Origin: Orenia marismortui DSM 5156
Lineage (GTDB): Bacteria > Bacillota > Halanaerobiia > Halobacteroidales > Halobacteroidaceae
Assembly: GCF_000379025.1 (NCBI RefSeq)
Contig: NZ_KB900617.1
Location: 431,547 to 495,546, forward strand
DNA: 64,000 nucleotides
Direction: 5' to 3'
The notes below the pieces were generated by a model. The model was given only the letters and a program-made list of their open reading frames with translations, searched no databases and had not been told where the DNA came from. A program made the position numbers and the translations under genes. Numbering within the stretch: position 1 is the first letter of the stretch; each line of letters begins with the position of its first letter. This document shows positions 1 through 64,000 of this stretch, in pieces.

Positions 1-1224
1 CTTTAATTTATTATTGCTAAATGTCAATATTCTATAGGGAGATGGATAAGTAACTAAAGAACCTGTCTCTATATCATATAATTTATTTCCTCTATCTGTA
101 GTTTTTGTAGCAATATCATTAGCATGATAATGGCCTGTAAATATAACTTCCATTCCCAAATCAGCTAATTCTTGGGATATATTATCCCAGTCTTGGACCA
201 CATACTCTTCAAACAAAACAGTTTGCCCAGAAAAATGCTCTATTATTCCATGATGCATCATCCCAATTACAGTCTTTCCTTTACTTTTTCCTTCTTGAAT
301 CTTCTCTTTTAGCCATTCTAGAGTAGAAGCTTTAAATTTACCAGCTGTAACTGGGTCTTCTCCGTTTTCATCATAGCGACAAGTATCCATAGCAATCAAC
401 CAAGCCCCTTGAATAGGCTCTACAAGATAGCTTAAAGAATTTTCATCCCTTGCTAGGTATTCATCTTCAGAATAACCATTCTTTTGGTAGATACTTGCAA
501 ATTCATCTGCTGTCACTGTATCAATTTGAACCGCTTGATCTCCTTCATATCTAACAGCATGAGGGTTGTTAATATCATGATTTCCTGGAATAACATAAAC
601 TTGAACCCCTTGCTTCTCAAGTTCTGTAAAATAATTTGCTACTTGTTCATGATTTATTTTCTCTCCATCTTTGGTCAAATCACCTGGAATTAATACTACA
701 TCTGGAATATCTTTCTTTAAAGATTCTAATATAGATTCTAAGATTGCTTGACTCTCAGCAATTAATTTTCTATCCTGAGCTAAATATTCTTCAAAAGCAG
801 CTCCTTCTATACCTAAACTAGGATCAAAGTAATGTAAATCTGATAATACAGCTATCTTATACTCTCCTTCTCTTCTAGCCACAAAGTCAACTGAGGAAGA
901 TTCTTGACTTACCATTCTAGTTTCTGGTATAAACCTCCAATTATCTTTAACAGGTGTGATAACATCAGTATCCTTTACCTTATTCTTCTTCCAATTCCCA
1001 TCCTGATCAGTTGTAGTTATGCCATCAGTATGATCAAATTTTAATGTTACATCTTTAATACCTACTTTTTCTCCAGTTTCAGTAACATAAGTTATCCTAC
1101 CAGAAACATTATAATTTTCTAGATGATCATTGTTATCATCACTACAGCCTACTAATAAGAATAAACTTATGACTATCACTATTATCAAGAAAATATTGGC
1201 CCTTTTAAACTTATTAAATACCAT
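1..1224 (-). CDS. Metallophosphoesterase lipoprotein (partial, 3' end outside window)
   Basis: An open frame of 408 codons runs off the left edge with no stop, so the C-terminus is missing. It starts at ATG 1222-1224 behind an AAGGAGG site. An N-terminal hydrophobic segment ends in a lipobox (LLVGC), giving a secreted lipoprotein. Next comes an Ig-like or carboxypeptidase-regulatory-like domain (GNWKKN region), then a calcineurin-like phosphoesterase core with AVLSDLHYF, VLIPGDLT, VIPGNHD and a later TGHYH motif, the usual di-metal ligands. The substrate cannot be read from sequence. The N-terminal module resembles those of the nuclease and 5'-nucleotidase lipoproteins further right, suggesting a shared cell-surface phosphate-acquisition set (inference). 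Confidence 0.88.
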   Translation of the reverse strand, partial: MVFNKFKRANIFLIIVIVISLFLLVGCSDDNNDHLENYNVSGRITYVTETGEKVGIKDVTLKFDHTDGITTTDQDGNWKKNKVKDTDVITPVKDNWRFIPETRMVSQESSSVDFVARREGEYKIAVLSDLHYFDPSLGIEGAAFEEYLAQDRKLIAESQAILESILESLKKDIPDVVLIPGDLTKDGEKINHEQVANYFTELEKQGVQVYVIPGNHDINNPHAVRYEGDQAVQIDTVTADEFASIYQKNGYSEDEYLARDENSLSYLVEPIQGAWLIAMDTCRYDENGEDPVTAGKFKASTLEWLKEKIQEGKSKGKTVIGMMHHGIIEHFSGQTVLFEEYVVQDWDNISQELADLGMEVIFTGHYHANDIATKTTDRGNKLYDIETGSLVTYPSPYRILTFSNNKLK

Positions 1225-1364
1225 AAATTAATCCCTCCTTAAAGTAACTCTTCATGTAAAAATTATTTTCTTACTTACTATTATCACATGTATATATTAA
1301 GGAAAAATTACAATTTAGTTAATCAGTTGTTAAATATTACATATCAATCTTCTTGTTGGACTTT

Positions 1365-1400
1365 TATTCAAACTATAATATATATATTATAGTTTGAATA
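1365..1400. repeat. Perfect 36-bp palindrome without spacer
   Basis: Bases 1365-1382 are the exact reverse complement of 1383-1400. It lies between the metA terminator and the phosphoesterase start, with no T-tract on either side. It is A+T rich (core CTATAATATATA). It could be a cruciform, an operator for the phosphoesterase gene, or a weak second terminator; the sequence does not decide. Confidence 0.6.
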
Positions 1401-1417
1401 TGATTTATATATCCAAT

Positions 1418-1451
1418 AAAAAAGACGGAACCTGAAGGTTCCGTCTTTTTT
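1418..1451 (-). terminator. Rho-independent terminator of metA
   Basis: A stem of GACGGAACC with GGTTCCGTC around a TGAA loop is flanked by A6 and T6, so it can terminate in both directions. It begins 4 bp beyond the metA stop. Confidence 0.9.
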
Positions 1452-1454
1452 AAA

Positions 1455-2372
1455 TTATTTTATCTCATTTAAGTTATATGGTGTCTGTTGATATACATAA
1501 TAATTAAGCCAATTTGAGAATAATAAATGAGCATGAGACTTCCAATTTACTAAGGGTTCTTTGCTAGGATCATCTTCGGGATAATAATTTTTAGGAACTG
1601 CAATCTCTAATCCTTTATTCCGATCACGTTCATACTCCCATTGTAATGTATATGGATCATACTCAGAATGTCCTGTAACAAATATATCCCTTCCATTCTT
1701 ACTAGCTACAATATAAACCCCTGCTTCTTCAGACTCAGCTAAAATTTGAAGTTCAGACACCTTTTCAATATCTTCTCTTCTTACTTCTGTATGACGAGAC
1801 TGTGGTACTAAGAAATTATTGTCAAACCCTCTCAGAAGTTTGATCTTCTTATTATTAATAGTATGTTCAAAAACTCCAAATAACTTTTCTTCAAGAGGGT
1901 ATTTAGGAATTCCATAGTGATAATAAAGTCCAGCCTGTGAAGCCCAACAGATATGTAAAGTAGATGTTACATTGTGAACCTTCCAATCCATTATCTCAGT
2001 TAACTCTTCCCAATAGTCTACCTCTTCAAAGTCTAATTGTTCTACTGGTGCACCAGTTATAATCATCCCATCAAACTTTTGATCTTTTATCTCATCAAAA
2101 GTCTTATAAAAATTACTCAAATGCTCTTCTGTTGTATTTTTAGATTCATGACTATCAGGATGTAATAATACTACATCTACTTGTAAAGGTGTATTACCCA
2201 ATAAGCGAAGCAATTGAGTCTCTGTAACTTCCTTTAGTGGCATTAAATTTAATATTAATATTTTAAGTGCACGAATGTCCTGATGATAAGCACGACTCTC
2301 CTTCATTACAAAGATATTTTCATTTTCAAGAATTTCTGCTGCCGGTAAATTATCTGGTATATTAATCGGCAT
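1455..2372 (-). CDS. metA: Homoserine O-acyltransferase (MetA family)
   Basis: Activates L-homoserine by O-acylation (succinyl or acetyl), the committed step of methionine synthesis, in the cytoplasm. The 305-residue product begins [15 protein letters not shown], the standard MetA N-terminus, and carries [15 protein letters not shown] with the catalytic Cys and [10 protein letters not shown] with the His. A longer frame opens at 2456, but its extra 28 codons are the riboswitch terminator itself. ATG 2370-2372 has an AGGAG site 8 bases upstream and matches family length, so it is chosen. Many Firmicute MetA proteins use acetyl-CoA despite the succinyltransferase name; the acyl donor is not settled here. 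The gene is single and under SAM riboswitch control. Confidence 0.95.
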
Positions 2373-2403
2373 CCTTCTCACTCCTCTCTTCTTATCAAAA
2401 AAT

Positions 2404-2548
2404 AAAAATTCTCTTCTTATAAGAAGAGAATTTTTTCCGCTCTTCTTATCTTTCAATACTATCTAGTATTGCTGGATTTGGCACCTTCCTAATAAAAGGA
2501 GGTTGCCGGGCTTCATAGGGCCAGTCCCTCCGCCACTCATGATAAGAA
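2404..2548 (-). promoter_or_regulatory. SAM-I (S-box) riboswitch with terminator, controlling metA
   Basis: On the minus strand the aptamer (2443-2548) carries S-box landmarks in order: CTTATC of P1, GAGTGGCGGAGGGA, TGGCCC, TGAAGCCCGGCAACC, GGTGCCAAATCC, then GATAAGA closing P1. A 32-bp perfect palindrome at 2404-2435 followed by a T-rich run is the terminator. The 3' P1 strand continues as ATAAGAAGAG, exactly complementary to CTCTTCTTAT in the terminator's 5' arm, so terminator and antiterminator are mutually exclusive. With SAM bound, P1 forms and metA is off (family knowledge). Confidence 0.95.
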
Positions 2549-2568
2549 CTATCTATTTTATTTTTAAT

Positions 2569-2606
2569 AATAGATTAACATAATTCTCTAACTATGTCAA
2601 TCTATT
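2569..2606 (-). promoter_or_regulatory. Inverted repeat overlapping the metA promoter and the yibF 3' end
   Basis: Two 17-base arms (2569-2585 and 2590-2606) pair at 15 of 17 positions, the other two being possible wobbles, around a 4-base loop. On the minus strand the repeat contains a consensus -35 TTGACA (2595-2600), with a weak -10 (TAATCT, 2572-2577) 17 bases later, placing a start just before the riboswitch. The same hairpin begins 9 bases after the yibF stop and may also end that transcript. Confidence 0.55.
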
Positions 2607-2614
2607 ATTCTATA

Positions 2615-3742
2615 CTATTTTTTGGAAAATAGATTAAAGTCATATGTATATAACCATCCTGCAATAATTGCTGTAATTGGTGCCACTAAAACTAATCCTA
2701 TACTTCCCGTCACAGTTCTTAATATCTCAGCCGATACCATTTTAAAGTTCATCATCCTACTTAAACTAGCATTCTTAGTCATAAACAGCATTAACAAAGT
2801 CAAATATCCACCTGAATAAGCTAATAATAATGTAGTGGTCATAGTACCAATTACAGAACGGCCTATATTAAATCCTGATTGTATCAACTCTATCATACCC
2901 ATATCTGGTCTTTTTATCTTTAACTCTTCCATAGAAGCGGCAATATCCATGGCAATATCCATAGCTGCACCTGAAGCACCTATAATTATAGATGCATAAA
3001 ATATATCTTTAATCTTAAGGTCCATATGCCCACTAAAAAGTAAAGTTTGAGAAAAAGGTGATGTCATTCCATGTAATCCTAGCTTTCCTCCAAAAAATAT
3101 AGTAATTCCCATAGTGATAAATAACCCTGATAATGTACCTACTAAAGCAGCAACTCCCTTCTTACTAAAGCCTGCTATTGAAAACATAATGATTGCTGAC
3201 AAAATTGTAATTACAAAAGTAGATAATAATAATGGATCTTTACCATTTAATAGTCCCGGAATTAATATTCTCCAAATAACATATAAACTTGCTAGAAATG
3301 AAAATAAGGCCTTAACACCTGTAAAACCAGCATATAATATTAATAATAAGACAAATAAAAGAAATAATATTAATTCCCAATTCTGTCTATACAAATCTAT
3401 AGCCTTTACTGCATTAATATTCCCATTCTTTTCTTTAATAGCAATCAGTATCTTGTCACCTTTTTGAAAGCTATTGTCTATCTCAGCCGAGCCTGTAAAT
3501 TGATTAGTAGCTTCTAGGACCTCACCTTGATACTTTCCTTCTAAAACTTCTACATCTAAAGTTTGATATCCTATACTAGTTAGTCCAGAACGAATAACCT
3601 CACTATTATCTACTTTATGAACTAAAGCTTTAATTTCAGAAATACTATCATTACTATCTACCATAAAATTATTAATAAAAATTGATATAATTAATATTAG
3701 AGCTAAAATTATTACTGTTTTTTTAATTTTGAAGGTATTCAT
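2615..3742 (-). CDS. YibE/F family membrane protein, copy 1
   Basis: A 375-residue integral membrane protein: one N-terminal transmembrane anchor, an extracytoplasmic domain of about 100 residues (roughly 35-130), then six or seven hydrophobic helices. The YibE/F signature appears as a conserved region with GASGAAMDIAMDIAASM and GTMTTTLLLAYSGGYL. No biochemical role is established for the family; transport or phosphate/polymer handling has only been guessed. It follows alkaline phosphatase copy 1 at 77 bp with a perfect palindrome between them. The start has GGAGG 7 bases upstream. It is highly similar to the protein at 7595-8764, a tandem paralogue. Confidence 0.85.
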   Translation of the reverse strand: MNTFKIKKTVIILALILIISIFINNFMVDSNDSISEIKALVHKVDNSEVIRSGLTSIGYQTLDVEVLEGKYQGEVLEATNQFTGSAEIDNSFQKGDKILIAIKEKNGNINAVKAIDLYRQNWELILFLLFVLLLILYAGFTGVKALFSFLASLYVIWRILIPGLLNGKDPLLLSTFVITILSAIIMFSIAGFSKKGVAALVGTLSGLFITMGITIFFGGKLGLHGMTSPFSQTLLFSGHMDLKIKDIFYASIIIGASGAAMDIAMDIAASMEELKIKRPDMGMIELIQSGFNIGRSVIGTMTTTLLLAYSGGYLTLLMLFMTKNASLSRMMNFKMVSAEILRTVTGSIGLVLVAPITAIIAGWLYTYDFNLFSKK

Positions 3743-3780
3743 TTTACATCCTCCATTTATTTAATAAGTTTAAATATTAA

Positions 3781-3806
3781 GAGATAGTTGGAATTCCAAC
3801 TATCTC
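3781..3806 (-). terminator. Perfect 26-bp palindrome between alkaline phosphatase and yibF (copy 1)
   Basis: Arms 3781-3793 and 3794-3806 are exactly complementary (GAGATAGTTGGAA) with a TTAATATTT tract following on the minus strand. It can act as a terminator or attenuator between the two genes. The second module has a different palindrome at the same place. Confidence 0.6.
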
Positions 3807-3819
3807 AATTAGATTATAA

Positions 3820-5268
3820 TCATTCAGCTTCAGTTAATTTTACTCCTAATACCTCTGCCAAGTTCTTAGCTATTTCTGTATTATCTTTATACCCACCAAA
3901 GTTAGTAGCACTAACTCCTACTGCTGTTAATGGTACCGTAGTTCCAGAGTGAGCATAAGTAGTCCAGAATAGATTGACTCTTTCTGATAAAACATTAGCA
4001 ATTGCTGCATCAACTGGACTCATGAAACCTGGCATATAGTCAACCGGTTTCTTACCAGCATCTTCTAAATTCATTGCCTGCTTAATCTTTGCTATCTCTT
4101 TATCACTTAAGTCAGTTAAACCATAATCTTCTTTAAGTGCAGTAAATAATGCTTTTCTATCTCCATTATAATTAATTTTATCTAATGAAGATTTAATTGG
4201 AAGTAATTCATCTACATTTAAGAAATAATCATTCTTAAATCCTAGACCTAAACCTCCAGTTTCATGGTCTCCAGTTACTACTATCAATGTCTCTTTAGGA
4301 TGATTTTTGTAAAACTCATATGCCTTAGCAATAGCCTGATCAAAAGCTAACATATCATTAGCTACAGTAGCTGGACTATTTGCATGTCCTGCATAATCTA
4401 TTCTTCCCCCTTCAACCATCATAAAGAAACCATTATCCTTTTTAGATAGAGTTTCAATCCCTTTTTGAGTTATTTCAGCTAAGCTAGGTAACCTTTTAGG
4501 ATCTCTATCTAACTCATATGGTAAGTGGCTATAAGTTAATGGTGCAAATACTTTATCCCCTGATTCTGGCTTATAATCTCTAAATCCTGCTGGATCATTT
4601 ACAAAGCTCTTATATCCTTTATCTTCAAATACTTTTACTAAATCTTTATCATCTTTTCTCTTAGACTTTAATTCACCGTCTTTAGGTACAAAATATCTAT
4701 ATCCTCCACCCGCTAAAAAATCTACATCACTTGCTGCAATATCTTCAGCGATTTGATTTGGATTATATCTACTTTCATTATGTGCTAAAAAAGATGCTGG
4801 AGTGGCATGAGTTAATCTCATAGTTGAAATTACACCTGTTGCCATTCCTTTATCTCTTGCTGCTTCAACAATTGTCTTTACTGCAGTACCATCTGGTATT
4901 TGACCAATCATACCTTTGTCAGTCTTATATCCAGTAGCTAATGCAGTTGCAGAAGCTGCAGAATCTGTTACCAAAGTATTAGCTGCATAAGTTGAATTCA
5001 TTCCTGCTACTGGAAACTGATTCATAGTTAATTTAGCATTTTGATCACCAGTCTTAGCTCTTAAAAAGTACTCTCCCAACATCCGTTGTGAAGATGCCAT
5101 TCCATCACCAATAAATAAGAATACATACTTTGGTGTTCCTTGCTCAACTACTTTATTTCCTTCTTTCTCTTCTACTGGTGCTGAAGACATAGCATAAATA
5201 CTAAAAGAAAAAGCTACTAAAATTAATACTAATAATAAAGATATTCTCTTTAAATTTTTATTAAACAT
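3820..5268 (-). CDS. Secreted alkaline phosphatase, copy 1
   Basis: A PhoA-type phosphomonoesterase, 482 residues, exported by a signal peptide (residues 1-26, ending SIYA). FIGDGM (about 52-57) supplies a metal-binding Asp, TDSAASATALATG (101-113) contains the nucleophilic Ser103, and MMVEGGRIDYAGH and VTGDHETGG supply further Zn/Mg ligands. The GGHAN-type region is intact, so the enzyme should be active. Periplasmic or surface location would release phosphate from esters. It lies between an EAL gene and yibF in the first of two tandem modules. Start ATG follows AGGGGGAAGAGG. No Pho box was identified. Confidence 0.93.
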   Translation of the reverse strand: MFNKNLKRISLLLVLILVAFSFSIYAMSSAPVEEKEGNKVVEQGTPKYVFLFIGDGMASSQRMLGEYFLRAKTGDQNAKLTMNQFPVAGMNSTYAANTLVTDSAASATALATGYKTDKGMIGQIPDGTAVKTIVEAARDKGMATGVISTMRLTHATPASFLAHNESRYNPNQIAEDIAASDVDFLAGGGYRYFVPKDGELKSKRKDDKDLVKVFEDKGYKSFVNDPAGFRDYKPESGDKVFAPLTYSHLPYELDRDPKRLPSLAEITQKGIETLSKKDNGFFMMVEGGRIDYAGHANSPATVANDMLAFDQAIAKAYEFYKNHPKETLIVVTGDHETGGLGLGFKNDYFLNVDELLPIKSSLDKINYNGDRKALFTALKEDYGLTDLSDKEIAKIKQAMNLEDAGKKPVDYMPGFMSPVDAAIANVLSERVNLFWTTYAHSGTTVPLTAVGVSATNFGGYKDNTEIAKNLAEVLGVKLTEAE

Positions 5269-5501
5269 CCTCTTCCCCCTATTTAAGTTGATTTTGATAA
5301 ATCTAAGACCATAATCTAATATTTTTATCTACTTTACCACCTCCTAATAACAACTCTATAACATAATTTTACCTTTAATTATACCAAATTTCAATAACCA
5401 ATCATATTTTTTCTAATATTAGTTATTGATTACTGCAATTATGAAAAATCATTTTAAAGTATTTAGAATATATTTTAGTTAAAGGTAGCTTTTAAGAAAG
5501 A

Positions 5502-5600
5502 TAAAGCGACAGTTTCGGAGTTAGGCGTTAGGAAATGGGAGGTAGGAAGACCTTACTATCCCCTATGACCTAACTCCTATCACCTAAAAATGTCTCTTTA
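5502..5600 (+). repeat. About 100-bp inverted-repeat element, copy 1
   Basis: It starts TAAAGCGACAGTTT and ends with the near reverse complement (AAAAATGTCTCTTTA). The interior is rich in GTTAGG/CCTAAC-like words that can fold back. Two relatives occur at 19531-19636 and 38997-39094, both inverted relative to this one and all in intergenic DNA. It resembles a non-autonomous miniature element, but no target duplication was identified. Confidence 0.75.
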
Positions 5601-5622
5601 CATCCATATTACCATGAGATCA

Positions 5623-5654
5623 AAAAACACAGAAAAGATAGCCTAATAGCTATC
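5623..5654 (-). terminator. Probable terminator of the EAL-CBS-GGDEF gene
   Basis: GATAGC and GCTATC arms (5637-5642, 5649-5654) form a hairpin followed on the minus strand by TTTTCTGTGTTTTTT, 29 bp beyond the stop codon. Confidence 0.65.
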
Positions 5655-5683
5655 CAGATTATTAACGATTATCTTAGTTGATT

Positions 5684-7462
5684 TTACCCTTTACGCTTAT
5701 CTCTCATAAAATTGCTACCTGATTTTTCCTTTACATACTTCTTGACTTCAGCAGCTATATCACTTACCTTTAGATGACTATCAATCCTTCTTTTCTTGTT
5801 ACTAACAATAGCTATAGAAATTGATACCAATGGGGTTTTAGATAATTCACCTTGTCTATCTTTGGTAATTATATAGCTAGATTCTATATCTCTTTTATTA
5901 AAGAATTTTTTAACTTCTTTATCAAATCTATTAATTATAGCTTGGCTAATAATTTCATCCTTTTCTGGAGTAGTAATAATGACAAAATCATCACCACCAA
6001 TATGTCCTACAAAATCAGATTTATTTCCACTAAGCTTTACTGCTTCTGTCAATACTCGTGCAGTAAAATCTATCATTTCATCACCTTTTTTGTAACCATA
6101 GCAATCATTATAAGATTTGAAATTGTCTAAATCAAGATATAATACTGAAAATACTTCTTGATTATTAATTCTTTCACTAACTTCTCTCTCGATAATAAGA
6201 TTACCTGGTAAATTAGTTAGAGGGTTTAGATTTTTAGCATGCTCAATCTTGATCTTTGAAAATTTATCTAATAATACTCTAATTGAAACTATCCCCGAGT
6301 ACTTTTGATTCTTAGTAACTATTATACAATCATAAACATCATCAAATCCTCTACTCATTGCTTGATTAGATACCTCTTCAATTGGAGTATTAAAATCTAC
6401 TATCAGAGGATTTTGATCCATAATTAGTTTAATCGGCCTATCCATAAATACTGAATACCCATACTTAGTTCCCAGACGAGAATATAATCTATCTCTCATT
6501 ATTAGTCCAATAGCTTTGTTATTCTTTAGAACTACAAGACTCTGTAAGTTTTGATGTTTCTCAAAAATATCAACTACTTTATTAGTCTTAGTATCTTCAC
6601 TAATAGTTATTTCTCTTTTGGCAAGCTCTCCAATAATAACACCTATTAATGATTTCTTCTTGATTTTATTATTATCAATAATATATTTACTAATACCTAA
6701 ATCTCTTTTTAACTTAATTGTAGGAGGAGCAATAAAGTATCCTTGTCCATAATCTATTCCCATATTTATTAACGTGTTTAATTCATCTTCTGTTTCTATT
6801 CCTTCTGCTATTATTTTTGAGTTGATTTTACGAGCAAACTTAATAAAGACCTCCAACAAGGCTAATTTAAGTGGATCTTGATCAATATTACGAATAAGAA
6901 AATGATCTAGCTTAATATAATCATAAGATATTGCTATAATCGATTGTAAACCCGAATATCCTGCACCTGTATCATCTATAGCAATTTGATATCCCTGATC
7001 TTTATAGTGATCTAACACTGCTTTAAAACCATTATAATCTTGAATAGAAGTCTTCTCAGTAAGTTCAATTACTATATTTTCATGGGAGATAGGAAGTGAA
7101 TCGATAAATTCTTTAGTAATCCCCCCCTGAAAGTTATGATCATAAATTACATGAGGATCTATATTAATAAATAATTTATCATCTTCTTTTAAATTTCTAG
7201 CAACATGAAGAGCTTTTTCTCTGCATACCTTCTCTAGATCAAATAACATATCATATTCTCTGGCAATAGAGAACATTTTTAAAGGATCTTCAAAAAAAGT
7301 ACCTTTTGGACCTCTACTTAAAGCTTCATATCCCAATATTCTAGCATTCTTCAAATTAATAATAGGCTGAAATACTGTCCTTATATCCTTATCTCTGATT
7401 ATAGCTCTTAATTCTTTAGCTATAAGTTTCTCTGATATAACCTTTTTCTTATTATCAAACAT
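5684..7462 (-). CDS. EAL-CBS-GGDEF cyclic-di-GMP signalling protein
   Basis: 592 residues, soluble. EAL domain at about 20-255 with EALSRG (46-51), IVIELTEKT, AIDDTGAGYSG, KLDHFL and AEGIETEDEL, the set expected of an active c-di-GMP phosphodiesterase. A CBS pair follows (about 270-395, possibly nucleotide-binding). A C-terminal GGDEF domain (about 405-580) has GGDDF in place of GGDEF, a conservative change that may retain cyclase activity or only bind GTP. The 7462 start has GGGAGG 11 bases upstream; an out-of-frame ATG lies closer, so initiation may be weak. It heads the first duplicated module; its paralogue at 11053-12288 lacks GGDEF. Confidence 0.93.
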   Translation of the reverse strand: MFDNKKKVISEKLIAKELRAIIRDKDIRTVFQPIINLKNARILGYEALSRGPKGTFFEDPLKMFSIAREYDMLFDLEKVCREKALHVARNLKEDDKLFINIDPHVIYDHNFQGGITKEFIDSLPISHENIVIELTEKTSIQDYNGFKAVLDHYKDQGYQIAIDDTGAGYSGLQSIIAISYDYIKLDHFLIRNIDQDPLKLALLEVFIKFARKINSKIIAEGIETEDELNTLINMGIDYGQGYFIAPPTIKLKRDLGISKYIIDNNKIKKKSLIGVIIGELAKREITISEDTKTNKVVDIFEKHQNLQSLVVLKNNKAIGLIMRDRLYSRLGTKYGYSVFMDRPIKLIMDQNPLIVDFNTPIEEVSNQAMSRGFDDVYDCIIVTKNQKYSGIVSIRVLLDKFSKIKIEHAKNLNPLTNLPGNLIIEREVSERINNQEVFSVLYLDLDNFKSYNDCYGYKKGDEMIDFTARVLTEAVKLSGNKSDFVGHIGGDDFVIITTPEKDEIISQAIINRFDKEVKKFFNKRDIESSYIITKDRQGELSKTPLVSISIAIVSNKKRRIDSHLKVSDIAAEVKKYVKEKSGSNFMRDKRKG

Positions 7463-7594
7463 TCCATGCTCTACCTCCCTTACTATCTATAACTCACATA
7501 ATAACTATCTCTACTCTCAGATCATATATTTGTAAGTACTTTTAAATTAGTTCTATAACCTTCCTATCTATATTAATAATTATCGCTAATTTTA

Positions 7595-8764
7595 TTATCT
7601 TTTTATTAATTCCTTCAATTTTTGCCTAATCATGATCATCTTAGACTCTTTAATAAATAAGGCTTTAAAATCGATAGAATATATCCAGCCAGCAAAAACT
7701 GCTGTGATTGGAGCTACCAATACTAATCCTATACTACCTGTTAATGTTCTTAAAATTTCAGCAGAAACCATCTTTAAATTCATCATTCTATTTAAACTAG
7801 TATTCTTACTCATAAATAGCATTAATAAAGTTAAATATCCACCAGAATAAGCTAATAATAAAGTGGTAGTCATCGTCCCTATTACTGCTTTTCCCACATT
7901 GAATCCTGATTGAATTAATTCCTTCATCTCTATTTCAGGCTTTTTACTCTTAAGCTCTTCCATTGAAGCAGCTATATCCATAGCTATATCCATGGCTGCA
8001 CCTGAAGCACCAATAACTATAGCAGAATAAAAGATATGCTTCATATTTAAATCCAAATATCCACTAAATAATAGCGTTTCTGCAAAAGGAGAGGTCATCC
8101 CTAACAATTCCAATCTATTACCAAAAATTATAGTAATCAAAACTGTAATAGCTAAACCAGAGATCGTTCCTACAAAAGCTACTAACCCCTTCTTATTAAA
8201 TCCTGCTACTGCAAAGATAATAAGAGCTGATAATATGAGCAAAGTTACTGAAGATAATAATAAAGGATCTTTACCTGCTAGCAAACCTGGGATTAGAAGA
8301 TTCCAAATTATATATAGACTTGCTACAAAAGAAAATAAGGCCTTAGCTCCTATATATCCAGCATATAATATTAATAATAATACAAAAAATCCAAAAAGTA
8401 ATAGCTGCCAGTTTTGGCGATGAAGATCAATTGCCTTAACAGCAATGATTCTATTTTCTTTCTCTAATAAAGCAACTATAATCTTATCACCTTTCTTATA
8501 ATAATTATCCATATCCAACTTCCCTATTAAATTATTAGAAGCTTCCATTACTTTATCTTGGTACTTTCCTTCTATAATTTTAACTTTTAACATCTGAAAA
8601 CCAATCTTTGCTATCCCTGATTGAATCATTTCACTATTATCAGTCTCTAATACAACTGCTTTCACTTCAATATTATCACTTTTCTTTTCTTCAACACTCA
8701 TAAAAAATAATCCAATCATTAATAATATTAGTCCTATAATAATAAAGTTTCTAAATTTTTTCAT
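7595..8764 (-). CDS. YibE/F family membrane protein, copy 2
   Basis: 389 residues with the same architecture as copy 1: N-terminal anchor, soluble domain of about 100 residues, then six to seven helices, with GASGAAMDIAMDIAASM and GTMTTTLLLAYSGGYL conserved. A TTG 15 bases upstream could extend it by five residues, but ATG 8762-8764 has GGGGTG seven bases before it and begins MKKFRN, a normal N-terminus. A Lys/Arg-rich tail (about the last 15 residues) is absent from copy 1. The gene follows the LysM alkaline phosphatase, separated by a 32-bp perfect palindrome. Family function is unknown. Confidence 0.85.
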   Translation of the reverse strand: MKKFRNFIIIGLILLMIGLFFMSVEEKKSDNIEVKAVVLETDNSEMIQSGIAKIGFQMLKVKIIEGKYQDKVMEASNNLIGKLDMDNYYKKGDKIIVALLEKENRIIAVKAIDLHRQNWQLLLFGFFVLLLILYAGYIGAKALFSFVASLYIIWNLLIPGLLAGKDPLLLSSVTLLILSALIIFAVAGFNKKGLVAFVGTISGLAITVLITIIFGNRLELLGMTSPFAETLLFSGYLDLNMKHIFYSAIVIGASGAAMDIAMDIAASMEELKSKKPEIEMKELIQSGFNVGKAVIGTMTTTLLLAYSGGYLTLLMLFMSKNTSLNRMMNLKMVSAEILRTLTGSIGLVLVAPITAVFAGWIYSIDFKALFIKESKMIMIRQKLKELIKR

Positions 8765-8799
8765 AAACCTACACCCCAATATTATAATAATTTAAATTC

Positions 8800-8831
8800 T
8801 GAATAGGGGCGTATATATACGCCCCTATTCA
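8800..8831 (-). terminator. Perfect 32-bp palindrome between alkaline phosphatase and yibF (copy 2)
   Basis: Bases 8800-8815 are exactly complementary to 8816-8831, with a G+C-rich core (AGGGGCGTATA). No long T-run follows, so a partial terminator or attenuator is likelier than a full stop. Its position matches that in module 1, but the sequence does not. Confidence 0.65.
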
Positions 8832-8870
8832 AACAATACATTCTACAATATTCAACTAAAATTTAATCAA

Positions 8871-10439
8871 TTATTTACTTAATTCTACTTCAATTACTTT
8901 AGCCATAGCCTTAGCAATTTCTGTATTATCTTTATAGCCACCAAAACTTTCAGATCCTATACCTACAGCAGATAGAGGGATTGCAGTCGCAGAGTGGGCA
9001 TAAGTAGTCCATTGTAAGTTTGCCCTTTCAGAAAGAATATGAGTTGTAGCTATTGCTACTGGGTCATATCCACCATAAGTACTTTTAGAAACTCGCGAAT
9101 TACTATCAGCTATATCCATAGTATCTTCAATCTTAGCTCTTTCTTCTTTACTTAAGTTATCTAGACCTAAATTCTCATCGATATAGTTAAAGAATTTACT
9201 TCTATTTCCATCATACTTTCCTTCTCCATAATTTAATACATCAGCAACAGAAACCTTAGCATTTTCTAATTCATCTACATGTAAGAAGTAATTTTTAGCA
9301 AATCCTAAACCAACACCACCAGTTTCATGATCACCCGCTACTACAATTAAAGTCTCTTCTGGATGCTTTTTATAAAATTCATAAGCCTTGTTAATTGCTC
9401 TATCAAAAGCTAAGGTATCATGTATCATCCCTACTGGATCATTAGCATGGGCAGCATGATCAATCCTTCCACCCTCAATCATCATAAAGAATCCATTATT
9501 ATATTTACTTAAGACATCGATACCTTTTTCAGTCATTTCAGCCAAGCTTGGTACTTTATTGACATCTCTATCAATCTCATAAGGCATATGGCTATAAGTA
9601 AAGAAAGCAGCTACCTTCTTTCTTCCTTCTGGCACAAAGTTTCTAAAACTTCTGGTAGCATCTTCTGAAACAAAAACATTATATCCCTTAGCAACAAATT
9701 CTCTTGCTATATCTCTATTATCTTTTCTTTTAGATTTTAATTCCCCATCTTTAGCTACAAAATGTCTATATCCTCCACCAGCTAAAAACTCAACACCACT
9801 ATCCACATATTGGGCAGCAATTTCATTTTCTTGATTACGATCAGAAATATGAGTAGCAAAGCTTGCTGGAGTAGCATGGGTTAATCTAGTAGTAGAAACT
9901 AACCCTGTTGCCATTCCTTTTTCTTTAGCTGCTTCTGTAAGAGTTTTCACATTAGTCCCATCAGGCAATTGAGAGATCATACCATTATTAGTCTTATATC
10001 CAGCAGCTAATGCTGTTCCTGCTGCTGCTGAATCAGTTACTAAACTATCTGCAGAACGAGTAGTATTAATACCTGCTACTGGGAATTGATTCATTACTAA
10101 CTTTTCATTACTTTTATTTTGATCTTGTAAGAAGTATTCTGCCACCTGACGTTGAGCCGGTCCTAAACCATCACCAATGAAATAAAATACATATTTAGGT
10201 GCATCTAAATCAGCTCTTAACTTTAAAACATCACCCACATGGATTACACTAGGGTTTTTAATATTATTTGTTTTGATAAGAGTCTCTACACTGACATCTG
10301 TCTTAGCTGCAATTTTTGCTAAAGTATCTCCTGCTTTGACAGTATATGTACTTGCAGCAAAAGCCATAGTCGTCATAGTTAACATTAAAGATAACACTAA
10401 TATAAATCCTATACTTTTTGATAATAAATTCTTTTTCAA
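8871..10439 (-). CDS. Secreted LysM-alkaline phosphatase, copy 2
   Basis: 522 residues if translation starts at TTG 10437-10439. That codon has AAGGAGGAG seven bases upstream and opens a normal signal peptide (LKKN...TMAFA). The longer frame to 10508 has no ribosome site and would bury the signal peptide. After cleavage comes one LysM domain (about 31-74, YTVKAGDTLAKIAAKTDVS), a peptidoglycan-binding module, then the PhoA-type domain with FIGDGLG, TDSAAAGTALAAG (nucleophile Ser), MMIEGGRIDHAAH and VAGDHETGG. LysM should hold the enzyme at the cell wall, unlike copy 1. It sits between an EAL gene and yibF. Confidence 0.92.
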   Translation of the reverse strand: MKKNLLSKSIGFILVLSLMLTMTTMAFAASTYTVKAGDTLAKIAAKTDVSVETLIKTNNIKNPSVIHVGDVLKLRADLDAPKYVFYFIGDGLGPAQRQVAEYFLQDQNKSNEKLVMNQFPVAGINTTRSADSLVTDSAAAGTALAAGYKTNNGMISQLPDGTNVKTLTEAAKEKGMATGLVSTTRLTHATPASFATHISDRNQENEIAAQYVDSGVEFLAGGGYRHFVAKDGELKSKRKDNRDIAREFVAKGYNVFVSEDATRSFRNFVPEGRKKVAAFFTYSHMPYEIDRDVNKVPSLAEMTEKGIDVLSKYNNGFFMMIEGGRIDHAAHANDPVGMIHDTLAFDRAINKAYEFYKKHPEETLIVVAGDHETGGVGLGFAKNYFLHVDELENAKVSVADVLNYGEGKYDGNRSKFFNYIDENLGLDNLSKEERAKIEDTMDIADSNSRVSKSTYGGYDPVAIATTHILSERANLQWTTYAHSATAIPLSAVGIGSESFGGYKDNTEIAKAMAKVIEVELSK

Positions 10440-10513
10440 CTTTCTTCTCCTCCTTATTTTGTTATAGATTTGTGCGTAAAACCTGATGGGCTTGCCCTTA
10501 GGATACAAGCACC

Positions 10514-10546
10514 AACAATAGACTAATTTGATATTAGTTTATTGTT
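10514..10546 (-). promoter_or_regulatory. Hairpin in the leader of the LysM-alkaline phosphatase gene
   Basis: AACAATAGACTAAT pairs with ATTAGTTTATTGTT around a TTGAT loop, one wobble or mismatch in 14. It stands 75 bp upstream of the TTG start. Between it and the start is another small stem (GGGC/GCCC near 10488-10497). Role unknown; it could be part of a structured leader. Confidence 0.5.
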
Positions 10547-10624
10547 AATAAAAACCATACATATTTACTTTTAATTTATGATAAACTACTATTAATTAAG
10601 GTAAATCTAAAAACTGAATATATA

Positions 10625-10900
10625 GAGTTGTGGTAGGAATTAGTAGCGATAACCAAGCCCCTCTATCACGTAAAATATTCAAGGTACACAGAAATCCTTA
10701 ATCGTCAGTACCGTAGGGCGTACGGGATTGGATTCATCACGAAGAGTTTTTAATAAAAACTCGTAGGTAAGCCTTCGGAGATACTGTAAGACCTAGTTTC
10801 TTACTTAATACTGATATTAAGCAGAAATAGGCTCGTATCTAGGAACAAGGAATCCACGCAGGCTTGCCTCCTGGAGCGTCAAATAGTTCTTTTAAGGGAT
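10625..10900. ncRNA. G+C-richer structured intergenic block, candidate RNA (strand unknown)
   Basis: This part of the 570-bp gap between the EAL-gene terminator and the phosphatase is clearly richer in G+C than surrounding intergenic DNA and is stopped in all frames checked. Visible stems: CCGTA/TACGG (10711-10725), GAGTTTTT/AAAAACTC (10744-10762), AGATAC/GTATCT (10779-10784 with 10835-10840) enclosing CTTAATA/TATTAAG (10804-10821), and CGC..GCG around CAGG/CCTG (10857-10878). It matches no riboswitch consensus I know. It may be an independent RNA, the long leader of the phosphatase gene, or a mobile-element remnant. Confidence 0.45.
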
Positions 10901-11010
10901 TCAATTGAATATTTTATCTTTTTTCTTGATCCCAAGGTAATTATTGCAAATTAATATTACAATCATTTTAAAACAATATGAATTTTTTGTTAACTTTTTA
11001 GCTTATAACC

Positions 11011-11050
11011 AAAAAGAGGAGCAGGTGATTAATCACCTGCTCCTCTTTTT
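11011..11050 (-). terminator. Terminator of the EAL-CBS gene (40-bp perfect palindrome)
   Basis: Arms 11011-11030 and 11031-11050 are exact complements (AAAAAGAGGAGCAGGTGATT), with terminal A5/T5, 3 bp beyond the stop codon. Symmetric, so it could work in both directions. Confidence 0.9.
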
Positions 11051-11052
11051 AA

Positions 11053-12288
11053 CTACATTACTATTTGTTTAGAAAAGTTATTAAAAGCATCATTTTCTAT
11101 CTCTTGATTCAAATTTAGTTGCTGAAAAAAACTTAAAATATCTTTAATAGAAACTGTCCCAAAATATTTATTATCTTGTGTTACAATTACACAATCATAG
11201 AAATCTCTTGAATTCCTTTTAGTTACTTTCTCTAATACTTCTTCAATTGAAGTATTAAAATCTACTACTAAAGTTTTGGCTTTAAGCATAGAATCAATAC
11301 CTTTAAATTGATCTATCTCAGTATCTAAAAACTGATTTCTAGTTACTAGACCAACTATTTTTTCATCTTCTAAAACTGCTAAACTGAACAATTTTGGATC
11401 TTCTTTAAACGTTTTTTTTACTCTATTAACCTTGCTATCAATATTGACTGTAAGACTTTTACTAGCAATATTTCCAATAATATATTTAGGACTAAGAAAA
11501 TTCTTTTCATTATTCTTTGCTAAGATATAATCAGAAATATCTAATTTTTTTGGAATTGATGCATCTGGTCTAGCAATTAGATAACCTTGTCCATAATCAA
11601 CACCCATTTGGATTAAAATATCAAGTTCAGCTACCGTTTCAATCCCTTCAGCAATTACTTTAGAATTAATCTTTTTAGCAAAACGCATAAAAGTTTCTAA
11701 TAAAGCCTGCTTAACTGGATCTTGATCAATATTCATAACCAATGAACGATCTAATTTAATATAATTATATGAGATAGACACTATAGATTGTAATCCTGAA
11801 TAACCTGCTCCTGTATCATCAATAGCAATTTGATATCCCTGATCTGTATAATGATTTAAGGCTAACCTAAACCCTTGAAAATCATCTATACATGTCGTCT
11901 CAGTCAGTTCAATTACTATATCATTTTGAGAAATTGAGATATTATTAATAATTTCTTTGGTAGTCCCAGCTTTAAAATTACTATCATAAATAACTCCAGG
12001 ATCAATATTTAAAAACAGCTTATTGCCTTCTTCTATATTCTGGGTATTTAAAAGAGCCTTTTCTCTACAAAGCTGTTCTAAATTAAATAGCATATTATGT
12101 TTTTTAGCTAAAGAAAATAATTTCAAAGGGCTCTCTAAAGAACTTCCCTTAGGACCTCTACTTAAAGCTTCATACCCTAAAATTTCGGCGGTTTTTAAGT
12201 TGATAATAGGTTGGAAAAGAGTTCTTATACTCTTATTATCAATTATGTCTTTTAAATCTTTTAACATAGATTCTTCACTTAATCCCAT
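11053..12288 (-). CDS. EAL-CBS cyclic-di-GMP phosphodiesterase
   Basis: 411 residues. EAL domain at about 10-245 with EALSRGP, LFLNIDPGVIY, IVIELTETT, AIDDTGAGYSGLQS, KLDRSL and AEGIETVAEL, the full set of metal and substrate residues, so active hydrolysis of c-di-GMP to pGpG is likely. A CBS pair (about 265-400) ends the protein; the GGDEF domain of its paralogue at 5684-7462 is missing, by loss here or gain there. ATG 12286-12288 is chosen because GGGAGG lies seven bases upstream; the frame could extend to a TTG embedded in that site. First gene of the second tandem module. Confidence 0.92.
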   Translation of the reverse strand: MGLSEESMLKDLKDIIDNKSIRTLFQPIINLKTAEILGYEALSRGPKGSSLESPLKLFSLAKKHNMLFNLEQLCREKALLNTQNIEEGNKLFLNIDPGVIYDSNFKAGTTKEIINNISISQNDIVIELTETTCIDDFQGFRLALNHYTDQGYQIAIDDTGAGYSGLQSIVSISYNYIKLDRSLVMNIDQDPVKQALLETFMRFAKKINSKVIAEGIETVAELDILIQMGVDYGQGYLIARPDASIPKKLDISDYILAKNNEKNFLSPKYIIGNIASKSLTVNIDSKVNRVKKTFKEDPKLFSLAVLEDEKIVGLVTRNQFLDTEIDQFKGIDSMLKAKTLVVDFNTSIEEVLEKVTKRNSRDFYDCVIVTQDNKYFGTVSIKDILSFFQQLNLNQEIENDAFNNFSKQIVM

Positions 12289-12489
12289 GCTCTTTCCTCC
12301 CAATCAATATTATTGAATTTCACTTTAAATATTTTTATTTTTCACTAAAGATACTTAGATTAATTAATTATTTGCTGTTTTCATACAAATTATTTCATAT
12401 TATTGTTAAATTTATATTACAATTTTATTAACAGTAAATTAAATATACTCAGATTTTATGATATAAAATTATATTTATTTTATATCTAT

Positions 12490-12539
12490 TTATAAACATT
12501 AAGCAGGAGGGGATATCCCCTCCTGCTTAATGTTTATAA
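12490..12539 (-). terminator. 50-bp perfect palindrome downstream of the HPr-like gene
   Basis: Bases 12490-12514 are exactly complementary to 12515-12539, with core AAGCAGGAGGGGATAT. It stands 20 bp past the stop. There is no loop and no long T-run, so the stem alone would have to stall polymerase. Probable terminator. Confidence 0.75.
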
Positions 12540-12559
12540 GATTTTTATCTTAAATTTAT

Positions 12560-12976
12560 CTATTCAGATAAATCCTCTATACCAATCGATCTCATTGCTT
12601 TTCTAACTCCTTTACCAATCATAGAAATAACTTCTGAAGGGTTAGGAACATTATAATCAGTTAATTCATCATTTATCTCTTTTGCAACCTTTTTCTTATA
12701 TTGCTTATAATTAATTAATGCAAGTTTATTTTCAATTAAATCACTCATCACTTTAATGGCTTTATCTTCATCACTACCTTCAGCTTTGATAGTTAACTTA
12801 TCACCATCTTTAGCCTCTAAGCAGATAAGACCTAAAATACTGCTAATATTAGCCTCCTTGTTCTCTTTAAATAGCTTGATTTCAGAATCAAATTTTTTAG
12901 ATTCTGCTACTAAAATTGAAGCTGGACGTGCATGAAGCCCCTTCTTGTTTCTAAATATTATAGCTTTTTCAATCAT
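12560..12976 (-). CDS. HPr-family phosphocarrier with C-terminal extension
   Basis: 138 residues. The first 85 or so are an HPr domain: GLHARPAS contains the phosphorylatable His, and ANISSILGL holds a Ser at the regulatory HPr-kinase position. About 50 further residues follow, charged and unlike normal HPr (85-90 residues), ending with a conserved-looking helix (SMIGKGVRKAMRSIG). The extension suggests a regulatory rather than a general sugar-transport HPr, but its function is not recognised. ATG 12974-12976 has AGGAGG six bases upstream; an adjacent in-frame TTG is rejected. No other PTS gene is nearby. Confidence 0.82.
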   Translation of the reverse strand: MIEKAIIFRNKKGLHARPASILVAESKKFDSEIKLFKENKEANISSILGLICLEAKDGDKLTIKAEGSDEDKAIKVMSDLIENKLALINYKQYKKKVAKEINDELTDYNVPNPSEVISMIGKGVRKAMRSIGIEDLSE

Positions 12977-13107
12977 CAAGCCCCTCCTTTTAATTATAAA
13001 CTTCTTAAATAAGTATCACATATTGGTATTTTATAACTATGATTATATTATACAATTCTTTTTTTACTAAAGTCAATATTATTAGGGGCAAATTGATGAT
13101 TATATCT

Positions 13108-14118
13108 TTATAGAATAAATTTTATTAAGATAGTTACTAATGATAATTGGCTTATTACTATTAAGACACCTACTACTAAAGCTCGTGGTCCCTGATTTAC
13201 AAGACTAGATAATTTAATTTTCAAACCAATCCCAGCCATAGCAATGGTTAATAATAATTTACTCAAAAACTTTAAAAAGTCACCTACATATAGCGGTAAA
13301 ATATTGAAACTTCCCAATAAGCTAAAGATAAAGAAGCCTATAATAAAAGGAGGTATAGATACTTTATTAGTAGCTTTATCCTTATTCTTAGTAGAAATTA
13401 TACTAAGCAATAATACAACTGGGCCTAGCATTAAAATCCTTCCCATCTTTACAACGGTAGCTATTTTTCCTATCTCGTCATTTATAGAAAAACCTGCAGC
13501 AACCACTTGTCCAACAGCCTGTAAAGTTGAGCCAATCATTAACCCACTGTCTGCATCAGTCAAGTTTAATATATAAGTTAAAAGAGGTAAGATAAAAATT
13601 CCAAAGGTTCCTAATAAATTTACTACCCCAATTGATAATCCTATCTCTTCTTCTTCATCAGAAATAATAGGAGCTGCAGCTGCAATAGCAGATGAACCAC
13701 AAATACCATTTCCTACTCCTAATAATAAGCTAAATCCATTAGAAAGCCCTAATAACTTTCCAAAAATAAATCCTAACATAATAGTAGTAAATACCATAAT
13801 TAAAATAATAAAGATAGCAGATAAGCCTAATTCATTTAATACCTTTATTTCCAACTTTAATCCCATTAACATAATTGCAAAGGAAAGCAATCTCTTTTCG
13901 GCAAATTTAATCCCTATAGTATAAGTAGTAGAAAGATTAAATATATTCCCTATTACTAAACCTAAAAGAATCGCCAATGTAACCCCACCTAGATTAGGTA
14001 TCCAAGTAGATAAATATCTAGCACTTAACCCTATCAGAATTGCCAATAATAGCCCTGGAAATAAGCTTATTAAACCTTGTGAAGTACTACTATCCTTCTT
14101 AGAAATATCACTAGCCAT
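13108..14118 (-). CDS. YeiH family putative sulfate exporter
   Basis: 336 residues with about ten hydrophobic helices. Family marks are the FPGLLLAILIG start, NGICGSSAIAAAAPII and GSTLQAVGQVVAAG. The family (UPF0324, YeiH/PSE) is annotated as a putative sulfate exporter; substrate evidence is thin. It is divergent from a LysR gene (121 bp between starts), the same arrangement as yeiH and yeiE in enterobacteria, so the LysR product probably controls it. Confidence 0.87.
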   Translation of the reverse strand: MASDISKKDSSTSQGLISLFPGLLLAILIGLSARYLSTWIPNLGGVTLAILLGLVIGNIFNLSTTYTIGIKFAEKRLLSFAIMLMGLKLEIKVLNELGLSAIFIILIMVFTTIMLGFIFGKLLGLSNGFSLLLGVGNGICGSSAIAAAAPIISDEEEEIGLSIGVVNLLGTFGIFILPLLTYILNLTDADSGLMIGSTLQAVGQVVAAGFSINDEIGKIATVVKMGRILMLGPVVLLLSIISTKNKDKATNKVSIPPFIIGFFIFSLLGSFNILPLYVGDFLKFLSKLLLTIAMAGIGLKIKLSSLVNQGPRALVVGVLIVISQLSLVTILIKFIL

Positions 14119-14176
14119 TTTATCACATCCTCTTATATAATTATCTTCTTAATTAATTTTATTTTAATATTTATTC

Positions 14177-14204
14177 TTGCATTAGTAAAATAGTATGATA
14201 TTAT
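14177..14204 (+). promoter_or_regulatory. Possible promoter of the LysR gene
   Basis: TTGCAT (14177-14182) and TATTAT (14199-14204) with 16 bases between, 35 bp before the LysR start. The shared 121-bp divergent region probably also holds the LysR operator and the yeiH promoter. Confidence 0.45.
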
Positions 14205-14239
14205 TAAATGTATAAGTAATAAGTTATAGGAGGATTATT

Positions 14240-15130
14240 ATGACCTTACGAGAGCTAAAAATATTTACTACTGTTTGCAGAACAGGAAGTATGTCAGAGG
14301 CAGGAAGACAACTCTATATTACACAACCTGCTATTAGCCAAACTATCTTAGATTTAGAGGATAAACTAAATATTAAACTTTTTGAAAGAATAAATAGAAA
14401 GCTGATTTTAACCTATGCAGGAAAGAGATTATTAAAATATAGTAAAAGAATACTGTTACTAATAGATGAAGCAGGAAATGATTTAGAGGATATAGCAAAT
14501 CTGAAGACCGGTAAATTAAGAATTGGAGCAAGTATGACAATTGGAACTTACCTGCTTCCTCCCATTATTAAGAGATTTACTACTAAGTACCCAGAAATTA
14601 ACTTGAATTTTATCATAGATAATACCAGTGTAATTGAGAAAAAAATCTTAAATAATGATATTGACTTAGGATTAGTAGAAGGACCAATCAATTCTAAAGA
14701 TATCTTTTTTGATCCTTTTTATAATGATGAACTATTTCTAATTAGCTCTAAAGAAAACCCTTTATCTAAAAAGAAGGAGATTTTACAGAGCGATATTCAA
14801 AAAGAAGCTTTTATTAATAGAGAAAAAGGAAGTGGAACTAGGGAAATTATAGATAAGATAATGAACAAGTATAGCATCTCCTATAAAACTAAGCATATAC
14901 TAAATAATATTGAAGCAATTAAAGAAGCAGTTAAAAATAATTTAGGAATTTCTATTCTACCAGAAGTAGCCCTTAAAGATGATTTACAATCAGGAAACAT
15001 CAAAAGGTTAATCCTTAAAGATATTGAGTTTAAGAGACAATTCAATATTATCTATCACAAGGATAAGAACCTGACTGAATTATTAAATAAATTTATCGAA
15101 TATATCAAAGATTATTCTAATTTAAACTGA
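14240..15130 (+). CDS. LysR-family transcriptional regulator (YeiE/CysB-like)
   Basis: 296 residues. Winged helix-turn-helix at 1-60 (MTLRELKIFTTVCRTGSMSEAGRQLYITQPAISQT region), then a type-2 periplasmic-binding-like effector domain (about 90-290) with GKLRIGASMTIGTYLLP. It is the only clear plus-strand protein gene here. The divergent YeiH gene is its likely target. The effector is unknown, possibly a sulfur anion given the family. Start ATG has GGAGG seven bases upstream. Confidence 0.92.
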   Translation: MTLRELKIFTTVCRTGSMSEAGRQLYITQPAISQTILDLEDKLNIKLFERINRKLILTYAGKRLLKYSKRILLLIDEAGNDLEDIANLKTGKLRIGASMTIGTYLLPPIIKRFTTKYPEINLNFIIDNTSVIEKKILNNDIDLGLVEGPINSKDIFFDPFYNDELFLISSKENPLSKKKEILQSDIQKEAFINREKGSGTREIIDKIMNKYSISYKTKHILNNIEAIKEAVKNNLGISILPEVALKDDLQSGNIKRLILKDIEFKRQFNIIYHKDKNLTELLNKFIEYIKDYSNLN

Positions 15131-15133
15131 AAA

Positions 15134-15159
15134 AAGCAGGGTGTTTAAACACCCTGCTT
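15134..15159. terminator. Bidirectional terminator between convergent genes
   Basis: A 26-bp perfect palindrome (AAGCAGGGTGTTT and its complement) fills the gap between the LysR stop (15130) and the end of the minus-strand gene at 15165. A5 precedes it on the plus strand, giving T5 for the minus-strand transcript. Confidence 0.88.
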
Positions 15160-15164
15160 GAACA

Positions 15165-15722
15165 TTATTCTATAATTTGATATGATTTCAACTTTATCTT
15201 TCCATGATACTGATCAATCATCTTTAAAGAACCATTAACCACTACTTCTTTACCTAAATGTTTCTGTAAAGAATGATAGGTAGTAGGATCTAAGTTAAAT
15301 ATCTCTTGTTTTTTAGTGATTAAGACTAAAGCTTCTTTCTCCTCTACAAGCTTTCCTAAAACAGAAACTTCTTCACTTTCTAAATTGTATTCTAAATCAT
15401 ATAAAATAACATCAAATTTAGCTTGAGTTAACTTTCCTTCTAGGTTCAAATCTGATACTTTCCCAGTTAACATTACAGGTACGCCTTTTAAACTTCTCAA
15501 CTTATTCTTAATCTTTCCACTGATTAAATAATCATATCCATTCTGACCTCTAAAAATTAAGAAGCTCATTGTAGCAGTACCTTCTTCATAAATTTGACCT
15601 TTTAATGTTTGATATCCCTCTACTAAAGTCTTATCCATATCTTTAGAAGAACTCATAGCCAAGATAGTCCAACTACTAAGTAAGATCAATAACATAACAA
15701 ATACTAATAACTTCTTCTTCAT
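15165..15722 (-). CDS. Exported protein of unknown function
   Basis: 185 residues with an N-terminal signal sequence (about 1-22, ending ILAM). The rest reads as two beta-rich segments of about 70 residues, each with a G-x-hydrophobic pattern (LKGQIYEEGTATM and VLGKLVEEKEALVLI), suggesting paired OB-like or beta-barrel domains. No catalytic motif is visible. It starts 12 bp after the stop of the M30 peptidase gene and is surely co-transcribed, so it may be a partner of that enzyme. Start ATG has GGGGG upstream. Confidence 0.75.
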   Translation of the reverse strand: MKKKLLVFVMLLILLSSWTILAMSSSKDMDKTLVEGYQTLKGQIYEEGTATMSFLIFRGQNGYDYLISGKIKNKLRSLKGVPVMLTGKVSDLNLEGKLTQAKFDVILYDLEYNLESEEVSVLGKLVEEKEALVLITKKQEIFNLDPTTYHSLQKHLGKEVVVNGSLKMIDQYHGKIKLKSYQIIE

Positions 15723-15734
15723 CTAATACCCCCT

Positions 15735-17261
15735 TTACAGATCACTTCTATAAACAACTATTCCAGTCTTTTCAGATAAATTAATCTTTAAACTAGTATT
15801 TACTCCACTACCATTAATCAAATAGTATTTTACTCCAGTAGAATTAATAGTAAAATCATCTCTATTATAGCTTTCATTTAATATCACATCATTTGGATAA
15901 TACTCTAATTGCATAGGATAATTATACTGTCCAAATCGATTATTACTATCATCAGTAATATAGTTAGTAATTGCCCAATCTAAAAATAGGCTTGAGAAAT
16001 CTTCATGCTGATTAGAGATTAGATCGATAGGATCTTGATCACTAGTCATAATCTCTTTAATAACCTCAGTACCATATTTCTGATATAAGTAATAAGCAAA
16101 TAAATTACTAGCACCATAATCACTCAATTGATTGTTCCAATATAGTAGTGATTCACCTTGAGGATAATCAAAATATCCGCTATAACCCTCAGAATCTGTA
16201 ATCCTAGCATCACCAGTATAAGCATAATAACCATTTAAATATTCAGCTAAACCAGAAAATCCTTCATTAATCCAAGTATCATTTACCTGCCTCTTAGTAT
16301 GAAACTCTTTTTCAACAAAGAATAATAGATGTTGAAATTCATGAGCTAAGGTTGCCAAAGTATCATCTAAATCCATATTATTAATCGACCATGAGTTAAT
16401 ATAGAACATATCTGCTTGATTAGAAGCTACATAATCTTCCTCAGGAAATAAATCCCAGGGAGCAAAATATCCCATTAAAGTACCGTCTGTAGCATCATTA
16501 TCTAACTCTGTAATTAAAATTATAACCTTTTCATTAGAATCGAAATCATAGCCTCCACTATTATAATCATGTTTAGCAAAATATTCCATATCTGTATCAA
16601 AGATTTGATTGTCAAACTCTGCTGCAAAAGTATCCAATTTACTAGAAGCTATATAATAATTATCATCAACAAAAATATATGCTCGCTCACTTACCTTCTC
16701 CAAGGTAGCTGTTACATTATTATCTATTCTATCACTATAATTTGATATCTTAAATTCTTTTTTATCGCCTTGTTGATATACTGCTTGTATAGAAACATTA
16801 TTCTCTAATCTATTAATCATTTGATAATTTTTATTAATTAATTCATTCTCAAATTGGCGCATTTGAGCATCTAGTTTAACTTGTTCTAAATTATTACTCA
16901 CTTTGTTTGAGATAGATCTACTTTTCTTTTTTTGATTATTATTAATATTTTGAGATGAAGAAATAACTATATTATCTCTATTTTCTGCAGAAAAATCTAC
17001 TTCAATCTGACCATCAAATTCAAAATTGGAATTTGAATTTAAATCTAGAGGACTAACAGCTACAATAGCAAATTCACCTTTTGCTATTGTACCTAAATTA
17101 ACTTCTTTACTTTCATCAGCAGAAAATATCTCCTTATATACCCCAGCGGAATTATAATTAATAACTTCACTTAAATCTGAGGTTGCCTCTTTACTACTAG
17201 AACATCCTCCTAAAATTAGCATGAAAGCTAATATTATTATTATTATACTATTCTTTTTCAT
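15735..17261 (-). CDS. M30-type (hyicolysin-like) zinc metallopeptidase lipoprotein
   Basis: 508 residues. The signal ends in a lipobox (LILGGC at about 15-20), so the protein is anchored in a membrane facing outwards. A coiled-coil-prone segment (about 110-160) precedes the catalytic part. LAHEFQHLLFF (about 303-313) is an HExxH zinc site, and NEGFSGLAEY about 22 residues later provides the third ligand Glu, as in peptidase family M30. Substrate unknown. The downstream gene follows at 12 bp. Start ATG has AAGGGGGAG upstream. Confidence 0.85.
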   Translation of the reverse strand: MKKNSIIIIILAFMLILGGCSSSKEATSDLSEVINYNSAGVYKEIFSADESKEVNLGTIAKGEFAIVAVSPLDLNSNSNFEFDGQIEVDFSAENRDNIVISSSQNINNNQKKKSRSISNKVSNNLEQVKLDAQMRQFENELINKNYQMINRLENNVSIQAVYQQGDKKEFKISNYSDRIDNNVTATLEKVSERAYIFVDDNYYIASSKLDTFAAEFDNQIFDTDMEYFAKHDYNSGGYDFDSNEKVIILITELDNDATDGTLMGYFAPWDLFPEEDYVASNQADMFYINSWSINNMDLDDTLATLAHEFQHLLFFVEKEFHTKRQVNDTWINEGFSGLAEYLNGYYAYTGDARITDSEGYSGYFDYPQGESLLYWNNQLSDYGASNLFAYYLYQKYGTEVIKEIMTSDQDPIDLISNQHEDFSSLFLDWAITNYITDDSNNRFGQYNYPMQLEYYPNDVILNESYNRDDFTINSTGVKYYLINGSGVNTSLKINLSEKTGIVVYRSDL

Positions 17262-17365
17262 TTGCTCCCCCTTAAACTTGCTTAATTTTTAAAATCTGAT
17301 AATAATTAAAAAAATAACTCAATAATAACTTCTACAATTAAAGGTCAAAACCCTCTATTTAAAAT

Positions 17366-17395
17366 GGAAAAAAAAGAACCAAAAGGTTCTTTTTT
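17366..17395 (-). terminator. Terminator of the que/folE2 gene cluster
   Basis: AAAAAAGAACC pairs with GGTTCTTTTTT around AAAA, 36 bp beyond the folE2 stop, with T-runs for the minus-strand transcript. Confidence 0.88.
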
Positions 17396-17431
17396 CTAAA
17401 AATATCATCTTATTTTATATATCTTACAAAT

Positions 17432-18214
17432 CTATCTTTCAATAATTGCATAAGCATCATGGGAATGGATAGATTCTTGGTGCCTACTACTTACACTAAA
17501 GGATTTGATTTGACTAGCCTGATCTAGCTTTTCAGCTACAAGTCTCACTACATCCTCTACAAATCTAGGATTTTCATAGGCTCTTTCCGTAACATATTTC
17601 TCATCTACCCTCTTTAATACTGAATAAATTTCACAGCTTGCTACTTCTTCCACTATCTCTATTATATCTTCTATATAAAATAATCCATCAAACTTTATAC
17701 CAACTTCAACATAACCACGCTGGTTATGAGCTGAATAATCACTAATCTCTTTAGAACAAGGACATAAGGTAGTAATTGGTACTTCGACTGTTAATATAAA
17801 ATCATAGCTACTACCTTGTAAGGAAGCATTAATCTTAACATGATAAGGAACTATCCCCATAAAACCTGATACTGGAGCTTTCTTTTCTAAAAAGTAATCA
17901 AACTCTAAATTTAAATGAGCATCCTTACTTGTCATCCTCTTTTTCATTCTATCTACTATAGATCTTATATCTTGCTTGAGATCATTAAGAGTTAACCCCT
18001 CTTGTTTTAACTCTGATAATAACTGTGGTAGCCTACTCATATTAATTCCTTTTAACTCTTTAGGCAGATTAACCATCATCGAAAAATTGCCAACCGTTGA
18101 AATTACTTCACCTATTTTACTTTGAATCTTAAAAGGACAGACTAGATTATCTACCCCTACCTTATTTATATCAAATTTATAATCGCCTTTAGTATTTTGA
18201 ATATCTTTCATCAT
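17432..18214 (-). CDS. folE2: GTP cyclohydrolase FolE2 (GTP cyclohydrolase IB)
   Basis: Converts GTP to 7,8-dihydroneopterin triphosphate, the first step to both folate and 7-deazaguanine compounds. 260 residues, family length. PITTLCPCSKEISDY (about 147-161) holds the catalytic Cys of the IB family, and HNQRGYVEVGIKF and SRHQESIHSHDAY match conserved blocks. This type is not strictly zinc-dependent, unlike FolE. It is last in queC-queD-queE-folE2, 16 bp after queE, so its main job is probably queuosine precursor supply. Start follows AGAGGAGG. Confidence 0.95.
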   Translation of the reverse strand: MMKDIQNTKGDYKFDINKVGVDNLVCPFKIQSKIGEVISTVGNFSMMVNLPKELKGINMSRLPQLLSELKQEGLTLNDLKQDIRSIVDRMKKRMTSKDAHLNLEFDYFLEKKAPVSGFMGIVPYHVKINASLQGSSYDFILTVEVPITTLCPCSKEISDYSAHNQRGYVEVGIKFDGLFYIEDIIEIVEEVASCEIYSVLKRVDEKYVTERAYENPRFVEDVVRLVAEKLDQASQIKSFSVSSRHQESIHSHDAYAIIER

Positions 18215-18230
18215 TTATGCCTCCTCTTTT

Positions 18231-18968
18231 CTAGACCCCTCTTGCCTCTGGAGGCCAAATAAACTTATGTAGCTGTAAACTTAATCTAACTTTCAAATTA
18301 TTCTTTGTAAAAAATAAGGATTCTTGCTTTAAAAACTCCACTATCTTATCTACTTCTATTGCCTCAAATATAGGCGAAAAATTTATTACAACCTGCCTTT
18401 GAGCTAAAATATCTTTATATTTTTCTATTACTGCTAAAGCATATTCTAAGTCCTTATTATCACCAACCACAAATTTCAATTCATCATTTGATTCTAATTT
18501 TATAAAGTTATCCATAAAGATATTATTATCTGACATCTTAGAGCTAGGACTTTTGATATCTAAGGTATAATTAAGATCAGAATCTCTGCTGTTAATTTTA
18601 AACTCACTTAACTCCTGCTTACTATAAAGTTGACAGCTACCATTGGTCTCAATTCTTACTTTAAATCCTTGCTCAACCAAATACAAAGGTAGATAACGTT
18701 TGACTTGATCCCTTTCTAAAGGTTCTCCTCCAGTACAGATAACCTCATTACAGTTAAATTTATTTATTCTTTCTCTTATCTCTTCATAAGTTAAGTACTG
18801 ATATTCTTCTAAATTTTGATTGTAGCTATATTTAGTATCACAATAACTACATCTCAAATTACATCCAGCAACCCTGACAAACACAACTACTTCTCCAGCG
18901 GAAATACCTTCCCCAGATACACTTTTAAAAATTTCAACTACTGGAATCTTAATATCTTCTTTCTTCAT
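18231..18968 (-). CDS. queE: 7-carboxy-7-deazaguanine synthase QueE (radical SAM)
   Basis: Rearranges 6-carboxy-5,6,7,8-tetrahydropterin to 7-carboxy-7-deazaguanine. 245 residues. CNLRCSYC at 36-43 is the C-x3-C-x2-C cluster motif of this family, followed by ICTGGEPL (SAM/GGE motif). Its ATG directly abuts the queD stop (TAGATG), indicating translational coupling. Confidence 0.95.
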   Translation of the reverse strand: MKKEDIKIPVVEIFKSVSGEGISAGEVVVFVRVAGCNLRCSYCDTKYSYNQNLEEYQYLTYEEIRERINKFNCNEVICTGGEPLERDQVKRYLPLYLVEQGFKVRIETNGSCQLYSKQELSEFKINSRDSDLNYTLDIKSPSSKMSDNNIFMDNFIKLESNDELKFVVGDNKDLEYALAVIEKYKDILAQRQVVINFSPIFEAIEVDKIVEFLKQESLFFTKNNLKVRLSLQLHKFIWPPEARGV

Positions 18969-19430
18969 CTAATTCTCTCCTCTAGCTTCGGCATAACTTG
19001 TTGGCGTCTCCCATAACTTAACACTAACTACCTCTATATCTAAGTTATCGAAGCTATCTTCTAGTAAGCTTAGAAAATAACTAGCCATCATCTCTGCTGT
19101 AGGCCTAAACTCTACTTCAAATACCTTTCGTTCTGCATTAGACAATAATCTGGCTATTTGATGCTCAACTTCATCTGGTGAATTACCCCAATAAATAAAG
19201 GCATGATCTAAAGGCTCTACTATTTCTTGCTTTACTACCTGCTTTAAATCTTTAAAATCAATTACCATTCCAGCAGCAGCTCCATCATCCTCTAAGGATC
19301 CCCTCTTTTCTGCTACTGTAACCCTCATCTTATATGTATGTCCATGTAGATTCTTACAAAGCCCTTCATGTTCTGCTAACATATGAGCCATATCCCAGCT
19401 AAATTCTTTACTTACAGTTACTCTACTCAT
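18969..19430 (-). CDS. queD: 6-carboxytetrahydropterin synthase QueD
   Basis: Converts dihydroneopterin triphosphate to 6-carboxytetrahydropterin. 153 residues. His16 (FSWDMAH), His29 and His31 (NLHGHTYK) are the zinc ligands and Cys25 is the catalytic Cys; DHAFIYW and WETPTSYAEARGE complete the active site. It is coupled to queE. A 212-bp gap holding an inverted-repeat element separates it from queC upstream, so it may have its own promoter. Confidence 0.95.
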   Translation of the reverse strand: MSRVTVSKEFSWDMAHMLAEHEGLCKNLHGHTYKMRVTVAEKRGSLEDDGAAAGMVIDFKDLKQVVKQEIVEPLDHAFIYWGNSPDEVEHQIARLLSNAERKVFEVEFRPTAEMMASYFLSLLEDSFDNLDIEVVSVKLWETPTSYAEARGEN

Positions 19431-19530
19431 CTATCTACTCCTTTATATAATTTTATCTGAAGTGAATTTATTTTAATTATAAATTATACTATCTAATATA
19501 AATAAACAACTCTAGAATCTGATTTAATGG

Positions 19531-19636
19531 TATAGTGAGACAATTTTAGGTGCCTGAAGTTAGGTTATAGGGATTAGCAAGTTCTTCCTACCTCCTATTT
19601 CCTAATGCCTCTCTCCTAATCCCAAAACTGTCCTAA
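19531..19636 (-). repeat. About 100-bp inverted-repeat element, copy 2
   Basis: Related to 5502-5600 and 38997-39094 and inverted relative to the former. The ends read TATAGTGAGACAATTTT and AAAACTGTCCTAATAT. It is the most diverged copy. It sits between queC and queD, inside what would otherwise be one operon. Confidence 0.7.
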
Positions 19637-19642
19637 TATCTA

Positions 19643-20329
19643 TTAATCCTCTACTTGATCCTGATATTCTACTGGATCTTCATACCCTGCTTCTTCAAAG
19701 GCCTGTAAACGTAACACACAACTATCACAACTACCACAGGCATTACCTTCTCCACGATAACAGGACCAAGTTAAGCTATAATCCACTCCCAACTCAATTC
19801 CTAACTTTATCTCTTCTGCTTTAGTCATATTAATAAATGGGGCATGAATTTTAATAGGTCTCCCCTCTTCAGCTCCACAGACTGTACCTTTATTAATAGC
19901 ATTTTCCATAGCATCAAGAAATTCTTGACGACAATCTACATATCCAGAATAATCAACTTCACTTACACCTATGAATATATCTTGAGCTCCAATTACTTCT
20001 GCATATGAAGCTGCATAAGATAAAAAGAGCATATTTCTAGCTGGTACATAAGTAACTGGAATCTCATTATTATCCTGCTTTCCTTCTGGCACCTCTATAT
20101 TACTATCAGTTAAAGCTGATCCACCCCAAGCTCTCATATTTGTATCTACTATTATATGTTCTGAAACATCGACCATTTCTGCTATATTTTTAGCACAATC
20201 CAGCTCCTTATCATGGCGTTGACCATAATTAAAAGAGATAGCATAAAGATCATAACCTTTAGACTTAGCCAAATATAAAGCTGTTGTTGAATCTAAACCA
20301 CCTGATAATAAAACTACTGCCTTCTTCAT
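19643..20329 (-). CDS. queC: 7-cyano-7-deazaguanine synthase QueC
   Basis: ATP-dependent conversion of 7-carboxy-7-deazaguanine to preQ0. 228 residues. SGGLDST (9-15) is the PP-loop that binds ATP. A C-terminal zinc cluster is formed by [28 protein letters not shown] and [13 protein letters not shown] are family blocks. First gene of the que cluster. Start ATG has AAGGAAGTGGAG upstream. No preQ1 riboswitch was found before it. Confidence 0.95.
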
Positions 20330-20362
20330 TAATCTCCACTTCCTTCTTCTTATTTTTAATTT

Positions 20363-20460
20363 TGTTACTTGTTACTCATCACTTGTCACTTCTCACTTGT
20401 CACTTGTCACTTGTCACTTCTCACTCATCACTCATCACTTCTCACTTCTCACTTCTCACT
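20363..20460 (-). repeat. Degenerate 7-bp tandem repeat (TCACTTG/TCACTTC/TCACTCA)
   Basis: About 14 consecutive heptamers of the form TCACTNN (GAAGTGA or CAAGTGA on the minus strand) fill the space between queC and the activase gene. The last unit runs into the activase reading frame and provides its TGA stop codon (20456-20458). Length is likely to vary between strains by slippage. Confidence 0.9.
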
Positions 20461-21211
20461 GCCTTTCCCCATAGTAACAGCATCCAATAGCACCATTTAA
20501 CTGTGGTTTATCTAAGACAATAACTTGATCATAATCCATTTCAAGATATTTTTGTAAAGCCTTATTATAAGCTACTCCACCTGATAGAACTAACTTTCTA
20601 CTAGGAAATTTAGTTAATAATGGCTTTAATCGATTATACATTGAATAGTTAACTCCTGCACATAAGCTTTCCAGCTTTACACCTTCTGCTATTTGACCGA
20701 TTAACTCTGATTCTGAGAAGACAGCACAGGTAGAATTAAGCTCTACAGGATCTCTATAATACTCAGACATCTTATCCAATTCAATTTCTAATAAATTAGC
20801 CATATTCTCTAAATACCTGCCACAAGATGCAGCACATTTATTATTCAACTCCAGATCAGTAATTAAAGCTTTTTCTACTTTAACCACCTTAACATCTTGA
20901 CCACCTACATCTAATAAAATAAAGTCTTTCAATCCAGTTTGATAAATTGCACCATAAGTATGTGCCTTAATCTCATTAATCACTTCAAAGGATTTTAAGT
21001 CAGTATTATTTCTACCATAGCCTGTCGATACCTTCCTATCAATCCTCCCAAGATCTAACTTACTTTCATCTACAATTATTCTACCTTCAAAACTACAATA
21101 TTCTTTATAAAAAGAAAGAGTACTGATCTTAAAACTCCATACTATCCTCTGATCTTCCATTACTGCTAACTTTACCTCTCTACTCCCTAAATCAATTCCT
21201 AACACCCTCAT
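20456..21211 (-). CDS. 2-hydroxyacyl-CoA dehydratase activase-like ATPase (HgdC/BadF family)
   Basis: 251 residues, an ASKHA-fold ATPase that binds a [4Fe-4S] cluster between two subunits and passes one energised electron to its partner. VLGIDLGSREVKLAVM is the phosphate-1 loop, VGGQDVK phosphate-2 and LSGGVAYN the adenosine loop; Cys in NKCAASCGRYLE and NSTCAVFSESEL match cluster positions. It overlaps the partner gene by 4 bp (ATGA), so they are coupled. The pair resembles E. coli YjiL/YjiM and double-cubane cluster protein systems. Its stop codon lies inside a heptamer repeat. Confidence 0.88.
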   Translation of the reverse strand: MRVLGIDLGSREVKLAVMEDQRIVWSFKISTLSFYKEYCSFEGRIIVDESKLDLGRIDRKVSTGYGRNNTDLKSFEVINEIKAHTYGAIYQTGLKDFILLDVGGQDVKVVKVEKALITDLELNNKCAASCGRYLENMANLLEIELDKMSEYYRDPVELNSTCAVFSESELIGQIAEGVKLESLCAGVNYSMYNRLKPLLTKFPSRKLVLSGGVAYNKALQKYLEMDYDQVIVLDKPQLNGAIGCCYYGERQ

Positions 21212-22209
21212 AATCTTCTCTCCTTTAAGTCACCTAACATATCTAAAAAAGCTTCTAATCTTAATTTAGTCCTAGAATCCAAAGAATTCTGTTTATCGCC
21301 TACTATATTTAAAATAGGTATATCTAGCTGCTCTTTAATAACTATATCCTCTATTTCACGATAGCAAAATGCCTGAGTGTAATGGATAATTCCATCTAAA
21401 TCTCTTAATTTAATCTGCTTTTTAACCTCTGCTAATCTAAAGTCTAAATCATAAACATATGTATAGTCATAATACTGCTGATAGATATTATCAGATTCAA
21501 CTACTCTGGGAAAAGCAAATTCTCTTTGAACTTCATTATAGACAAAATAGGCATCAAAGTTATTTACATATTCATAGATATCACAAGTCATAGGAGGAAC
21601 ACCAATAAAGCCTAGTCTAAGTTTTTTCTTTATCTCTTCTCTCTTACTTATCTCTTCTACCTTCTCCTTTAACTTAGCTTCAAATTCAACTAAATTACTA
21701 TTAAAATCACTACAGCTTACTTGGTATAAATGATTCTCAAATCCTGTTGCTTTATTGTTCTTATAAGTTAGTCTATCAATCTCTGCTGCTAATGACCTAA
21801 GACTACTTAATCTAGCTCTAACCTTCTCTACCTCTTCTTCTCTTACATCAAATAATTTCATAAAATCATTGATTGAAGTCTTAATATCTGCTAATTTATG
21901 ACTATGAGGATAAGCAAACGGATAGACTTTAATTCCCTTTAATTCCATCACCTCAATCAAAGCTCTAGTATTTGAACAATCACCTTCTATTACACCAAGG
22001 ACTTCTTTGATTCCATTCTCAAGACAAGCTCCATAAATCCCCTTAATCCAGGCACAAGAACTTTTAGGAAAGCCATCTCTTTCTGCAATATCTATATACT
22101 TATTATAATCTGTAGAAGTTATGAAGATATTATTTAAATCTACTACTTCATAATTTGCTGCTAGCAAAACCTCTATTGGAACCGTTGTTGTAATTCCTAT
22201 TTTTTTCAT
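21208..22209 (-). CDS. 2-hydroxyacyl-CoA dehydratase subunit D / double-cubane cluster-type protein
   Basis: 333 residues from ATG 22207-22209, chosen because AGAGGAG lies six bases upstream and MKKIGITTTVPIEVL is a normal family N-terminus; an upstream ATG at 22284 lacks that fit. HgdB/YjiM-like fold. Cysteines in KSSCAWIKGIYGAC, EGDCSN and QAFCYRE could ligate an iron-sulfur or double-cubane cluster. With only one large subunit and an activase, and no CoA-transferase or fermentation genes nearby, it is more like the double-cubane reductases, whose physiological substrate is unknown, than a true amino-acid fermentation dehydratase (inference). Preceded by a structured leader. Confidence 0.85.
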   Translation of the reverse strand: MKKIGITTTVPIEVLLAANYEVVDLNNIFITSTDYNKYIDIAERDGFPKSSCAWIKGIYGACLENGIKEVLGVIEGDCSNTRALIEVMELKGIKVYPFAYPHSHKLADIKTSINDFMKLFDVREEEVEKVRARLSSLRSLAAEIDRLTYKNNKATGFENHLYQVSCSDFNSNLVEFEAKLKEKVEEISKREEIKKKLRLGFIGVPPMTCDIYEYVNNFDAYFVYNEVQREFAFPRVVESDNIYQQYYDYTYVYDLDFRLAEVKKQIKLRDLDGIIHYTQAFCYREIEDIVIKEQLDIPILNIVGDKQNSLDSRTKLRLEAFLDMLGDLKERRL

Positions 22210-22310
22210 AGTCATCTCCTCTCTTGACATATAACAAAATTTATCTCTAAATAAGCTGTTACAAAAAATAAAAAAAAGAGACATCTCTGCCTCCTATCTA
22301 TAAAAACATC

Positions 22311-22432
22311 AAATAAACTACCGGCTTAATGAATTAGATTAGATATGATGACTAATCACAATAAATAATAAACATTAAATGATAGTTTGCCCTAGTTTTA
22401 TTTATAGACAGGATGGTGCAAGCGAACTGTCT
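22311..22432 (-). promoter_or_regulatory. Structured 5' leader of the dehydratase/activase operon (candidate riboswitch)
   Basis: Within a leader of roughly 230 nt on the minus strand: stem AGACAG/CTGTCT (22427-22432 with 22406-22411), a long-range stem between 22389-22403 and 22311-22325 (AAATAAAACTAGGGC with GCCGGTAGTTTATTT, small internal loop), and an inner hairpin GATTAG/CTAATC (22337-22357). AAACTA occurs twice 5' of TAGTTT, giving two alternative pairings. It does not satisfy a known riboswitch consensus that I can recall. Confidence 0.45.
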
Positions 22433-22449
22433 TATGCAATTTTAAAATA

Positions 22450-22479
22450 ATTATAACACAGAATAAATAAGTAAAGCAA
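22450..22479 (-). promoter_or_regulatory. Probable promoter of the dehydratase/activase operon
   Basis: TTGCTT (22474-22479) and a perfect TATAAT (22450-22455) on the minus strand, spacer 18. It would start transcription just before the structured leader. Confidence 0.6.
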
Positions 22480-22521
22480 GATAAAATCAGATATCAACAA
22501 TACTTCTACCTAATATTAATT

Positions 22522-22552
22522 TATAAAAACCCAGAGAATTAACTCTGGGTTA
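22522..22552 (-). terminator. Terminator of the extracellular nuclease gene
   Basis: AACCCAGAG pairs with CTCTGGGTT around a 6-base loop, followed on the minus strand by TTTTTATAAATT, about 90 bp past the nuclease stop. Confidence 0.8.
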
Positions 22553-22643
22553 AACTACAATCTAACTTATAATATTCTAAAATTTTATAATTTTCATTAC
22601 TATTATTATCCTCTTATCTAAGCACTTGTTATTAGTTATCTTT

Positions 22644-25325
22644 CTAATTTCCAAAATTAGATATCTGAACCATTATTGGATCATGATCACTTACTATTCC
22701 TATAGGTCCATACTCAGCATAAATCGAATTAATATGAACTGCATCTATCTCCGTAGTTGCTGCTAAATTATTACTTACTAAGATATGATCTAATATCTGA
22801 GAATTACCTTCATAGATATAAGTAAATCTATCATCATCCTCTAAATTTTTCACCAGATTAGTTAACTCAGATCCTTCAAGAATATTCACAGCATCAGAGA
22901 ATTCAAAATCATTCATATCTCCTAATACTACTAGATTTGCATTTGGGTTAGCAGATAAAACCTCTTGAACAAATCCATTAACTACTTCTGCTTGTGCTTT
23001 TCTTTGGGTTTCACTAGAAAACACTGGCGGTTGTTGCTTCCCAAATAATGGGGCATCTCCACCCTTTGAATTGAAATGATTAGCTACAACAAATATCTTT
23101 TCACCATTAAATTCAAACTCAGCAACTAAGGGTTTTCTACTATTATCAAAAGCACCATTACTTGGATAAATTCTGCCTGGATTAAGGGATAAAGTAATAC
23201 TCTCTCCACTTCCTTGAATACTAACAGCATCTGTAGCAGTTGCATTACCCTTTGCAGTAAAATTGATCCTATCCTTTCTATAGATAAATCCTACTCTAAT
23301 ATTTCCTCCTGGAGCTCCACCATCTTGACCATCAATTGGATCAATATTGACATAACCATAACTTACTCCACCAGCATTAGAAATAGCTGAAATCAATTTG
23401 TTATAAGTCTTATCAGCAGCAACTACACCATTGTTATCCTCACCATTATTATCTTGAATCTCTACCAATCCGACAATATCAGGATTTTTTAAATTATTTA
23501 CAATAGCACTAGCTATCTCTGACATTCTAGATGCTTCAGCAGCACTTAAATTTTTAACATTAAAACTAGCAATAGTTAACTTATCCTCTGCATAATTTAT
23601 AGTTGTAATATCTTTATTATTATTAGCTCTAGTAAAAGCTGACTCTGAACTAAACTCCTTAGTATTATAAAGCATATACTTTCCTTCATCATAGCCTATA
23701 ATTCCTACAAAAGGTTGATTAAATTTATCTCCTACATCAAAAGAATCAGCATATCCATCACCATCAAGATCCATCTGTTCTAAAGTATCTGTTTCAACAA
23801 TAATTCTCTCTGGATTAAAATCATCTTCTGCAATTAAAACTCCACCATATTCTGTTCTAGCCCCACTATTATTACTTCCTCCACAAGAAAGTACTGCTAT
23901 CTGACCATACTCAGTAGGTCCAACAACCAAAGCATTATCAATCTGCACCCTCATTCCTTCTAAAGACTCATAAAAATCGATAGCATCCTCTGTAATATCA
24001 AAGCTTGTTAAATTATCATTATCAATTTCATGTTCTGGAATAGTTCTATCAACACCAAGGATAATAGGGGACGGTAAATCATTTCCAGTAGATTTAATTT
24101 GAACTTGAGTTGCCTCAATAGCAGTTATAGTCAATTGTCTAGGAATATCAATCCACCACTCATCTTCTGTATGAGGAATTGCATATTCCTCTACATTGCC
24201 GGCTACAATTACTTTATCCCCTACAGTTACTGCTTTATCACTTAAAATGTAGATAGCTTCTGAGGTAGCATCATTATCATCAGTATCTATCTCTTGCATA
24301 TAAAATCCAGTCTTATCTTTTGCAGTTACTATTCCATCAACCTCTTTTACAGGATTGTTTAGCTGAGGTGAATCATGACTAGCACCTTGAATTTGATAAA
24401 TTTCTAAAGCTACAGCACCTTCTGGAATATTTCCTTGACTATTATCTCCATCTGCTACTATATCAGCCTGACTTCTTGGTATAATCTTATACTCTCCATA
24501 ATGATATTTAACTACACCAGTAATAGAAGTATAGCTTTTTCCTTTATCTATACTTAATTTATCATCTTCTAATCTAACTACAGCGGTTCCTGTACTATCA
24601 GTTGCATCTAAATTTTTAGTACTATTATTATCTTCTATGGTTATATTTTTTATAGTAACCAGTTTACCTTCATAGGCTTCACCATTCTCCACTGACAGAT
24701 CATTTGCTGTAATAACTTCAGGTACTATTAATCTTCCTTCAGCTTTAACAAGAGTAATATCATCAATAGAATCAGGTTTAATTTCTGCCATACCATAATA
24801 TTGGCTTATTTCTCCTGTTACTATAATCTCACTACCCCTAGTTAATTCAGGATACTCAATCCCATAAACTAAAATTCCGGCTGTATTATCTTGAATATAG
24901 ATGTTGTTACCTAATACTGCACTTACTATTCCACCTATATCTTCCATTTTCCCCTCTTCATTTCTTAGATCTGCAATTGGCGTGAGAGCAATAAAATTAA
25001 TATTACTTTCTTCTCCAGCCACTTTGTGAGAACTAGGCAGAATTGTATAATCTTCAGCAGCAGTAACTAACTTCTGTTCTCCATTTAAATTATCTAACTC
25101 CCAGTTACCTGTAGCATCACTCTCAACACTAATACTAGCATTACCATAAGATATTGAGACACCTTGGATTCCATTACCATTAAGATCCTTAATAGTTCCT
25201 GAAACCGAATAAGTATTCTCTTTAATAAGATTATCATCATTATTACTACACCCCAACACAGTGAGTAAACTTATAACTAAAGTTGCTAAGATTATCAACT
25301 TTCTTTTTTTCAGTCGTCTTATCAT
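22644..25325 (-). CDS. Extracellular nuclease lipoprotein (ExeM/NucH-like, endonuclease/exonuclease/phosphatase fold)
   Basis: 893 residues. Lipobox LTVLGC (about 21-26), an N-terminal regulatory-like domain (VSGTIKDLNGNGIQGVSI), several OB-fold segments (about 110-480, including VKEVDGIVTAKDKTGFYMQE), and a C-terminal EEP nuclease domain (about 570-890) with SFNVKNLS, GLVEIQDN, VVANHFNSKGGD, VLGDMNDFE and VSDHDPIM, matching the DNase I-like catalytic set. ATG 25323-25325 is used because GGAGG lies five bases before it; the earlier ATG overlaps that site. It probably degrades DNA outside the cell, with the nucleotidase gene just upstream in the same orientation (131 bp between stop and the longer start). 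Confidence 0.9.
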   Translation of the reverse strand: MIRRLKKRKLIILATLVISLLTVLGCSNNDDNLIKENTYSVSGTIKDLNGNGIQGVSISYGNASISVESDATGNWELDNLNGEQKLVTAAEDYTILPSSHKVAGEESNINFIALTPIADLRNEEGKMEDIGGIVSAVLGNNIYIQDNTAGILVYGIEYPELTRGSEIIVTGEISQYYGMAEIKPDSIDDITLVKAEGRLIVPEVITANDLSVENGEAYEGKLVTIKNITIEDNNSTKNLDATDSTGTAVVRLEDDKLSIDKGKSYTSITGVVKYHYGEYKIIPRSQADIVADGDNSQGNIPEGAVALEIYQIQGASHDSPQLNNPVKEVDGIVTAKDKTGFYMQEIDTDDNDATSEAIYILSDKAVTVGDKVIVAGNVEEYAIPHTEDEWWIDIPRQLTITAIEATQVQIKSTGNDLPSPIILGVDRTIPEHEIDNDNLTSFDITEDAIDFYESLEGMRVQIDNALVVGPTEYGQIAVLSCGGSNNSGARTEYGGVLIAEDDFNPERIIVETDTLEQMDLDGDGYADSFDVGDKFNQPFVGIIGYDEGKYMLYNTKEFSSESAFTRANNNKDITTINYAEDKLTIASFNVKNLSAAEASRMSEIASAIVNNLKNPDIVGLVEIQDNNGEDNNGVVAADKTYNKLISAISNAGGVSYGYVNIDPIDGQDGGAPGGNIRVGFIYRKDRINFTAKGNATATDAVSIQGSGESITLSLNPGRIYPSNGAFDNSRKPLVAEFEFNGEKIFVVANHFNSKGGDAPLFGKQQPPVFSSETQRKAQAEVVNGFVQEVLSANPNANLVVLGDMNDFEFSDAVNILEGSELTNLVKNLEDDDRFTYIYEGNSQILDHILVSNNLAATTEIDAVHINSIYAEYGPIGIVSDHDPIMVQISNFGN

Positions 25326-25351
25326 AATAACCTCCATTACTTTAATATTTA

Positions 25352-25409
25352 ATTCTCCTACAAAAATTAATTTAAGTAATGACTTATAAACAATTCATTG
25401 TAGGAGAAT
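25352..25409 (-). promoter_or_regulatory. Inverted repeat between nucleotidase and nuclease genes
   Basis: ATTCTCCTACAA (25352-25363) and its exact complement (25398-25409), loop 34 bases, with a T7 run after it on the plus strand. No plus-strand gene needs a terminator here, so a regulatory site or RNA stem before the nuclease gene is also possible. Confidence 0.5.
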
Positions 25410-25456
25410 ATTTTTTTACTTAGCAAGTTAACATCAAAATATCTAGTAGATAAATA

Positions 25457-27250
25457 CTACTGTACAACTGTAATTCTTCCTTCAACCTTTGCGATATCTG
25501 CTGTTACTGTGTGGTTTTCTAAACTTTGAATATAATGCTTTAATACTTGATCTAATCCATCATATTCTCCTACAACACTATCGTCAGCAAACATTTTATA
25601 ATCATCTCCGCCAGCTGCCATAAAATCATTAGTTGCTACCTGATAAGTTTTAGTTTCATCAAGTGTTCTTCCATTTATAGTAACCTCAACAACTCTATCC
25701 CCAGCTTTCTGGCTTGGGTTAAATTTAACCTTCATCCCGGCAATGTGAGGAAAAGCACCTAATGTATCTGGATAAGATGAAAGCCCATGCTCAAGTGCTG
25801 CTTTTATATCTGCACCTGACAATTCTTTTACTACTACATAATTACCAAAAGGCAATACTGTGATAACCTCACCTAATGTAATCTTACCTGTATCTATTGA
25901 ATCTCTGATTCCCCCACCATTTGTTATAGCTATATCGGCACCTGTTTCCTTTAACATTGCATCGGTAATTAAGTTTCCAAGATTAGTCTCACTTGTTCTT
26001 ACATGATCTCTTGCTCCTTCTAATACAACTTCTGTACTTCCTACTATTTCTGATAATATTTCATCATTTTCAGCATTAATTTGATCAATTATATCTAAGA
26101 TGGTTGTATCACCTTCTAAATTAGCAGCATCTTCTTTAGTGAATAAGCTCGCTCTAATATCTAATTTCCCATCTTGATCTATTCTAATATCAACTATCCC
26201 AAGATTCTTATCATACTCTTTAGCTTGAACTATCAAAGTTTCATTTACTAATTTACCTTCTGTTAATTCTGTATGACTATGACCATCAACAATTAAATCT
26301 ATACCTTGAGTTTGCTCTGCTACCATTTCACTAGTATATTCACTAGACTCATCTACTCCTAAGTGAGTTAATGCTATAATAATACTACATCCGTCAGTCT
26401 GTAATTGATTTACCATTATCTTTGCTTCTTCTATAGGATTTCTAAACTCTAATCCCTTTACATTATCAGGATGAGTTTTATAAGTTGTTTCTGGAGTTGA
26501 AAGGCCAAAAATACCTACCTTATTTCCAGCTACCTCTTTAATTCTATATGCTTTTAATAACCTTTCTTCATTATCTTTGTAGATATTTGCTGCTAAGATT
26601 GGAAAGTCTGCTAACTCATCTAATTCAAGTAATCTCTCTTGTCCATAGTTAAAATCATGATTTCCAGCTGCCATAGCTTGATATCCCATAGCATTCATAA
26701 TCTCAATCATACTCTCTCCTTCTGATAATTGAACTATAGTCTGTCCATGAATAGTATCACCGGCATCCAATACTAAAACTTCTCTTTCTTCTTTTAACTG
26801 ATCAATTTTAGTCTTAAGCTTTGCTAACCCCATTCCAGCATAACTACCTTCTTCTACCCTACCATGAATATCATTTGTATGGGTTAAATAAAATTCACCT
26901 TCTTTTCTTTGTACTTCTCTAGTCGCCATAAAATTAATTCCATTACCTTGACCAGCTTTTATTGCATGGCTTTCTGGATCAAAGGAATATCCCTCTTTAA
27001 CTGGAATTACTACATCGCCTTCTTCCAAACCTCCTTTACTCCAATTTCCATCTTTATCTGTTATAGCAGTACCATCTCCATTATCAAAAGTTAATGTTAC
27101 ACCTTCAATACCTACTCCATTAAAATCTACAATCTTACCTGAAAGATTAGTTCCATTACCACTGTCATCACTACATCCTAGCAATACAAATAATCCTAGA
27201 GTTACAATAGACAAAATCAATAACTTATTCGCTTTTCTTCTTATTAACAT
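25457..27250 (-). CDS. 5'-nucleotidase / 2',3'-cyclic phosphodiesterase lipoprotein (UshA-like)
   Basis: 597 residues. Lipobox VLLGC (about 22-26), a regulatory-like domain (30-110) similar to those of the nuclease and the left-edge phosphoesterase, then a metallophosphatase domain with THTNDIHGR, VLDAGDTIHG, AGNHDFNYG, ALTHLGVDE and VDGHSHTEL, and a 5'-nucleotidase C-terminal domain with TNLGNLITDAML, ITNGGGIRDSID and PFGNYVVV, plus MAAGGDDY. It should dephosphorylate nucleotides at the cell surface to nucleosides plus phosphate. Start has GGAGG seven bases upstream. No clear gene lies in 27251-27516. Confidence 0.94.
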   Translation of the reverse strand: MLIRRKANKLLILSIVTLGLFVLLGCSDDSGNGTNLSGKIVDFNGVGIEGVTLTFDNGDGTAITDKDGNWSKGGLEEGDVVIPVKEGYSFDPESHAIKAGQGNGINFMATREVQRKEGEFYLTHTNDIHGRVEEGSYAGMGLAKLKTKIDQLKEEREVLVLDAGDTIHGQTIVQLSEGESMIEIMNAMGYQAMAAGNHDFNYGQERLLELDELADFPILAANIYKDNEERLLKAYRIKEVAGNKVGIFGLSTPETTYKTHPDNVKGLEFRNPIEEAKIMVNQLQTDGCSIIIALTHLGVDESSEYTSEMVAEQTQGIDLIVDGHSHTELTEGKLVNETLIVQAKEYDKNLGIVDIRIDQDGKLDIRASLFTKEDAANLEGDTTILDIIDQINAENDEILSEIVGSTEVVLEGARDHVRTSETNLGNLITDAMLKETGADIAITNGGGIRDSIDTGKITLGEVITVLPFGNYVVVKELSGADIKAALEHGLSSYPDTLGAFPHIAGMKVKFNPSQKAGDRVVEVTINGRTLDETKTYQVATNDFMAAGGDDYKMFADDSVVGEYDGLDQVLKHYIQSLENHTVTADIAKVEGRITVVQ

Positions 27251-27554
27251 GATTTCACCTCCATTACTTTTTAAAACTCAAATAATAGTCCAAGCTTGCT
27301 AGTAAATAAATTTTAGTAAGTTAATAATTCAAACTACTACTTTCTAGTTAAATATATATTTTAACTTAATAGAATAAATTATTAACTTTATACTTTCCAC
27401 CATTAATTATATTAGAATAATATTACAAATGATTTAAATTTATATTAACTTTTGTTAATAAGCCCATTATTAACCATTAAATAGTCTTGATTGATATAAA
27501 ACATTAAAGAATTATAATAAAGTAGGACCAGCCTCACGGCTGGGACCCCTTGTC

Positions 27555-27588
27555 AAACTGTACGTACGGTTTTCCCGTATACAGCTTT
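27555..27588 (-). other. Group II intron domain V
   Basis: A 34-nt hairpin, the standard length: AGC catalytic triad near the 5' side, GAAA tetraloop and a two-base CG bulge on the 3' side. All catalytic hallmarks are intact, so the ribozyme may still be active. Confidence 0.9.
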
Positions 27589-27661
27589 CGGTTATTGGTG
27601 CTCCTTATCAGAGAGTAAGTCTTCGACTCTATGTTACCATAGATGTATATTTTACCCTTAA

Positions 27662-28825
27662 TTAGAGCACATCAGTAAGTAATGATTGAAGTCCTTTATC
27701 TCTTAGATAACTATTTGAAAAGCGATAATTTTGATACATTATCGCCTTTTTCTTTTCGATAAACGAACGCATTCTCATTCTAATCCATTTATCCAACCTC
27801 GTAAACAAAGTCTTCACATTTCCTATCTTGAAATAGTTACCCCAACCTCTCAAAACTGGATTTAATTTTGCAATTATTACTTCTACAGGAAAAGGTCTAG
27901 TTCTTCTAGTAATCTTTCTTACTTTGTTTTTGAATTTTGTTATTGCTTTATCTTTAGGTCTCTTGTATTCAGAATGGTGAAATTTGAATCCTAGAAATTC
28001 AAATCCATCATAAAAGTTAGTTACTACCGTCTTACGAGGATGAAGTTTCAACTTCAATTCATCCTCTATAATTTTACGGGTAACTTTTAACGCTCTCTTT
28101 GCTTTGCGCTTATTTTTAGTTAAGATTACAAAGTCGTCAGCAAAGCGGACTATTTTGTAACCTCGACGAGTCATTTTCTTATCAAAGTAATGTAAATAGA
28201 TATTAGCTAATAGAGGAGAGATGACACCTCCTTGAGGTGTCCCTTCTCTAGTTTCTTCTCTACCTTCTTCAGTCATAACTCCAATTGTCAGCCATGACCT
28301 GATAATATCTAATACCCAACCATCACTTATATATTCCGCTATAAAATCCATTAATAACTCATGGTCTATAGTATCAAAATAAGATTTAATGTCTGCGTCT
28401 ACCACCCAGTAGTAACCTTGTTCTTTATATTTCTCTATCTTTTCTATCGCATCGTGAGCAGACCTATTAGGTCTGAAACCAAAGGAACATTCACAAAATT
28501 CTCGCTCAAAGTATATTTCTAGTACTTGCCTCACTGCTTGTTGAGCAATTCTATCTTTGATTACTGGAATACCTAGTGGTCTCTTTTCTCCATTTCCTTT
28601 GGAAATGTACGTCCGTAACACTGGTAATGGCTCGTAAGTATTCTCTATCAGCTGTCTATGAAGTTCTCGCATATTCATCTTGTAATTATTTTTAAACTCT
28701 TCTATGCTTACATTATCAACTCCACCACAGCCACCATTATCCAGTACTTTTTGTCCTGCAATATATAAGTGAAATTTCTTTGTGATTTTATCCTTCAAAC
28801 TATATAGAGTTCGAAATTTTAACAC
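27662..28825 (-). CDS. ltrA: Group II intron reverse transcriptase/maturase
   Basis: 387 residues. Reverse transcriptase blocks are complete: GIPVIKDRIAQQAV, SFGFRPNRSAHDAI, WVVDADIKSYFDTIDH (first catalytic Asp), TPQGGVISPLLANIYL, IVRFADDFVIL (F-A-D-D in place of YADD) and FLGFKF. A group II maturase (X/thumb) domain follows with LNPVLRGWGNYFKIG. There is no HNH endonuclease, typical of lineages that prime from nicked or single-stranded DNA. It binds and splices its own intron and copies it during retrohoming. Confidence 0.95.
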   Translation of the reverse strand: MLKFRTLYSLKDKITKKFHLYIAGQKVLDNGGCGGVDNVSIEEFKNNYKMNMRELHRQLIENTYEPLPVLRTYISKGNGEKRPLGIPVIKDRIAQQAVRQVLEIYFEREFCECSFGFRPNRSAHDAIEKIEKYKEQGYYWVVDADIKSYFDTIDHELLMDFIAEYISDGWVLDIIRSWLTIGVMTEEGREETREGTPQGGVISPLLANIYLHYFDKKMTRRGYKIVRFADDFVILTKNKRKAKRALKVTRKIIEDELKLKLHPRKTVVTNFYDGFEFLGFKFHHSEYKRPKDKAITKFKNKVRKITRRTRPFPVEVIIAKLNPVLRGWGNYFKIGNVKTLFTRLDKWIRMRMRSFIEKKKAIMYQNYRFSNSYLRDKGLQSLLTDVL

Positions 28826-29586
28826 CTATCCTAACTTCACTACTTACTAGTTCTTCCTGTCTCACCTTAATATCTTAATCCCTATATTCATAGCACTCCT
28901 GAGCACGTCTCTAAGCTCTCACCAATCGCACCTCTCAGTTTACCATTACTTAGGTTATGGTGTTCTCTAGGTTATCCATACTTTACAGTTATGATTTCCT
29001 GTTTGTAATTCTACTAGAACCCACTATAGTACTAGTGTTTAAACCACTCAAAATTAAGATATCATTAGTAATCAAATCTTAAACTTCAATAACCTAGATA
29101 TCCTTCGCTATAATCAACTTTCGTTGATTTTTTTTCTCACTACTATGATATCTTCTGAACTCTAATATATCATCACTCTGGCTTTCCTGTTGGAGTTATA
29201 CCATCACTTATCTCTATAGATTTCTATAAAGAATTATATTAGAGATTCCCTCGGTCAATTACGTAAACCCTACAATCATTCCGACCCTAATCACACCTAG
29301 TTTTCTAACATGGGCACTTCCAGTTACACGTATTTACCAGCGCTACCTGTCTCTCCTTTGTACAGAGCCCCAAGCTAACATTGGACTTCCCCGTTTTTAT
29401 GGCGGGTCGCCAAAGCTAAATGCCACCTCTGGTTCACATATTGTTCCGGACTGATTGCTCATCTCAAACTCTTCAGATTCTACCTCACGGTAGACACCCT
29501 ACTACTGTTGATTTCACACACCGTACTGGCGAAAACAGCATGGATAGGATTTTCACCTACTGTTTACTAAATCTACGAGGCACACA

Positions 29587-29620
29587 TATAAAAAAACACC
29601 TATCCTGTTGGATAAGTGTT
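29587..29620 (-). terminator. Terminator of tRNA-Arg copy 1
   Basis: AACACTTATCC and GGATAGGTGTT pair (29595-29620) followed on the minus strand by a T-run, immediately before the intron's first base. A related terminator follows tRNA copy 2. Confidence 0.88.
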
Positions 29621-29672
29621 AATAATATCTATGTATTTATTGCTTTATCTATTATCCATACTCTGAATTTAA

Positions 29673-29750
29673 TGGTGGGACTAGCAGGATTTAGACCTGC
29701 AGCCTACAGATTAGGAGTCTGTCGCTCTATCCGACCTGAGCTATAGCCCC
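29673..29750 (-). tRNA. tRNA-Arg(CCT), copy 1, with altered T-loop (possible pseudogene)
   Basis: Cloverleaf on the minus strand: acceptor GGGGCTA/TAGTCCC, anticodon arm ACAGA-CTCCTAA-TCTGT (anticodon CCT), encoded CCA. The T-loop reads TCTAAAT instead of TTCGAAT, so positions 55, 56 and 57 are changed; bases 55 and 56 normally contact G18 and G19. The T-stem still pairs. D-arm and anticodon arm are identical to copy 2 at 33085-33162. It may be poorly functional. Confidence 0.85.
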
Positions 29751-29872
29751 ATTCAAAAATATTATAAATTATTTTTTAGGATGTTTCAAGTATTGCTTAA
29801 TCTAAAAATTCTAATCAATTTATTATTTTACCTACAATTACCTTATTATTTATTAATTTGAATTTTATATTT

Positions 29873-32278
29873 TTACTTTTGCAATTCAACTACTAATCCC
29901 AAACTATCAGAAAAACTATGTATCTTCTGATACTTACCAAACTCTACAATCTCTTCTCCTTCTAAATTAAGATAACCCTTATTCCCTTTAAAACAAGCAG
30001 TTGCTATCCCTTCTTGAATATCACTGATACAACCATACTTCTTAGTAGTCTTAACTTGGCCATTAATATCGGCAATTCCATAATAATTATCCTTCTTAAA
30101 GATAAAATGACCATCTACAATTGGAAAGTATACTTGGGAAAAATTATTATCCTTCACATAAACCTCTCCTAATCTATCCACTAGATATGAATTATCCTTT
30201 TCAAAAACTATTCCATACTTAGATCCAAAATCTGTCAATCTCCCTTTGACAGAGAAGATAATTTTGCCATCTCTAGCGATATAGAAACTTGTATCTTTAT
30301 TTGATCCTAAAAAGATTCCATTACTATAACTATATACATCTCCGTTAAAATCTAAAACTATTTTCTCTCCGGTCACTTTATTGACTATTATCTGCTTCTC
30401 TTCTTCTTTTCCTTGATAACTTACACTTATATATTCTTCTGTACCAGCTATAGCTTGAAGATATATCTTAGAATAAGCAGCGTCTAAGATTAGATTTCCA
30501 TGATTATCTGCTAAACCTCCATAATTACCTTTTCTTAAATTAATGAATCCAAATGATCCGTCCCAAATATAATCATACTCTAAAGGTATCATCAATTCTC
30601 CATTATAATTTAATACACCATATTTTGAATCTTCCTTCTTAGCAACTATATAATTTCTTTCATCTGCAAAAAAGAAATCTAAATAAGTATAACTCGGCTT
30701 TACAAACTTATCAGTTTCTACATTATAAAAACCCTTCTTTCTATCTAATTTAACATAATAAATTCCCTCTTCTTCCTTTCTAATTGAATCATAAATTGGC
30801 TTAAGTATAAGTTCATTATCTTGATCTACCAAACCATAACTTTTATCATAATAACTCTTTTTCTTAATAATTATAGCTGAACCTTGATAAGGATCTTCAG
30901 CTTCTGAATTTAAATTAGCCCTTCTCTCTTCTTCTATCTTTGCTCCTGCCCTATCTATCTTATAATAGCTTTGGCCATCATATACTACTGCTTTCCCCTC
31001 AGCAAAATCAGAAACACGTAGATATTGAATTGAGATTACTAGCTCTCCTTTTTTGTCAATAAACCCATATAAATTATCTTTTTTGACCCTAGCTCTGCCT
31101 TCATGAAAAGGAAATACTTCATCATAATCGTTAAGATTTATTACCTCTTCTCCGCGTTGGTTAACAAATATATAATTATAATTTTTATAAATATCAATAT
31201 TTTCATCTACTCTACTAGATTTCTGAGCTAAGTTTTGCACTTTTAATATATTTTTTTTATCTTCTAGAATAAATCCATCTCCAATCTGATAAGCATCAGA
31301 GACCTTATCTACGAGATGGCCATTCTTATCAACAACTCCTAATCCATCAGAATACTGGAGTGTTATAAAATCATTATCATAATCCCTAGAGTAATAGCCA
31401 GTCAATTGATAGACTGGTTTAAAATCATGATTTAAGAAGACTGTATAGACTCCATCATAAAGAAAAGTAATTCCATCACTAAAATCACCTATACTTTTGA
31501 ATTTTGCTTCAATTACTACCTTTGCTTCTTGATCTATCATCCCAAATAGATTATCTTCTTCAAATACAGCATAGCCTTCAGAAAAATCATCTATACTATC
31601 ATAATTTGCCTCTATCTTAATCTGACCCTCTTTATCGATGAATCCATATTTATAATTTTCATTATTCCGATATTTAGCTAATCCATTCTTAAAATCATAA
31701 TAATAGTTTTGATCATCTTTATTAATAGTAATAACTTTTTCCCCTAGCTTATTAATAAAATATTTGCCTTCTTCATCAGAAACATAAGCAAGTCCATCGC
31801 TAAAAGATCTTCCCTGCGTATAAATAAAGGGGACTACTATCTCTCCTTGAGTATTGATATAAGCAACTTTTCTATAAGTACTTACTTTGGCCAATCCTTC
31901 TTGAAACTCCTCGACACTTAGGTTCCCTTCAATCTCCAATTTTTCTTTGATGTCTTCTACACTAAATACAACTTCTCCACTTTTGTTAATATAAAAATAA
32001 CCTTTATCATCTTGAAAGACCTTAGCCACTCCATTTTTAAAATCATTAGCATATTTATATTCTGCTTTAATTACTACCTCTCCATTATAATCTAGATAAC
32101 CATGCTTATTATCCTTTTTAAAACGAATTCTTCCCTCTTGAGCCTTTGTGATGCTAATATTATTTAAATCTTTTTTGATATATTTTAGGTGTTTTTGATT
32201 ATCATTAGCATAACTATTGCTAGCTACTATTAAAATCAAACTCATTATAATAAATATTTTTCCTAATCTTCTTATCAT
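29873..32278 (-). CDS. Secreted WG-repeat protein
   Basis: 801 residues with a signal peptide (about 1-24, ending SYA). The whole mature part is WG repeats of about 45-50 residues, recognisable as variants of YGFIDKEGxI-hydrophobic (for example YGFIDKEGQIKI, YGFIDKKGELVI, FGMIDQEAKVVI, YGVLNYNGELMI). About 14 units are visible. WG-repeat proteins form beta-rich rods and are thought to bind partners or ligands, but specific roles are largely unknown. It lies between the two tRNA-Arg copies, so it may be cargo of a former genomic island (inference). Confidence 0.88.
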   Translation of the reverse strand: MIRRLGKIFIIMSLILIVASNSYANDNQKHLKYIKKDLNNISITKAQEGRIRFKKDNKHGYLDYNGEVVIKAEYKYANDFKNGVAKVFQDDKGYFYINKSGEVVFSVEDIKEKLEIEGNLSVEEFQEGLAKVSTYRKVAYINTQGEIVVPFIYTQGRSFSDGLAYVSDEEGKYFINKLGEKVITINKDDQNYYYDFKNGLAKYRNNENYKYGFIDKEGQIKIEANYDSIDDFSEGYAVFEEDNLFGMIDQEAKVVIEAKFKSIGDFSDGITFLYDGVYTVFLNHDFKPVYQLTGYYSRDYDNDFITLQYSDGLGVVDKNGHLVDKVSDAYQIGDGFILEDKKNILKVQNLAQKSSRVDENIDIYKNYNYIFVNQRGEEVINLNDYDEVFPFHEGRARVKKDNLYGFIDKKGELVISIQYLRVSDFAEGKAVVYDGQSYYKIDRAGAKIEEERRANLNSEAEDPYQGSAIIIKKKSYYDKSYGLVDQDNELILKPIYDSIRKEEEGIYYVKLDRKKGFYNVETDKFVKPSYTYLDFFFADERNYIVAKKEDSKYGVLNYNGELMIPLEYDYIWDGSFGFINLRKGNYGGLADNHGNLILDAAYSKIYLQAIAGTEEYISVSYQGKEEEKQIIVNKVTGEKIVLDFNGDVYSYSNGIFLGSNKDTSFYIARDGKIIFSVKGRLTDFGSKYGIVFEKDNSYLVDRLGEVYVKDNNFSQVYFPIVDGHFIFKKDNYYGIADINGQVKTTKKYGCISDIQEGIATACFKGNKGYLNLEGEEIVEFGKYQKIHSFSDSLGLVVELQK

Positions 32279-32487
32279 CTTATCAACTCCATCAGTTGTC
32301 TTTTTTTATTCTTTTATATTTTACCAAACAAAAACTTATTTTTCCAGTTTTTTATTAATAATTATACAATTGTATCTAAATTAACTTTATACTTATAAAA
32401 TTTTTAATTTTGATATTACTCTAACTAAAATTTTCTTTATAACTTAAAAAGACTGTCCTATAGGCTAGCCTTCTTCCTTAATTAAAT

Positions 32488-32727
32488 TTATTTAGCAAAA
32501 ACATGATTACAGATCTGAACTACAACCTCTCTAGTCTTAAAGCACCATTGATACTTAGCCCTACGATGATTATAAAAATAAATTGCCCCTCGTGTAGGAT
32601 CCTCTCCCCGCAAAGCGCCCCTAGCAACACGATAAACTGATAATATATCAGCTATATTCTTTTGTTCTGGAAGTGGAGGTACAAAAATTTTAATTGGATT
32701 AATAAATTTTTGATTAATTCCAAGCTA
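32488..32727 (-). pseudogene. Remnant of a SleB/CwlJ-type cell wall hydrolase (3' part only)
   Basis: An 80-codon open stretch without a start codon, bounded upstream by TAG at 32725-32727. It encodes VYRVARGALRGEDPTRG then AIYFYN and a C-terminal NHVFAK, the typical C-terminus of Hydrolase_2 (SleB) spore-cortex or wall hydrolases (AL-x-GEDPT-x-GA-x-YFYN). The usual IGxHxF reads ICNHVF. The N-terminal half is gone, so it is not expected to be functional. Confidence 0.75.
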
Positions 32728-32750
32728 TGATGAAGCAGTTATAAGGATTT

Positions 32751-32888
32751 TTATCTCGTCTTGACTTTTTTAGAATACAAAAAATAAAATAGAAATTCTT
32801 GATTAATTTCTTTATTACCTCTTAGAATATTAGCCTACTCCCATAAATGCGATTTCAATCCATCAAATCTTACCTTATTATCTGCCAT
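32751..32888 (-). pseudogene. Remnant of type I restriction-modification methylase (hsdM 5' end)
   Basis: Starts with ATG 32886-32888 behind a GAAGGAG site and encodes MADNKVRFDGLKSHLWE, then TAG (32835-32837), then ANILRGN in the same frame. This is the characteristic HsdM N-terminus (LKSHLWEAANILRG) broken by a stop codon. After about 27 more codons the frame ends and nothing further of hsdM, hsdS or hsdR follows in this window. Confidence 0.75.
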
Positions 32889-33019
32889 AATCAACACTCC
32901 TTCTTCTATATCACTTCTAAGTATATTAATTGAATAAATTTCTTATAAAACCTACATAAAATAAAAAATTAATTTAATACAAAAAACTAGTATCCCCAAG
33001 GAACTGAAAATAATAATCC

Positions 33020-33056
33020 AAAAAATAAAAAAACCTATCCCCAAGGATAAGTATTT
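33020..33056 (-). terminator. Terminator of tRNA-Arg copy 2
   Basis: ACTTATCC pairs with GGATAGGT around a short TTGG loop, then T7 on the minus strand; related to the terminator of copy 1. Apart from this, the gap 32889-33084 holds nothing recognisable. Confidence 0.82.
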
Positions 33057-33084
33057 ATCTATTATCTATTATCTACACTTAAAA

Positions 33085-33162
33085 TGGTGGGACTAGCAGG
33101 ATTCGAACCTGCGGCCTACAGATTAGGAGTCTGTCGCTCTATCCGACCTGAGCTATAGCCCC
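33085..33162 (-). tRNA. tRNA-Arg(CCT), copy 2, intact
   Basis: Full cloverleaf on the minus strand with anticodon CCT (loop CTCCTAA), canonical T-loop TTCGAAT and encoded CCA. It reads AGG codons. Probably the functional copy. Confidence 0.95.
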
Positions 33163-33403
33163 ATAGTTATGATGGATAAGTCTGTGTATAATAATATATA
33201 ATATTTTAACCTAAATTTCAAGTCTAGATTAAGCTTTTTTAATGTAACTTTTAACCATAAGAAGAGTTGAAACCTTAACTTATCCATAATAGATTTTTAT
33301 CAATTAAACTACAAATATTGTATAGCTTAAAGATTAAAACTATACTCTAATCAATTCACACATTCACACAACTTAATTTTATTTATTATAATCTACAATC
33401 AAA

Positions 33404-33432
33404 TAGAAAAAACACCCAGAATTAACTGGGTG
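33404..33432 (-). terminator. Terminator, probably the native one of the ROK gene before IS insertion
   Basis: CACCCAG/CTGGGTG hairpin (33413-33432) with T6 on the minus strand. The only minus-strand gene upstream of it, once the IS is removed, is the ROK kinase (stop at 34993). Confidence 0.78.
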
Positions 33433-33473
33433 CAATAAAAGAATTTTAAATAATAAAATATATTATTTAAATA

Positions 33474-34924
33474 CACTATCGTTGCATTGTTAAAAAATAC
33501 AATTGAAACCTTTACTATATTTTAGTACCTATATTTTTAAATTTAATAATAAGACAAATGTCCTATTGAAATTTTATTAAATAATTTATATATATCATTA
33601 AATATCAAAATATACAATAAATTTCTGTAACAAGTTAAAGTTAACCTGAGTACAAAACAATTATTTTGAAACTAATGTTTATTTAACCAATTAACCCAAT
33701 GGAACGTCTTGTTAATATATCTAAACATAGAGTATTTTATCTTTCTAGTAAGTTCAAGTAAAGTTCCTTTGAACCTAGACTTTTTCTTAATTAACATTAA
33801 AATCAAGAATAGAATTATGGCAGTATAAATTTGGATTAAAACAGCATTTTCATTTTGTCCAAAGAATCGCTTTATTTTTAAGTGTTGTTTAATCCACTTA
33901 AAGAATAACTCTATTTGCCAACGTTCTTTATACAGTTCAGCTATAACAGCGGGTTCTAAATCAAATCTATTTTTTAATATAGAAATTATTTTTTCTTTAT
34001 TATCTCTATCAATTGTCTTAATCTTAACTAATCTCATAGGGTATTTCATTCTAGTTTTTGATGTATGGTCTCCTAGCATAACATTAGCATCCAATAATAT
34101 ATTAGACTCTGTATCTACAGTAGTTAAAGGCATAGTTTGGGTAATCTCGATTTTAGTATTGGATTTTGCCCTTGTTACAAAATAAATATCATCTTTTATA
34201 AATTGATCAAATTTCTCATAATGAATATAGGCTCTATCAAAAAGATAAGTAACACTAGGGTCTAACTTTAATTTATCAAATACTTCCTTATCATGAATAA
34301 TGGCATTAGTAATAAGGACATTTTCAGGAGCTTCATTATTTAAATCATATACAGTATGAAGCTTAATACCACCCTTGTTTTTTCTAAATTCAGCCCAAGG
34401 GAATAAGGATAAGCATAGGCTAACAGTTGAAGAATCTATTATTTTTACTAACCCTATATCTTTTAGGCTTCTTCTAAGACCTTGTTTAGCCTTAAGTTTA
34501 TTAAATAAATGCTGAAAAATTTCAAAAAAGATTAGATTATTTCTACTTTCATTTTTACGAGAAAGTTGAGACTTACTTATTTTAGGTAACGATTTATTTA
34601 ATTGCTCATTATGCTTTAACTCAGAAACAAAATCTTCTAAACTATCTTTTTCTGTAAGATGATAATATAGTAAGTATAATAAGTGAACTTCAGTTGTTAG
34701 TTTTTGTGCCTTATAATCTGAATTATATTTATCGATTAGATTTTTGAAGAAATCTTTGTCGATAAAATCTAGAAATTTATTTAAAAGTATGGTACAATTA
34801 TTCATAAATTGATTCTCCTTTGATTTTATGGATTTTTGTACTGGGCAGTACTTATCCATTTAATCAGAGGAGTTTTCTTTTTACAACAGGTATTTTATTG
34901 AAATATCTAGATGCAACGCTAGTG
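33474..34924 (-). mobile_element. IS4-family insertion sequence, complete (1451 bp)
   Basis: The terminal inverted repeats CACTATCGTTGCAT (left) and CACTAGCGTTGCAT (right, complement) differ at one position. A 9-bp direct repeat ATTTAAATA flanks both ends (33465-33473 and 34925-34933). It contains one transposase gene. The perfect target duplication shows a recent insertion. Confidence 0.93.
33672..34805 (-). CDS. IS4-family transposase
   Basis: 377 residues from ATG 34803-34805, preceded by AAAGGAG at nine bases; a frame extension to 34859 has no ribosome site. DDE residues: first Asp in KIIDSSTVSL, second in YLFDRAYIH, Glu in YKERWQIELFFKWIKQHLK, the Y-(2)R-(3)E-(6)K signature of IS4. The N-terminal half matches the usual helical DNA-binding region of this family. 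Reading frame intact, so probably active. It has terminal repeats and a target duplication. Confidence 0.95.
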   Translation of the reverse strand: MNNCTILLNKFLDFIDKDFFKNLIDKYNSDYKAQKLTTEVHLLYLLYYHLTEKDSLEDFVSELKHNEQLNKSLPKISKSQLSRKNESRNNLIFFEIFQHLFNKLKAKQGLRRSLKDIGLVKIIDSSTVSLCLSLFPWAEFRKNKGGIKLHTVYDLNNEAPENVLITNAIIHDKEVFDKLKLDPSVTYLFDRAYIHYEKFDQFIKDDIYFVTRAKSNTKIEITQTMPLTTVDTESNILLDANVMLGDHTSKTRMKYPMRLVKIKTIDRDNKEKIISILKNRFDLEPAVIAELYKERWQIELFFKWIKQHLKIKRFFGQNENAVLIQIYTAIILFLILMLIKKKSRFKGTLLELTRKIKYSMFRYINKTFHWVNWLNKH

Positions 34925-34992
34925 ATTTAAATATAAAGTTTTCATATCAGTCTTATTTTATCAACCGTTTATAAATAAGTTTGAATATTTTT

Positions 34993-35961
34993 TTAGATCT
35001 CTAGCTTTACTTCTGACAAGGCAGTAGCCACTGCTCCCAATACTCCTACATCACTACCCAATTCAGCTAAAACAACCTCAACATTATTTGTTAAAGAACT
35101 CATGGCTCTTTTATTAATTTCAGAAGTAACTCCATCCTCTATTAAGCTCCAAGAATAAGATACTCCTCCTCCAACTACTATTGTATCAGGGTTGAAGATA
35201 TTAATTAAATTTGCCATACCTATACCTATATAGCTAGCAAGTCTATCTAAAATTTCTTTAGCTAATTTATCATCTTTTTCAAATGCTTTAGCTATAACTT
35301 CACCATTAATTTCAGAAGAATCAGTTACTAAATCTCCAATTAAAGTCTCTTCTCCTGCTTCAACTGCCTCTCTTCCCATTCTACTTAAAGCTGTTCCAGA
35401 AGCTATAGCTTCCCAACAACCATAATTTCCACAACCACATTTAATTTCACTATCAGGAAGAATAGTCATATGGCCTATCTCTCCTGCAGCATCACCGGCT
35501 CCATGGAATATCTCTTTATTAATGATTATACCTCCACCAATTCCAGTACTTATTGTCACATAGATCATATTTTCTGCTTCTTTTCCAGCTCCAAACCACT
35601 TTTCACCTAAAGCTGCTGCATTGGCATCATTCTCTAAAAAAACAGCTATACCTAAGTCCTTTAATTCTTCAACGATATTTACATTATCCAAGTCCAAATT
35701 AGGTGTATGCTTAATAGACCCTTCTTTAATATTAACAGGACCTGGCACACCCAAACCAATACCTTTAACTTGAGATAAATCTAAATCAACCTTCTCAACC
35801 ACCTCATAAATTGTATCCTTAATTTTTTGAATGACTGCATCTTTACCTTTTTGAGCCTCTGTATCTTTTCTAACTCTAGCTAGAATATTCCCTTCTAAAT
35901 CTGCTATTGCTGTTAAAATTTTTGTACCTCCTAAGTCAACACCTACTACATACTCTTTCAT
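34993..35961 (-). CDS. ROK-family glucokinase
   Basis: 322 residues. VGVDLGGTKI (phosphate-binding loop), FLENDANAAALGE with catalytic Asp, GTGIGGGII, and the ROK zinc motif CGCGNYGCWE. All catalytic residues are present, and the domain lacks a DNA-binding helix-turn-helix, so it is a sugar kinase rather than a repressor. Bacillus-type glucokinases share this layout. It would phosphorylate glucose released by the beta-glucan enzymes further right. ATG 35959-35961 is preferred to the GTG at 35970 because AGGAG then lies eight bases upstream. An IS now separates it from its apparent terminator. Confidence 0.92.
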   Translation of the reverse strand: MKEYVVGVDLGGTKILTAIADLEGNILARVRKDTEAQKGKDAVIQKIKDTIYEVVEKVDLDLSQVKGIGLGVPGPVNIKEGSIKHTPNLDLDNVNIVEELKDLGIAVFLENDANAAALGEKWFGAGKEAENMIYVTISTGIGGGIIINKEIFHGAGDAAGEIGHMTILPDSEIKCGCGNYGCWEAIASGTALSRMGREAVEAGEETLIGDLVTDSSEINGEVIAKAFEKDDKLAKEILDRLASYIGIGMANLINIFNPDTIVVGGGVSYSWSLIEDGVTSEINKRAMSSLTNNVEVVLAELGSDVGVLGAVATALSEVKLEI

Positions 35962-36072
35962 AAGTTTCACTCCTTTATATAGTTAATAAATATAATAAAA
36001 CTCCAAATATATAAACTAATAAAAATTTAAATTAGTAATTCTAAAATAAAAGATTAAACAAGAATAATTTTT

Positions 36073-36331
36073 ACCACGAATTAACACGAATCTACACTAA
36101 TAAGGTCTTAAAAATAAAAATAATTTTTTGCCACAGATTTTTAAAGATTAGTCAAGACCTTTTTAAAACCTAATTGTATAATTCTAATCCTTTATTTACT
36201 TCACTTAATCCTAAATGATTTATTTAAGTTAAACTGAGCTTTCCATAATATAAATAAGTTTAGATGACTTTAAATCTTTTATTAATTTTTTATAATTTTA
36301 TTCGTGTTCATTTGTGTACATTTATGGTTCC
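36073..36331. repeat. Imperfect 30-bp terminal inverted repeats around about 200 bp
   Basis: Left end ACCACGAATTAACACGAAT and right end (complement) ACCATAAATGTACACAAAT share an ACCAYRAAT..ACACRAAT pattern extended over about 30 bases. No reading frame lies between. It fills most of the 410-bp gap upstream of the ROK gene. This resembles a miniature inverted-repeat element; no second copy is in the window. Confidence 0.5.
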
Positions 36332-36382
36332 CAATTCTTTATTTTATTTTTAAATTTTTTCATGCTCTATATATCTTAGCTA

Positions 36383-37714
36383 CTACCCCAATAATGCTTT
36401 CTTTGTCCATCTTCTACTGCGCCATCTAAATAACACACATATTCCCCTAAACCATTCATCCAATAGTAATCCTACCCAAATACCAGGTAGACCATAACCT
36501 AAAACTATTCCAAAAAAGTACCCTCCCAAAACACCAATTCCCCACATAGAAATTATAGCCATAACTACAGGAAAAATCACATCCCCTGCACCTCTTAAAC
36601 CATTAATAAGTACAATGTTGAAATTTCTGCCTGGCTCTAAAAATGCATCTACCATTAATGTTACAGCACCAAGCATTATAATACTATCAGTCTGCGTATA
36701 AAAAGACATAAACCTTTGACCAAAGAAGAATAAAATAATACCACCTAATACTGAAAAAATCATAGCAATTTTAAAATTCTTCAGTCCTGTTTGATAAGCT
36801 TCTTCTATTTCTCTAGCTCCAACTAACTGCCCAATCATAATTTGGTTTGCCTGCCCTATAGCTATTGAGAAAAGCATTGCAAAAGAAACTATAGTCCAGA
36901 CATAAGTTCGAGTTATATAAGCTGATTCGCCAAGATTAATCAATATAATACTCATTAATACCGTCTGGGATAGGCTATAAGACATATTCTCCATCGCTGC
37001 TGGAAAACCTATCTTAAAGAGTTTCTTTAGCACTATTAAAGGCCTTTCATTTAAATGAGAGAACATTTTGATTGAAAGTATCTTTTTGAATAAGAATATA
37101 AAAGCAGCAATAGTTGCACAAATTCTACTAAAGGTAGTTGCTATAGCTACACCTTTAACCCCTAATACTGGCACACCTAACAAACCAAAGATAAAGACAG
37201 CGTCACCAAATATATTTATAATATTCATTATAACAGTTATTATCATCGTCTCTTTAGTATATCCATGGCTTCTAATAATAGCTGTTAGAGTATTTAATAT
37301 AGCCTGAAAGAATAATGCCCCTCCTACAATAGTAATATATTCAGAAGCATACTTCATTAAATCTGGTGTAACTCCAATCTTAATTAGTATTTGGTCTCCA
37401 AAAAAGATCATACTTATACTAATTATTATTCCAACTATTAAGTTCATAGCTAATGAAACAGCACTTACTTTCTCTACTTCATCTCTTCTTTTAGCTCCAA
37501 CATTCTGTGCCACTAAGACTGCTGTTCCAGCAGAAATAATTACAAATATAAGATTTAAGTTACCGATCAACTGATTTGATGCTCCTACAGCCCCAGCTGC
37601 CCTATCATCAAATTGACTTAACATAAAAATATCTGCTACTCCTAATAGCATAAATAATAAGATTTCAATAAAAATAGGTCCTGCTAATTGATACAAGTTT
37701 TTTCTTTTCTCCAT
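36383..37714 (-). CDS. MATE-family multidrug/cation efflux transporter
   Basis: 443 residues with about 12 membrane helices in two six-helix halves. LGVADIFMLSQF, VLVAQNVGAK and GQANQIMIGQLVGAREIEEAY match the duplicated MATE motifs. It exports cationic drugs or metabolites using a Na+ or H+ gradient; a Na+ coupling would suit a halophile but is not shown here. Single gene with AAAGGAG upstream. Confidence 0.92.
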   Translation of the reverse strand: MEKRKNLYQLAGPIFIEILLFMLLGVADIFMLSQFDDRAAGAVGASNQLIGNLNLIFVIISAGTAVLVAQNVGAKRRDEVEKVSAVSLAMNLIVGIIISISMIFFGDQILIKIGVTPDLMKYASEYITIVGGALFFQAILNTLTAIIRSHGYTKETMIITVIMNIINIFGDAVFIFGLLGVPVLGVKGVAIATTFSRICATIAAFIFLFKKILSIKMFSHLNERPLIVLKKLFKIGFPAAMENMSYSLSQTVLMSIILINLGESAYITRTYVWTIVSFAMLFSIAIGQANQIMIGQLVGAREIEEAYQTGLKNFKIAMIFSVLGGIILFFFGQRFMSFYTQTDSIIMLGAVTLMVDAFLEPGRNFNIVLINGLRGAGDVIFPVVMAIISMWGIGVLGGYFFGIVLGYGLPGIWVGLLLDEWFRGICVLFRWRSRRWTKKALLG

Positions 37715-37893
37715 ATATTACTCCTTTTGTTAATATTCATATTTTTAATAAGTGATCAGTATTTTTTAGTTTTTAACGTACTTATATCTGCAATAATATC
37801 TTTAACTTGATTTTGATTTAGTATTATTTAAACTGATAATATTAAAAATAATTCAAAGTCTATGCTATATCAAATTTAAAATAAAATCAATGA

Positions 37894-37923
37894 AATTCCC
37901 CCTTAATTATTTCAAGAGGGAAT
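37894..37923 (-). terminator. Terminator of the aldo/keto reductase gene
   Basis: ATTCCCTCTT and AAGGGGGAAT pair with one wobble around a 9-base loop on the minus strand, followed by TTTCATTG, 43 bp past the stop. Confidence 0.7.
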
Positions 37924-37966
37924 AAAAGTAATAAAGCTTAAAAATTATTTATCTCTCATAATAATA

Positions 37967-38902
37967 TTACCAAGGCAAATCATTTCCTGCTAAATGCCTC
38001 TCATAAAAATCTTCATACCTCTTTATCTGCTTAGAATCCATTCTTTTATTAGTAGCTGCTAAATTAGATTCTAGCTGTGACATATTTCTGATACCTGGAA
38101 TTACTGTAGAAACAGCAGAAAATCCTAAGATAAATCTTAGTGCTTCATGTACCATACTAGTCTGTTCATCTTTAATATCTTTAATCTCTTCTACTAATTC
38201 TCCACGCCTTCTAATTACTTCCGGAGACCATCTTGATCTAATCCCCTTAAAGCTACTATTCTTGTCATACTTACCTGTTAACCATCCAGAATCTAGAGGT
38301 ACTTTAACAATTAATCCTACTCCATTTTCTTCAGCTAATTCAAAAGCCTTCTTTGGCTCTTGATAAAAAATATTAAACATAACCTCAATAACTTTAGAAT
38401 CTGTAGTATTGATCAACTCTAACATCTCTTTACTACTATCAACAGAAGCACCATAAGCTTTAATCTTACCTTCTTTCTTCAACTCTTCTAAAATTTCAAA
38501 ATGCTTACTATTATCATTTAGCATTTCAAAGGGAGGGTTGTGTAGTAGCACACTATCTACATAATCAGTCTGTAATAATCTTAAGCTATTCTCTACTGAA
38601 TTACGCAGTAGTGATGGATCATAATCAGTAGTTCCATCAGCAAAATGTCCAAATTTCGTACTAATAACTACTTCATCTCTTTTCCCCTTTAAAGCCTTTC
38701 CAAGTAATTCTTCACTCTTTCCTCCTGCATAGTTAGGAGCTGTATCAAAAAAATTACAGCCCATTTCTATTGCCTTATGAACCAACTCAATCGCCTCTTG
38801 ATCTGTTGATCCTTTCCAATCCTTTGTATTACCCAATTGCCAACTTCCAAAACCTATCTCTGAAACTAATAATTCTGTGTTTCCTAATTTTCTTTTATTC
38901 AT
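37967..38902 (-). CDS. Aldo/keto reductase
   Basis: 311 residues, TIM-barrel NAD(P)H-dependent oxidoreductase. The catalytic tetrad is visible: Asp and Tyr in FFDTAPNYAGGKSE, Lys in VVISTKFG and His in SVLLHNPP. The C-terminal cofactor region reads VSTVIPGIRNMSQLESNL. The substrate is not predictable. Single gene with AGGAGG upstream of ATG. Confidence 0.93.
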   Translation of the reverse strand: MNKRKLGNTELLVSEIGFGSWQLGNTKDWKGSTDQEAIELVHKAIEMGCNFFDTAPNYAGGKSEELLGKALKGKRDEVVISTKFGHFADGTTDYDPSLLRNSVENSLRLLQTDYVDSVLLHNPPFEMLNDNSKHFEILEELKKEGKIKAYGASVDSSKEMLELINTTDSKVIEVMFNIFYQEPKKAFELAEENGVGLIVKVPLDSGWLTGKYDKNSSFKGIRSRWSPEVIRRRGELVEEIKDIKDEQTSMVHEALRFILGFSAVSTVIPGIRNMSQLESNLAATNKRMDSKQIKRYEDFYERHLAGNDLPW

Positions 38903-38996
38903 TGCAACTCCTCCTAATTGGTAATTTTTAGTATATTTGGCTGTAAAATAAATTCTAATAAAATTATAAAATTTAGATATATCGTTATATGGTTAT

Positions 38997-39094
38997 ATAG
39001 CGACACTTTTAGGTGATAGGTGCTAGGAGTTGGGAGTTAGTAAGATCTTTCTATGTCCTAGCTCCTAACGCCTAACTCCGAAACTGTCGCTTTA
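38997..39094 (-). repeat. About 100-bp inverted-repeat element, copy 3
   Basis: The ends read TATAGCGACACTTTT and AAACTGTCGCTTTA; the complement of this copy matches copy 1 (5502-5600) over the first 25 bases after the terminal repeat almost exactly. It fills the gap between the aldo/keto reductase and glgC. Confidence 0.8.
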
Positions 39095-39163
39095 TCTATA
39101 TTATGCTTCATTTTAAGTTTACTTACCTATAAAAGAAATCAGTCTTAATTAAATCGCCTTATA

Positions 39164-40453
39164 CTATTGAGCAATATCAGCTATATATTCTTCTTCATCA
39201 TCTTCCATTATACTAACAGTACTTCCACTAGAAATATGTTTACTTTCGAAATCAACCTCAGTAACACCTGATAAGATTCTGCAATTACGACCAATTTGAG
39301 TATTAGCAGGAATTCTAACCCCTTTGCCAATCACATTCAATCCATTCGCTAGTAGATTAGGCTTCTCATCACTACAGGTCATATCCCCACCAAATCCAAG
39401 ATGAGAATTAACCCCAATAACAGAACTCTTATCAATAATACATTTGCAAACTATAGAATCTTTACTAATTACAGTATTATTAAGAATAATAGAATCTCTA
39501 ACTACTGCTCCCTCTTCTATAACTACTCCAGGAGATAGTACTGAATTTTCTACTACTCCATTAATTATACATCCATTTGAAACTAAACTATTATTAGCCC
39601 GACCCTTTTGGCCAAATTTAACTGGTGGCTTTTCTTCACTTCTAGTATGTATCTTCCAGCCATCATCATATAAATTTAATTCTGGTAGATCATCTGTTAA
39701 GGCCAAATTGGCTTCCCAAAAAGATTTTAAAGTACCTACATCTCTCCAATAACCTTTGTATTCATAAGCAAATACTTTATTATTCTCAATCATCTCTGGT
39801 ATAATATGATGTCCAAAATCTGAATTATCTTGATTACAAAAAGCTTCTAATTTTTGAATTAAAATATCAGCTGTAAAGACATATATACCCATTGAAGCTA
39901 AATTACTTACTGGATTATCAGGCTTTTCAACAAAATCTACAATCTGCATATTCTGATCTAGCTCTAATATCCCAAATTGATTTACATCATCCCAATCTAC
40001 TTTCTGAGTAGCAATGGTTAAGTCGGCTCCTTGTTCTATATGATAGGATATCATCTTATCATAGTTCATCTTATAAACATGATCTCCAGATAAAATAATT
40101 ATATATTCTGGCTTATTCTTTTTAATATAATTCAAATTTTGATAAACTGCATGAGCCGTTCCCTTATACCAACCACCTTGCTTACCAGTATAAGGTTGTA
40201 AGATAGTTACTCCCCCTATTCTTCTATCTAAATCCCATGGTTTACCAATACCTATATGATTGTTTAATGACAATGGTAAGTATTGGGTTAAAACTCCTAT
40301 ATCATAGATTCCGGAATTAACACAATTACTCAAAACAAAATCTATCAATCTAAACTTTCCTCCAAAAGGAACACCTGGTTTTGCTCTATCTTCTGATAAG
40401 ATATCTAACCTTGTCCCTCTTCCTCCTGCCAAAACTAAAGCCAATGTCTTCAT
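39164..40453 (-). CDS. glgC: Glucose-1-phosphate adenylyltransferase
   Basis: 429 residues. Makes ADP-glucose for glycogen. LVLAGGRGTRLDILSEDRAKPGVPFGG is shortened here as GGRGTRLDILSEDRAKP, the nucleotide-binding and allosteric site; IILSGDHVYKM, FVEKPDNP and YWRDVGTL are substrate-site blocks, followed by a left-handed beta-helix (about 290-410). No glgD is present, so it is probably a homotetramer. It lies 269 bp downstream of glgA and may have its own promoter; nothing definite was seen in 40454-40722. Confidence 0.95.
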   Translation of the reverse strand: MKTLALVLAGGRGTRLDILSEDRAKPGVPFGGKFRLIDFVLSNCVNSGIYDIGVLTQYLPLSLNNHIGIGKPWDLDRRIGGVTILQPYTGKQGGWYKGTAHAVYQNLNYIKKNKPEYIIILSGDHVYKMNYDKMISYHIEQGADLTIATQKVDWDDVNQFGILELDQNMQIVDFVEKPDNPVSNLASMGIYVFTADILIQKLEAFCNQDNSDFGHHIIPEMIENNKVFAYEYKGYWRDVGTLKSFWEANLALTDDLPELNLYDDGWKIHTRSEEKPPVKFGQKGRANNSLVSNGCIINGVVENSVLSPGVVIEEGAVVRDSIILNNTVISKDSIVCKCIIDKSSVIGVNSHLGFGGDMTCSDEKPNLLANGLNVIGKGVRIPANTQIGRNCRILSGVTEVDFESKHISSGSTVSIMEDDEEEYIADIAQ

Positions 40454-40722
40454 AATAGGATAACCCTCCTAATTTTATATTAAACTTTAACAATTAACAT
40501 AATTACTTGGAAATAACTAAATAAAAATAAATATCCTGAGATAAATTACTAAATTTCAAATAACAATTATACATTTAAAAAGCAAATAAAATAACCCACT
40601 CTGAATTTGGTGTATATTATAGCAAATATAGTTAAAATTTATTATGTTAGTAATTATGAAATTTCTATTTATAAAATTAGTAGATTATATTGTATAAAAT
40701 TAATGAGCTATATATTTTAATT

Positions 40723-42165
40723 TTAATCAGTTAATAATTTATTATATAATTCAATATACCTTTCAGCTGAATTAGTCCAGCTAAAATCATTTTTCATAGC
40801 ATTTTCTACCATCTTTCTCCATACTTCTCTTTTATAATAAAAACTAATTGCTCTTTTAATGGTATATAGCATATCCTTCTCATTATAGTGGGTAAAACTG
40901 AATCCATTCCCCTCACCATTTACTTCATTATAGGATTGAATAGTATCCTTTAATCCTCCTGTCTCCCTCACAATTGGTATAGTACCATACCTTAAGCTAA
41001 ATAATTGACCTAATCCACAGGGTTCAAATTTTGATGGCATTAAAAACATATCACTACCTGCATATATCTTCTGGGCTAAGGTAGCATCATATTTAATATT
41101 TGCAGCCACCTTATTAGGATAAAGTCTAGACATCTCTTTAAACATCTCTTCATATTTAAAAGATCCAGTTCCTAACATAACCAGTTGAATATCCTCTTGC
41201 ATCAGTTCATCAATAACCAATGCAATTAAATCTAATCCTTTTTGATCTACTAGTCTAGAAATCAGACCTATTACAGGGATATCTGCTTTTTGAGGCAATC
41301 CCATCTCCTCTTGCAATTTTATCTTATTCTCATACTTGCCTTCTAAATTATCAATATCATAATTGCTATAAATTCTATTATCAACAGCAGGATCATTATC
41401 TTTATAACTAATTCCATTTAAAATCCCATATAAATCATCACCATTCATTCTCATAACATAGTCTAGACCCTCACCATATTCGGCTGTTTTAATCTCCTTA
41501 GCATAAGTATTACTTACAGTAGTAATTAAATCAGATGCCTCAATCCCCATCTTCATATAATTTATACAATTATCATGTTCAATCACCCCCAAATCCCAAT
41601 ACTTATGATCTATACCTAAAACATCTTCAAGAATTCTTCTAGAAAATACTCCTTGATAGCGAAGATTATGAATTGTATAGACAGTCTTAATATCTTTATA
41701 AAAATTATACTTCTGATAATTATCCTTAAGCATAATACTTAATGGACCTGTATGCCAATCATTACAATGAATAATATCTGCTTTAAAATTAATCTTAGGT
41801 AACATTTCTAATACCGCTCTACAAAAATAAGCAAATTGAAGATATTTATCTTCATTCTCATAAATATTATCACGGTGGAAATAACTTTTGTTATCTATAA
41901 AATAAGTTATTATACCTTTATTATCTAATTTATTGACTCCTACGTACTCATTTCTCCAGACAACTCTAGTCCTAAAATGGATTAGATGCTCTAAATTCTG
42001 AATGTACTTGCTAGGAATTTGACTATACTGTGGCATAACTACCCTAACATCATGAACTAATTTTTTAAGTTCTTTAGGTAAAGCACCTGCAACATCAGCA
42101 AGACCTCCTGTCTTAATAAAAGGTGAAAGCTCTGAAGATACAAATAATACTTTTAATTTCTTCAT
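40723..42165 (-). CDS. glgA: Glycogen synthase (ADP-glucose)
   Basis: 480 residues, GT5 glycosyltransferase. KTGGLADVAGALP (20-32) binds ADP-glucose, IIHCNDWHTGPLSIML, SRLVDQKGLDLI and the C-terminal MPSKFEPCGLGQLFSLRYGTIP with catalytic Glu and GT motif are all intact. Cytoplasmic; extends alpha-1,4-glucan. Start has AAGGAGG upstream. It lies between glgC and the beta-glucan degradation genes. Confidence 0.96.
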   Translation of the reverse strand: MKKLKVLFVSSELSPFIKTGGLADVAGALPKELKKLVHDVRVVMPQYSQIPSKYIQNLEHLIHFRTRVVWRNEYVGVNKLDNKGIITYFIDNKSYFHRDNIYENEDKYLQFAYFCRAVLEMLPKINFKADIIHCNDWHTGPLSIMLKDNYQKYNFYKDIKTVYTIHNLRYQGVFSRRILEDVLGIDHKYWDLGVIEHDNCINYMKMGIEASDLITTVSNTYAKEIKTAEYGEGLDYVMRMNGDDLYGILNGISYKDNDPAVDNRIYSNYDIDNLEGKYENKIKLQEEMGLPQKADIPVIGLISRLVDQKGLDLIALVIDELMQEDIQLVMLGTGSFKYEEMFKEMSRLYPNKVAANIKYDATLAQKIYAGSDMFLMPSKFEPCGLGQLFSLRYGTIPIVRETGGLKDTIQSYNEVNGEGNGFSFTHYNEKDMLYTIKRAISFYYKREVWRKMVENAMKNDFSWTNSAERYIELYNKLLTD

Positions 42166-42383
42166 AATTATAATACCTCCTTAGTACATTCATTGAAAAA
42201 AGTACTCTAGATTTAGATAATTTAACCTTAAAACAGACCCCAAATAGCTTATATCTATAAAATCAATCTTGAATATTTTTACATTTGCAGAGTAAAAAAA
42301 GTTAACTTTTACTAATATATTATAATTACTCTGCAGGCTTAAAATATATTAAAATCAATTTAATCAGCCCCTAAATATCTTGG

Positions 42384-42831
42384 CTATTTAAAAGTATAAC
42401 ACCTAATCAAGTTAGCTATTTCATCATAATAATTGCAATTATCCCACAAAAAAGAATCAGTATAATAACTTATCTCTTCCCACGGAATATCTTTTAATAG
42501 TGGTTTTAACTTCTGCTCTACATAAATTTCCTGCAACATAGCCCTTAATCTAAAATCTAATTCAAATTGCATTTTTTCAGAAATTGGCTCAATATAACCT
42601 TCTTCTTCTAGAAATTTAAATGTCTTACTAGCCTGCTCTTTTTCACTCCATAAATTCCAGCTACAACTATCAACTAATCTCATCCAGGATGTATCATCTT
42701 TAGGATAAACTAATCCCATTGCTTGGGCATCCTTATAAGACCATAAAGTCCAAGATACATTTTAACTTTATCTCTTTTCCTTGATAAACAAAACTTTGCC
42801 CTGATACTTGAATAAAAGAGTCATTCATCAT
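42384..42831 (-). pseudogene. Collapsed glycoside hydrolase gene (probably GH5-like)
   Basis: The 5' end is ATG at 42831 with AGGTGAG, encoding MMNDSFIQVSGQSFVYQGKE, a typical start of a cytoplasmic glycoside hydrolase, and it stops after about 33 codons. A different frame then continues SWTLWSYKDAQAMGLVYPKD and about 115 more residues to 42384, like the C-terminus of cellulase-superfamily enzymes. The 300 or so central residues with the catalytic Glu pair are missing. This is an internal deletion plus frame change, so the gene is dead. Family assignment is tentative. Confidence 0.6.
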
Positions 42832-42868
42832 ATCTCACCTGCCTTTGAGGATATTATATCTAAAGTTT

Positions 42869-44770
42869 TTATTCTTCTAAATTCATCTCTAATCCATATC
42901 CATACTCAAACAATGGATCATAATCTTCATCATTAATATTAATAGGAACTTGATTTATAGCTTTTGGCCAAGAAACAGGTAATTTACCTGTGAAGTTATA
43001 ATCACCAAAGATAACATCAGCTACTCCTTGCCCTTCACTCCCTGGTAACCATGCAGCGACAAAGGAATCCCAATCTGCAATCTCTTTGCTTACAATCAAT
43101 GGTCTTCCAGAAACCATAATTGCTACGACTGGCTTGCCAGATTTTCTTGCTTCTTGAAGAGCACTAAGGTCTGTTTCACCTAATTTTAACTCTCCATTAT
43201 CACCTTTAAACTCAGTATAAGGTTGCTCTCCAATTACAACTACTACAATATCAGCATTATCTATCTCTTCTACTACCTTTCCTTGACCTGTTACTGCTTT
43301 TTCAATACCTTCTTTTATTGTAGTTCCCTCAGTAATATCTCCACTCTTACCTTGCCATTCAATAGTCCATCCCCCACACTGATTTCCTATATTATCAGAA
43401 TTAGAACCTGATACATAGATATTAGCCTCTTTAGATAATGGCAGAAGGTTATTTTTATTCTTCAATAATACCAATGACTTTCTAACAGCCTCTCTCGCTA
43501 CTTCTCTATGCTCTACAGATCCAAAACTACCTTCCTCTAGTAATTTTCTGTTTGCAAAGGGCTCTTCAAATAGATTAGCCTTAAATTTAACTGTTAGAAT
43601 TCTCCTTACAGCATCATCAATTCTTGATCTACTTATATCTCCATCTTCAACCGCCTTTTTAGGATAATGAATAAATTGTTTCCATTTATTTGGTTCCATA
43701 ACCATATCAACACCTGCATTAATGGCCTTGACAACCTTCTTAGCATAATTAGGAGCCTTAATCTCATCTAAAGCTTCCCAATCAGAAACAACATAGCCTT
43801 TAAAACCAAGCTCATCCTTTAATAGATCAGTTAATAGATACTTATTGGCATGCATCTTAAGACCTTTCCAGCTATTAAAAGAGGCCATTACTGTTCCTAC
43901 ATTCTCTTCAATAGCTTTAATATAACCGGGTAAATGGATTTCACGTAAAGTTGATTCATCTAAACTCACATCTCCTCTATCTATCCCCGCTTTATGAACA
44001 TCTGTATGAACTGTAAAAAAATCACTCATAGAATATGACATCCCTGTACCCCATTCAGTTCCTCCATCACCAATAAAATGTTTAGCAGTAGCAACTACAT
44101 TTTCACCACTCATACTATTACTTTTACCTTGTAATCCTCTCACATAAGCTCCAGCCAATAATTCTTGTAGCTTAGGGCTTTCTCCAAAACTTTCATAAGC
44201 TCTACCCCAGCGTTCATCACGAGAAACTGCAACAGTAGGAGCAAAAGTCCAATCTAGTCCAGTAGCTGCAACCTCTTTTGCAGTTACTCTAGCAACTTCT
44301 TCTACCAAATCGGCATCTCGAGTAGCTCCTAATCCTATATTATGAGGGAAGATAGTTGCACCTTTAACATTATTGTGCCCATGTACAGCATCAATTCCAT
44401 AGATAATAGGAATCCCAAGTCTAGTACTTAAAGCTTCCTTCTGGAATTGATCATACATATCTGCCCAAGCCTTTGGAGTGTTTGGATTAGGCACAGAACC
44501 ACCGCCACTCAATATTGAACCTAATTTATATCTTTTAATATCACCTGAATATACTCCTTGTCTGTCAGCCTGAACCATCTGTCCTATCTTCTCTTCTAAA
44601 GTCATTTGACTGAGTAAATTATCTACTCTCTTTTCAATATTAATATTAGGATCTTTATAAACACTATCTATCTCCAATACTGAAACACTTTTTTCCTGCT
44701 TCATACAGCCTACAGATAAAATAATCAAAATTAAACTTAGATAAAAAAAATATAATCTTTTATTATACAA
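42869..44770 (-). CDS. GH3 beta-glucosidase lipoprotein
   Basis: 633 residues. TTG start at 44768-44770 with AAGGAGG seven bases upstream. Lipobox LSVGC (about 18-22). The GH3 N-terminal TIM barrel has IPIIYGIDAVHGHNN, GRAYESFGE, VATAKHFIGDGGT and the nucleophile Asp in GYVVSDWEA (about residue 328); the C-terminal alpha/beta sandwich begins near 430 (LVLLKNKNNLLPLS). Ends with GYGLEM. It releases glucose from short beta-glucans outside the cytoplasm. Part of the beta-glucan locus. Confidence 0.94.
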   Translation of the reverse strand: MYNKRLYFFYLSLILIILSVGCMKQEKSVSVLEIDSVYKDPNINIEKRVDNLLSQMTLEEKIGQMVQADRQGVYSGDIKRYKLGSILSGGGSVPNPNTPKAWADMYDQFQKEALSTRLGIPIIYGIDAVHGHNNVKGATIFPHNIGLGATRDADLVEEVARVTAKEVAATGLDWTFAPTVAVSRDERWGRAYESFGESPKLQELLAGAYVRGLQGKSNSMSGENVVATAKHFIGDGGTEWGTGMSYSMSDFFTVHTDVHKAGIDRGDVSLDESTLREIHLPGYIKAIEENVGTVMASFNSWKGLKMHANKYLLTDLLKDELGFKGYVVSDWEALDEIKAPNYAKKVVKAINAGVDMVMEPNKWKQFIHYPKKAVEDGDISRSRIDDAVRRILTVKFKANLFEEPFANRKLLEEGSFGSVEHREVAREAVRKSLVLLKNKNNLLPLSKEANIYVSGSNSDNIGNQCGGWTIEWQGKSGDITEGTTIKEGIEKAVTGQGKVVEEIDNADIVVVVIGEQPYTEFKGDNGELKLGETDLSALQEARKSGKPVVAIMVSGRPLIVSKEIADWDSFVAAWLPGSEGQGVADVIFGDYNFTGKLPVSWPKAINQVPININDEDYDPLFEYGYGLEMNLEE

Positions 44771-44799
44771 AGTTTATCCTCCTTATTTGCTCCAGATTA

Positions 44800-46428
44800 T
44801 TATTTTAAATTCTGATTAACTTCTACCACATTATTGATTAAATTCAACTGTTCTTTAGATATTTTGGCCTGATCTTGAATTTTAAAATATAGATCTGTAT
44901 TGGCTTTTGTTACTTCCTTAATTATCTCACCCATCTCATTTACAGAGACTAGTGCTTCTTGACTTTGACTAGATACCTCTTCACTTGATGCAGATATTTG
45001 TTCAGTCAAGGAACTTAGCTGTTCACTAGCAACAGCTTGATCTTGAGCTGAATTAGTAACTCCCTCCATTCTAGTAGTGATGTCAGTAACTAAATCATTA
45101 ATCTCACTAAAAATATTAACTACATTATCTTCTTGATCACTAGACTTTGACATCATGGCTACAACTACCTTTACTACATCTTCTATTTCATCAGTCATCT
45201 TCTTAACCTCTTTATTTGCTTCCATACTCTCATTAGCCAAATCCTTAATTTCTTCTGCTACTACTGCAAAGCCTAGACCAGCCTCTCCCCTCCGGGTTCC
45301 ATTAGAACCCTCCGTAGTAAAACTTACCCTAGCTGCTTCAATAGCAGCATTTAAAGCCAATAGATTAGTCTGATCTGTTATCTGCATAATCTTATCTGAG
45401 AACTTATTAATCTTCGCTACACTAGTCTGCAATTCTCCCATAGCATCTGCTGCTCTATTAACAATTTCTGATCCTGATTTGATTCTTTGATTAGTAACTT
45501 TGATAGTATCATAAGTTTCTTTACCAGATAGTGAAATAAACTCAGCTTTTTCTGATAATTCTGTAATTCCAGTGGATATTTCTTTAATAGCTATAGCTAC
45601 TTCTTCTACAGCTTCTGAGATTTCATTATTTCCATCCATAAGATTTTGAATAACTTCATAACTTTCAGTCACTTTATCCTCTAATTCATCGGCAATATTT
45701 TTCATATCTTGAGCAGAATCATTAACTGCTTCTGACTTGTTAACAGCTTGATAGGTTTCAGATTTAATTTTACTAGTAACCTTATCAATACCTTTATTAA
45801 TTGTTAAGCCTAGAATAAAAGTAATCATCATACCTATTAAATTTATTATTATTATTTTCTTCCTATTTGCTTCTGATTCCTCAATAACATCATTAAGAGT
45901 TTTATATAATCTATTCCAATTATACTCTTTTAAATATTCATTAACTGTATTAATATTACCCTCTAATGTTCTTAGATCTTTTAAGAGAATATTTTTCATC
46001 ATTCCTTCACTATCTTTCATCTCTTTATTTATTTCTATAAAATCATTATTATAAGCCTTCAACATATTTAATGCTTTTAAGGTTTTTTCATCCTTTATAT
46101 ATTCTTTTAATTTATCTATACCTTTCCCTATTTCATCAAAACGTTCTTGATCTGTAAGCCCCTCAGAATCTGTAAAGGATATTCCTGCTTCTTCTCCATA
46201 AATTCTCTTAAGTTCTTTAGATAAGTGATGATCAATACTACTTGCAGTTTTAACAGCAGGAACAAACTTAAAATTCAACAATTCAACCTCTTTTTTCATC
46301 TGATTAGTATTGGAGACTACAAAAAAACCAACAACAAATATTATTAATAATAATGAGGTAAAACCTATTTTAAATTGTTTATTAATTGTTAATCTAGTAA
46401 TTTCTTTAAATGGTTTAAGCATTTTCAT
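44800..46428 (-). CDS. Methyl-accepting chemotaxis protein with an inserted signalling tip
   Basis: 542 residues. Membrane helices at about 20-38 and 190-210 enclose a four-helix-type sensor. There is no clear HAMP; a long coiled coil follows. The signalling tip reads QTNLLALNAAIEAAR, then VSFTTEGSNGTRR, then GEAGLGFAVVAEEI. Normal receptors have a single Ala (AARAGEAGRGF), so there is a net insertion of about 12 residues. ATG 46426-46428 is preferred (GGATGTG upstream); an ATG at 46443 has no ribosome site. The ligand is unknown; the neighbours suggest sugars. Confidence 0.9.
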   Translation of the reverse strand: MKMLKPFKEITRLTINKQFKIGFTSLLLIIFVVGFFVVSNTNQMKKEVELLNFKFVPAVKTASSIDHHLSKELKRIYGEEAGISFTDSEGLTDQERFDEIGKGIDKLKEYIKDEKTLKALNMLKAYNNDFIEINKEMKDSEGMMKNILLKDLRTLEGNINTVNEYLKEYNWNRLYKTLNDVIEESEANRKKIIIINLIGMMITFILGLTINKGIDKVTSKIKSETYQAVNKSEAVNDSAQDMKNIADELEDKVTESYEVIQNLMDGNNEISEAVEEVAIAIKEISTGITELSEKAEFISLSGKETYDTIKVTNQRIKSGSEIVNRAADAMGELQTSVAKINKFSDKIMQITDQTNLLALNAAIEAARVSFTTEGSNGTRRGEAGLGFAVVAEEIKDLANESMEANKEVKKMTDEIEDVVKVVVAMMSKSSDQEDNVVNIFSEINDLVTDITTRMEGVTNSAQDQAVASEQLSSLTEQISASSEEVSSQSQEALVSVNEMGEIIKEVTKANTDLYFKIQDQAKISKEQLNLINNVVEVNQNLK

Positions 46429-46702
46429 TAGTATCACATCCATTCTGATTGAGTTTTAAACTAATGCTGATTAGATTAAAACTATAATTACTCTTTAATC
46501 TAAAAATAAACCTATATAATACTTCTGAATATATCATATTAAAGACATTTAATTAAAAGATTTCAAAAATCTTAACTTCACCTCTTAAACAGATCAAATT
46601 TAAGATTTATAAAAACTTTCATCTCATCTAATAAGTTTGTAAACTTTTTTAAGATTACATACTAAAGTAATCGATCAATAGGTAGCTATTCACTATCTAA
46701 GA

Positions 46703-48190
46703 CTAATCAAACAAAGTAATAAAAGCCTCTATTATCTTGGGATCAAAAAATGTACCTGCTTTATCCTTTATTTCTTTTAATACAAATTCTTTAGAAATAT
46801 CATTCTGATAATCATAACAATTATAATGACTACCTAGTATATAAGCAGTCTTATAAGTCAAGGCATAATAAATATCTAAAACATGAGCAATACGAGATAA
46901 AAGAGGAATTCTTTCTCCCTTTAATCCTTCTGGATATCCACTACCATCCCAATTCTCATGATGATATAATATATATTCTGAAATTGAATTTAGATAAGTA
47001 AAATTTCTCGAAATATGATAACCTAGGATAGAATGTTCTTTCACTTTTCTTTGCTCTTTAGATGTCAATATTTCTTCTTTATTAGCTATATCTTCTGTTA
47101 AATTTAAAATTCCTATATCATAAAATTCAATTAATAAGGATAGCTTTTCTAAATCATTCTGGCATAAATTCAACTTACGCCCTAGTCTTACAGCCATATC
47201 TTTCATACTTTCTATATAAGAGATCCTTTGATAGTCGGTTTCAGACAACTTATTAATTAGAGCATTTAATAAAAAATTATCTGATGAGTTTTTAATTTGT
47301 GATTTATTTTCATACATTTTTTTACCTGCTACCTTAAATATATCTTCTATAGATTTTATCCCTTTTTCAAATTCATATTTAGTAGAAATCCCCAAAGATA
47401 TACTAGGGGGAATAGGTTTTAAATTTGACTTTTGGCATAGATCTTTAATTCTTCTGACAACATGATCTGCTCCTTTATCATCAGTTTGAGGTAGAATAAT
47501 ACAAAATTCATCACCACCCCAACGCACTACAATATCAGAGCTGCGAGTCGATTTATTTAATATATCTGCTACCTCTATTAATAATTTATCACCCATTTGA
47601 TGTCCAAAGATATCATTTGTCATTTTTAAACCATTTATATCCCCCATTATTAGGCTCAGGGGATAATTACTTTCTACATCTAATTTTTTGATAGTTTCTT
47701 CATAATAATTACGATTATAAAGACCAGTTGTTGTATCATGAAAGGTAAGATAGTTTATTTCTTCTTGAACTTGCTTTTTTTGGGTTATATCATGAATTAT
47801 TGAATATAATAGTTTCTTACTTTTAGTCTTTATAAGACTAGCATAAACCTCTACATCTCTTATATCTCCATTAGCCAATCTATGTTTAAAATAAAAATGA
47901 TTTTTTTCTTCATCCTCTACCTTTCTTATTTTTGCCAATAATTTTTGGAAGGATAAAGTATTTATATCCGTTAAATTTTTCTTTAAAATTTCTCTTTTAC
48001 TATAGCCATAATAAGATAGTGCAGCAGAATTAACATCTATAATATCACCATTTTTAGGATCAGCTAAAATAATAACTGAATAATTATCTTCAAATATATT
48101 TTTATAATAACTTAGATAATTTCGATTTTGATTTATCTGAAATATAGTATAAATCAGAAAAATAACCAGTAGTAATATAACTAATGACAT
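46703..48190 (-). CDS. Membrane PAS-GGDEF-HD domain signalling protein
   Basis: 495 residues from ATG 48188-48190 (AAAAGGAG six bases upstream); the frame extends to 48220 without a ribosome site. One membrane helix (about 3-20), PAS domain (about 30-140, VNSAALSYYGYSKREIL), GGDEF domain (145-310) with intact WGGDEFCIIL, so a likely diguanylate cyclase, and a C-terminal HD-GYP-like domain. The HD-GYP has GSGYPEGLKGERIP and HHENWDGSGYP but YDIG where HDIGK is expected, losing the metal-binding His, so the phosphodiesterase is probably inactive. Preceded by a tandem RNA-like repeat. Confidence 0.92.
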   Translation of the reverse strand: MSLVILLLVIFLIYTIFQINQNRNYLSYYKNIFEDNYSVIILADPKNGDIIDVNSAALSYYGYSKREILKKNLTDINTLSFQKLLAKIRKVEDEEKNHFYFKHRLANGDIRDVEVYASLIKTKSKKLLYSIIHDITQKKQVQEEINYLTFHDTTTGLYNRNYYEETIKKLDVESNYPLSLIMGDINGLKMTNDIFGHQMGDKLLIEVADILNKSTRSSDIVVRWGGDEFCIILPQTDDKGADHVVRRIKDLCQKSNLKPIPPSISLGISTKYEFEKGIKSIEDIFKVAGKKMYENKSQIKNSSDNFLLNALINKLSETDYQRISYIESMKDMAVRLGRKLNLCQNDLEKLSLLIEFYDIGILNLTEDIANKEEILTSKEQRKVKEHSILGYHISRNFTYLNSISEYILYHHENWDGSGYPEGLKGERIPLLSRIAHVLDIYYALTYKTAYILGSHYNCYDYQNDISKEFVLKEIKDKAGTFFDPKIIEAFITLFD

Positions 48191-48334
48191 ATTTTTCTCC
48201 TTTTTATTATTTATTTTCATCTATATAACTTTAAAAATATGAAAACTATATTTATAAAATATTTATTTTGAAAAATCTAAAACCTAAAATTTAATCAATT
48301 ATTTACGACTTAATAATTAGAGAAAATAGGGTAA

Positions 48335-48635
48335 GAAAGGAGGCACAATGCTCCTCTCTCTTTATATTTATGGGTATTTAATTGAAGAAAACTTAGTTGT
48401 TAATTTATTATCTATATTAACAATCTCATTCCCATAAATCCTTAGTAGTTGAGAAAGGAGTTATGATGCTCCTTCCTCTTTAGATTTATAGGTTTTAATT
48501 GAAGATAGCTTAGTTATTAATTTATTATCTATATTAACAATCTCATTCCCATAAATTATCAGTAGTTGAGAAAGGAGTTATGACACTCCTCTCTCTTTAT
48601 ATTTATAGGGATTTAATTGAAGGCTACTTAGTTAA
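48335..48635 (-). repeat. Tandem 117-118-bp repeat (2.6 units), candidate structured RNA
   Basis: Units start at 48335, 48453 and 48570. On the minus strand each full unit contains TTTATGGG..CC(C/T)ATAAA enclosing TTGTTAAT..ATTAA(C/T)AA, followed by an AGGAG..CTCCT hairpin. The unit-2 changes are C to T on the minus strand in both stems, turning G-C into G-U pairs and so keeping the fold; on the plus strand they would be A-C mismatches. This favours a minus-strand RNA upstream of the GGDEF gene. The rest of the 790-bp gap (48191-49010) shows no gene. Confidence 0.6.
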
Positions 48636-48742
48636 TGTTTCTATAGATCAATCAAATAAAAATAAATTAATAAAATAGTCCACATAATATTAATAGCAAA
48701 ATAGAATATTTCTTTTATTAACTATGCAAATATTTTAATTTG

Positions 48743-48772
48743 TAAGAGAAAGAGGTTAACCTCTTTCTCTTA
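48743..48772 (-). terminator. 30-bp perfect palindrome, probable terminator of the GH16-CBM gene
   Basis: Arms 48743-48757 and 48758-48772 are exact complements (TAAGAGAAAGAGGTT), about 240 bp past the GH16 stop, before the tandem RNA repeats. Confidence 0.6.
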
Positions 48773-49010
48773 TCTATTTTAAAGGGAAAACAACAATTTA
48801 AGAAATCTTTATATCTTCAGTGAAAGTATATAAAAATTCTAACTCATCTTTTTATTTGAAAACTACTTCAATACAATTATCACTCTCTAATAGAATATAT
48901 TGTAAACCTTTGTTTTTCTTCTAATCATCAAACTTATATCTGAAAATATAGACCAAAAAAAGTTAGTTATCCAATCTTCCTAATATATACTAATATATAA
49001 GTTAAACTGA

Positions 49011-51788
49011 TTAATTGATCTGTTCAATACTTACATCATCAATATAAATTGTAGTTGCTACTCCATCTTTAGTTTTTCCTAAACTAAATACTAACTTTGG
49101 ATTATCATCTCTACTCATTGATACATCAAAACTATACTCTTTCATCTCACTACTAAGAGTGGAATTAGTTTCACCATATATAGTCCATGATCCTCCATCT
49201 TCTTGTACCATTACTATTATATCTCTATCTTCTTCTGCTCTTGCTTTGAAAGAAATTTTGTAATTTCCTTTGCTCAATTTTAAATTTTGTGCAAATTGAA
49301 TTGCCCAACTTTGACCTCCAAGAGCAGCCACATCAATCTTAAATTCACCATTTTCTGCACCATATTCATTAACTGCCCCACCTTCACCAGTCCATACATA
49401 CCAGTTACCTGGAGCACCTAACTTGTCTTGAATTTCTTGATCAAAATTACCATTAGCAATTACACCTTCTTCAGCAGAGACAGCATTAGGGTTTTCTGAG
49501 CTATGATCTCCCCAATTCTTCTCATATTCACTATCCCATACCTCTTGACCATCAATTGATTCTGGATTTTGATCTTCATAAATTTTAATATAATCTATCT
49601 CCATAGTCTGTGGGAAAGTTGTTGTTTCATCAGGATTTCCTGGCCATGTTCCACCTACAGCAATATTTAAGATCAAGTAGAATGGGTGATCAAATACCCA
49701 AGTACTACCTACTTCGGCCTTATTTGCAACATGGAATAATTCTCCATCAAGATACCATTCAATCTCATCTTCATCCCACTCTATAGTAAAGTTATGGAAA
49801 GCTTCAGAAAACTTGCTTCCATCTTCTAATCTGTATCCACTACCTTCACTACCATGTCCAGTTCCACCAGGTCCTGGTCCATGAATTGTTCCATGAGTAG
49901 CAGAGTCTCCATCTCCTCCACCAACCATTTCCATAATATCTATCTCACCAGATCTTGGCCAACCTACTTCAGCAATATCATCACCTAACATCCAGATTGC
50001 AGGCCAGATACCTTGACCTTCTGGAAGTTTAGCTCTTACTTCAATCTTTCCATATTCTTGATTGAAATTACCTGCTGTAATCATTCTAGTTGAAGTATAG
50101 TTATAGCTTCCATATCTATCTCTTCTTTTTTCCTCTTTAGCAGTAATCACTAACTTACCATCTGATATCTCTACATTTTCACCATCAGTATAATACTCTA
50201 ATTCATTATTACCCCAGCCTGGGATACCATTGGCATGACCATTTCCTACCTCAAATTCCCAGTCAGATAAGTCTGCCTTAGAATCAAAGCTATACTCTTT
50301 AACAAGCTTCCAATCCTCTAGCTTATCTTCCTCTGCTTCAGTTAATGTGCCCTCTTCAACCAACTCTACTTCTCCTGTCTTAACTAAAAGAACATCATCG
50401 ATATAATAAGTACCAGGATTTAGTAACCAAAACTCAAAGCGAGCATTAGCATTAGTATCTTTCTCCATCACAAAACTTGCTTCATAAGTACGCCATTCAG
50501 TTGTTAATCTATTGTTGGTTTGAACATATGATGCCCAAGCTGCATCTCCTACTCCACCAACTTTCATAGTTAAGTCTATTTTAGACTTAGCTTTAGCCTT
50601 AAATTGAACTTTGTACTTACTTCCTCTAGTTAAAGTAAGTGGACCTTGTAATAGTTGAACAGAATAACCTGCATCATTTCTATTAACATCAATCTTAGCA
50701 GCTCCATTAACTATAGTAGCACTTCCTGAACCACCACTACCTTGATAATAAGACCAGCTTCCCTCTGAATCTAGACTTCCTGATGGAAGATCTCCAGTAC
50801 CATCAGCTGGTTTTTTATCTGATAAAGGCAGATCAAAAGTACCATTACCTAAAATACTATCGGCAGGATCAATAGGTGCATTATCTTCTGTACTTAAACC
50901 TTCTGATTCACCCTCACCTTTAGCCACTTCAACCATAACTACATCATCAAAATAAACTGTACCTTTTGTTCCATTAGACGTCTTTCCTAATTCAAAAGCA
51001 ATCTTAGCTAGATTTGAAGTTACACCTTCAGCAGTAAATTCATAACTATAGCTCTTTCTATCTGTTGTTAGATCAATAATCTCTTTACTGTATTCTCTTC
51101 CACCTTGGACATCTTCTAGAACCTTTACATTCATATCTCTAGCAACATCTGCCCAAGCATTAAAAGTTACCTTATAAGTTGAACCTTCTACTAACTCTAA
51201 ACCAGTTTGGAATAATTGTAAGTTCCAAAATTCCTCACCTACATTACTAATATCAAACTCTAAAACACCGTTATTTATATTATAGTTTGCTTTAGCAGGT
51301 CTCCAATTCTCATACTCTGTAATATTAAATACCTGCCAGGCAGCTTTAGCATTAAATTTAGCAGAATCTCTACTAGGATCTGCAGCAAATCCAAGCTTAT
51401 TTATATCAAAGCTACTATTTTTAATCATGTTAGGTACTATAGCAAAATCTTCTGCACCTAAAGTAACTATCTGGTTTAAATCTCCAGCATTAATTACTAC
51501 CCCATCAATATTTTTAGTTCCATACTTTTCATTACTTACTTTTAAAGTGTAATTACCCTGTTCTAGTCCAAACTCCACTGCAGAACCTGTTTTTGGACCA
51601 GCAACTTTAGCTCCATCTTTAAGTACTTCTACAGTAGCCTCTACAGCATCTTGATTTTCATCTTGAAATGCAATTCTTAAATAAGGCTTTCTTGAAACCT
51701 TATCATCTTGGCATCCTGCAAAGACCATTACTCCTATTAATAAAAATGTTAATACAATAAATCGATTTCTAGAAAATGATTTTTTCAT
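49011..51788 (-). CDS. GH16 beta-glucanase lipoprotein with three carbohydrate-binding modules
   Basis: 925 residues from ATG 51786-51788 (AAGGAGGAG four bases upstream). Lipobox VFAGC (about 19-23), an Ig-like domain (38-110), CBM4/9-type modules at about 125-290 and 305-470, a GH16 domain (about 490-745) with GEIDIMEM, where the two Glu are nucleophile and acid/base (about residue 615), and a third CBM (775-925). GH16 enzymes with this motif cut beta-1,3 or mixed-linked glucans (laminarinase/lichenase). Surface-anchored endo-enzyme of the beta-glucan locus. Confidence 0.93.
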   Translation of the reverse strand: MKKSFSRNRFIVLTFLLIGVMVFAGCQDDKVSRKPYLRIAFQDENQDAVEATVEVLKDGAKVAGPKTGSAVEFGLEQGNYTLKVSNEKYGTKNIDGVVINAGDLNQIVTLGAEDFAIVPNMIKNSSFDINKLGFAADPSRDSAKFNAKAAWQVFNITEYENWRPAKANYNINNGVLEFDISNVGEEFWNLQLFQTGLELVEGSTYKVTFNAWADVARDMNVKVLEDVQGGREYSKEIIDLTTDRKSYSYEFTAEGVTSNLAKIAFELGKTSNGTKGTVYFDDVVMVEVAKGEGESEGLSTEDNAPIDPADSILGNGTFDLPLSDKKPADGTGDLPSGSLDSEGSWSYYQGSGGSGSATIVNGAAKIDVNRNDAGYSVQLLQGPLTLTRGSKYKVQFKAKAKSKIDLTMKVGGVGDAAWASYVQTNNRLTTEWRTYEASFVMEKDTNANARFEFWLLNPGTYYIDDVLLVKTGEVELVEEGTLTEAEEDKLEDWKLVKEYSFDSKADLSDWEFEVGNGHANGIPGWGNNELEYYTDGENVEISDGKLVITAKEEKRRDRYGSYNYTSTRMITAGNFNQEYGKIEVRAKLPEGQGIWPAIWMLGDDIAEVGWPRSGEIDIMEMVGGGDGDSATHGTIHGPGPGGTGHGSEGSGYRLEDGSKFSEAFHNFTIEWDEDEIEWYLDGELFHVANKAEVGSTWVFDHPFYLILNIAVGGTWPGNPDETTTFPQTMEIDYIKIYEDQNPESIDGQEVWDSEYEKNWGDHSSENPNAVSAEEGVIANGNFDQEIQDKLGAPGNWYVWTGEGGAVNEYGAENGEFKIDVAALGGQSWAIQFAQNLKLSKGNYKISFKARAEEDRDIIVMVQEDGGSWTIYGETNSTLSSEMKEYSFDVSMSRDDNPKLVFSLGKTKDGVATTIYIDDVSIEQIN

Positions 51789-51895
51789 TTTTCTCCTCCT
51801 TATAATATTTAATATATATATCATCAGGAGTTGATTATAAAGAGAATTTATAAACTCTTTTTCTTATATTCTTATAAATCCTTAATAATCTATTA

Positions 51896-53269
51896 CTAAT
51901 ACAATAAAGTCTGAATAGAATGAGCTGGGATCACTAATTCTACAACCTTCTCTCCATCCTTTAATGCAAATACTTCTTCTTTATCACTTTCATTCATTAC
52001 TACAACGGCTATACTTCCATCGGTATTTTCAAAAGCAGTAATATTTAATTCTTCTAAATCAGACTTCCATTCAATCCTTTTTGCACCTGGAAGGATATAT
52101 TTACTGAAATGCCCCATATAGTAATAAGGTGTATTATAATATAGAATATCTTTCTCTCTATCTGCCATAATAGGTGCATCACAAAGATTCCCTACATGAT
52201 TTGGTCCACCTTCTTCATTTAAGTACATATTCCAATCACACCAAGCTACAGTCCAATGATTTAGATCAGCAATAATATGGCGAGCATACTTCTCACCAGT
52301 CCACCATTCACCAATTAAATTATCAGTATCGATATTATAATAAGGATTACATCCTTCAGTAAATACTAGATTGGTATTATAAGTCTCATAGGTATAATCT
52401 AATACACCATTATCTACTGTAGATTTGCTGTCTTCAGGACCATACCAGTGAAATCCTACTCCCCAAACCCATTTAGCAGCTTCAGGGTCAGACATAATAG
52501 TATCCACTCTTGACTTCATAATATCTTTATTATGATCCCAGACCATAATCTTCACATCTTCTAGACCCTCTTCTTTCAAGGTTGGTCCTAAAATCTTAAC
52601 AAAGTCTCTTTCTTGCTCATCAGTATAAATACAATTATCCCAAGGAGTTGTAGCCATTGGTTCATTCTGAATTGTTACTCCCCAAATATCTATACCTTCT
52701 TTTTTATACTCTTTAATATACTTAGCAAAATATTTAGCCCATACTTCTTTATATTCATCTTTTAGGCTACCACCATTATTCATTCTCTCATTAGTCTTCA
52801 TCCAAGCAGGAGGACTCCAGGGAGAAGCAAATAATTTGAAGTTTTCTCCTTTAGTCTTCAAAGCATCTTTAATCAAAGGAAGCAAAGACTTTCTATCTCT
52901 TTCAATTGTAAAATCTTTCAACTCTACATCACCAGGGGTCTCAGTATAAGCATAGTTCCCTAAGGAGAAGTCACAACTGTTGATATGAGTTCTACAAAAT
53001 GTATAATTAATTCCCTCATCTGGATCAAAATAAGCATCTATGGCTTCTTGTCGTTTTTCAGGACTTAATTGATCAAGAGTTGAAGAAGCTGCTTCTGTAA
53101 AGGCTCCTCCAAAACCAATAATCTCTTGGAATTTCTTATTTCTATTAATCTCTACAGTAGGGATTTTTTTAGTATAGTCTTGTTGAAAGGATAAAGCTTC
53201 CTTTTCTGTTAATCTATCATCTGTATCTTTTGCTGTTTGAATTACTGTAATTTTATCTAGCTTCATCAT
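51896..53269 (-). CDS. GH30-family beta-glucanase (cytoplasmic)
   Basis: 457 residues, no signal peptide. GFGGAFTEAA (about 52-61) is the GH30 start; acid/base Glu in GVTIQNEP (about 203) and nucleophile Glu in LVFTEGCNP (about 303), plus FHWYG. The subfamily is uncertain (GH30_1/3: glucosylceramidase-like or beta-1,6-glucanase). With GH16 neighbours, a beta-1,6-branch or oligosaccharide cleaver is likely. The next upstream gene is 131 bp away on the same strand. Start follows AAAGGAG. Confidence 0.9.
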   Translation of the reverse strand: MMKLDKITVIQTAKDTDDRLTEKEALSFQQDYTKKIPTVEINRNKKFQEIIGFGGAFTEAASSTLDQLSPEKRQEAIDAYFDPDEGINYTFCRTHINSCDFSLGNYAYTETPGDVELKDFTIERDRKSLLPLIKDALKTKGENFKLFASPWSPPAWMKTNERMNNGGSLKDEYKEVWAKYFAKYIKEYKKEGIDIWGVTIQNEPMATTPWDNCIYTDEQERDFVKILGPTLKEEGLEDVKIMVWDHNKDIMKSRVDTIMSDPEAAKWVWGVGFHWYGPEDSKSTVDNGVLDYTYETYNTNLVFTEGCNPYYNIDTDNLIGEWWTGEKYARHIIADLNHWTVAWCDWNMYLNEEGGPNHVGNLCDAPIMADREKDILYYNTPYYYMGHFSKYILPGAKRIEWKSDLEELNITAFENTDGSIAVVVMNESDKEEVFALKDGEKVVELVIPAHSIQTLLY

Positions 53270-53400
53270 TATACACTCCTTTACTTTTTATTAAGTTAGA
53301 GTTAGGATTAATAGCTGAACATTAATCACCTTAAACCTTAGTAATCAAGTTATTCCAACTTATATTATCTAAATATAATATAATCAACCTTAAAAATATA

Positions 53401-54525
53401 TTATTGATATACTCTTACCCAATCAATATACATCTTCTGTGGAAAATTTGTTGTAGAATCAGGATAACCTGGCCACTCTCCACCTACTGCCACATTTAAA
53501 AGTATATAAAATGGTGCTTCAAATTCATCAAACATAGGATCACTCATATCTTGTCTATGGTATTCAACACCATCTAATTTCCAGATAATTAAATCAGAAC
53601 TCCACTCTACTTCATAGACATGGTAATCATTAGATAAATATTCTGACAGAGCCTTAGACCCACCTATATATTGCCATTCATTTAATTGATTGGCAAAATG
53701 AACCGTTCCATGGACTGTCTGCTCTTTAGAATTATTACCTCCTATTTTTTCCATGATATCGATTTCACCACAGTAAGGCCAATCAACTGTTCCACCAGTT
53801 TCACTAATATTTGTACCAAGCATCCAAAATGCTGGCCAAATCCCTTGCCCTTTTGGAACTTTAATTCTGGCAGCTATCTTTCCATACTTATATTCTACTT
53901 TCTCATTAGTGATCACTCTTGCTGAGGTAAAATTACCTCTATCAAGACCATTACCATTATACTTTGCTTCAATTACAAGTACACCATCACTATTATCTTC
54001 CTGCATTTGGATATAAGAGTTTTCAGAACTATCAGTATAAGCCTGCCATTCCTTATTGAATTTGTATGTTGTTTCTACCGGAAGTACTTGCCGAGTCCAG
54101 TTAGAGGAGTCTAATGTTGGAGAATCAAATTCATCTCTCCAATCAAGAACCCAACCAGCACCAGGCTTCCAATTATCCGGTGGAATCGATATTTGTGAAA
54201 AGCTTATGTCTATCCTTTCGTTACTACCATTAATTAAAATATCTCTAATTTTAGTATGAGATTTATTATATATCTTTATAGTATAATTCCCATTACTTAA
54301 TCTGAATTGAACTAAATCTCCTTCATCACTAGTAATCATTTCTCCCTCTTTATAAACCTCTACTTGGAAAGTAGAATCTAAACTATGCTCAATATTAATA
54401 GTCAAGGTATATTGTTGATCAATATTACCTCCTCCACCACTAGTTTCTTCAGTACAACCACTTAAAATCATAATTATCCAAATTAAAAGTAATATAAAAA
54501 ATGATTTCCCCTTAATCTTAAGCAT
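53401..54525 (-). CDS. GH16 beta-1,3-glucanase lipoprotein
   Basis: 374 residues. Lipobox ILSGC (about 19-23), an Ig-like domain (35-115), then a single GH16 domain (125-374) with GQGIWPAFWMLG and GEIDIMEKIG containing both catalytic Glu. No carbohydrate-binding module, unlike the GH16 at 49011. A laminarinase-type endo-enzyme at the cell surface is the best prediction. Start has AGGAG upstream. Confidence 0.92.
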   Translation of the reverse strand: MLKIKGKSFFILLLIWIIMILSGCTEETSGGGGNIDQQYTLTINIEHSLDSTFQVEVYKEGEMITSDEGDLVQFRLSNGNYTIKIYNKSHTKIRDILINGSNERIDISFSQISIPPDNWKPGAGWVLDWRDEFDSPTLDSSNWTRQVLPVETTYKFNKEWQAYTDSSENSYIQMQEDNSDGVLVIEAKYNGNGLDRGNFTSARVITNEKVEYKYGKIAARIKVPKGQGIWPAFWMLGTNISETGGTVDWPYCGEIDIMEKIGGNNSKEQTVHGTVHFANQLNEWQYIGGSKALSEYLSNDYHVYEVEWSSDLIIWKLDGVEYHRQDMSDPMFDEFEAPFYILLNVAVGGEWPGYPDSTTNFPQKMYIDWVRVYQ

Positions 54526-54578
54526 ATTATTATCTCCTAGTCTATAGGTTTTAAGTTCCTATTTTAGCTAATTAAGTT

Positions 54579-54622
54579 AACCATCAATCGCAGACACCTC
54601 AGCATCCACGATTTTGATGGTT
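54579..54622 (-). terminator. Hairpin after the glycan-binding lipoprotein gene
   Basis: AACCATCAATCG can pair with CGATTTTGATGGTT (18-base loop). It lies 13 bp past the stop. There is no T-run, so its role is uncertain. Confidence 0.35.
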
Positions 54623-54634
54623 TTGAAACTATTA

Positions 54635-56866
54635 CTACTGAGCAGATTCAAAATAAATATCTGTTAATAATATTTCCATACCTGCTGTTTGATCTGCCGA
54701 ATTATTGTGTATTGCTAGTTGAGTAACTCCTGATAAATCTCCATAACGAGCTAAATCAATAGTAAGCTCTTTCCACCCGTTCCCTAAATCTATTATTGTA
54801 TAGTTACTATCTGAAGTAGTCAAATCATATGGAAACTCTGGTGTATCGGCTCCTGTTAATTGTACTAAAATCATTGGATAATCACTTGTTTTAACTTTAA
54901 GCTTCATTGTATCATAACCTGCTAATGAACCTGCTTCAATCTCATTATAGGCTAGTACATTACCCCAACCAGAACCATATTGAATGCTTATACAAGGGTT
55001 ATAATCTGTATCATCTGCATAAGAGAGATTTTGTGTTGTTCCTGTACCCCAAGTATCTAAGCTACCTACTAAATCTATAGCACCACTTGGAATTCCATCA
55101 GTTGCATATAAATATACTGGATCTGTTGTTGCTTGAATTTCTTCTAATGTAAGATTGATAGTTGTGTCCCCTGATAATACTATAGTTTTTGAAGCTTTTT
55201 GATATCCTGCTAAATTTGCTTCTACAGTATATTGTCTATTCTCTAAATTGAACACTGCATTTCCTAAAGCATCTGTTGTTAGTGGAGTTGCTGTATTAGT
55301 CTGCTTAATTGATACAGTTGCTCCCTCTAATGCGGCTGTCCCATCTGTTAGATTTACTGTCAACGATGATGTTGATAATGCTGTACCTGATGTTACTTTT
55401 ACATTATCTATTGTTACAGTAGATGCTAGACTTGCATCACTTATTGCTCCTAAACAAAAGTTAAGTTTATAAAGGGGAGCTGTTGTGAGTCCAGAAAATT
55501 CAAAACTTGCTTGATAAGTCTGCATTGTATCTGTTAAGCGAAAATCAAATTGTCCTGGTGATACAGCTGCACCTGTTGGTGCTACTTCTAATCTAATATC
55601 TCTTGGCACATTTGACTTTGCCTCAAATGTAACTAGATATCTTCCTGCTCCTGGTACTGTTATACCTTCTTTATAAAACTGTGTCTTCCAAAATGCATCT
55701 CCTACTTCATTAACATCTAATTCTACCGCTCCACTTTCTACTGTAGCTGTTGTTCTTCCTTCTGACCAAATTGTCCAATCTTCACCATCTAATGTAACTG
55801 TTCCATCTGTTGTTCCAGTACTTGTTGCTGTAGTTAAAGAGAAGTCTAAAGAATTATCTGCTCCATTAATAGTCAACGATTGAGAAGTAGTCTCATAGCC
55901 ACTAGCACTTACATCTACTGTATAAGTTCCATCTGACAATGTAAATGTAGCTACACCATTTGCATCTGTTGTAGAATCTATTCCATCAACTGTTACTGTT
56001 GCCCCCTCAATTACACTATCACTAGAATCTCTAACAGTTGTTGTTAACATATATTCTGCTGGTTTTTGTGCTTGAACTTCTTTTAGTGAAACATTATCAA
56101 TATAGAATTTTGTTGCTTCACCTGTTCCTAGTTCAAATATTAAATCTCCTGTAGTTGCTACACTCATATCTGCAGTAAACTCTACAGTATATGTCTGCAT
56201 TTCTGTATTCAAACTCTTAATGTGATTTCCTCCTATATCATTGAACCAAGGATCTGCATCAAGCTGTTCTCCAATATTAACTACAATATCTCTTGCTACA
56301 TCTGCTCTTGCATCAAATCTAAGTATATAATCAGTTCCATCTACTAATGTTATTCCAGATTGAAATAACTTTGGATCATAAGTATTTCCACCAGTAGCTG
56401 TTACATCTGCTACTAATTCTCCATTTCCTATTGCAAGTGATACTGCTCCTGCATCACTCCAAGTTTCCCATTCACTTCCTAGTTCTGTTTCAAAGTCTCC
56501 ATTTGTAATTAAGTTTGTAGAGTTATCTGTAGAACCACCATCAGTACTCTCAGTTAATGTTATGTCTTTACTGCTACCGTCTCCATCAATAACTACAGCT
56601 TCAGTAACAGTTTCATAACCAGTAGCACTTACCTCTACTGTATAATTTCCGTCTGTTAATACCACTTGAGCTATACCATTTGCATCTGTTGTAGCAGTTG
56701 TTCCATCAATTGTTACTGTAGCACCTTCAACTGCACCACTAGAATCTGCAACATTTACTGTTAATGTATACTCAAGAGCATTATTTGTATCATTATCATC
56801 ACTACTACATCCAGCAAAAACCAATAACCCTATTAATAAGATCATTAAAATAGGTAATCTCTTCAT
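54635..56866 (-). CDS. Multi-domain glycan-binding lipoprotein (no catalytic domain)
   Basis: 743 residues. Lipobox VFAGC (about 15-19). Three Ig/carboxypeptidase-regulatory-like repeats (about 30-105, 270-345, 500-575; GATVTIDGT, GATVTVDGI, GATVSIKQT) alternate with two CBM4/9-like modules (about 115-260, 350-490), and a different C-terminal module (580-743, with GSGWGNVLAYNEIEAG). There is no hydrolase motif. This is the pattern of a surface glycan-binding protein, capturing beta-glucan for the neighbouring GH16/GH30 enzymes (inference). Start has AAAGGGGGAT upstream. Confidence 0.85.
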   Translation of the reverse strand: MKRLPILMILLIGLLVFAGCSSDDNDTNNALEYTLTVNVADSSGAVEGATVTIDGTTATTDANGIAQVVLTDGNYTVEVSATGYETVTEAVVIDGDGSSKDITLTESTDGGSTDNSTNLITNGDFETELGSEWETWSDAGAVSLAIGNGELVADVTATGGNTYDPKLFQSGITLVDGTDYILRFDARADVARDIVVNIGEQLDADPWFNDIGGNHIKSLNTEMQTYTVEFTADMSVATTGDLIFELGTGEATKFYIDNVSLKEVQAQKPAEYMLTTTVRDSSDSVIEGATVTVDGIDSTTDANGVATFTLSDGTYTVDVSASGYETTSQSLTINGADNSLDFSLTTATSTGTTDGTVTLDGEDWTIWSEGRTTATVESGAVELDVNEVGDAFWKTQFYKEGITVPGAGRYLVTFEAKSNVPRDIRLEVAPTGAAVSPGQFDFRLTDTMQTYQASFEFSGLTTAPLYKLNFCLGAISDASLASTVTIDNVKVTSGTALSTSSLTVNLTDGTAALEGATVSIKQTNTATPLTTDALGNAVFNLENRQYTVEANLAGYQKASKTIVLSGDTTINLTLEEIQATTDPVYLYATDGIPSGAIDLVGSLDTWGTGTTQNLSYADDTDYNPCISIQYGSGWGNVLAYNEIEAGSLAGYDTMKLKVKTSDYPMILVQLTGADTPEFPYDLTTSDSNYTIIDLGNGWKELTIDLARYGDLSGVTQLAIHNNSADQTAGMEILLTDIYFESAQ

Positions 56867-57057
56867 TATTATCCCCCTTTGAATTTATATCAAGGTCAGT
56901 AAAATTCAATTCAATTTCTGATCAAAGATAATGATTATTAGTTCATATTAAATGAGGTAAGGATAACTTAATTTAGTATTTAATAATAGTTGTTATGAAA
57001 GCTTACAACCTATTTCAGCTAACCTTACCTATATAACTTTTATAATTTGATTTTTGC

Positions 57058-58965
57058 TTAGAAGTTTACGTTATAAGTAGCTTTAATCTCATGTGTTGTA
57101 TAGCCACTATAGTTTGGAGCAATTGTACTAGTATTAGGCCAATTATTCCATGCATAATTCTCTGGTCCATGTTCCCAACTTTCTGCACCATCATACCATT
57201 GATGCTCTGCTTCTTTTTTATACACTGAATTTACTAAATCATCTGCAGTAGCATCTCTATCTAAATTATAATTATCGTATTTATACATTAAACTAAAGCT
57301 ACTATTTTCAGTAATCTTATAGCTAGCTCCTAATTTAATTAAATGTTGTCTACCACTAGCATCTTTTATCACATCATTATCCTCTGTTGCATAACCGAAA
57401 TCATAGCTAGTAGTTAAAGTAACAAATTCATTTAATTTATAACTACTTCCTGCCCCTACTTTAAAACGAGTTTCAGTAGAGAAGTTCTGATCAATAGCCT
57501 TATCATCACCAGTATAGTAATTAATATCACCATGTAAATCTGCAGTTAATCTTTCATCATCAACCAACTTATATGAGCCATTTACATTAAAATCATTATA
57601 TTCCATATCTACATCAAAGTTATCATTCTCTCTAGTCATAACTCTATATGAAGCACCTAGACTCCAAGGACCATCACCAAAGGATACACCAGCTTCAACC
57701 TCTGTCTCAGTATCATCTTCGTCACCATTTAATTGGCTTCTAGTCATTTCATAATTAGTTAAATCTAAAGTAACTGTTGGATTAAACATTGTCTTTAAAT
57801 CATAACTAGCATTCAAACCTAAACCTTTCTCATACCCTGTACCATCTCCATAATTGAAATTAGCATCTCCAAACCAAGAATCCATATCATGATCTGCTCC
57901 AATTACAGCTATATAATCTTCTCCTACATTCTTATAAAAAGTATTAACCTTTAAATTAGGTAATGGATTTACAGTAGCACCAACCTCAAATATATCAGTA
58001 TCTTCCTTAGCTCCTTGGCCGCTTAAATCATAAGCTGGTGTATGCCATGGAATATTCTGCACATTAATAACTTCTGTTACATCATCACCATATTTAGCAG
58101 TAATAAATTCACCATTTAAAGTAACCTTATCTGTTAAATAATAATCACCATTAATAACTAAATGTAAATTATCAAGGTCTTTATCAAAGTTCTCTCCTTG
58201 TTCATCAGAACTTTTATCATGAGTATTTATAATAAGAGCCCCAAGCTTTCCTTTAGCCAAATCCTTCTTCAAATCTGCACCATAAATTAATTTATCTGCT
58301 TTCTTAAATGTATCATGCTCATTAACTATTATGTCATCTCCAGCACTACTTGCAGTACCAGGAGTACCCTTACTTGTTTGGAAGACAAATCCCTGTGTAG
58401 CCACTCCAGCTATATCAGTCTGTACCAATATCCCTTCACCATAAGGAGTCATTTCTCCCCAGTTATCTTCAAATTGAGTAGCAAGAACTCTTTCATTAAA
58501 ATTATAGTTGAAATTATTAGTAGCAATTATTTTAGCATATTTAGTATCTGCAGTAAGAGTTAAATCTCTTAACTGAACTGGAGAATTATCTCTTACAGTT
58601 GGAGTCTCTTGTACTCTAGTAGCTCCTGTACCATTAGGATAACCATTAAACTCATCTGTAAGTGATTCAAATCCAGCATTGATTGTTACAGTATCATCTA
58701 CTGTAATTTTAGTATTTAATAATATCTTGCTTTCAAATTTCTCTCGATTATCATTTGGATTATCAGTTGTAGACTGTTTCCAGTCACCAGTCCCAAATAT
58801 ATTAGTGTTACCATTCATAGAATACCAAGGATTTCCATCAACTTCTGTAAATTCATCAAAAGTCAACCATAATCCCCCATCAAATTCGATTTCTGTCTCT
58901 GCAAATGCAGGTAGTGCTAATGAAAAAACTAATAAAAAAGTAAGTAATAAGGAAATCTTTTTCAT
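57058..58965 (-). CDS. Outer-membrane beta-barrel (porin-like) protein
   Basis: 635 residues. Signal peptide 1-22 (cut after LPAFA). The rest is a long series of alternating amphipathic strands of 8-12 residues with aromatic girdles and Asn/Asp-rich turns. The final strand ends YNVNF, with the terminal Phe recognised by BAM-type assembly, so the protein is an outer-membrane barrel and the cell is diderm. Sequence family not identified. It lies beside the LacI gene and the glycan-binding lipoprotein, so it may admit beta-gluco-oligosaccharides. Start has AGGAGGG upstream. Confidence 0.85.
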   Translation of the reverse strand: MKKISLLLTFLLVFSLALPAFAETEIEFDGGLWLTFDEFTEVDGNPWYSMNGNTNIFGTGDWKQSTTDNPNDNREKFESKILLNTKITVDDTVTINAGFESLTDEFNGYPNGTGATRVQETPTVRDNSPVQLRDLTLTADTKYAKIIATNNFNYNFNERVLATQFEDNWGEMTPYGEGILVQTDIAGVATQGFVFQTSKGTPGTASSAGDDIIVNEHDTFKKADKLIYGADLKKDLAKGKLGALIINTHDKSSDEQGENFDKDLDNLHLVINGDYYLTDKVTLNGEFITAKYGDDVTEVINVQNIPWHTPAYDLSGQGAKEDTDIFEVGATVNPLPNLKVNTFYKNVGEDYIAVIGADHDMDSWFGDANFNYGDGTGYEKGLGLNASYDLKTMFNPTVTLDLTNYEMTRSQLNGDEDDTETEVEAGVSFGDGPWSLGASYRVMTRENDNFDVDMEYNDFNVNGSYKLVDDERLTADLHGDINYYTGDDKAIDQNFSTETRFKVGAGSSYKLNEFVTLTTSYDFGYATEDNDVIKDASGRQHLIKLGASYKITENSSFSLMYKYDNYNLDRDATADDLVNSVYKKEAEHQWYDGAESWEHGPENYAWNNWPNTSTIAPNYSGYTTHEIKATYNVNF

Positions 58966-59126
58966 AAATAAACCCTCCTAATATTAATTAAGTTTAAATT
59001 CTAATATGATTTCTTTCAGATTTAAATTATTAGGACTTATAGGCTTATAAACTTATGCATATAATTCAAATTAATATTAGCTAACTATCCCCCTTTTTAA
59101 TTTAATAGTTTTGCTATTATTATTAA

Positions 59127-59157
59127 ACTGTCAAATATCACAATGATATTGAACAGT
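59127..59157 (-). promoter_or_regulatory. 31-bp inverted repeat between lacI and the porin gene
   Basis: ACTGTCAAATATCA and TGATATTGAACAGT match at 12 of 14 positions around CAA. It lies 160 bp from both genes. It may be the terminator of lacI or an operator of the porin gene. The rest of 58966-59316 has no gene. Confidence 0.5.
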
Positions 59158-59316
59158 CTTCCTTATCAAAGTTAATATATATTGATGAGTTGTTTTGTTG
59201 ACTTATACAGGACTATACCACTAGATCTAAAATTTAATTATAACCTTATTATTTTGTACACTTTGATATATAACACAAAATATACATAATAATAAAATTA
59301 TAATTCAACATTAATT

Positions 59317-60345
59317 CTAAAGTTTATTTAAAGAGATTACAGATTCTCTTTTAATTAATTCCATATCATAGACTATATCTTTAGAGCTATCTATTATTAA
59401 TTTATCATCTATTTTATTCATTAACATTTCCATTCCTACATATCCCATTTCATATCTAGGCTGTTTAAGAGTAGTTAATGGAGGTGTTATTAAAGAAATT
59501 ATATCTAAATCATCACAACCAACTATAGAAATATCTTCCGGTATTTGCAGACCAAATTCCTTGATAGCCCGAATACCACCTAAAGCCATTGCATCATTAG
59601 CATAAAAAATTGCTGTTACTTCTCTATGATTCTTCAAGATTTCACAAGTAGCTTGATGTGAGTCTTCCCCATTAAAATAACCCGATTTAATTAGTCGATA
59701 GTCTATCTCAAAATCAGCTAATGCCTTCTCATACCCCTTCACTCGATCTCGAGAAGATTGTAAAACATCTGGACCTTTGACACAAGCTATCTTTCTATGT
59801 CCCAATTCCAAAAGATAGTTAGTAGCTTTATAAGCAGCTTTACAATTATCAACATTAACTGAAGGTATATTATCAGAATCAACTCTTCTATCTATAAATA
59901 CAATTGGTATGCTGCTCTCTTCCAAAAATTCAAGATAGGATTCAGATATATCTATCCCGCCACCAATCATCAAAACTCCATCTACTATTCCCTCTCTTAG
60001 CATTTTAATCTCTCTTAGTTCTTCTTTAGCAGTCCAATGACTACTACATAACATTAGATTATAATCCTCTTCAATAACCTTCTTTTCGGCACCTTTAATA
60101 TATTCTGAGAAAAAAGGATTAGCTATATCAGGTATTATCAAACCAATCGTTTGAGTCTTATTAGTAGCTAAACTTCTTGCCAATTTACTAGGCAAGTAAT
60201 TAAACTCTTTCATCACTTTTAAAACCTTTTCTCTTGTTTTTTTACTAACATCAGATTTATTATTTAAAACTCTAGATACTGTACTTTTTGATACTCCAGC
60301 TTCCTCTGCAATAGTATATATATTTACACTTTTATTGCTAGACAT
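59317..60345 (-). CDS. LacI-family transcriptional regulator
   Basis: 342 residues. Helix-turn-helix at 6-50 (NIYTIAEEAGVSKSTVSRVL) with the hinge, then a periplasmic-binding-like sensor domain (about 60-335: TIGLIIPDIANPFFSEYIKG, IPVVFIDRRVD form, AIFYANDAMALG). It regulates sugar genes; here the neighbours are the porin and the GH94/GH161 phosphorylase. Its own promoter carries a CGGTACCG palindrome, suggesting autoregulation. The ligand is probably a beta-gluco-oligosaccharide (inference). Confidence 0.92.
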   Translation of the reverse strand: MSSNKSVNIYTIAEEAGVSKSTVSRVLNNKSDVSKKTREKVLKVMKEFNYLPSKLARSLATNKTQTIGLIIPDIANPFFSEYIKGAEKKVIEEDYNLMLCSSHWTAKEELREIKMLREGIVDGVLMIGGGIDISESYLEFLEESSIPIVFIDRRVDSDNIPSVNVDNCKAAYKATNYLLELGHRKIACVKGPDVLQSSRDRVKGYEKALADFEIDYRLIKSGYFNGEDSHQATCEILKNHREVTAIFYANDAMALGGIRAIKEFGLQIPEDISIVGCDDLDIISLITPPLTTLKQPRYEMGYVGMEMLMNKIDDKLIIDSSKDIVYDMELIKRESVISLNKL

Positions 60346-60363
60346 AATATAAGATCCCCTTTT

Positions 60364-60418
60364 CGGTACCGCTCCCAGTAGATATTTATATTATAATATA
60401 ATCCCAGTGACTTTTCAA
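60364..60418 (-). promoter_or_regulatory. Promoter of the LacI gene with a likely operator
   Basis: Minus strand TTGAAA (60413-60418) and perfect TATAAT (60390-60395), spacer 17, an almost consensus promoter. CGGTACCG (60364-60371) just downstream is a short perfect palindrome of the LacI-operator kind. ACTGGGA also occurs on both sides of the -10. Positions favour repression by the gene product itself. Confidence 0.65.
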
Positions 60419-60554
60419 GACTTATTTTAAAATAAGATGTATTTTTTTCCACTTGATTTGAGGAGATTATTTTTATTTAGATTTTTAAAGTAGGTCGCTA
60501 AGTAAATTTCTTTAATTCAATCTATATATTTAGCAACCTACTTTTAATGATAAA

Positions 60555-63500
60555 CTAAGCTAAGAAGATATCTATTCTACTAATCTCTCCTTGTCTAACT
60601 TTTTCAGCAAGATCAGCTTTAACTTCTGAATCTTCTACTACAATCTCTTCCCCATTTTTAGTCAACAACTTATAACTTTCAATATCTACTCTATTATCAC
60701 CAAAAGTATTAGCTCGACTAGGGTTATGATAAACCACTAAAGTCTCACCTAGGAAACGATGAGCAAAACTATTTTGAGGAATTGCTATCTCTTTGCTTTC
60801 AACTTCACTAATCTGAAGTTCTATAGTTTTAGCTTCAGTGGTAAATAAATTACTAGATAATACTGGTTCTGGTTTATAAATTAACTCTCCATCATTTACA
60901 GTAAATGGATTAGAACCAAAGCACATTAATGACCACATATGAATATATTCAGCAGTAGCTCCACTTAAACGAGCAATATATCCTCGACCATGATTTTTCT
61001 TATCACTATTAAGAGTACTTAGAATAAAAGAACTATTTTCCAATATGCTACGACCGTAAACTTTAGGGTCTTGGAAAGGAACTAAAGCAGTATCAATAGC
61101 TTGATAATATTCATCATAAAGTCCTGCTTTCAATAATTCTAGCAAGTATTTATATTCCATATGCATCCAAATAGAACCATTCTCGAGCCATCCTGGACTG
61201 AATGCTCTAGCACGACCAATTTCATAGCTTTCATCATTTAAATCACCATTAACTCGATACATCCCTAAAGGTTGATCATATAAATCACTATTATGAACAC
61301 TTTCATGTAGTTTACGAGCTTCTTCTTTATCCTCTAAAACTTTCATAGCCCTTACCTGTCCTTCTAAGAATGCAGGTAATCTATGTTGCTCAAATTTAGT
61401 TACTTTTACATGAGCTAATCCTTTAGACGAAGTTTCACCAGTCTTTTCATACTCTACTGCATCATAGGAGAAGTACATTGTAAATAATCCTGTATCCTCT
61501 TCCTTAGCAGCCTCAATTCCATAATTTAATTTAGCTAAAGCCTTATTGAAGAAATCTTTAAGAGTCTTGACAGATATTTCTTCTTCTGCTCCAGCAAAGC
61601 CCATAAATACTTCTTCACGATATCCTTCTCTTAAAGAAGTAGCAAGCTCCCAATATTTAAAGTTATCTTTATCTTCAATCCAGGCATTTAAAGCATCTAC
61701 AATGCCTTGATAGAAACTATAAAGCTCTTGAGGTAATTTAATAGTATCATCAACATCTGCTAGAGAATCATTTAAAAAATCTATAATTCTCTTTATTTCA
61801 ATACTTTCTGCTATAGCAGAACCAAAAAGTCCAGGTAGACCATTAAGAGCATCATACCACCCTGGCTTATTAGCTTCCATCTCAATTCCCATACCATATG
61901 GATCTAAAGCAGAGACTTTATTAACTGCTAAAGCAAGGAATTTAACAATCAAATTCGTATAATAGACCTCACCTGTTCCTTTATTAGTTCTGACAGCATA
62001 AGGAAGATATTCTCTATTAGCAATTAACTGCTCTTTTTCTTCATCTTCATGGACAGATTCATATTGTCTTGGACCATTATCAGTTAAAACATACTTTTTG
62101 CTTCTTGGCAAGACCTTAGTAAAGTTATCATAGAAGGTATAACTTTCATCAAATAATAAATCTTTTAAATTTTCAGGATATACAGCTAGATAATTCTCTA
62201 CTAAATCTAATGTATAAGTCCAGTGATCTATCCAATATCCTTCACCATGCTTAGCCACTGTCCAAGAATCAGCATTATCTATAACTAGATCAATAAAATC
62301 TTTCATTTCCAAGTTGATATCTATATTAAAGTTATCAATAAACACAGCAATTTCACCTGGCGTAAAAGGTTTTTCCAACCTTTTTGCTAATTTTTCTTTA
62401 GCTTCTTCAGAAACTTCATCTAATACAACATCTCTAGCTTCTGTTGTCGGAATATAGAATTTACTTCCCTCAATTACTAATGGATTATAGCCATCAGCTT
62501 GGATTAAATTAGCAAACACTTTGATATTATCCTCTTTTACTTTAGGATTAAAGTAGTTATCACAACGACGGTTCTGATTTACATCTCTAAAGTTACCATT
62601 ACCCTGTGAGTAATAAGTAGGTTCTAATAAGAATTCATTATAGTCACGTTCTAAGTCTCCATGCTTACGAGAAAAAATATGGTAAGTCTGTTCATTCCCC
62701 TGGCTTCCTAGGCTAATAGGGAATCCGCCTCTAAGTAAGTTATCCATAAAGGTTTGACGACTATAAGCATCTAAAGTAGGCTCACCACTTACAGTGAAAA
62801 TATAGTCAGCATAGTAGTTATGAACCTTTTTCGTTTCTTCTTCTTTATTATCCAAGAAACTAGCTGCTAAAACCTTCTCTGCTACTTCTGCAAGTCTATC
62901 TTGATCAGCAAGGTTTCCATAAACTGAATCAATTTGAACCTCTTGACCTGCTTCTAGCATTTTTTTAGTTGCAGACATAGCTGTTGGGAATCTATTCTCT
63001 AAGATCTGTTCTCCCTTATAATCAGCTAATTCCTCTCTAATAAACCCAAGTGGTTCATCTAAGCTAGTCATTTCAGCAAAAACAACATCTGGGTCAACTA
63101 ATGGCATTAGTAGTTTATTATTTTCTCCTTCTTTTACAAAAGAAAGATAGAAATTACCTGCATCCATCTGTTTTACTTCTGCTTCATCCTCAGCTGAAGC
63201 TCTAAGCTTATAAAAAGGAGTCTTATTTTCAAAAGAATAAACCTTAGCCCATGCAGAAACAGTCTGACTAACTTCTTTTAAAGCCCCATTCTCCATACCA
63301 TAAGGTACTAATATAGGCATACCATCCAGAACTTCAACTTCTTGATCTTTATCAGAAATATTTTTTACTTTTACCCTGCGGACTAAAGCACCAAAATCTT
63401 CATTAGGTACGATGAAATAATTTACTTTAACCTTAAATCCTAATTTTAAATTTTCTTCTTCAATTGTTAAAGCATGAGGAGCAATTGTCATCTTGGTTGA

Positions 63501-63815
63501 AACTCCCTCACTCAACTTTCTAAAGGGTTCATAAACAATTTCTTCTAAATCTTTTTTTAGCTTAATAAAGGTTCTAAAACCTTTAGTTGGAACATTGCGA
63601 TAGGACTTATTAGCTGGGAAAAATTCCATAATCGGATTATCCTTATCCTTAGATCCAAAACTAGCAATTCCTTGACCCCGATTAACATAGAAAGCCCAGA
63701 TAGGAATTCCTAATTTACCAGCAATCCCAGGTAAGAAACTTGCAAAAGTACGTTTATTCTGATAATTTTCTATAATAAAATGTCCTTTTTCATTTAGTGA
63801 AAATTCTTTACTCAT
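60555..63815 (-). CDS. Beta-glucan phosphorylase (GH94-related, possibly GH161)
   Basis: 1086 residues, no signal peptide, so cytoplasmic. Family layout: N-terminal beta-sandwich (about 1-300), helical linker, then an (alpha/alpha)6 barrel (about 480-960) with [11 protein letters not shown], the Asp acting as general acid. [10 protein letters not shown] and [23 protein letters not shown]-type blocks are present, the latter as [16 protein letters not shown]. GH94/GH149/GH161 enzymes phosphorolyse beta-glucosides to glucose-1-phosphate. The length, and the GH16/GH30 context, favour a beta-1,3-glucan phosphorylase (GH161-like) over cellobiose phosphorylase. Start follows AGGGAGG. No gene or clear promoter is visible in 63816-64000. 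Confidence 0.8.
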   Translation of the reverse strand: [1086 protein letters not shown]

Positions 63816-64000
63816 TTATGTTACCTCCCTCTATTATTGTTCTAAATAAAGATAAACTTAATGATATTTTCAAATTTATTTGTTCATAACTATACAAGTT
63901 GAACTAATTATTTTCATAAAGGATATAAAGCAAAACTTTTTTGATGCAGACTAAAATCTGATTTAAAACTTTAATTCATTTAATTTTTCAATCTTTAATC

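Follow-up and report, generated by a model that had tools for sequence, protein, structure and literature searches.

In the 64 000-nt stretch of the genome of Orenia marismortui DSM 5156 analysed here (the window), the question is what kind of sequence separates an alkaline phosphatase gene with a LysM domain (8874–10439) from an EAL and CBS domain gene (11056–12303). The initial annotation placed a structured, G+C-richer block at 10625–10900 between these two genes, described it as lacking an open frame, and suggested that it might be a novel non-coding RNA, a long cis-regulatory leader or the relic of a mobile element. Its setting, composition and coding status were all confirmed: the block has a G+C content of 41.3%, whereas the whole window has 31.1% and its DNA outside ORFs of at least 100 aa 26.3%, only 5 of the 3957 wholly intergenic 276-nt segments are equally G+C-rich (their starts lie between 10623 and 29136), and there is no ORF of at least 30 aa in the block. 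The other G+C-rich stretch outside long ORFs (37.2%) is found at 28826–29419, and the minus strand of the window carries a SAM riboswitch at 2443–2548 (101 bits) and an Rfam match to group II introns at 27517–27589 (46.9 bits, cut-off 40).

A search with the 4227 families of Rfam 15, using the gathering cut-off as the criterion, found no family over the block. Known Rfam RNAs were rejected as candidates; most of the sub-threshold matches were chance ones to the palindrome at 11011–11050. This perfect palindrome with runs of A and T, situated between the element described below and the EAL gene, is probably a two-way terminator; it was not reported by the terminator scan. In 20 related loci, no Rfam family reached its cut-off over either of the two RNA parts described below; the matches above cut-off in these loci were tRNAs and a fluoride riboswitch, and locus L209 weakly matched the family of the haloarchaeal sense overlapping transcript, with 27.9 bits against a cut-off of 88. 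Folded as a single sequence, the plus strand of the block is weakly better than shuffled sequences (z = –1.87, with 8 of 200 shuffles as good) and the minus strand has z = –0.93. That the block is structured is accepted here because of covariation and not because of its folding energy.

Judged from its copies and borders, the block makes up the greater part of a mobile element of 417 nt at 10466–10882 (plus strand), so that the feature was real but had been drawn too short on its left side. The genome contains five copies including the one in the window, matching over ∼ 280 nt, of which the other four are 78–90% identical to it. Matches, several of them partial, were found in 13 of the 41 genomes searched (O. 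marismortui and its relatives), relatives of the element occur in other genera as well, and scanning the collection of named genomes with a pattern retrieved eight stretches, six from Natroniella acetigena and two from Halonatronum saccharophilum. An alignment of 13 copies revealed a common left end that follows TTAT and, on the right, a shared terminus that reads GCGTCAA or nearly so; the outer flanks are unrelated. The TTAT (10462–10465 in the window) directly precedes the element in 11 of these copies, the remaining two rows having no recognisable left end. A hairpin with an outer stem GTGC/GCAC and an inner stem around GGGCTTGCCC occupies 10472–10512 at the left end, and the same architecture is seen at the left ends of the tnpB-bearing loci L025, L107, L108 and L036; the right-end hairpin, TCCACGCAGGCTTGCCTCCTGGA (10853–10875), shares GGCTTGCC with the left end. 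Subterminal hairpins common to autonomous elements are thereby present at both ends. The initial annotation had named a match to a known RNA or a transposon end as grounds for refutation; for the 3' part of the block a match to a transposon end was found, and no Rfam family matches.

In two other genomes of the same genus (G001 and G002), the phosphatase and EAL genes are still adjacent and have no element between them. When aligned to the joined flanks of the window, this empty site reads CTCCTCCTTAT..CTTAT and then continues like the right flank of the window, which points to insertion into a fixed short target, on the 3' side of TTAT and without target duplication, the joint being ambiguous by 1–2 nt. 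The element has no tnpA or tnpB: no ORF of at least 30 aa lies wholly within 10509–10943 and tblastn with six TnpA/TnpB proteins against locus L001 found neither gene. Given the ends, the TTAT target and the empty site in two congeneric genomes, 10466–10882 is, by sequence comparison, a non-autonomous IS200/IS605 element of the PATE type. Three nearly identical copies in genome G007 (L042, L054 and L060) lie at different sites with different flanks, which speaks for recent movement. With these copies so similar and the stems kept by compensatory changes, the word relic is doubtful; the suggestions of a mobile element and of a non-coding RNA both held and concern one and the same thing. Phage or plasmid origin was rejected, as the phage and plasmid collections gave no match, nor did three element patterns match the viral contigs; an intron-bearing element (IStron) was likewise rejected in the absence of group I or II intron matches within the element.

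The insertion point is a few bases upstream of the ribosome-binding site of the phosphatase gene, so that the element probably now lies in the 5' leader of this gene, in antisense orientation. That the element acts as a riboswitch or cis-regulatory leader for the phosphatase gene could be imagined from this position, between the ribosome-binding site (∼ 10447–10455, by eye) and a possible minus-strand promoter at 10993–10965, but it is highly improbable: the structure reads on the plus strand, antisense to the gene, the same element occupies unrelated sites elsewhere, it is missing upstream of the same gene in G001 and G002, and no Rfam riboswitch matches it. The proposal of a long cis-regulatory leader is not supported, since two congeners lack the insertion at this site.

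A hairpin repeat, CACGAAGAGTTTTT..AAAAACTCGTAG, is nested in all five O. marismortui copies of the PATE-type element; in the window copy it lies at 10738–10766 (strand not assigned), and the aligned copies from G003, G004 and G007 do not have it at the same place. Repeats of this kind (CACGAAG-stem-loop-stem-CTCGTAGG), whose stems vary while ACGAA and CGTAGG are mostly kept, are also scattered alone through these genomes in a REP-like manner (L006, L008, L009, L010, L012, L016, L047, L050, L057, L062 and L066), and at L006 one of them splits a Y1 tnpA. A 168-aa Y1 transposase of RAYT-like appearance, encoded at L034 1450–1956 (C1:1069287–1069682), is possibly tied to them.

The right part of the element, 10709–10882 on the plus strand, is the sole match in the window to our model R2 (E = 2.5e-33), which has matches in 25 of the 59 genomes of the class and describes a guide-RNA (omegaRNA or reRNA) scaffold together with the right end. 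Covariation was counted in an alignment of 25 sequences, 14 from gene-less elements and 11 from behind tnpB. In the covariation alignments of this study, identical sequences were dropped and some rows were removed ahead of counting: L043, with an extra insert, from A2; L049, with an insert; L036, L037, L088 and L101, of a shorter scaffold class; the insert-bearing L043, L105 and L111 from A4; and additionally L064, with an insert, from A7. The 33 named pairs are 91.5% paired, compared with 37–50% in slid controls, and contain 88 double-change cells against 21.8 in shuffled alignments (0 of 500 shuffles). Pairing reaches 98–99% in helices 1, 2, 3 and 6, the last being the right-end hairpin, 77% in helix 4 and 86% in helix 5. 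The 14 gene-less copies alone are 97.6% paired, with 16 double-change cells against 3.2 (again 0 of 500 shuffles). Helix 3 (10780–10839), in which GATAC (10780–10784) pairs with GTATC (10835–10839) and closes an inner arm, is the long-range AGATAC/GTATCT pairing noticed initially; it is real, with 98.4% of cells paired (n = 25), double-sided changes in three of its five pairs, and GAAAC/GTTTC, GAACT/GGTTC and GAGAA/TTCTC found in place of GATAC/GTATC. Thus, 10709–10882 appears to be a scaffold of a TnpB-type omegaRNA, homologous to the RNA behind tnpB and with its structure kept. By the logic of the sequence, an omegaRNA layout is seen here: the 3' end of the scaffold coincides with the right-end border, the flank could serve as guide, and the transposon-associated motif (TAM) lies to the left.

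The relatives that carry genes agree with this assignment in their ends. Loci L107 (genome G006) and L108 (G003) each encode a Y1 TnpA (137 aa) and a TnpB (377–380 aa) besides a small ORF, and L025, in O. marismortui itself, is a tnpB-only element of ∼ 1.7 kb. All three start with TTAT-AGATTTT and a hairpin around GGGCTTGC and have the same type of tail with a GTCAA end; in L107 and L108, the left end on one side and the omegaRNA with the right end on the other enclose both tnpA and tnpB, and in L025 they enclose tnpB (genes assigned by Pfam). The window element has both ends of this type and no gene between them. Within this genome, the most likely candidate partner is the L025 TnpB (R2 scores 113 bits behind its tnpB). 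It counts against our reading that the L025 omegaRNA, the closest one of the genome with an intact tnpB, has clearly diverged from that of the window. Mobilization in this genome today is putative, because the intact IS200-type tnpA (L032) belongs to another IS605 lineage and the other such copy is broken, which also counts against our reading.

Upstream of the scaffold, 10614–10689 (plus strand) forms a separate 5' RNA module, recognized by model R3 (E = 3.2e-15) and by covariation. Its helix P1 joins GAATAT (10616–10621) to ATATTC (10675–10680), P2 joins GTGGTAG (10630–10636) to CTATCAC (10663–10669), and a loop CCU may form a pseudoknot with AGG behind P1. Over 20 sequences, pairing in P1, P2 and the 3-bp pseudoknot amounts to 96.9%, and there are 50 double-change cells, compared with 15.6 in shuffled alignments (0 of 500 shuffles); two of five measures stay within the shuffled range (68 of 500 shuffles for the pairs that show a double change and 298 of 500 for further pair types). 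Double changes affect all seven pairs of P2, a single pair of P1 covaries, and the pseudoknot shows hardly any variation and is putative. G·U cells exceed A·C cells in the scaffold (33 against 15) and in the module (17 against 6), which favours an RNA read from the plus strand.

Model R3 gave one further, chance-level match in the window (47327–47382, E = 0.88). The module occurs in 11 of the 59 genomes of the class (model R1, with matches of E between 1e-4 and 1e-2 accepted after reading of the sequences) and in 9 of the 398 genomes searched across the phylum (model R3), four of which (G165, G225, G350 and G371) are outside the class. None of 17 tnpA/tnpB loci (some overlapping) has it by R3. 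Conversely, neither gene was found within the elements of 32 and 28 module loci (overlapping sets), and the scan was positive for five control loci; a tnpB gene lying further away may have escaped it, since it used six proteins and short flanks (801–1001 nt for L173–L177, up to the contig ends for L188 and L200). At L064, a tnpB fragment lies ∼ 500 nt from the module element. In two cases the module has suffered, which counts against our reading: that of the O. marismortui copy L005 is degenerate (E = 0.006) and that of L044 is truncated. Five of the module loci (L131, L132 and L174–L176, gene-less elements of the L040 type) have a further conserved stretch, ACAAGG..CCCCTTGT, 5' of the module, and a fluoride riboswitch (L191 1173–1263) adjoins the gene-less element in G225. 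An rRNA-type boxA before the module was rejected and is kept as an idea: among distant copies, boxA-like sequences are CTTTGAAAACTG in L196 and TTGAAAACTG in L188 and L190, the 16S leader of O. marismortui has TCTTTGAAAACTAAA, the window has TCTAAAAACTGAA alone and most copies in Halanaerobiia have none.

These data bear on the possibility of a decayed PATE whose ends are still moved in trans while its omegaRNA and module are inactive, the structures being hairpins of single-stranded DNA for the transposase. Y1 elements require hairpins at both ends, there are nested insertions within the copies and no intact tnpA of the same lineage was found in the genome, all in keeping with decay. However, helices far from the ends covary (helices 1–3 and 5 of the scaffold; P2 of the module), G·U exceeds A·C on the plus strand, and the module is missing from tnpB elements with the same ends and is therefore not needed by the transposase. 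We consider decay unlikely, if clearly less so than a leader of the phosphatase gene.

The module is not tied to one scaffold. In gene-less elements, comparison of the tails shows it in front of at least two different omegaRNA scaffolds, and probably of a third. The scaffold of the window type also follows the module in L191 (G225; R2 E = 2.4e-13). In L133, L134 and L189, it is followed by the tail of the TnpB lineage represented by L038 (up to 91% identity over 93 nt, E = 5e-27), and in L131, L132 and L174 by that of the L040 lineage, with weaker similarity (73–75% over 49–58 nt); for the link of the L131/L174 type to the L040 TnpB, shuffled queries gave 4 matches out of 280 at the same limit. 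For seven of the 14 module queries (the 3' halves of L190, L196, L136, L173, L209, L176 and L177), there was no match to any of the five tnpB tails compared.

Taken together, the two ends, the copies, the empty site, the covarying omegaRNA scaffold and the covarying 5' module lead us to propose, with a probability of about 0.8, that the phosphatase leader carries a PATE element encoding a single untranslated RNA, with TnpA and TnpB supplied in trans and the guide serving to restore the excised element. The element would be transcribed rightwards from its own promoter, through the module and the scaffold into a guide taken from the flank. A possible extended –10 promoter, TGATAAACT, is seen by eye at 10579–10587 on the plus strand, where relatives have TGATATACT or TGGTATAAT; against this, the consensus promoter scan found no plus-strand promoter at the element. 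TnpA, a Y1 transposase, would act on the ends, and a TnpB encoded elsewhere would bind the scaffold and cut the excised (empty) TTAT-guide site, whose repair from the sister copy would restore the element. The module would most likely serve in 5' end protection, processing or transcription read-through, and probably stands in for the tnpB message of autonomous elements. The layout of guide and TAM fits the window, with TTAT to the left and ATAGTTCTTTTAAGGG to the right: the would-be guide, ATAGTTCTTTTAAGGGATTC (10883–10902, plus strand), follows the conserved end GCGTCAA. Being a solitary scaffold that would take its guide from the adjoining flank, at a stable position in a gene leader, the element could also have been domesticated as a trans-acting guide RNA aimed at another host gene. 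This has very little probability and was rejected, as the 20-nt flank has no exact match in the genome other than itself; two further sites have three mismatches, against one such site for a control pattern, and the insertion is missing in two congeners.

Standalone omegaRNAs and PATEs with IscB or TnpB systems have reportedly been described by Altae-Tran in 2021 and Meers in 2023, with the guide RNA encoded, as in the window, apart from its nuclease gene. We know of no report of a conserved extra module common to different scaffolds. Among the titles and abstract openings covered by our literature search, which left out most subscription papers, none describes the module. According to the available part of PMC7290912, Halanaerobium hydrogeniformans has one PATE-like sequence of 271 nt beside 23 IS200/IS605 elements, which resembles the window element in having no tnpA or tnpB, a hairpin at the left end, and the sequence that follows tnpB joined to the right end. 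In that account, however, it is a single, ends-only sequence that keeps the final 58 nt of a tnpB ORF, and its parts are termed ends and hairpins, not guide RNA, whereas the window element has several copies, carries a conserved 5' RNA module as a separate part and shows no recognizable tnpB ORF. In the ISDra2 model, as given in the available part of PMC8612924, the guide matches the empty donor site beside the TAM, so that cutting leads to repair from the element-bearing copy, and the TAM is, as in the window, the target to the left of the element. The ISDra2 RNA, however, comes from the end of the tnpB gene and the right end, whereas the window has no tnpB and another module before its scaffold, and the TAM of ISDra2 is TTGAT (PMC8612924), where that of the window would be TTAT. 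The available parts of PMC10711439, PMC11870625 and PMC12558985 contain nothing on gene-less elements of this kind.

We tentatively suggest, at somewhat less than even odds, that the module is an undescribed, conserved class of RNA, characteristic of gene-less IS200/IS605 elements in several classes of the phylum and repeatedly joined to different TnpB scaffolds. Such elements would be built as guide-RNA transcription units and not left over from deletions, and the module would have one shared function, in processing, protection, read-through or the hijacking of TnpA/TnpB, independent of the TnpB lineage. The covariance model offered here finds such elements by their RNA instead of their genes. 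If the proposal is correct, production of guide RNA without a tnpB message and the use of one 5' module for unrelated TnpB lineages become testable, and gene-less elements would be parasites of their relatives, exploiting the transposase as well as the RNA-guided nuclease by means of a dedicated RNA architecture.

Follow-up and report, generated by a model that had tools for sequence, protein, structure and literature searches.

The window, a stretch of 64,000 nucleotides of the Orenia marismortui DSM 5156 genome, carries a set of genes in which all listed ORFs of at least 120 aa, from a LacI-family regulator to a GH3 gene (42869-60345), lie on the minus strand. After the regulator the order is an unknown-family ORF, a CBM protein, GH16, GH30, GH16 with CBMs, the tandem array described here, PAS-GGDEF-HD, a methyl-accepting chemotaxis protein (MCP) and GH3, and judging from these protein families the set looks like a beta-glucan-utilisation locus. 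Two other genomes of the same genus, G001 and G002, were used for comparison. The genes and repeat units that matter here are:

59317-60345, minus strand: LacI-family regulator, at the far end of the one-strand gene set
49011-51824, minus strand: GH16 gene with CBM_4_9 domains, upstream of the array, a conserved neighbour in G001
48743-48773, minus strand: palindromic hairpin downstream of GH16, kept in G001
48334-48634, minus strand: tandem array (TRF period 117, 2.6 copies), the only such locus in its own genome
48567-48634, minus strand: unit 1, partial, with conserved core and P3 and no convincing P1 (CM R1, 94.3 bits)
48450-48557, minus strand: unit 2, full, with P1, P2, conserved core and P3 (CM R2, 125.1 bits)
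48332-48440, minus strand: unit 3, full, with P1, P2, conserved core and P3, nearest the downstream gene (CM R2, 129.8 bits)
46703-48220, minus strand: PAS-GGDEF-HD gene, downstream of the array, with no counterpart at the G001 locus
44800-46443, minus strand: MCP gene, which in G001 comes straight after the element
42869-44770, minus strand: GH3 gene, after the MCP gene in both species

The 117-bp array was the top-scoring tandem array of the window (TRF score 455, 85% match). Its core pattern was matched twice in the window and never in shuffles, and the array occurs at a single place in its own 3.46-Mb genome, with no other copies there, confirming a real, non-chance repeat. Read along the minus strand, partial unit 1, the upstream-most copy, which lacks most of its 5' half, is followed by unit 2, unit 3, some 110 to 145 bases and the start of the PAS-GGDEF-HD gene. 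Both TRF and the pattern search thus bore out an earlier reading, made from the sequence only, of two full units and one partial unit upstream of this gene. Elsewhere in the window, TRF also recorded 14 copies of the 7-base unit TTGTCAC (20362-20460).

Predicted fold of the units

Folding of the whole region gave a z score of -5.2 on the minus strand vs. -2.4 on the plus strand. Within the units, the following elements were delimited:

48431-48439, minus strand: P1 5' strand of unit 3 (AUUUAUGGG); unit 2 equivalent at 48548-48556
48366-48374, minus strand: P1 3' strand of unit 3 (CCCAUAAAU); unit 2 equivalent at 48484-48492
48397-48423, minus strand: P2 of unit 3 (UUGUUAAU/AUUAACAA); unit 2 equivalent at 48514-48540; not kept in G001
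48375-48399, minus strand: conserved, mostly unpaired stretch CAACUAAGUUUUCUUCAAUUAAAUA inside P1 of unit 3, from the G001 alignment
48333-48360, minus strand: P3 hairpin of unit 3, with a weak terminator-like call and no clean U-run
48451-48478, minus strand: P3 hairpin of unit 2
48568-48595, minus strand: P3 hairpin of unit 1

In the full units, P1 pairs AUUUAUGGG with CC(C/U)AUAAAU and encloses both a weaker inner stem, P2, in which UUGUUAAU pairs with AUUAA(C/U)AA, and a largely unpaired conserved stretch reading AACUAAG-N4-CUU-N-AAUU. P3 is a stable 10-bp hairpin that starts five bases past P1, e.g., GAGAGAGGAG-loop-CUCCUUUCUC. The P1 5' strands, which were found by complementarity, beat shuffled upstream sequence at p=0.001 in G001, 0.0015 in unit 3 and 0.03 in unit 2; in the same shuffles unit 1 P1 was no better than chance (p 0.37). 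The nested P1 and P2 stems with a GGAG/CTCC P3 that the sequence-only reading had described stand in the two full units; in the partial unit P1 is not significant. The two G-U changes it had singled out in unit 2 are correct, one lying in P1 and one in P2, and P3 holds further strand-informative changes that it had missed (pairs 46-68, 47-67 and 43-71 of alignment A2). The P1 strands could also pair across neighboring units, the 3' strand of one with the 5' strand of the next, as the letters themselves suggest.

Hairpins are not confined to the array. The palindrome after GH16 is 28 to 30 bases long and near perfect, and G001 carries a compensatory change in it from GG/CC to GA/UC. In neither species does a U-run accompany it on the minus strand, and no canonical minus-strand terminator follows GH16, the genes around being on the same strand; read-through is therefore possible. 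This context resembles the SRPS stem-loops of the clostridial cip-cel GH operon (PMC4423207, PMC10311766), which likewise lie between GH and other one-strand genes. By analogy, a polycistron would be cut near the stem-loops and its abundant GH part stabilized relative to the signaling genes, as the single orientation of the GH16-to-GH3 genes inside a beta-glucan gene set and the strong conserved hairpin without a U-run would allow. We consider this doubtful: unlike the documented SRPS stem-loops, the array is built of tandem units, its P1 is long-range and an unpaired stretch is conserved, and neither of the last two features is needed by simple stabilizing hairpins.

Each unit might instead be a gene for one short trans-acting transcript, as in the tandem sibling sRNAs NgncR_162/163 (PMC9973317), which are similarly alike, multicopy and intergenic. 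The units are structured, and the element is retained in G001 despite a different next downstream gene. Unlike NgncR_162/163, no promoter or terminator was seen per array unit: promoter calls for individual units stayed at shuffle level, a terminator-like call, itself weak, arose in unit 3 only, and a clean U-run in no unit. Tandem sRNA genes are accordingly an improbable account.

On the plus strand, a AGAAAGGAG motif followed by ATG opens a short frame in each unit, such as one of 29 residues in unit 3. This SD-like motif with ATG recurs in three of three units, and small protein genes might thus be read from that strand. The frame of unit 2, however, is spoiled by a nonsense codon and a frameshift, and in G001 the ATG is missing at this position and stops come early, which makes this reading very improbable indeed. 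Lacking a conserved ORF, a small protein or type I toxin repeat is for the most part refuted by these two sequences.

A single syntenic copy in a sister genome

The corresponding spacer of G001 holds one core copy in the same place and orientation, in the order GH16, element, MCP, GH3. No GGDEF gene lies between element and MCP at that locus, no remnant of one was found in the spacer, and the closest GGDEF-HD relatives that G001 and G002 offer lie elsewhere and reach no more than about 41 to 43% identity. In the third genome of the genus, G002, the GH16 protein went unmatched and the element had no convincing copy. The MCP and GH3 genes follow the element in both species and the GGDEF-HD gene intervenes in one only, which suggests that the element belongs to the locus rather than to the GGDEF gene; the tie to the PAS-GGDEF-HD gene drawn in the sequence-only reading is unsupported. 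Nor is the tandem arrangement conserved, with one copy in G001 vs. three cores here, which leaves the suggested tandem aptamer or protein-binding array unproven. The MCP itself has about 12 extra residues (VSFTTEGSNGTR; 45292-45327) in the otherwise highly conserved tip of its signaling domain (EAARAG..GRGFAVVA), absent from the G001 orthologue.

Core identity between the species was 74 to 79% vs. 51 to 71% at four-fold sites of neighboring genes (values uncorrected for base composition), only modestly higher, and sequence constraint is thus moderate. Constraint on pairing was clearer. RNAalifold, applied to units 2 and 3 and the G001 copy, recovered P1 and P3 on the minus strand, with an energy of -20.1 kcal/mol vs. 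-14.3 kcal/mol on the plus strand; the covariation term was favorable on the minus strand only and unfavorable on the plus strand. Column shuffling gave z scores of -7.2 (minus) and -4.6 (plus), and the G001 unit alone scored -3.2 sense and +0.9 antisense. Among P1 and P3 cells 98.2% were paired, compared with 49 to 71% in slid controls, a value to be read beside a shuffled-letter control that equaled the pairing seen here 144 times out of 500. Three P1 and P3 pairs were changed on both sides. The changes run from U-A to C-G and among G-C, G-U and A-U in P1, and among A-U, G-U and G-C in P3. Across P1, P2 and P3 of the three units and G001, excluding the weak unit 1 P1, the minus-strand tally was nine G-U vs. 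one A-C (p=0.011), the units being paralogues and the events non-independent. P2 is broken in G001 when aligned with units 2 and 3.

A stem preserved solely as a DNA inverted repeat should give similar scores on the two strands; the difference found, and the 9:1 excess of G-U, favor an RNA read from the minus strand. A structured minus-strand RNA is well supported as a prediction from these comparisons, the fold of P1 and P3 being conserved on the sense strand and accompanied by compensatory changes. Covariation events are few, since they come from two species and four units, three of them paralogues. The comparison of homologous intergenic regions that the sequence-only reading had proposed, here with G001, yielded the double-sided changes in P1 and P3, and one syntenic relative thereby turned an argument from two substitutions into a testable RNA model. 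Its RNA fold is strengthened in these two stems and lost for P2 in G001. Further copies with disrupted pairing, which it had named as evidence against the fold, gave a divided answer: P1 and P3 hold, P2 and unit 1 P1 fail.

The same data bear on two further alternatives. As a DNA regulatory element, the core would be a promoter or operator and P3 a start-site hairpin; most of the best-conserved stretch is indeed unpaired, and its end, CC(T/C)ATAAAT, lies a short way ahead of the hairpin. P1 and P3 pairing is better kept on one strand, a bias that a DNA site would not call for, and we regard this account as unlikely. A sigma-28-like promoter, TAAG-N16/17-CCYATAAAT, was weighed and set aside: the pattern is unenriched in the genome (two matches vs. 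one for the reversed control), visual inspection of the main flagellin gene did not reveal it, and it is not a motif common to the array and the flagellar and MCP genes of the genome. The array might also be a functionless tandem duplication of a fragment, which would suit a copy number that varies (three cores vs. one) and a core identity only modestly above four-fold sites. Cross-species compensatory changes that keep the structure, better on one strand, speak against it and make it quite unlikely. The rivals thus rank, in order, as SRPS-like processing hairpins, tandem sRNAs, a DNA element and neutral duplication.

Distribution and a candidate regulatory RNA

At gathering score, Rfam 15 returned no match at the array; the matches in the window, all outside it, were a SAM riboswitch, two tRNAs and a group II intron. 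The riboswitch (S box) lies at 2443-2548 on the minus strand and scored 101 bits, and the group II intron match is at 27517-27589, also on the minus strand. Searching 48220-48800 up to E=10 gave no credible match, and the c-di-GMP-I and c-di-GMP-II riboswitch models matched neither the window at gathering score nor 48220-48800 at E=10. Among 59 genomes of the class, only the three units and the G001 copy stood out with CM R1, the other matches (30 to 38 bits) resembling unrelated hairpins. Among 199 genomes of the phylum, CM R2 found one match of 33.8 bits (G081), level with chance matches in the window itself. The exact core pattern was absent from 84,980 GTDB genomes and from viral contigs, a collection that may omit near relatives, and an MCP-based search for the locus in GTDB genomes found none. 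Across the class and the phylum sample, the element is convincing in two species only.

Tandem riboswitches include c-di-GMP-I/II, glycine and TPP types, and triplets are known (PMC9481103). Like these, the array consists of repeated predicted RNA units ahead of genes; unlike them, it has no Rfam match (E up to 10) and no clear expression platform, is single-copy in the sister species and is untied to one gene. It is defined by pairing-preserving changes, as are structured RNA candidates from comparative genomics (PMC2864571), from which it differs in being restricted much more narrowly (two species) and in its far weaker covariation. On this footing the array is probably a new candidate orphan structured RNA, itself a known kind. 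Given the glucanase context, an antiterminator of the LicT/RAT type was also weighed, and we take the array sequence to be unlike it.

Our preferred reading, to which we give a probability of about one half, is a lineage-specific, cis-acting structured RNA on the minus strand, positioned between GH16 and the signaling and GH3 genes in an mRNA leader or an intercistronic region. No promoter above shuffle level was found at the array, and we infer that it is transcribed and acts in cis. The conserved unpaired bases within P1 would be a recognition site for a protein, a ligand or a partner RNA, P3 would be the stable part, blocking the transcript or protecting it, and the copy number in this species would provide repeated binding or a stronger effect. 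More tentatively, the array may represent a new, narrowly distributed class of regulatory RNA that uses the unpaired stretch in P1 as a sensor, controls the chemotaxis and signaling and the beta-glucosidase genes of a beta-glucan-utilisation locus, and was amplified to a triple array in one species. If transcribed, the candidate would be a structured RNA not described before, connecting the breakdown of polysaccharides with chemotaxis signaling genes in a poorly studied lineage, and the one-copy and three-copy species offer a natural comparison.

Separately, a TGTCGAAA-like motif, which we presume to resemble a Spo0A box, is shared by the regions upstream of two MCP genes (L046, L048).
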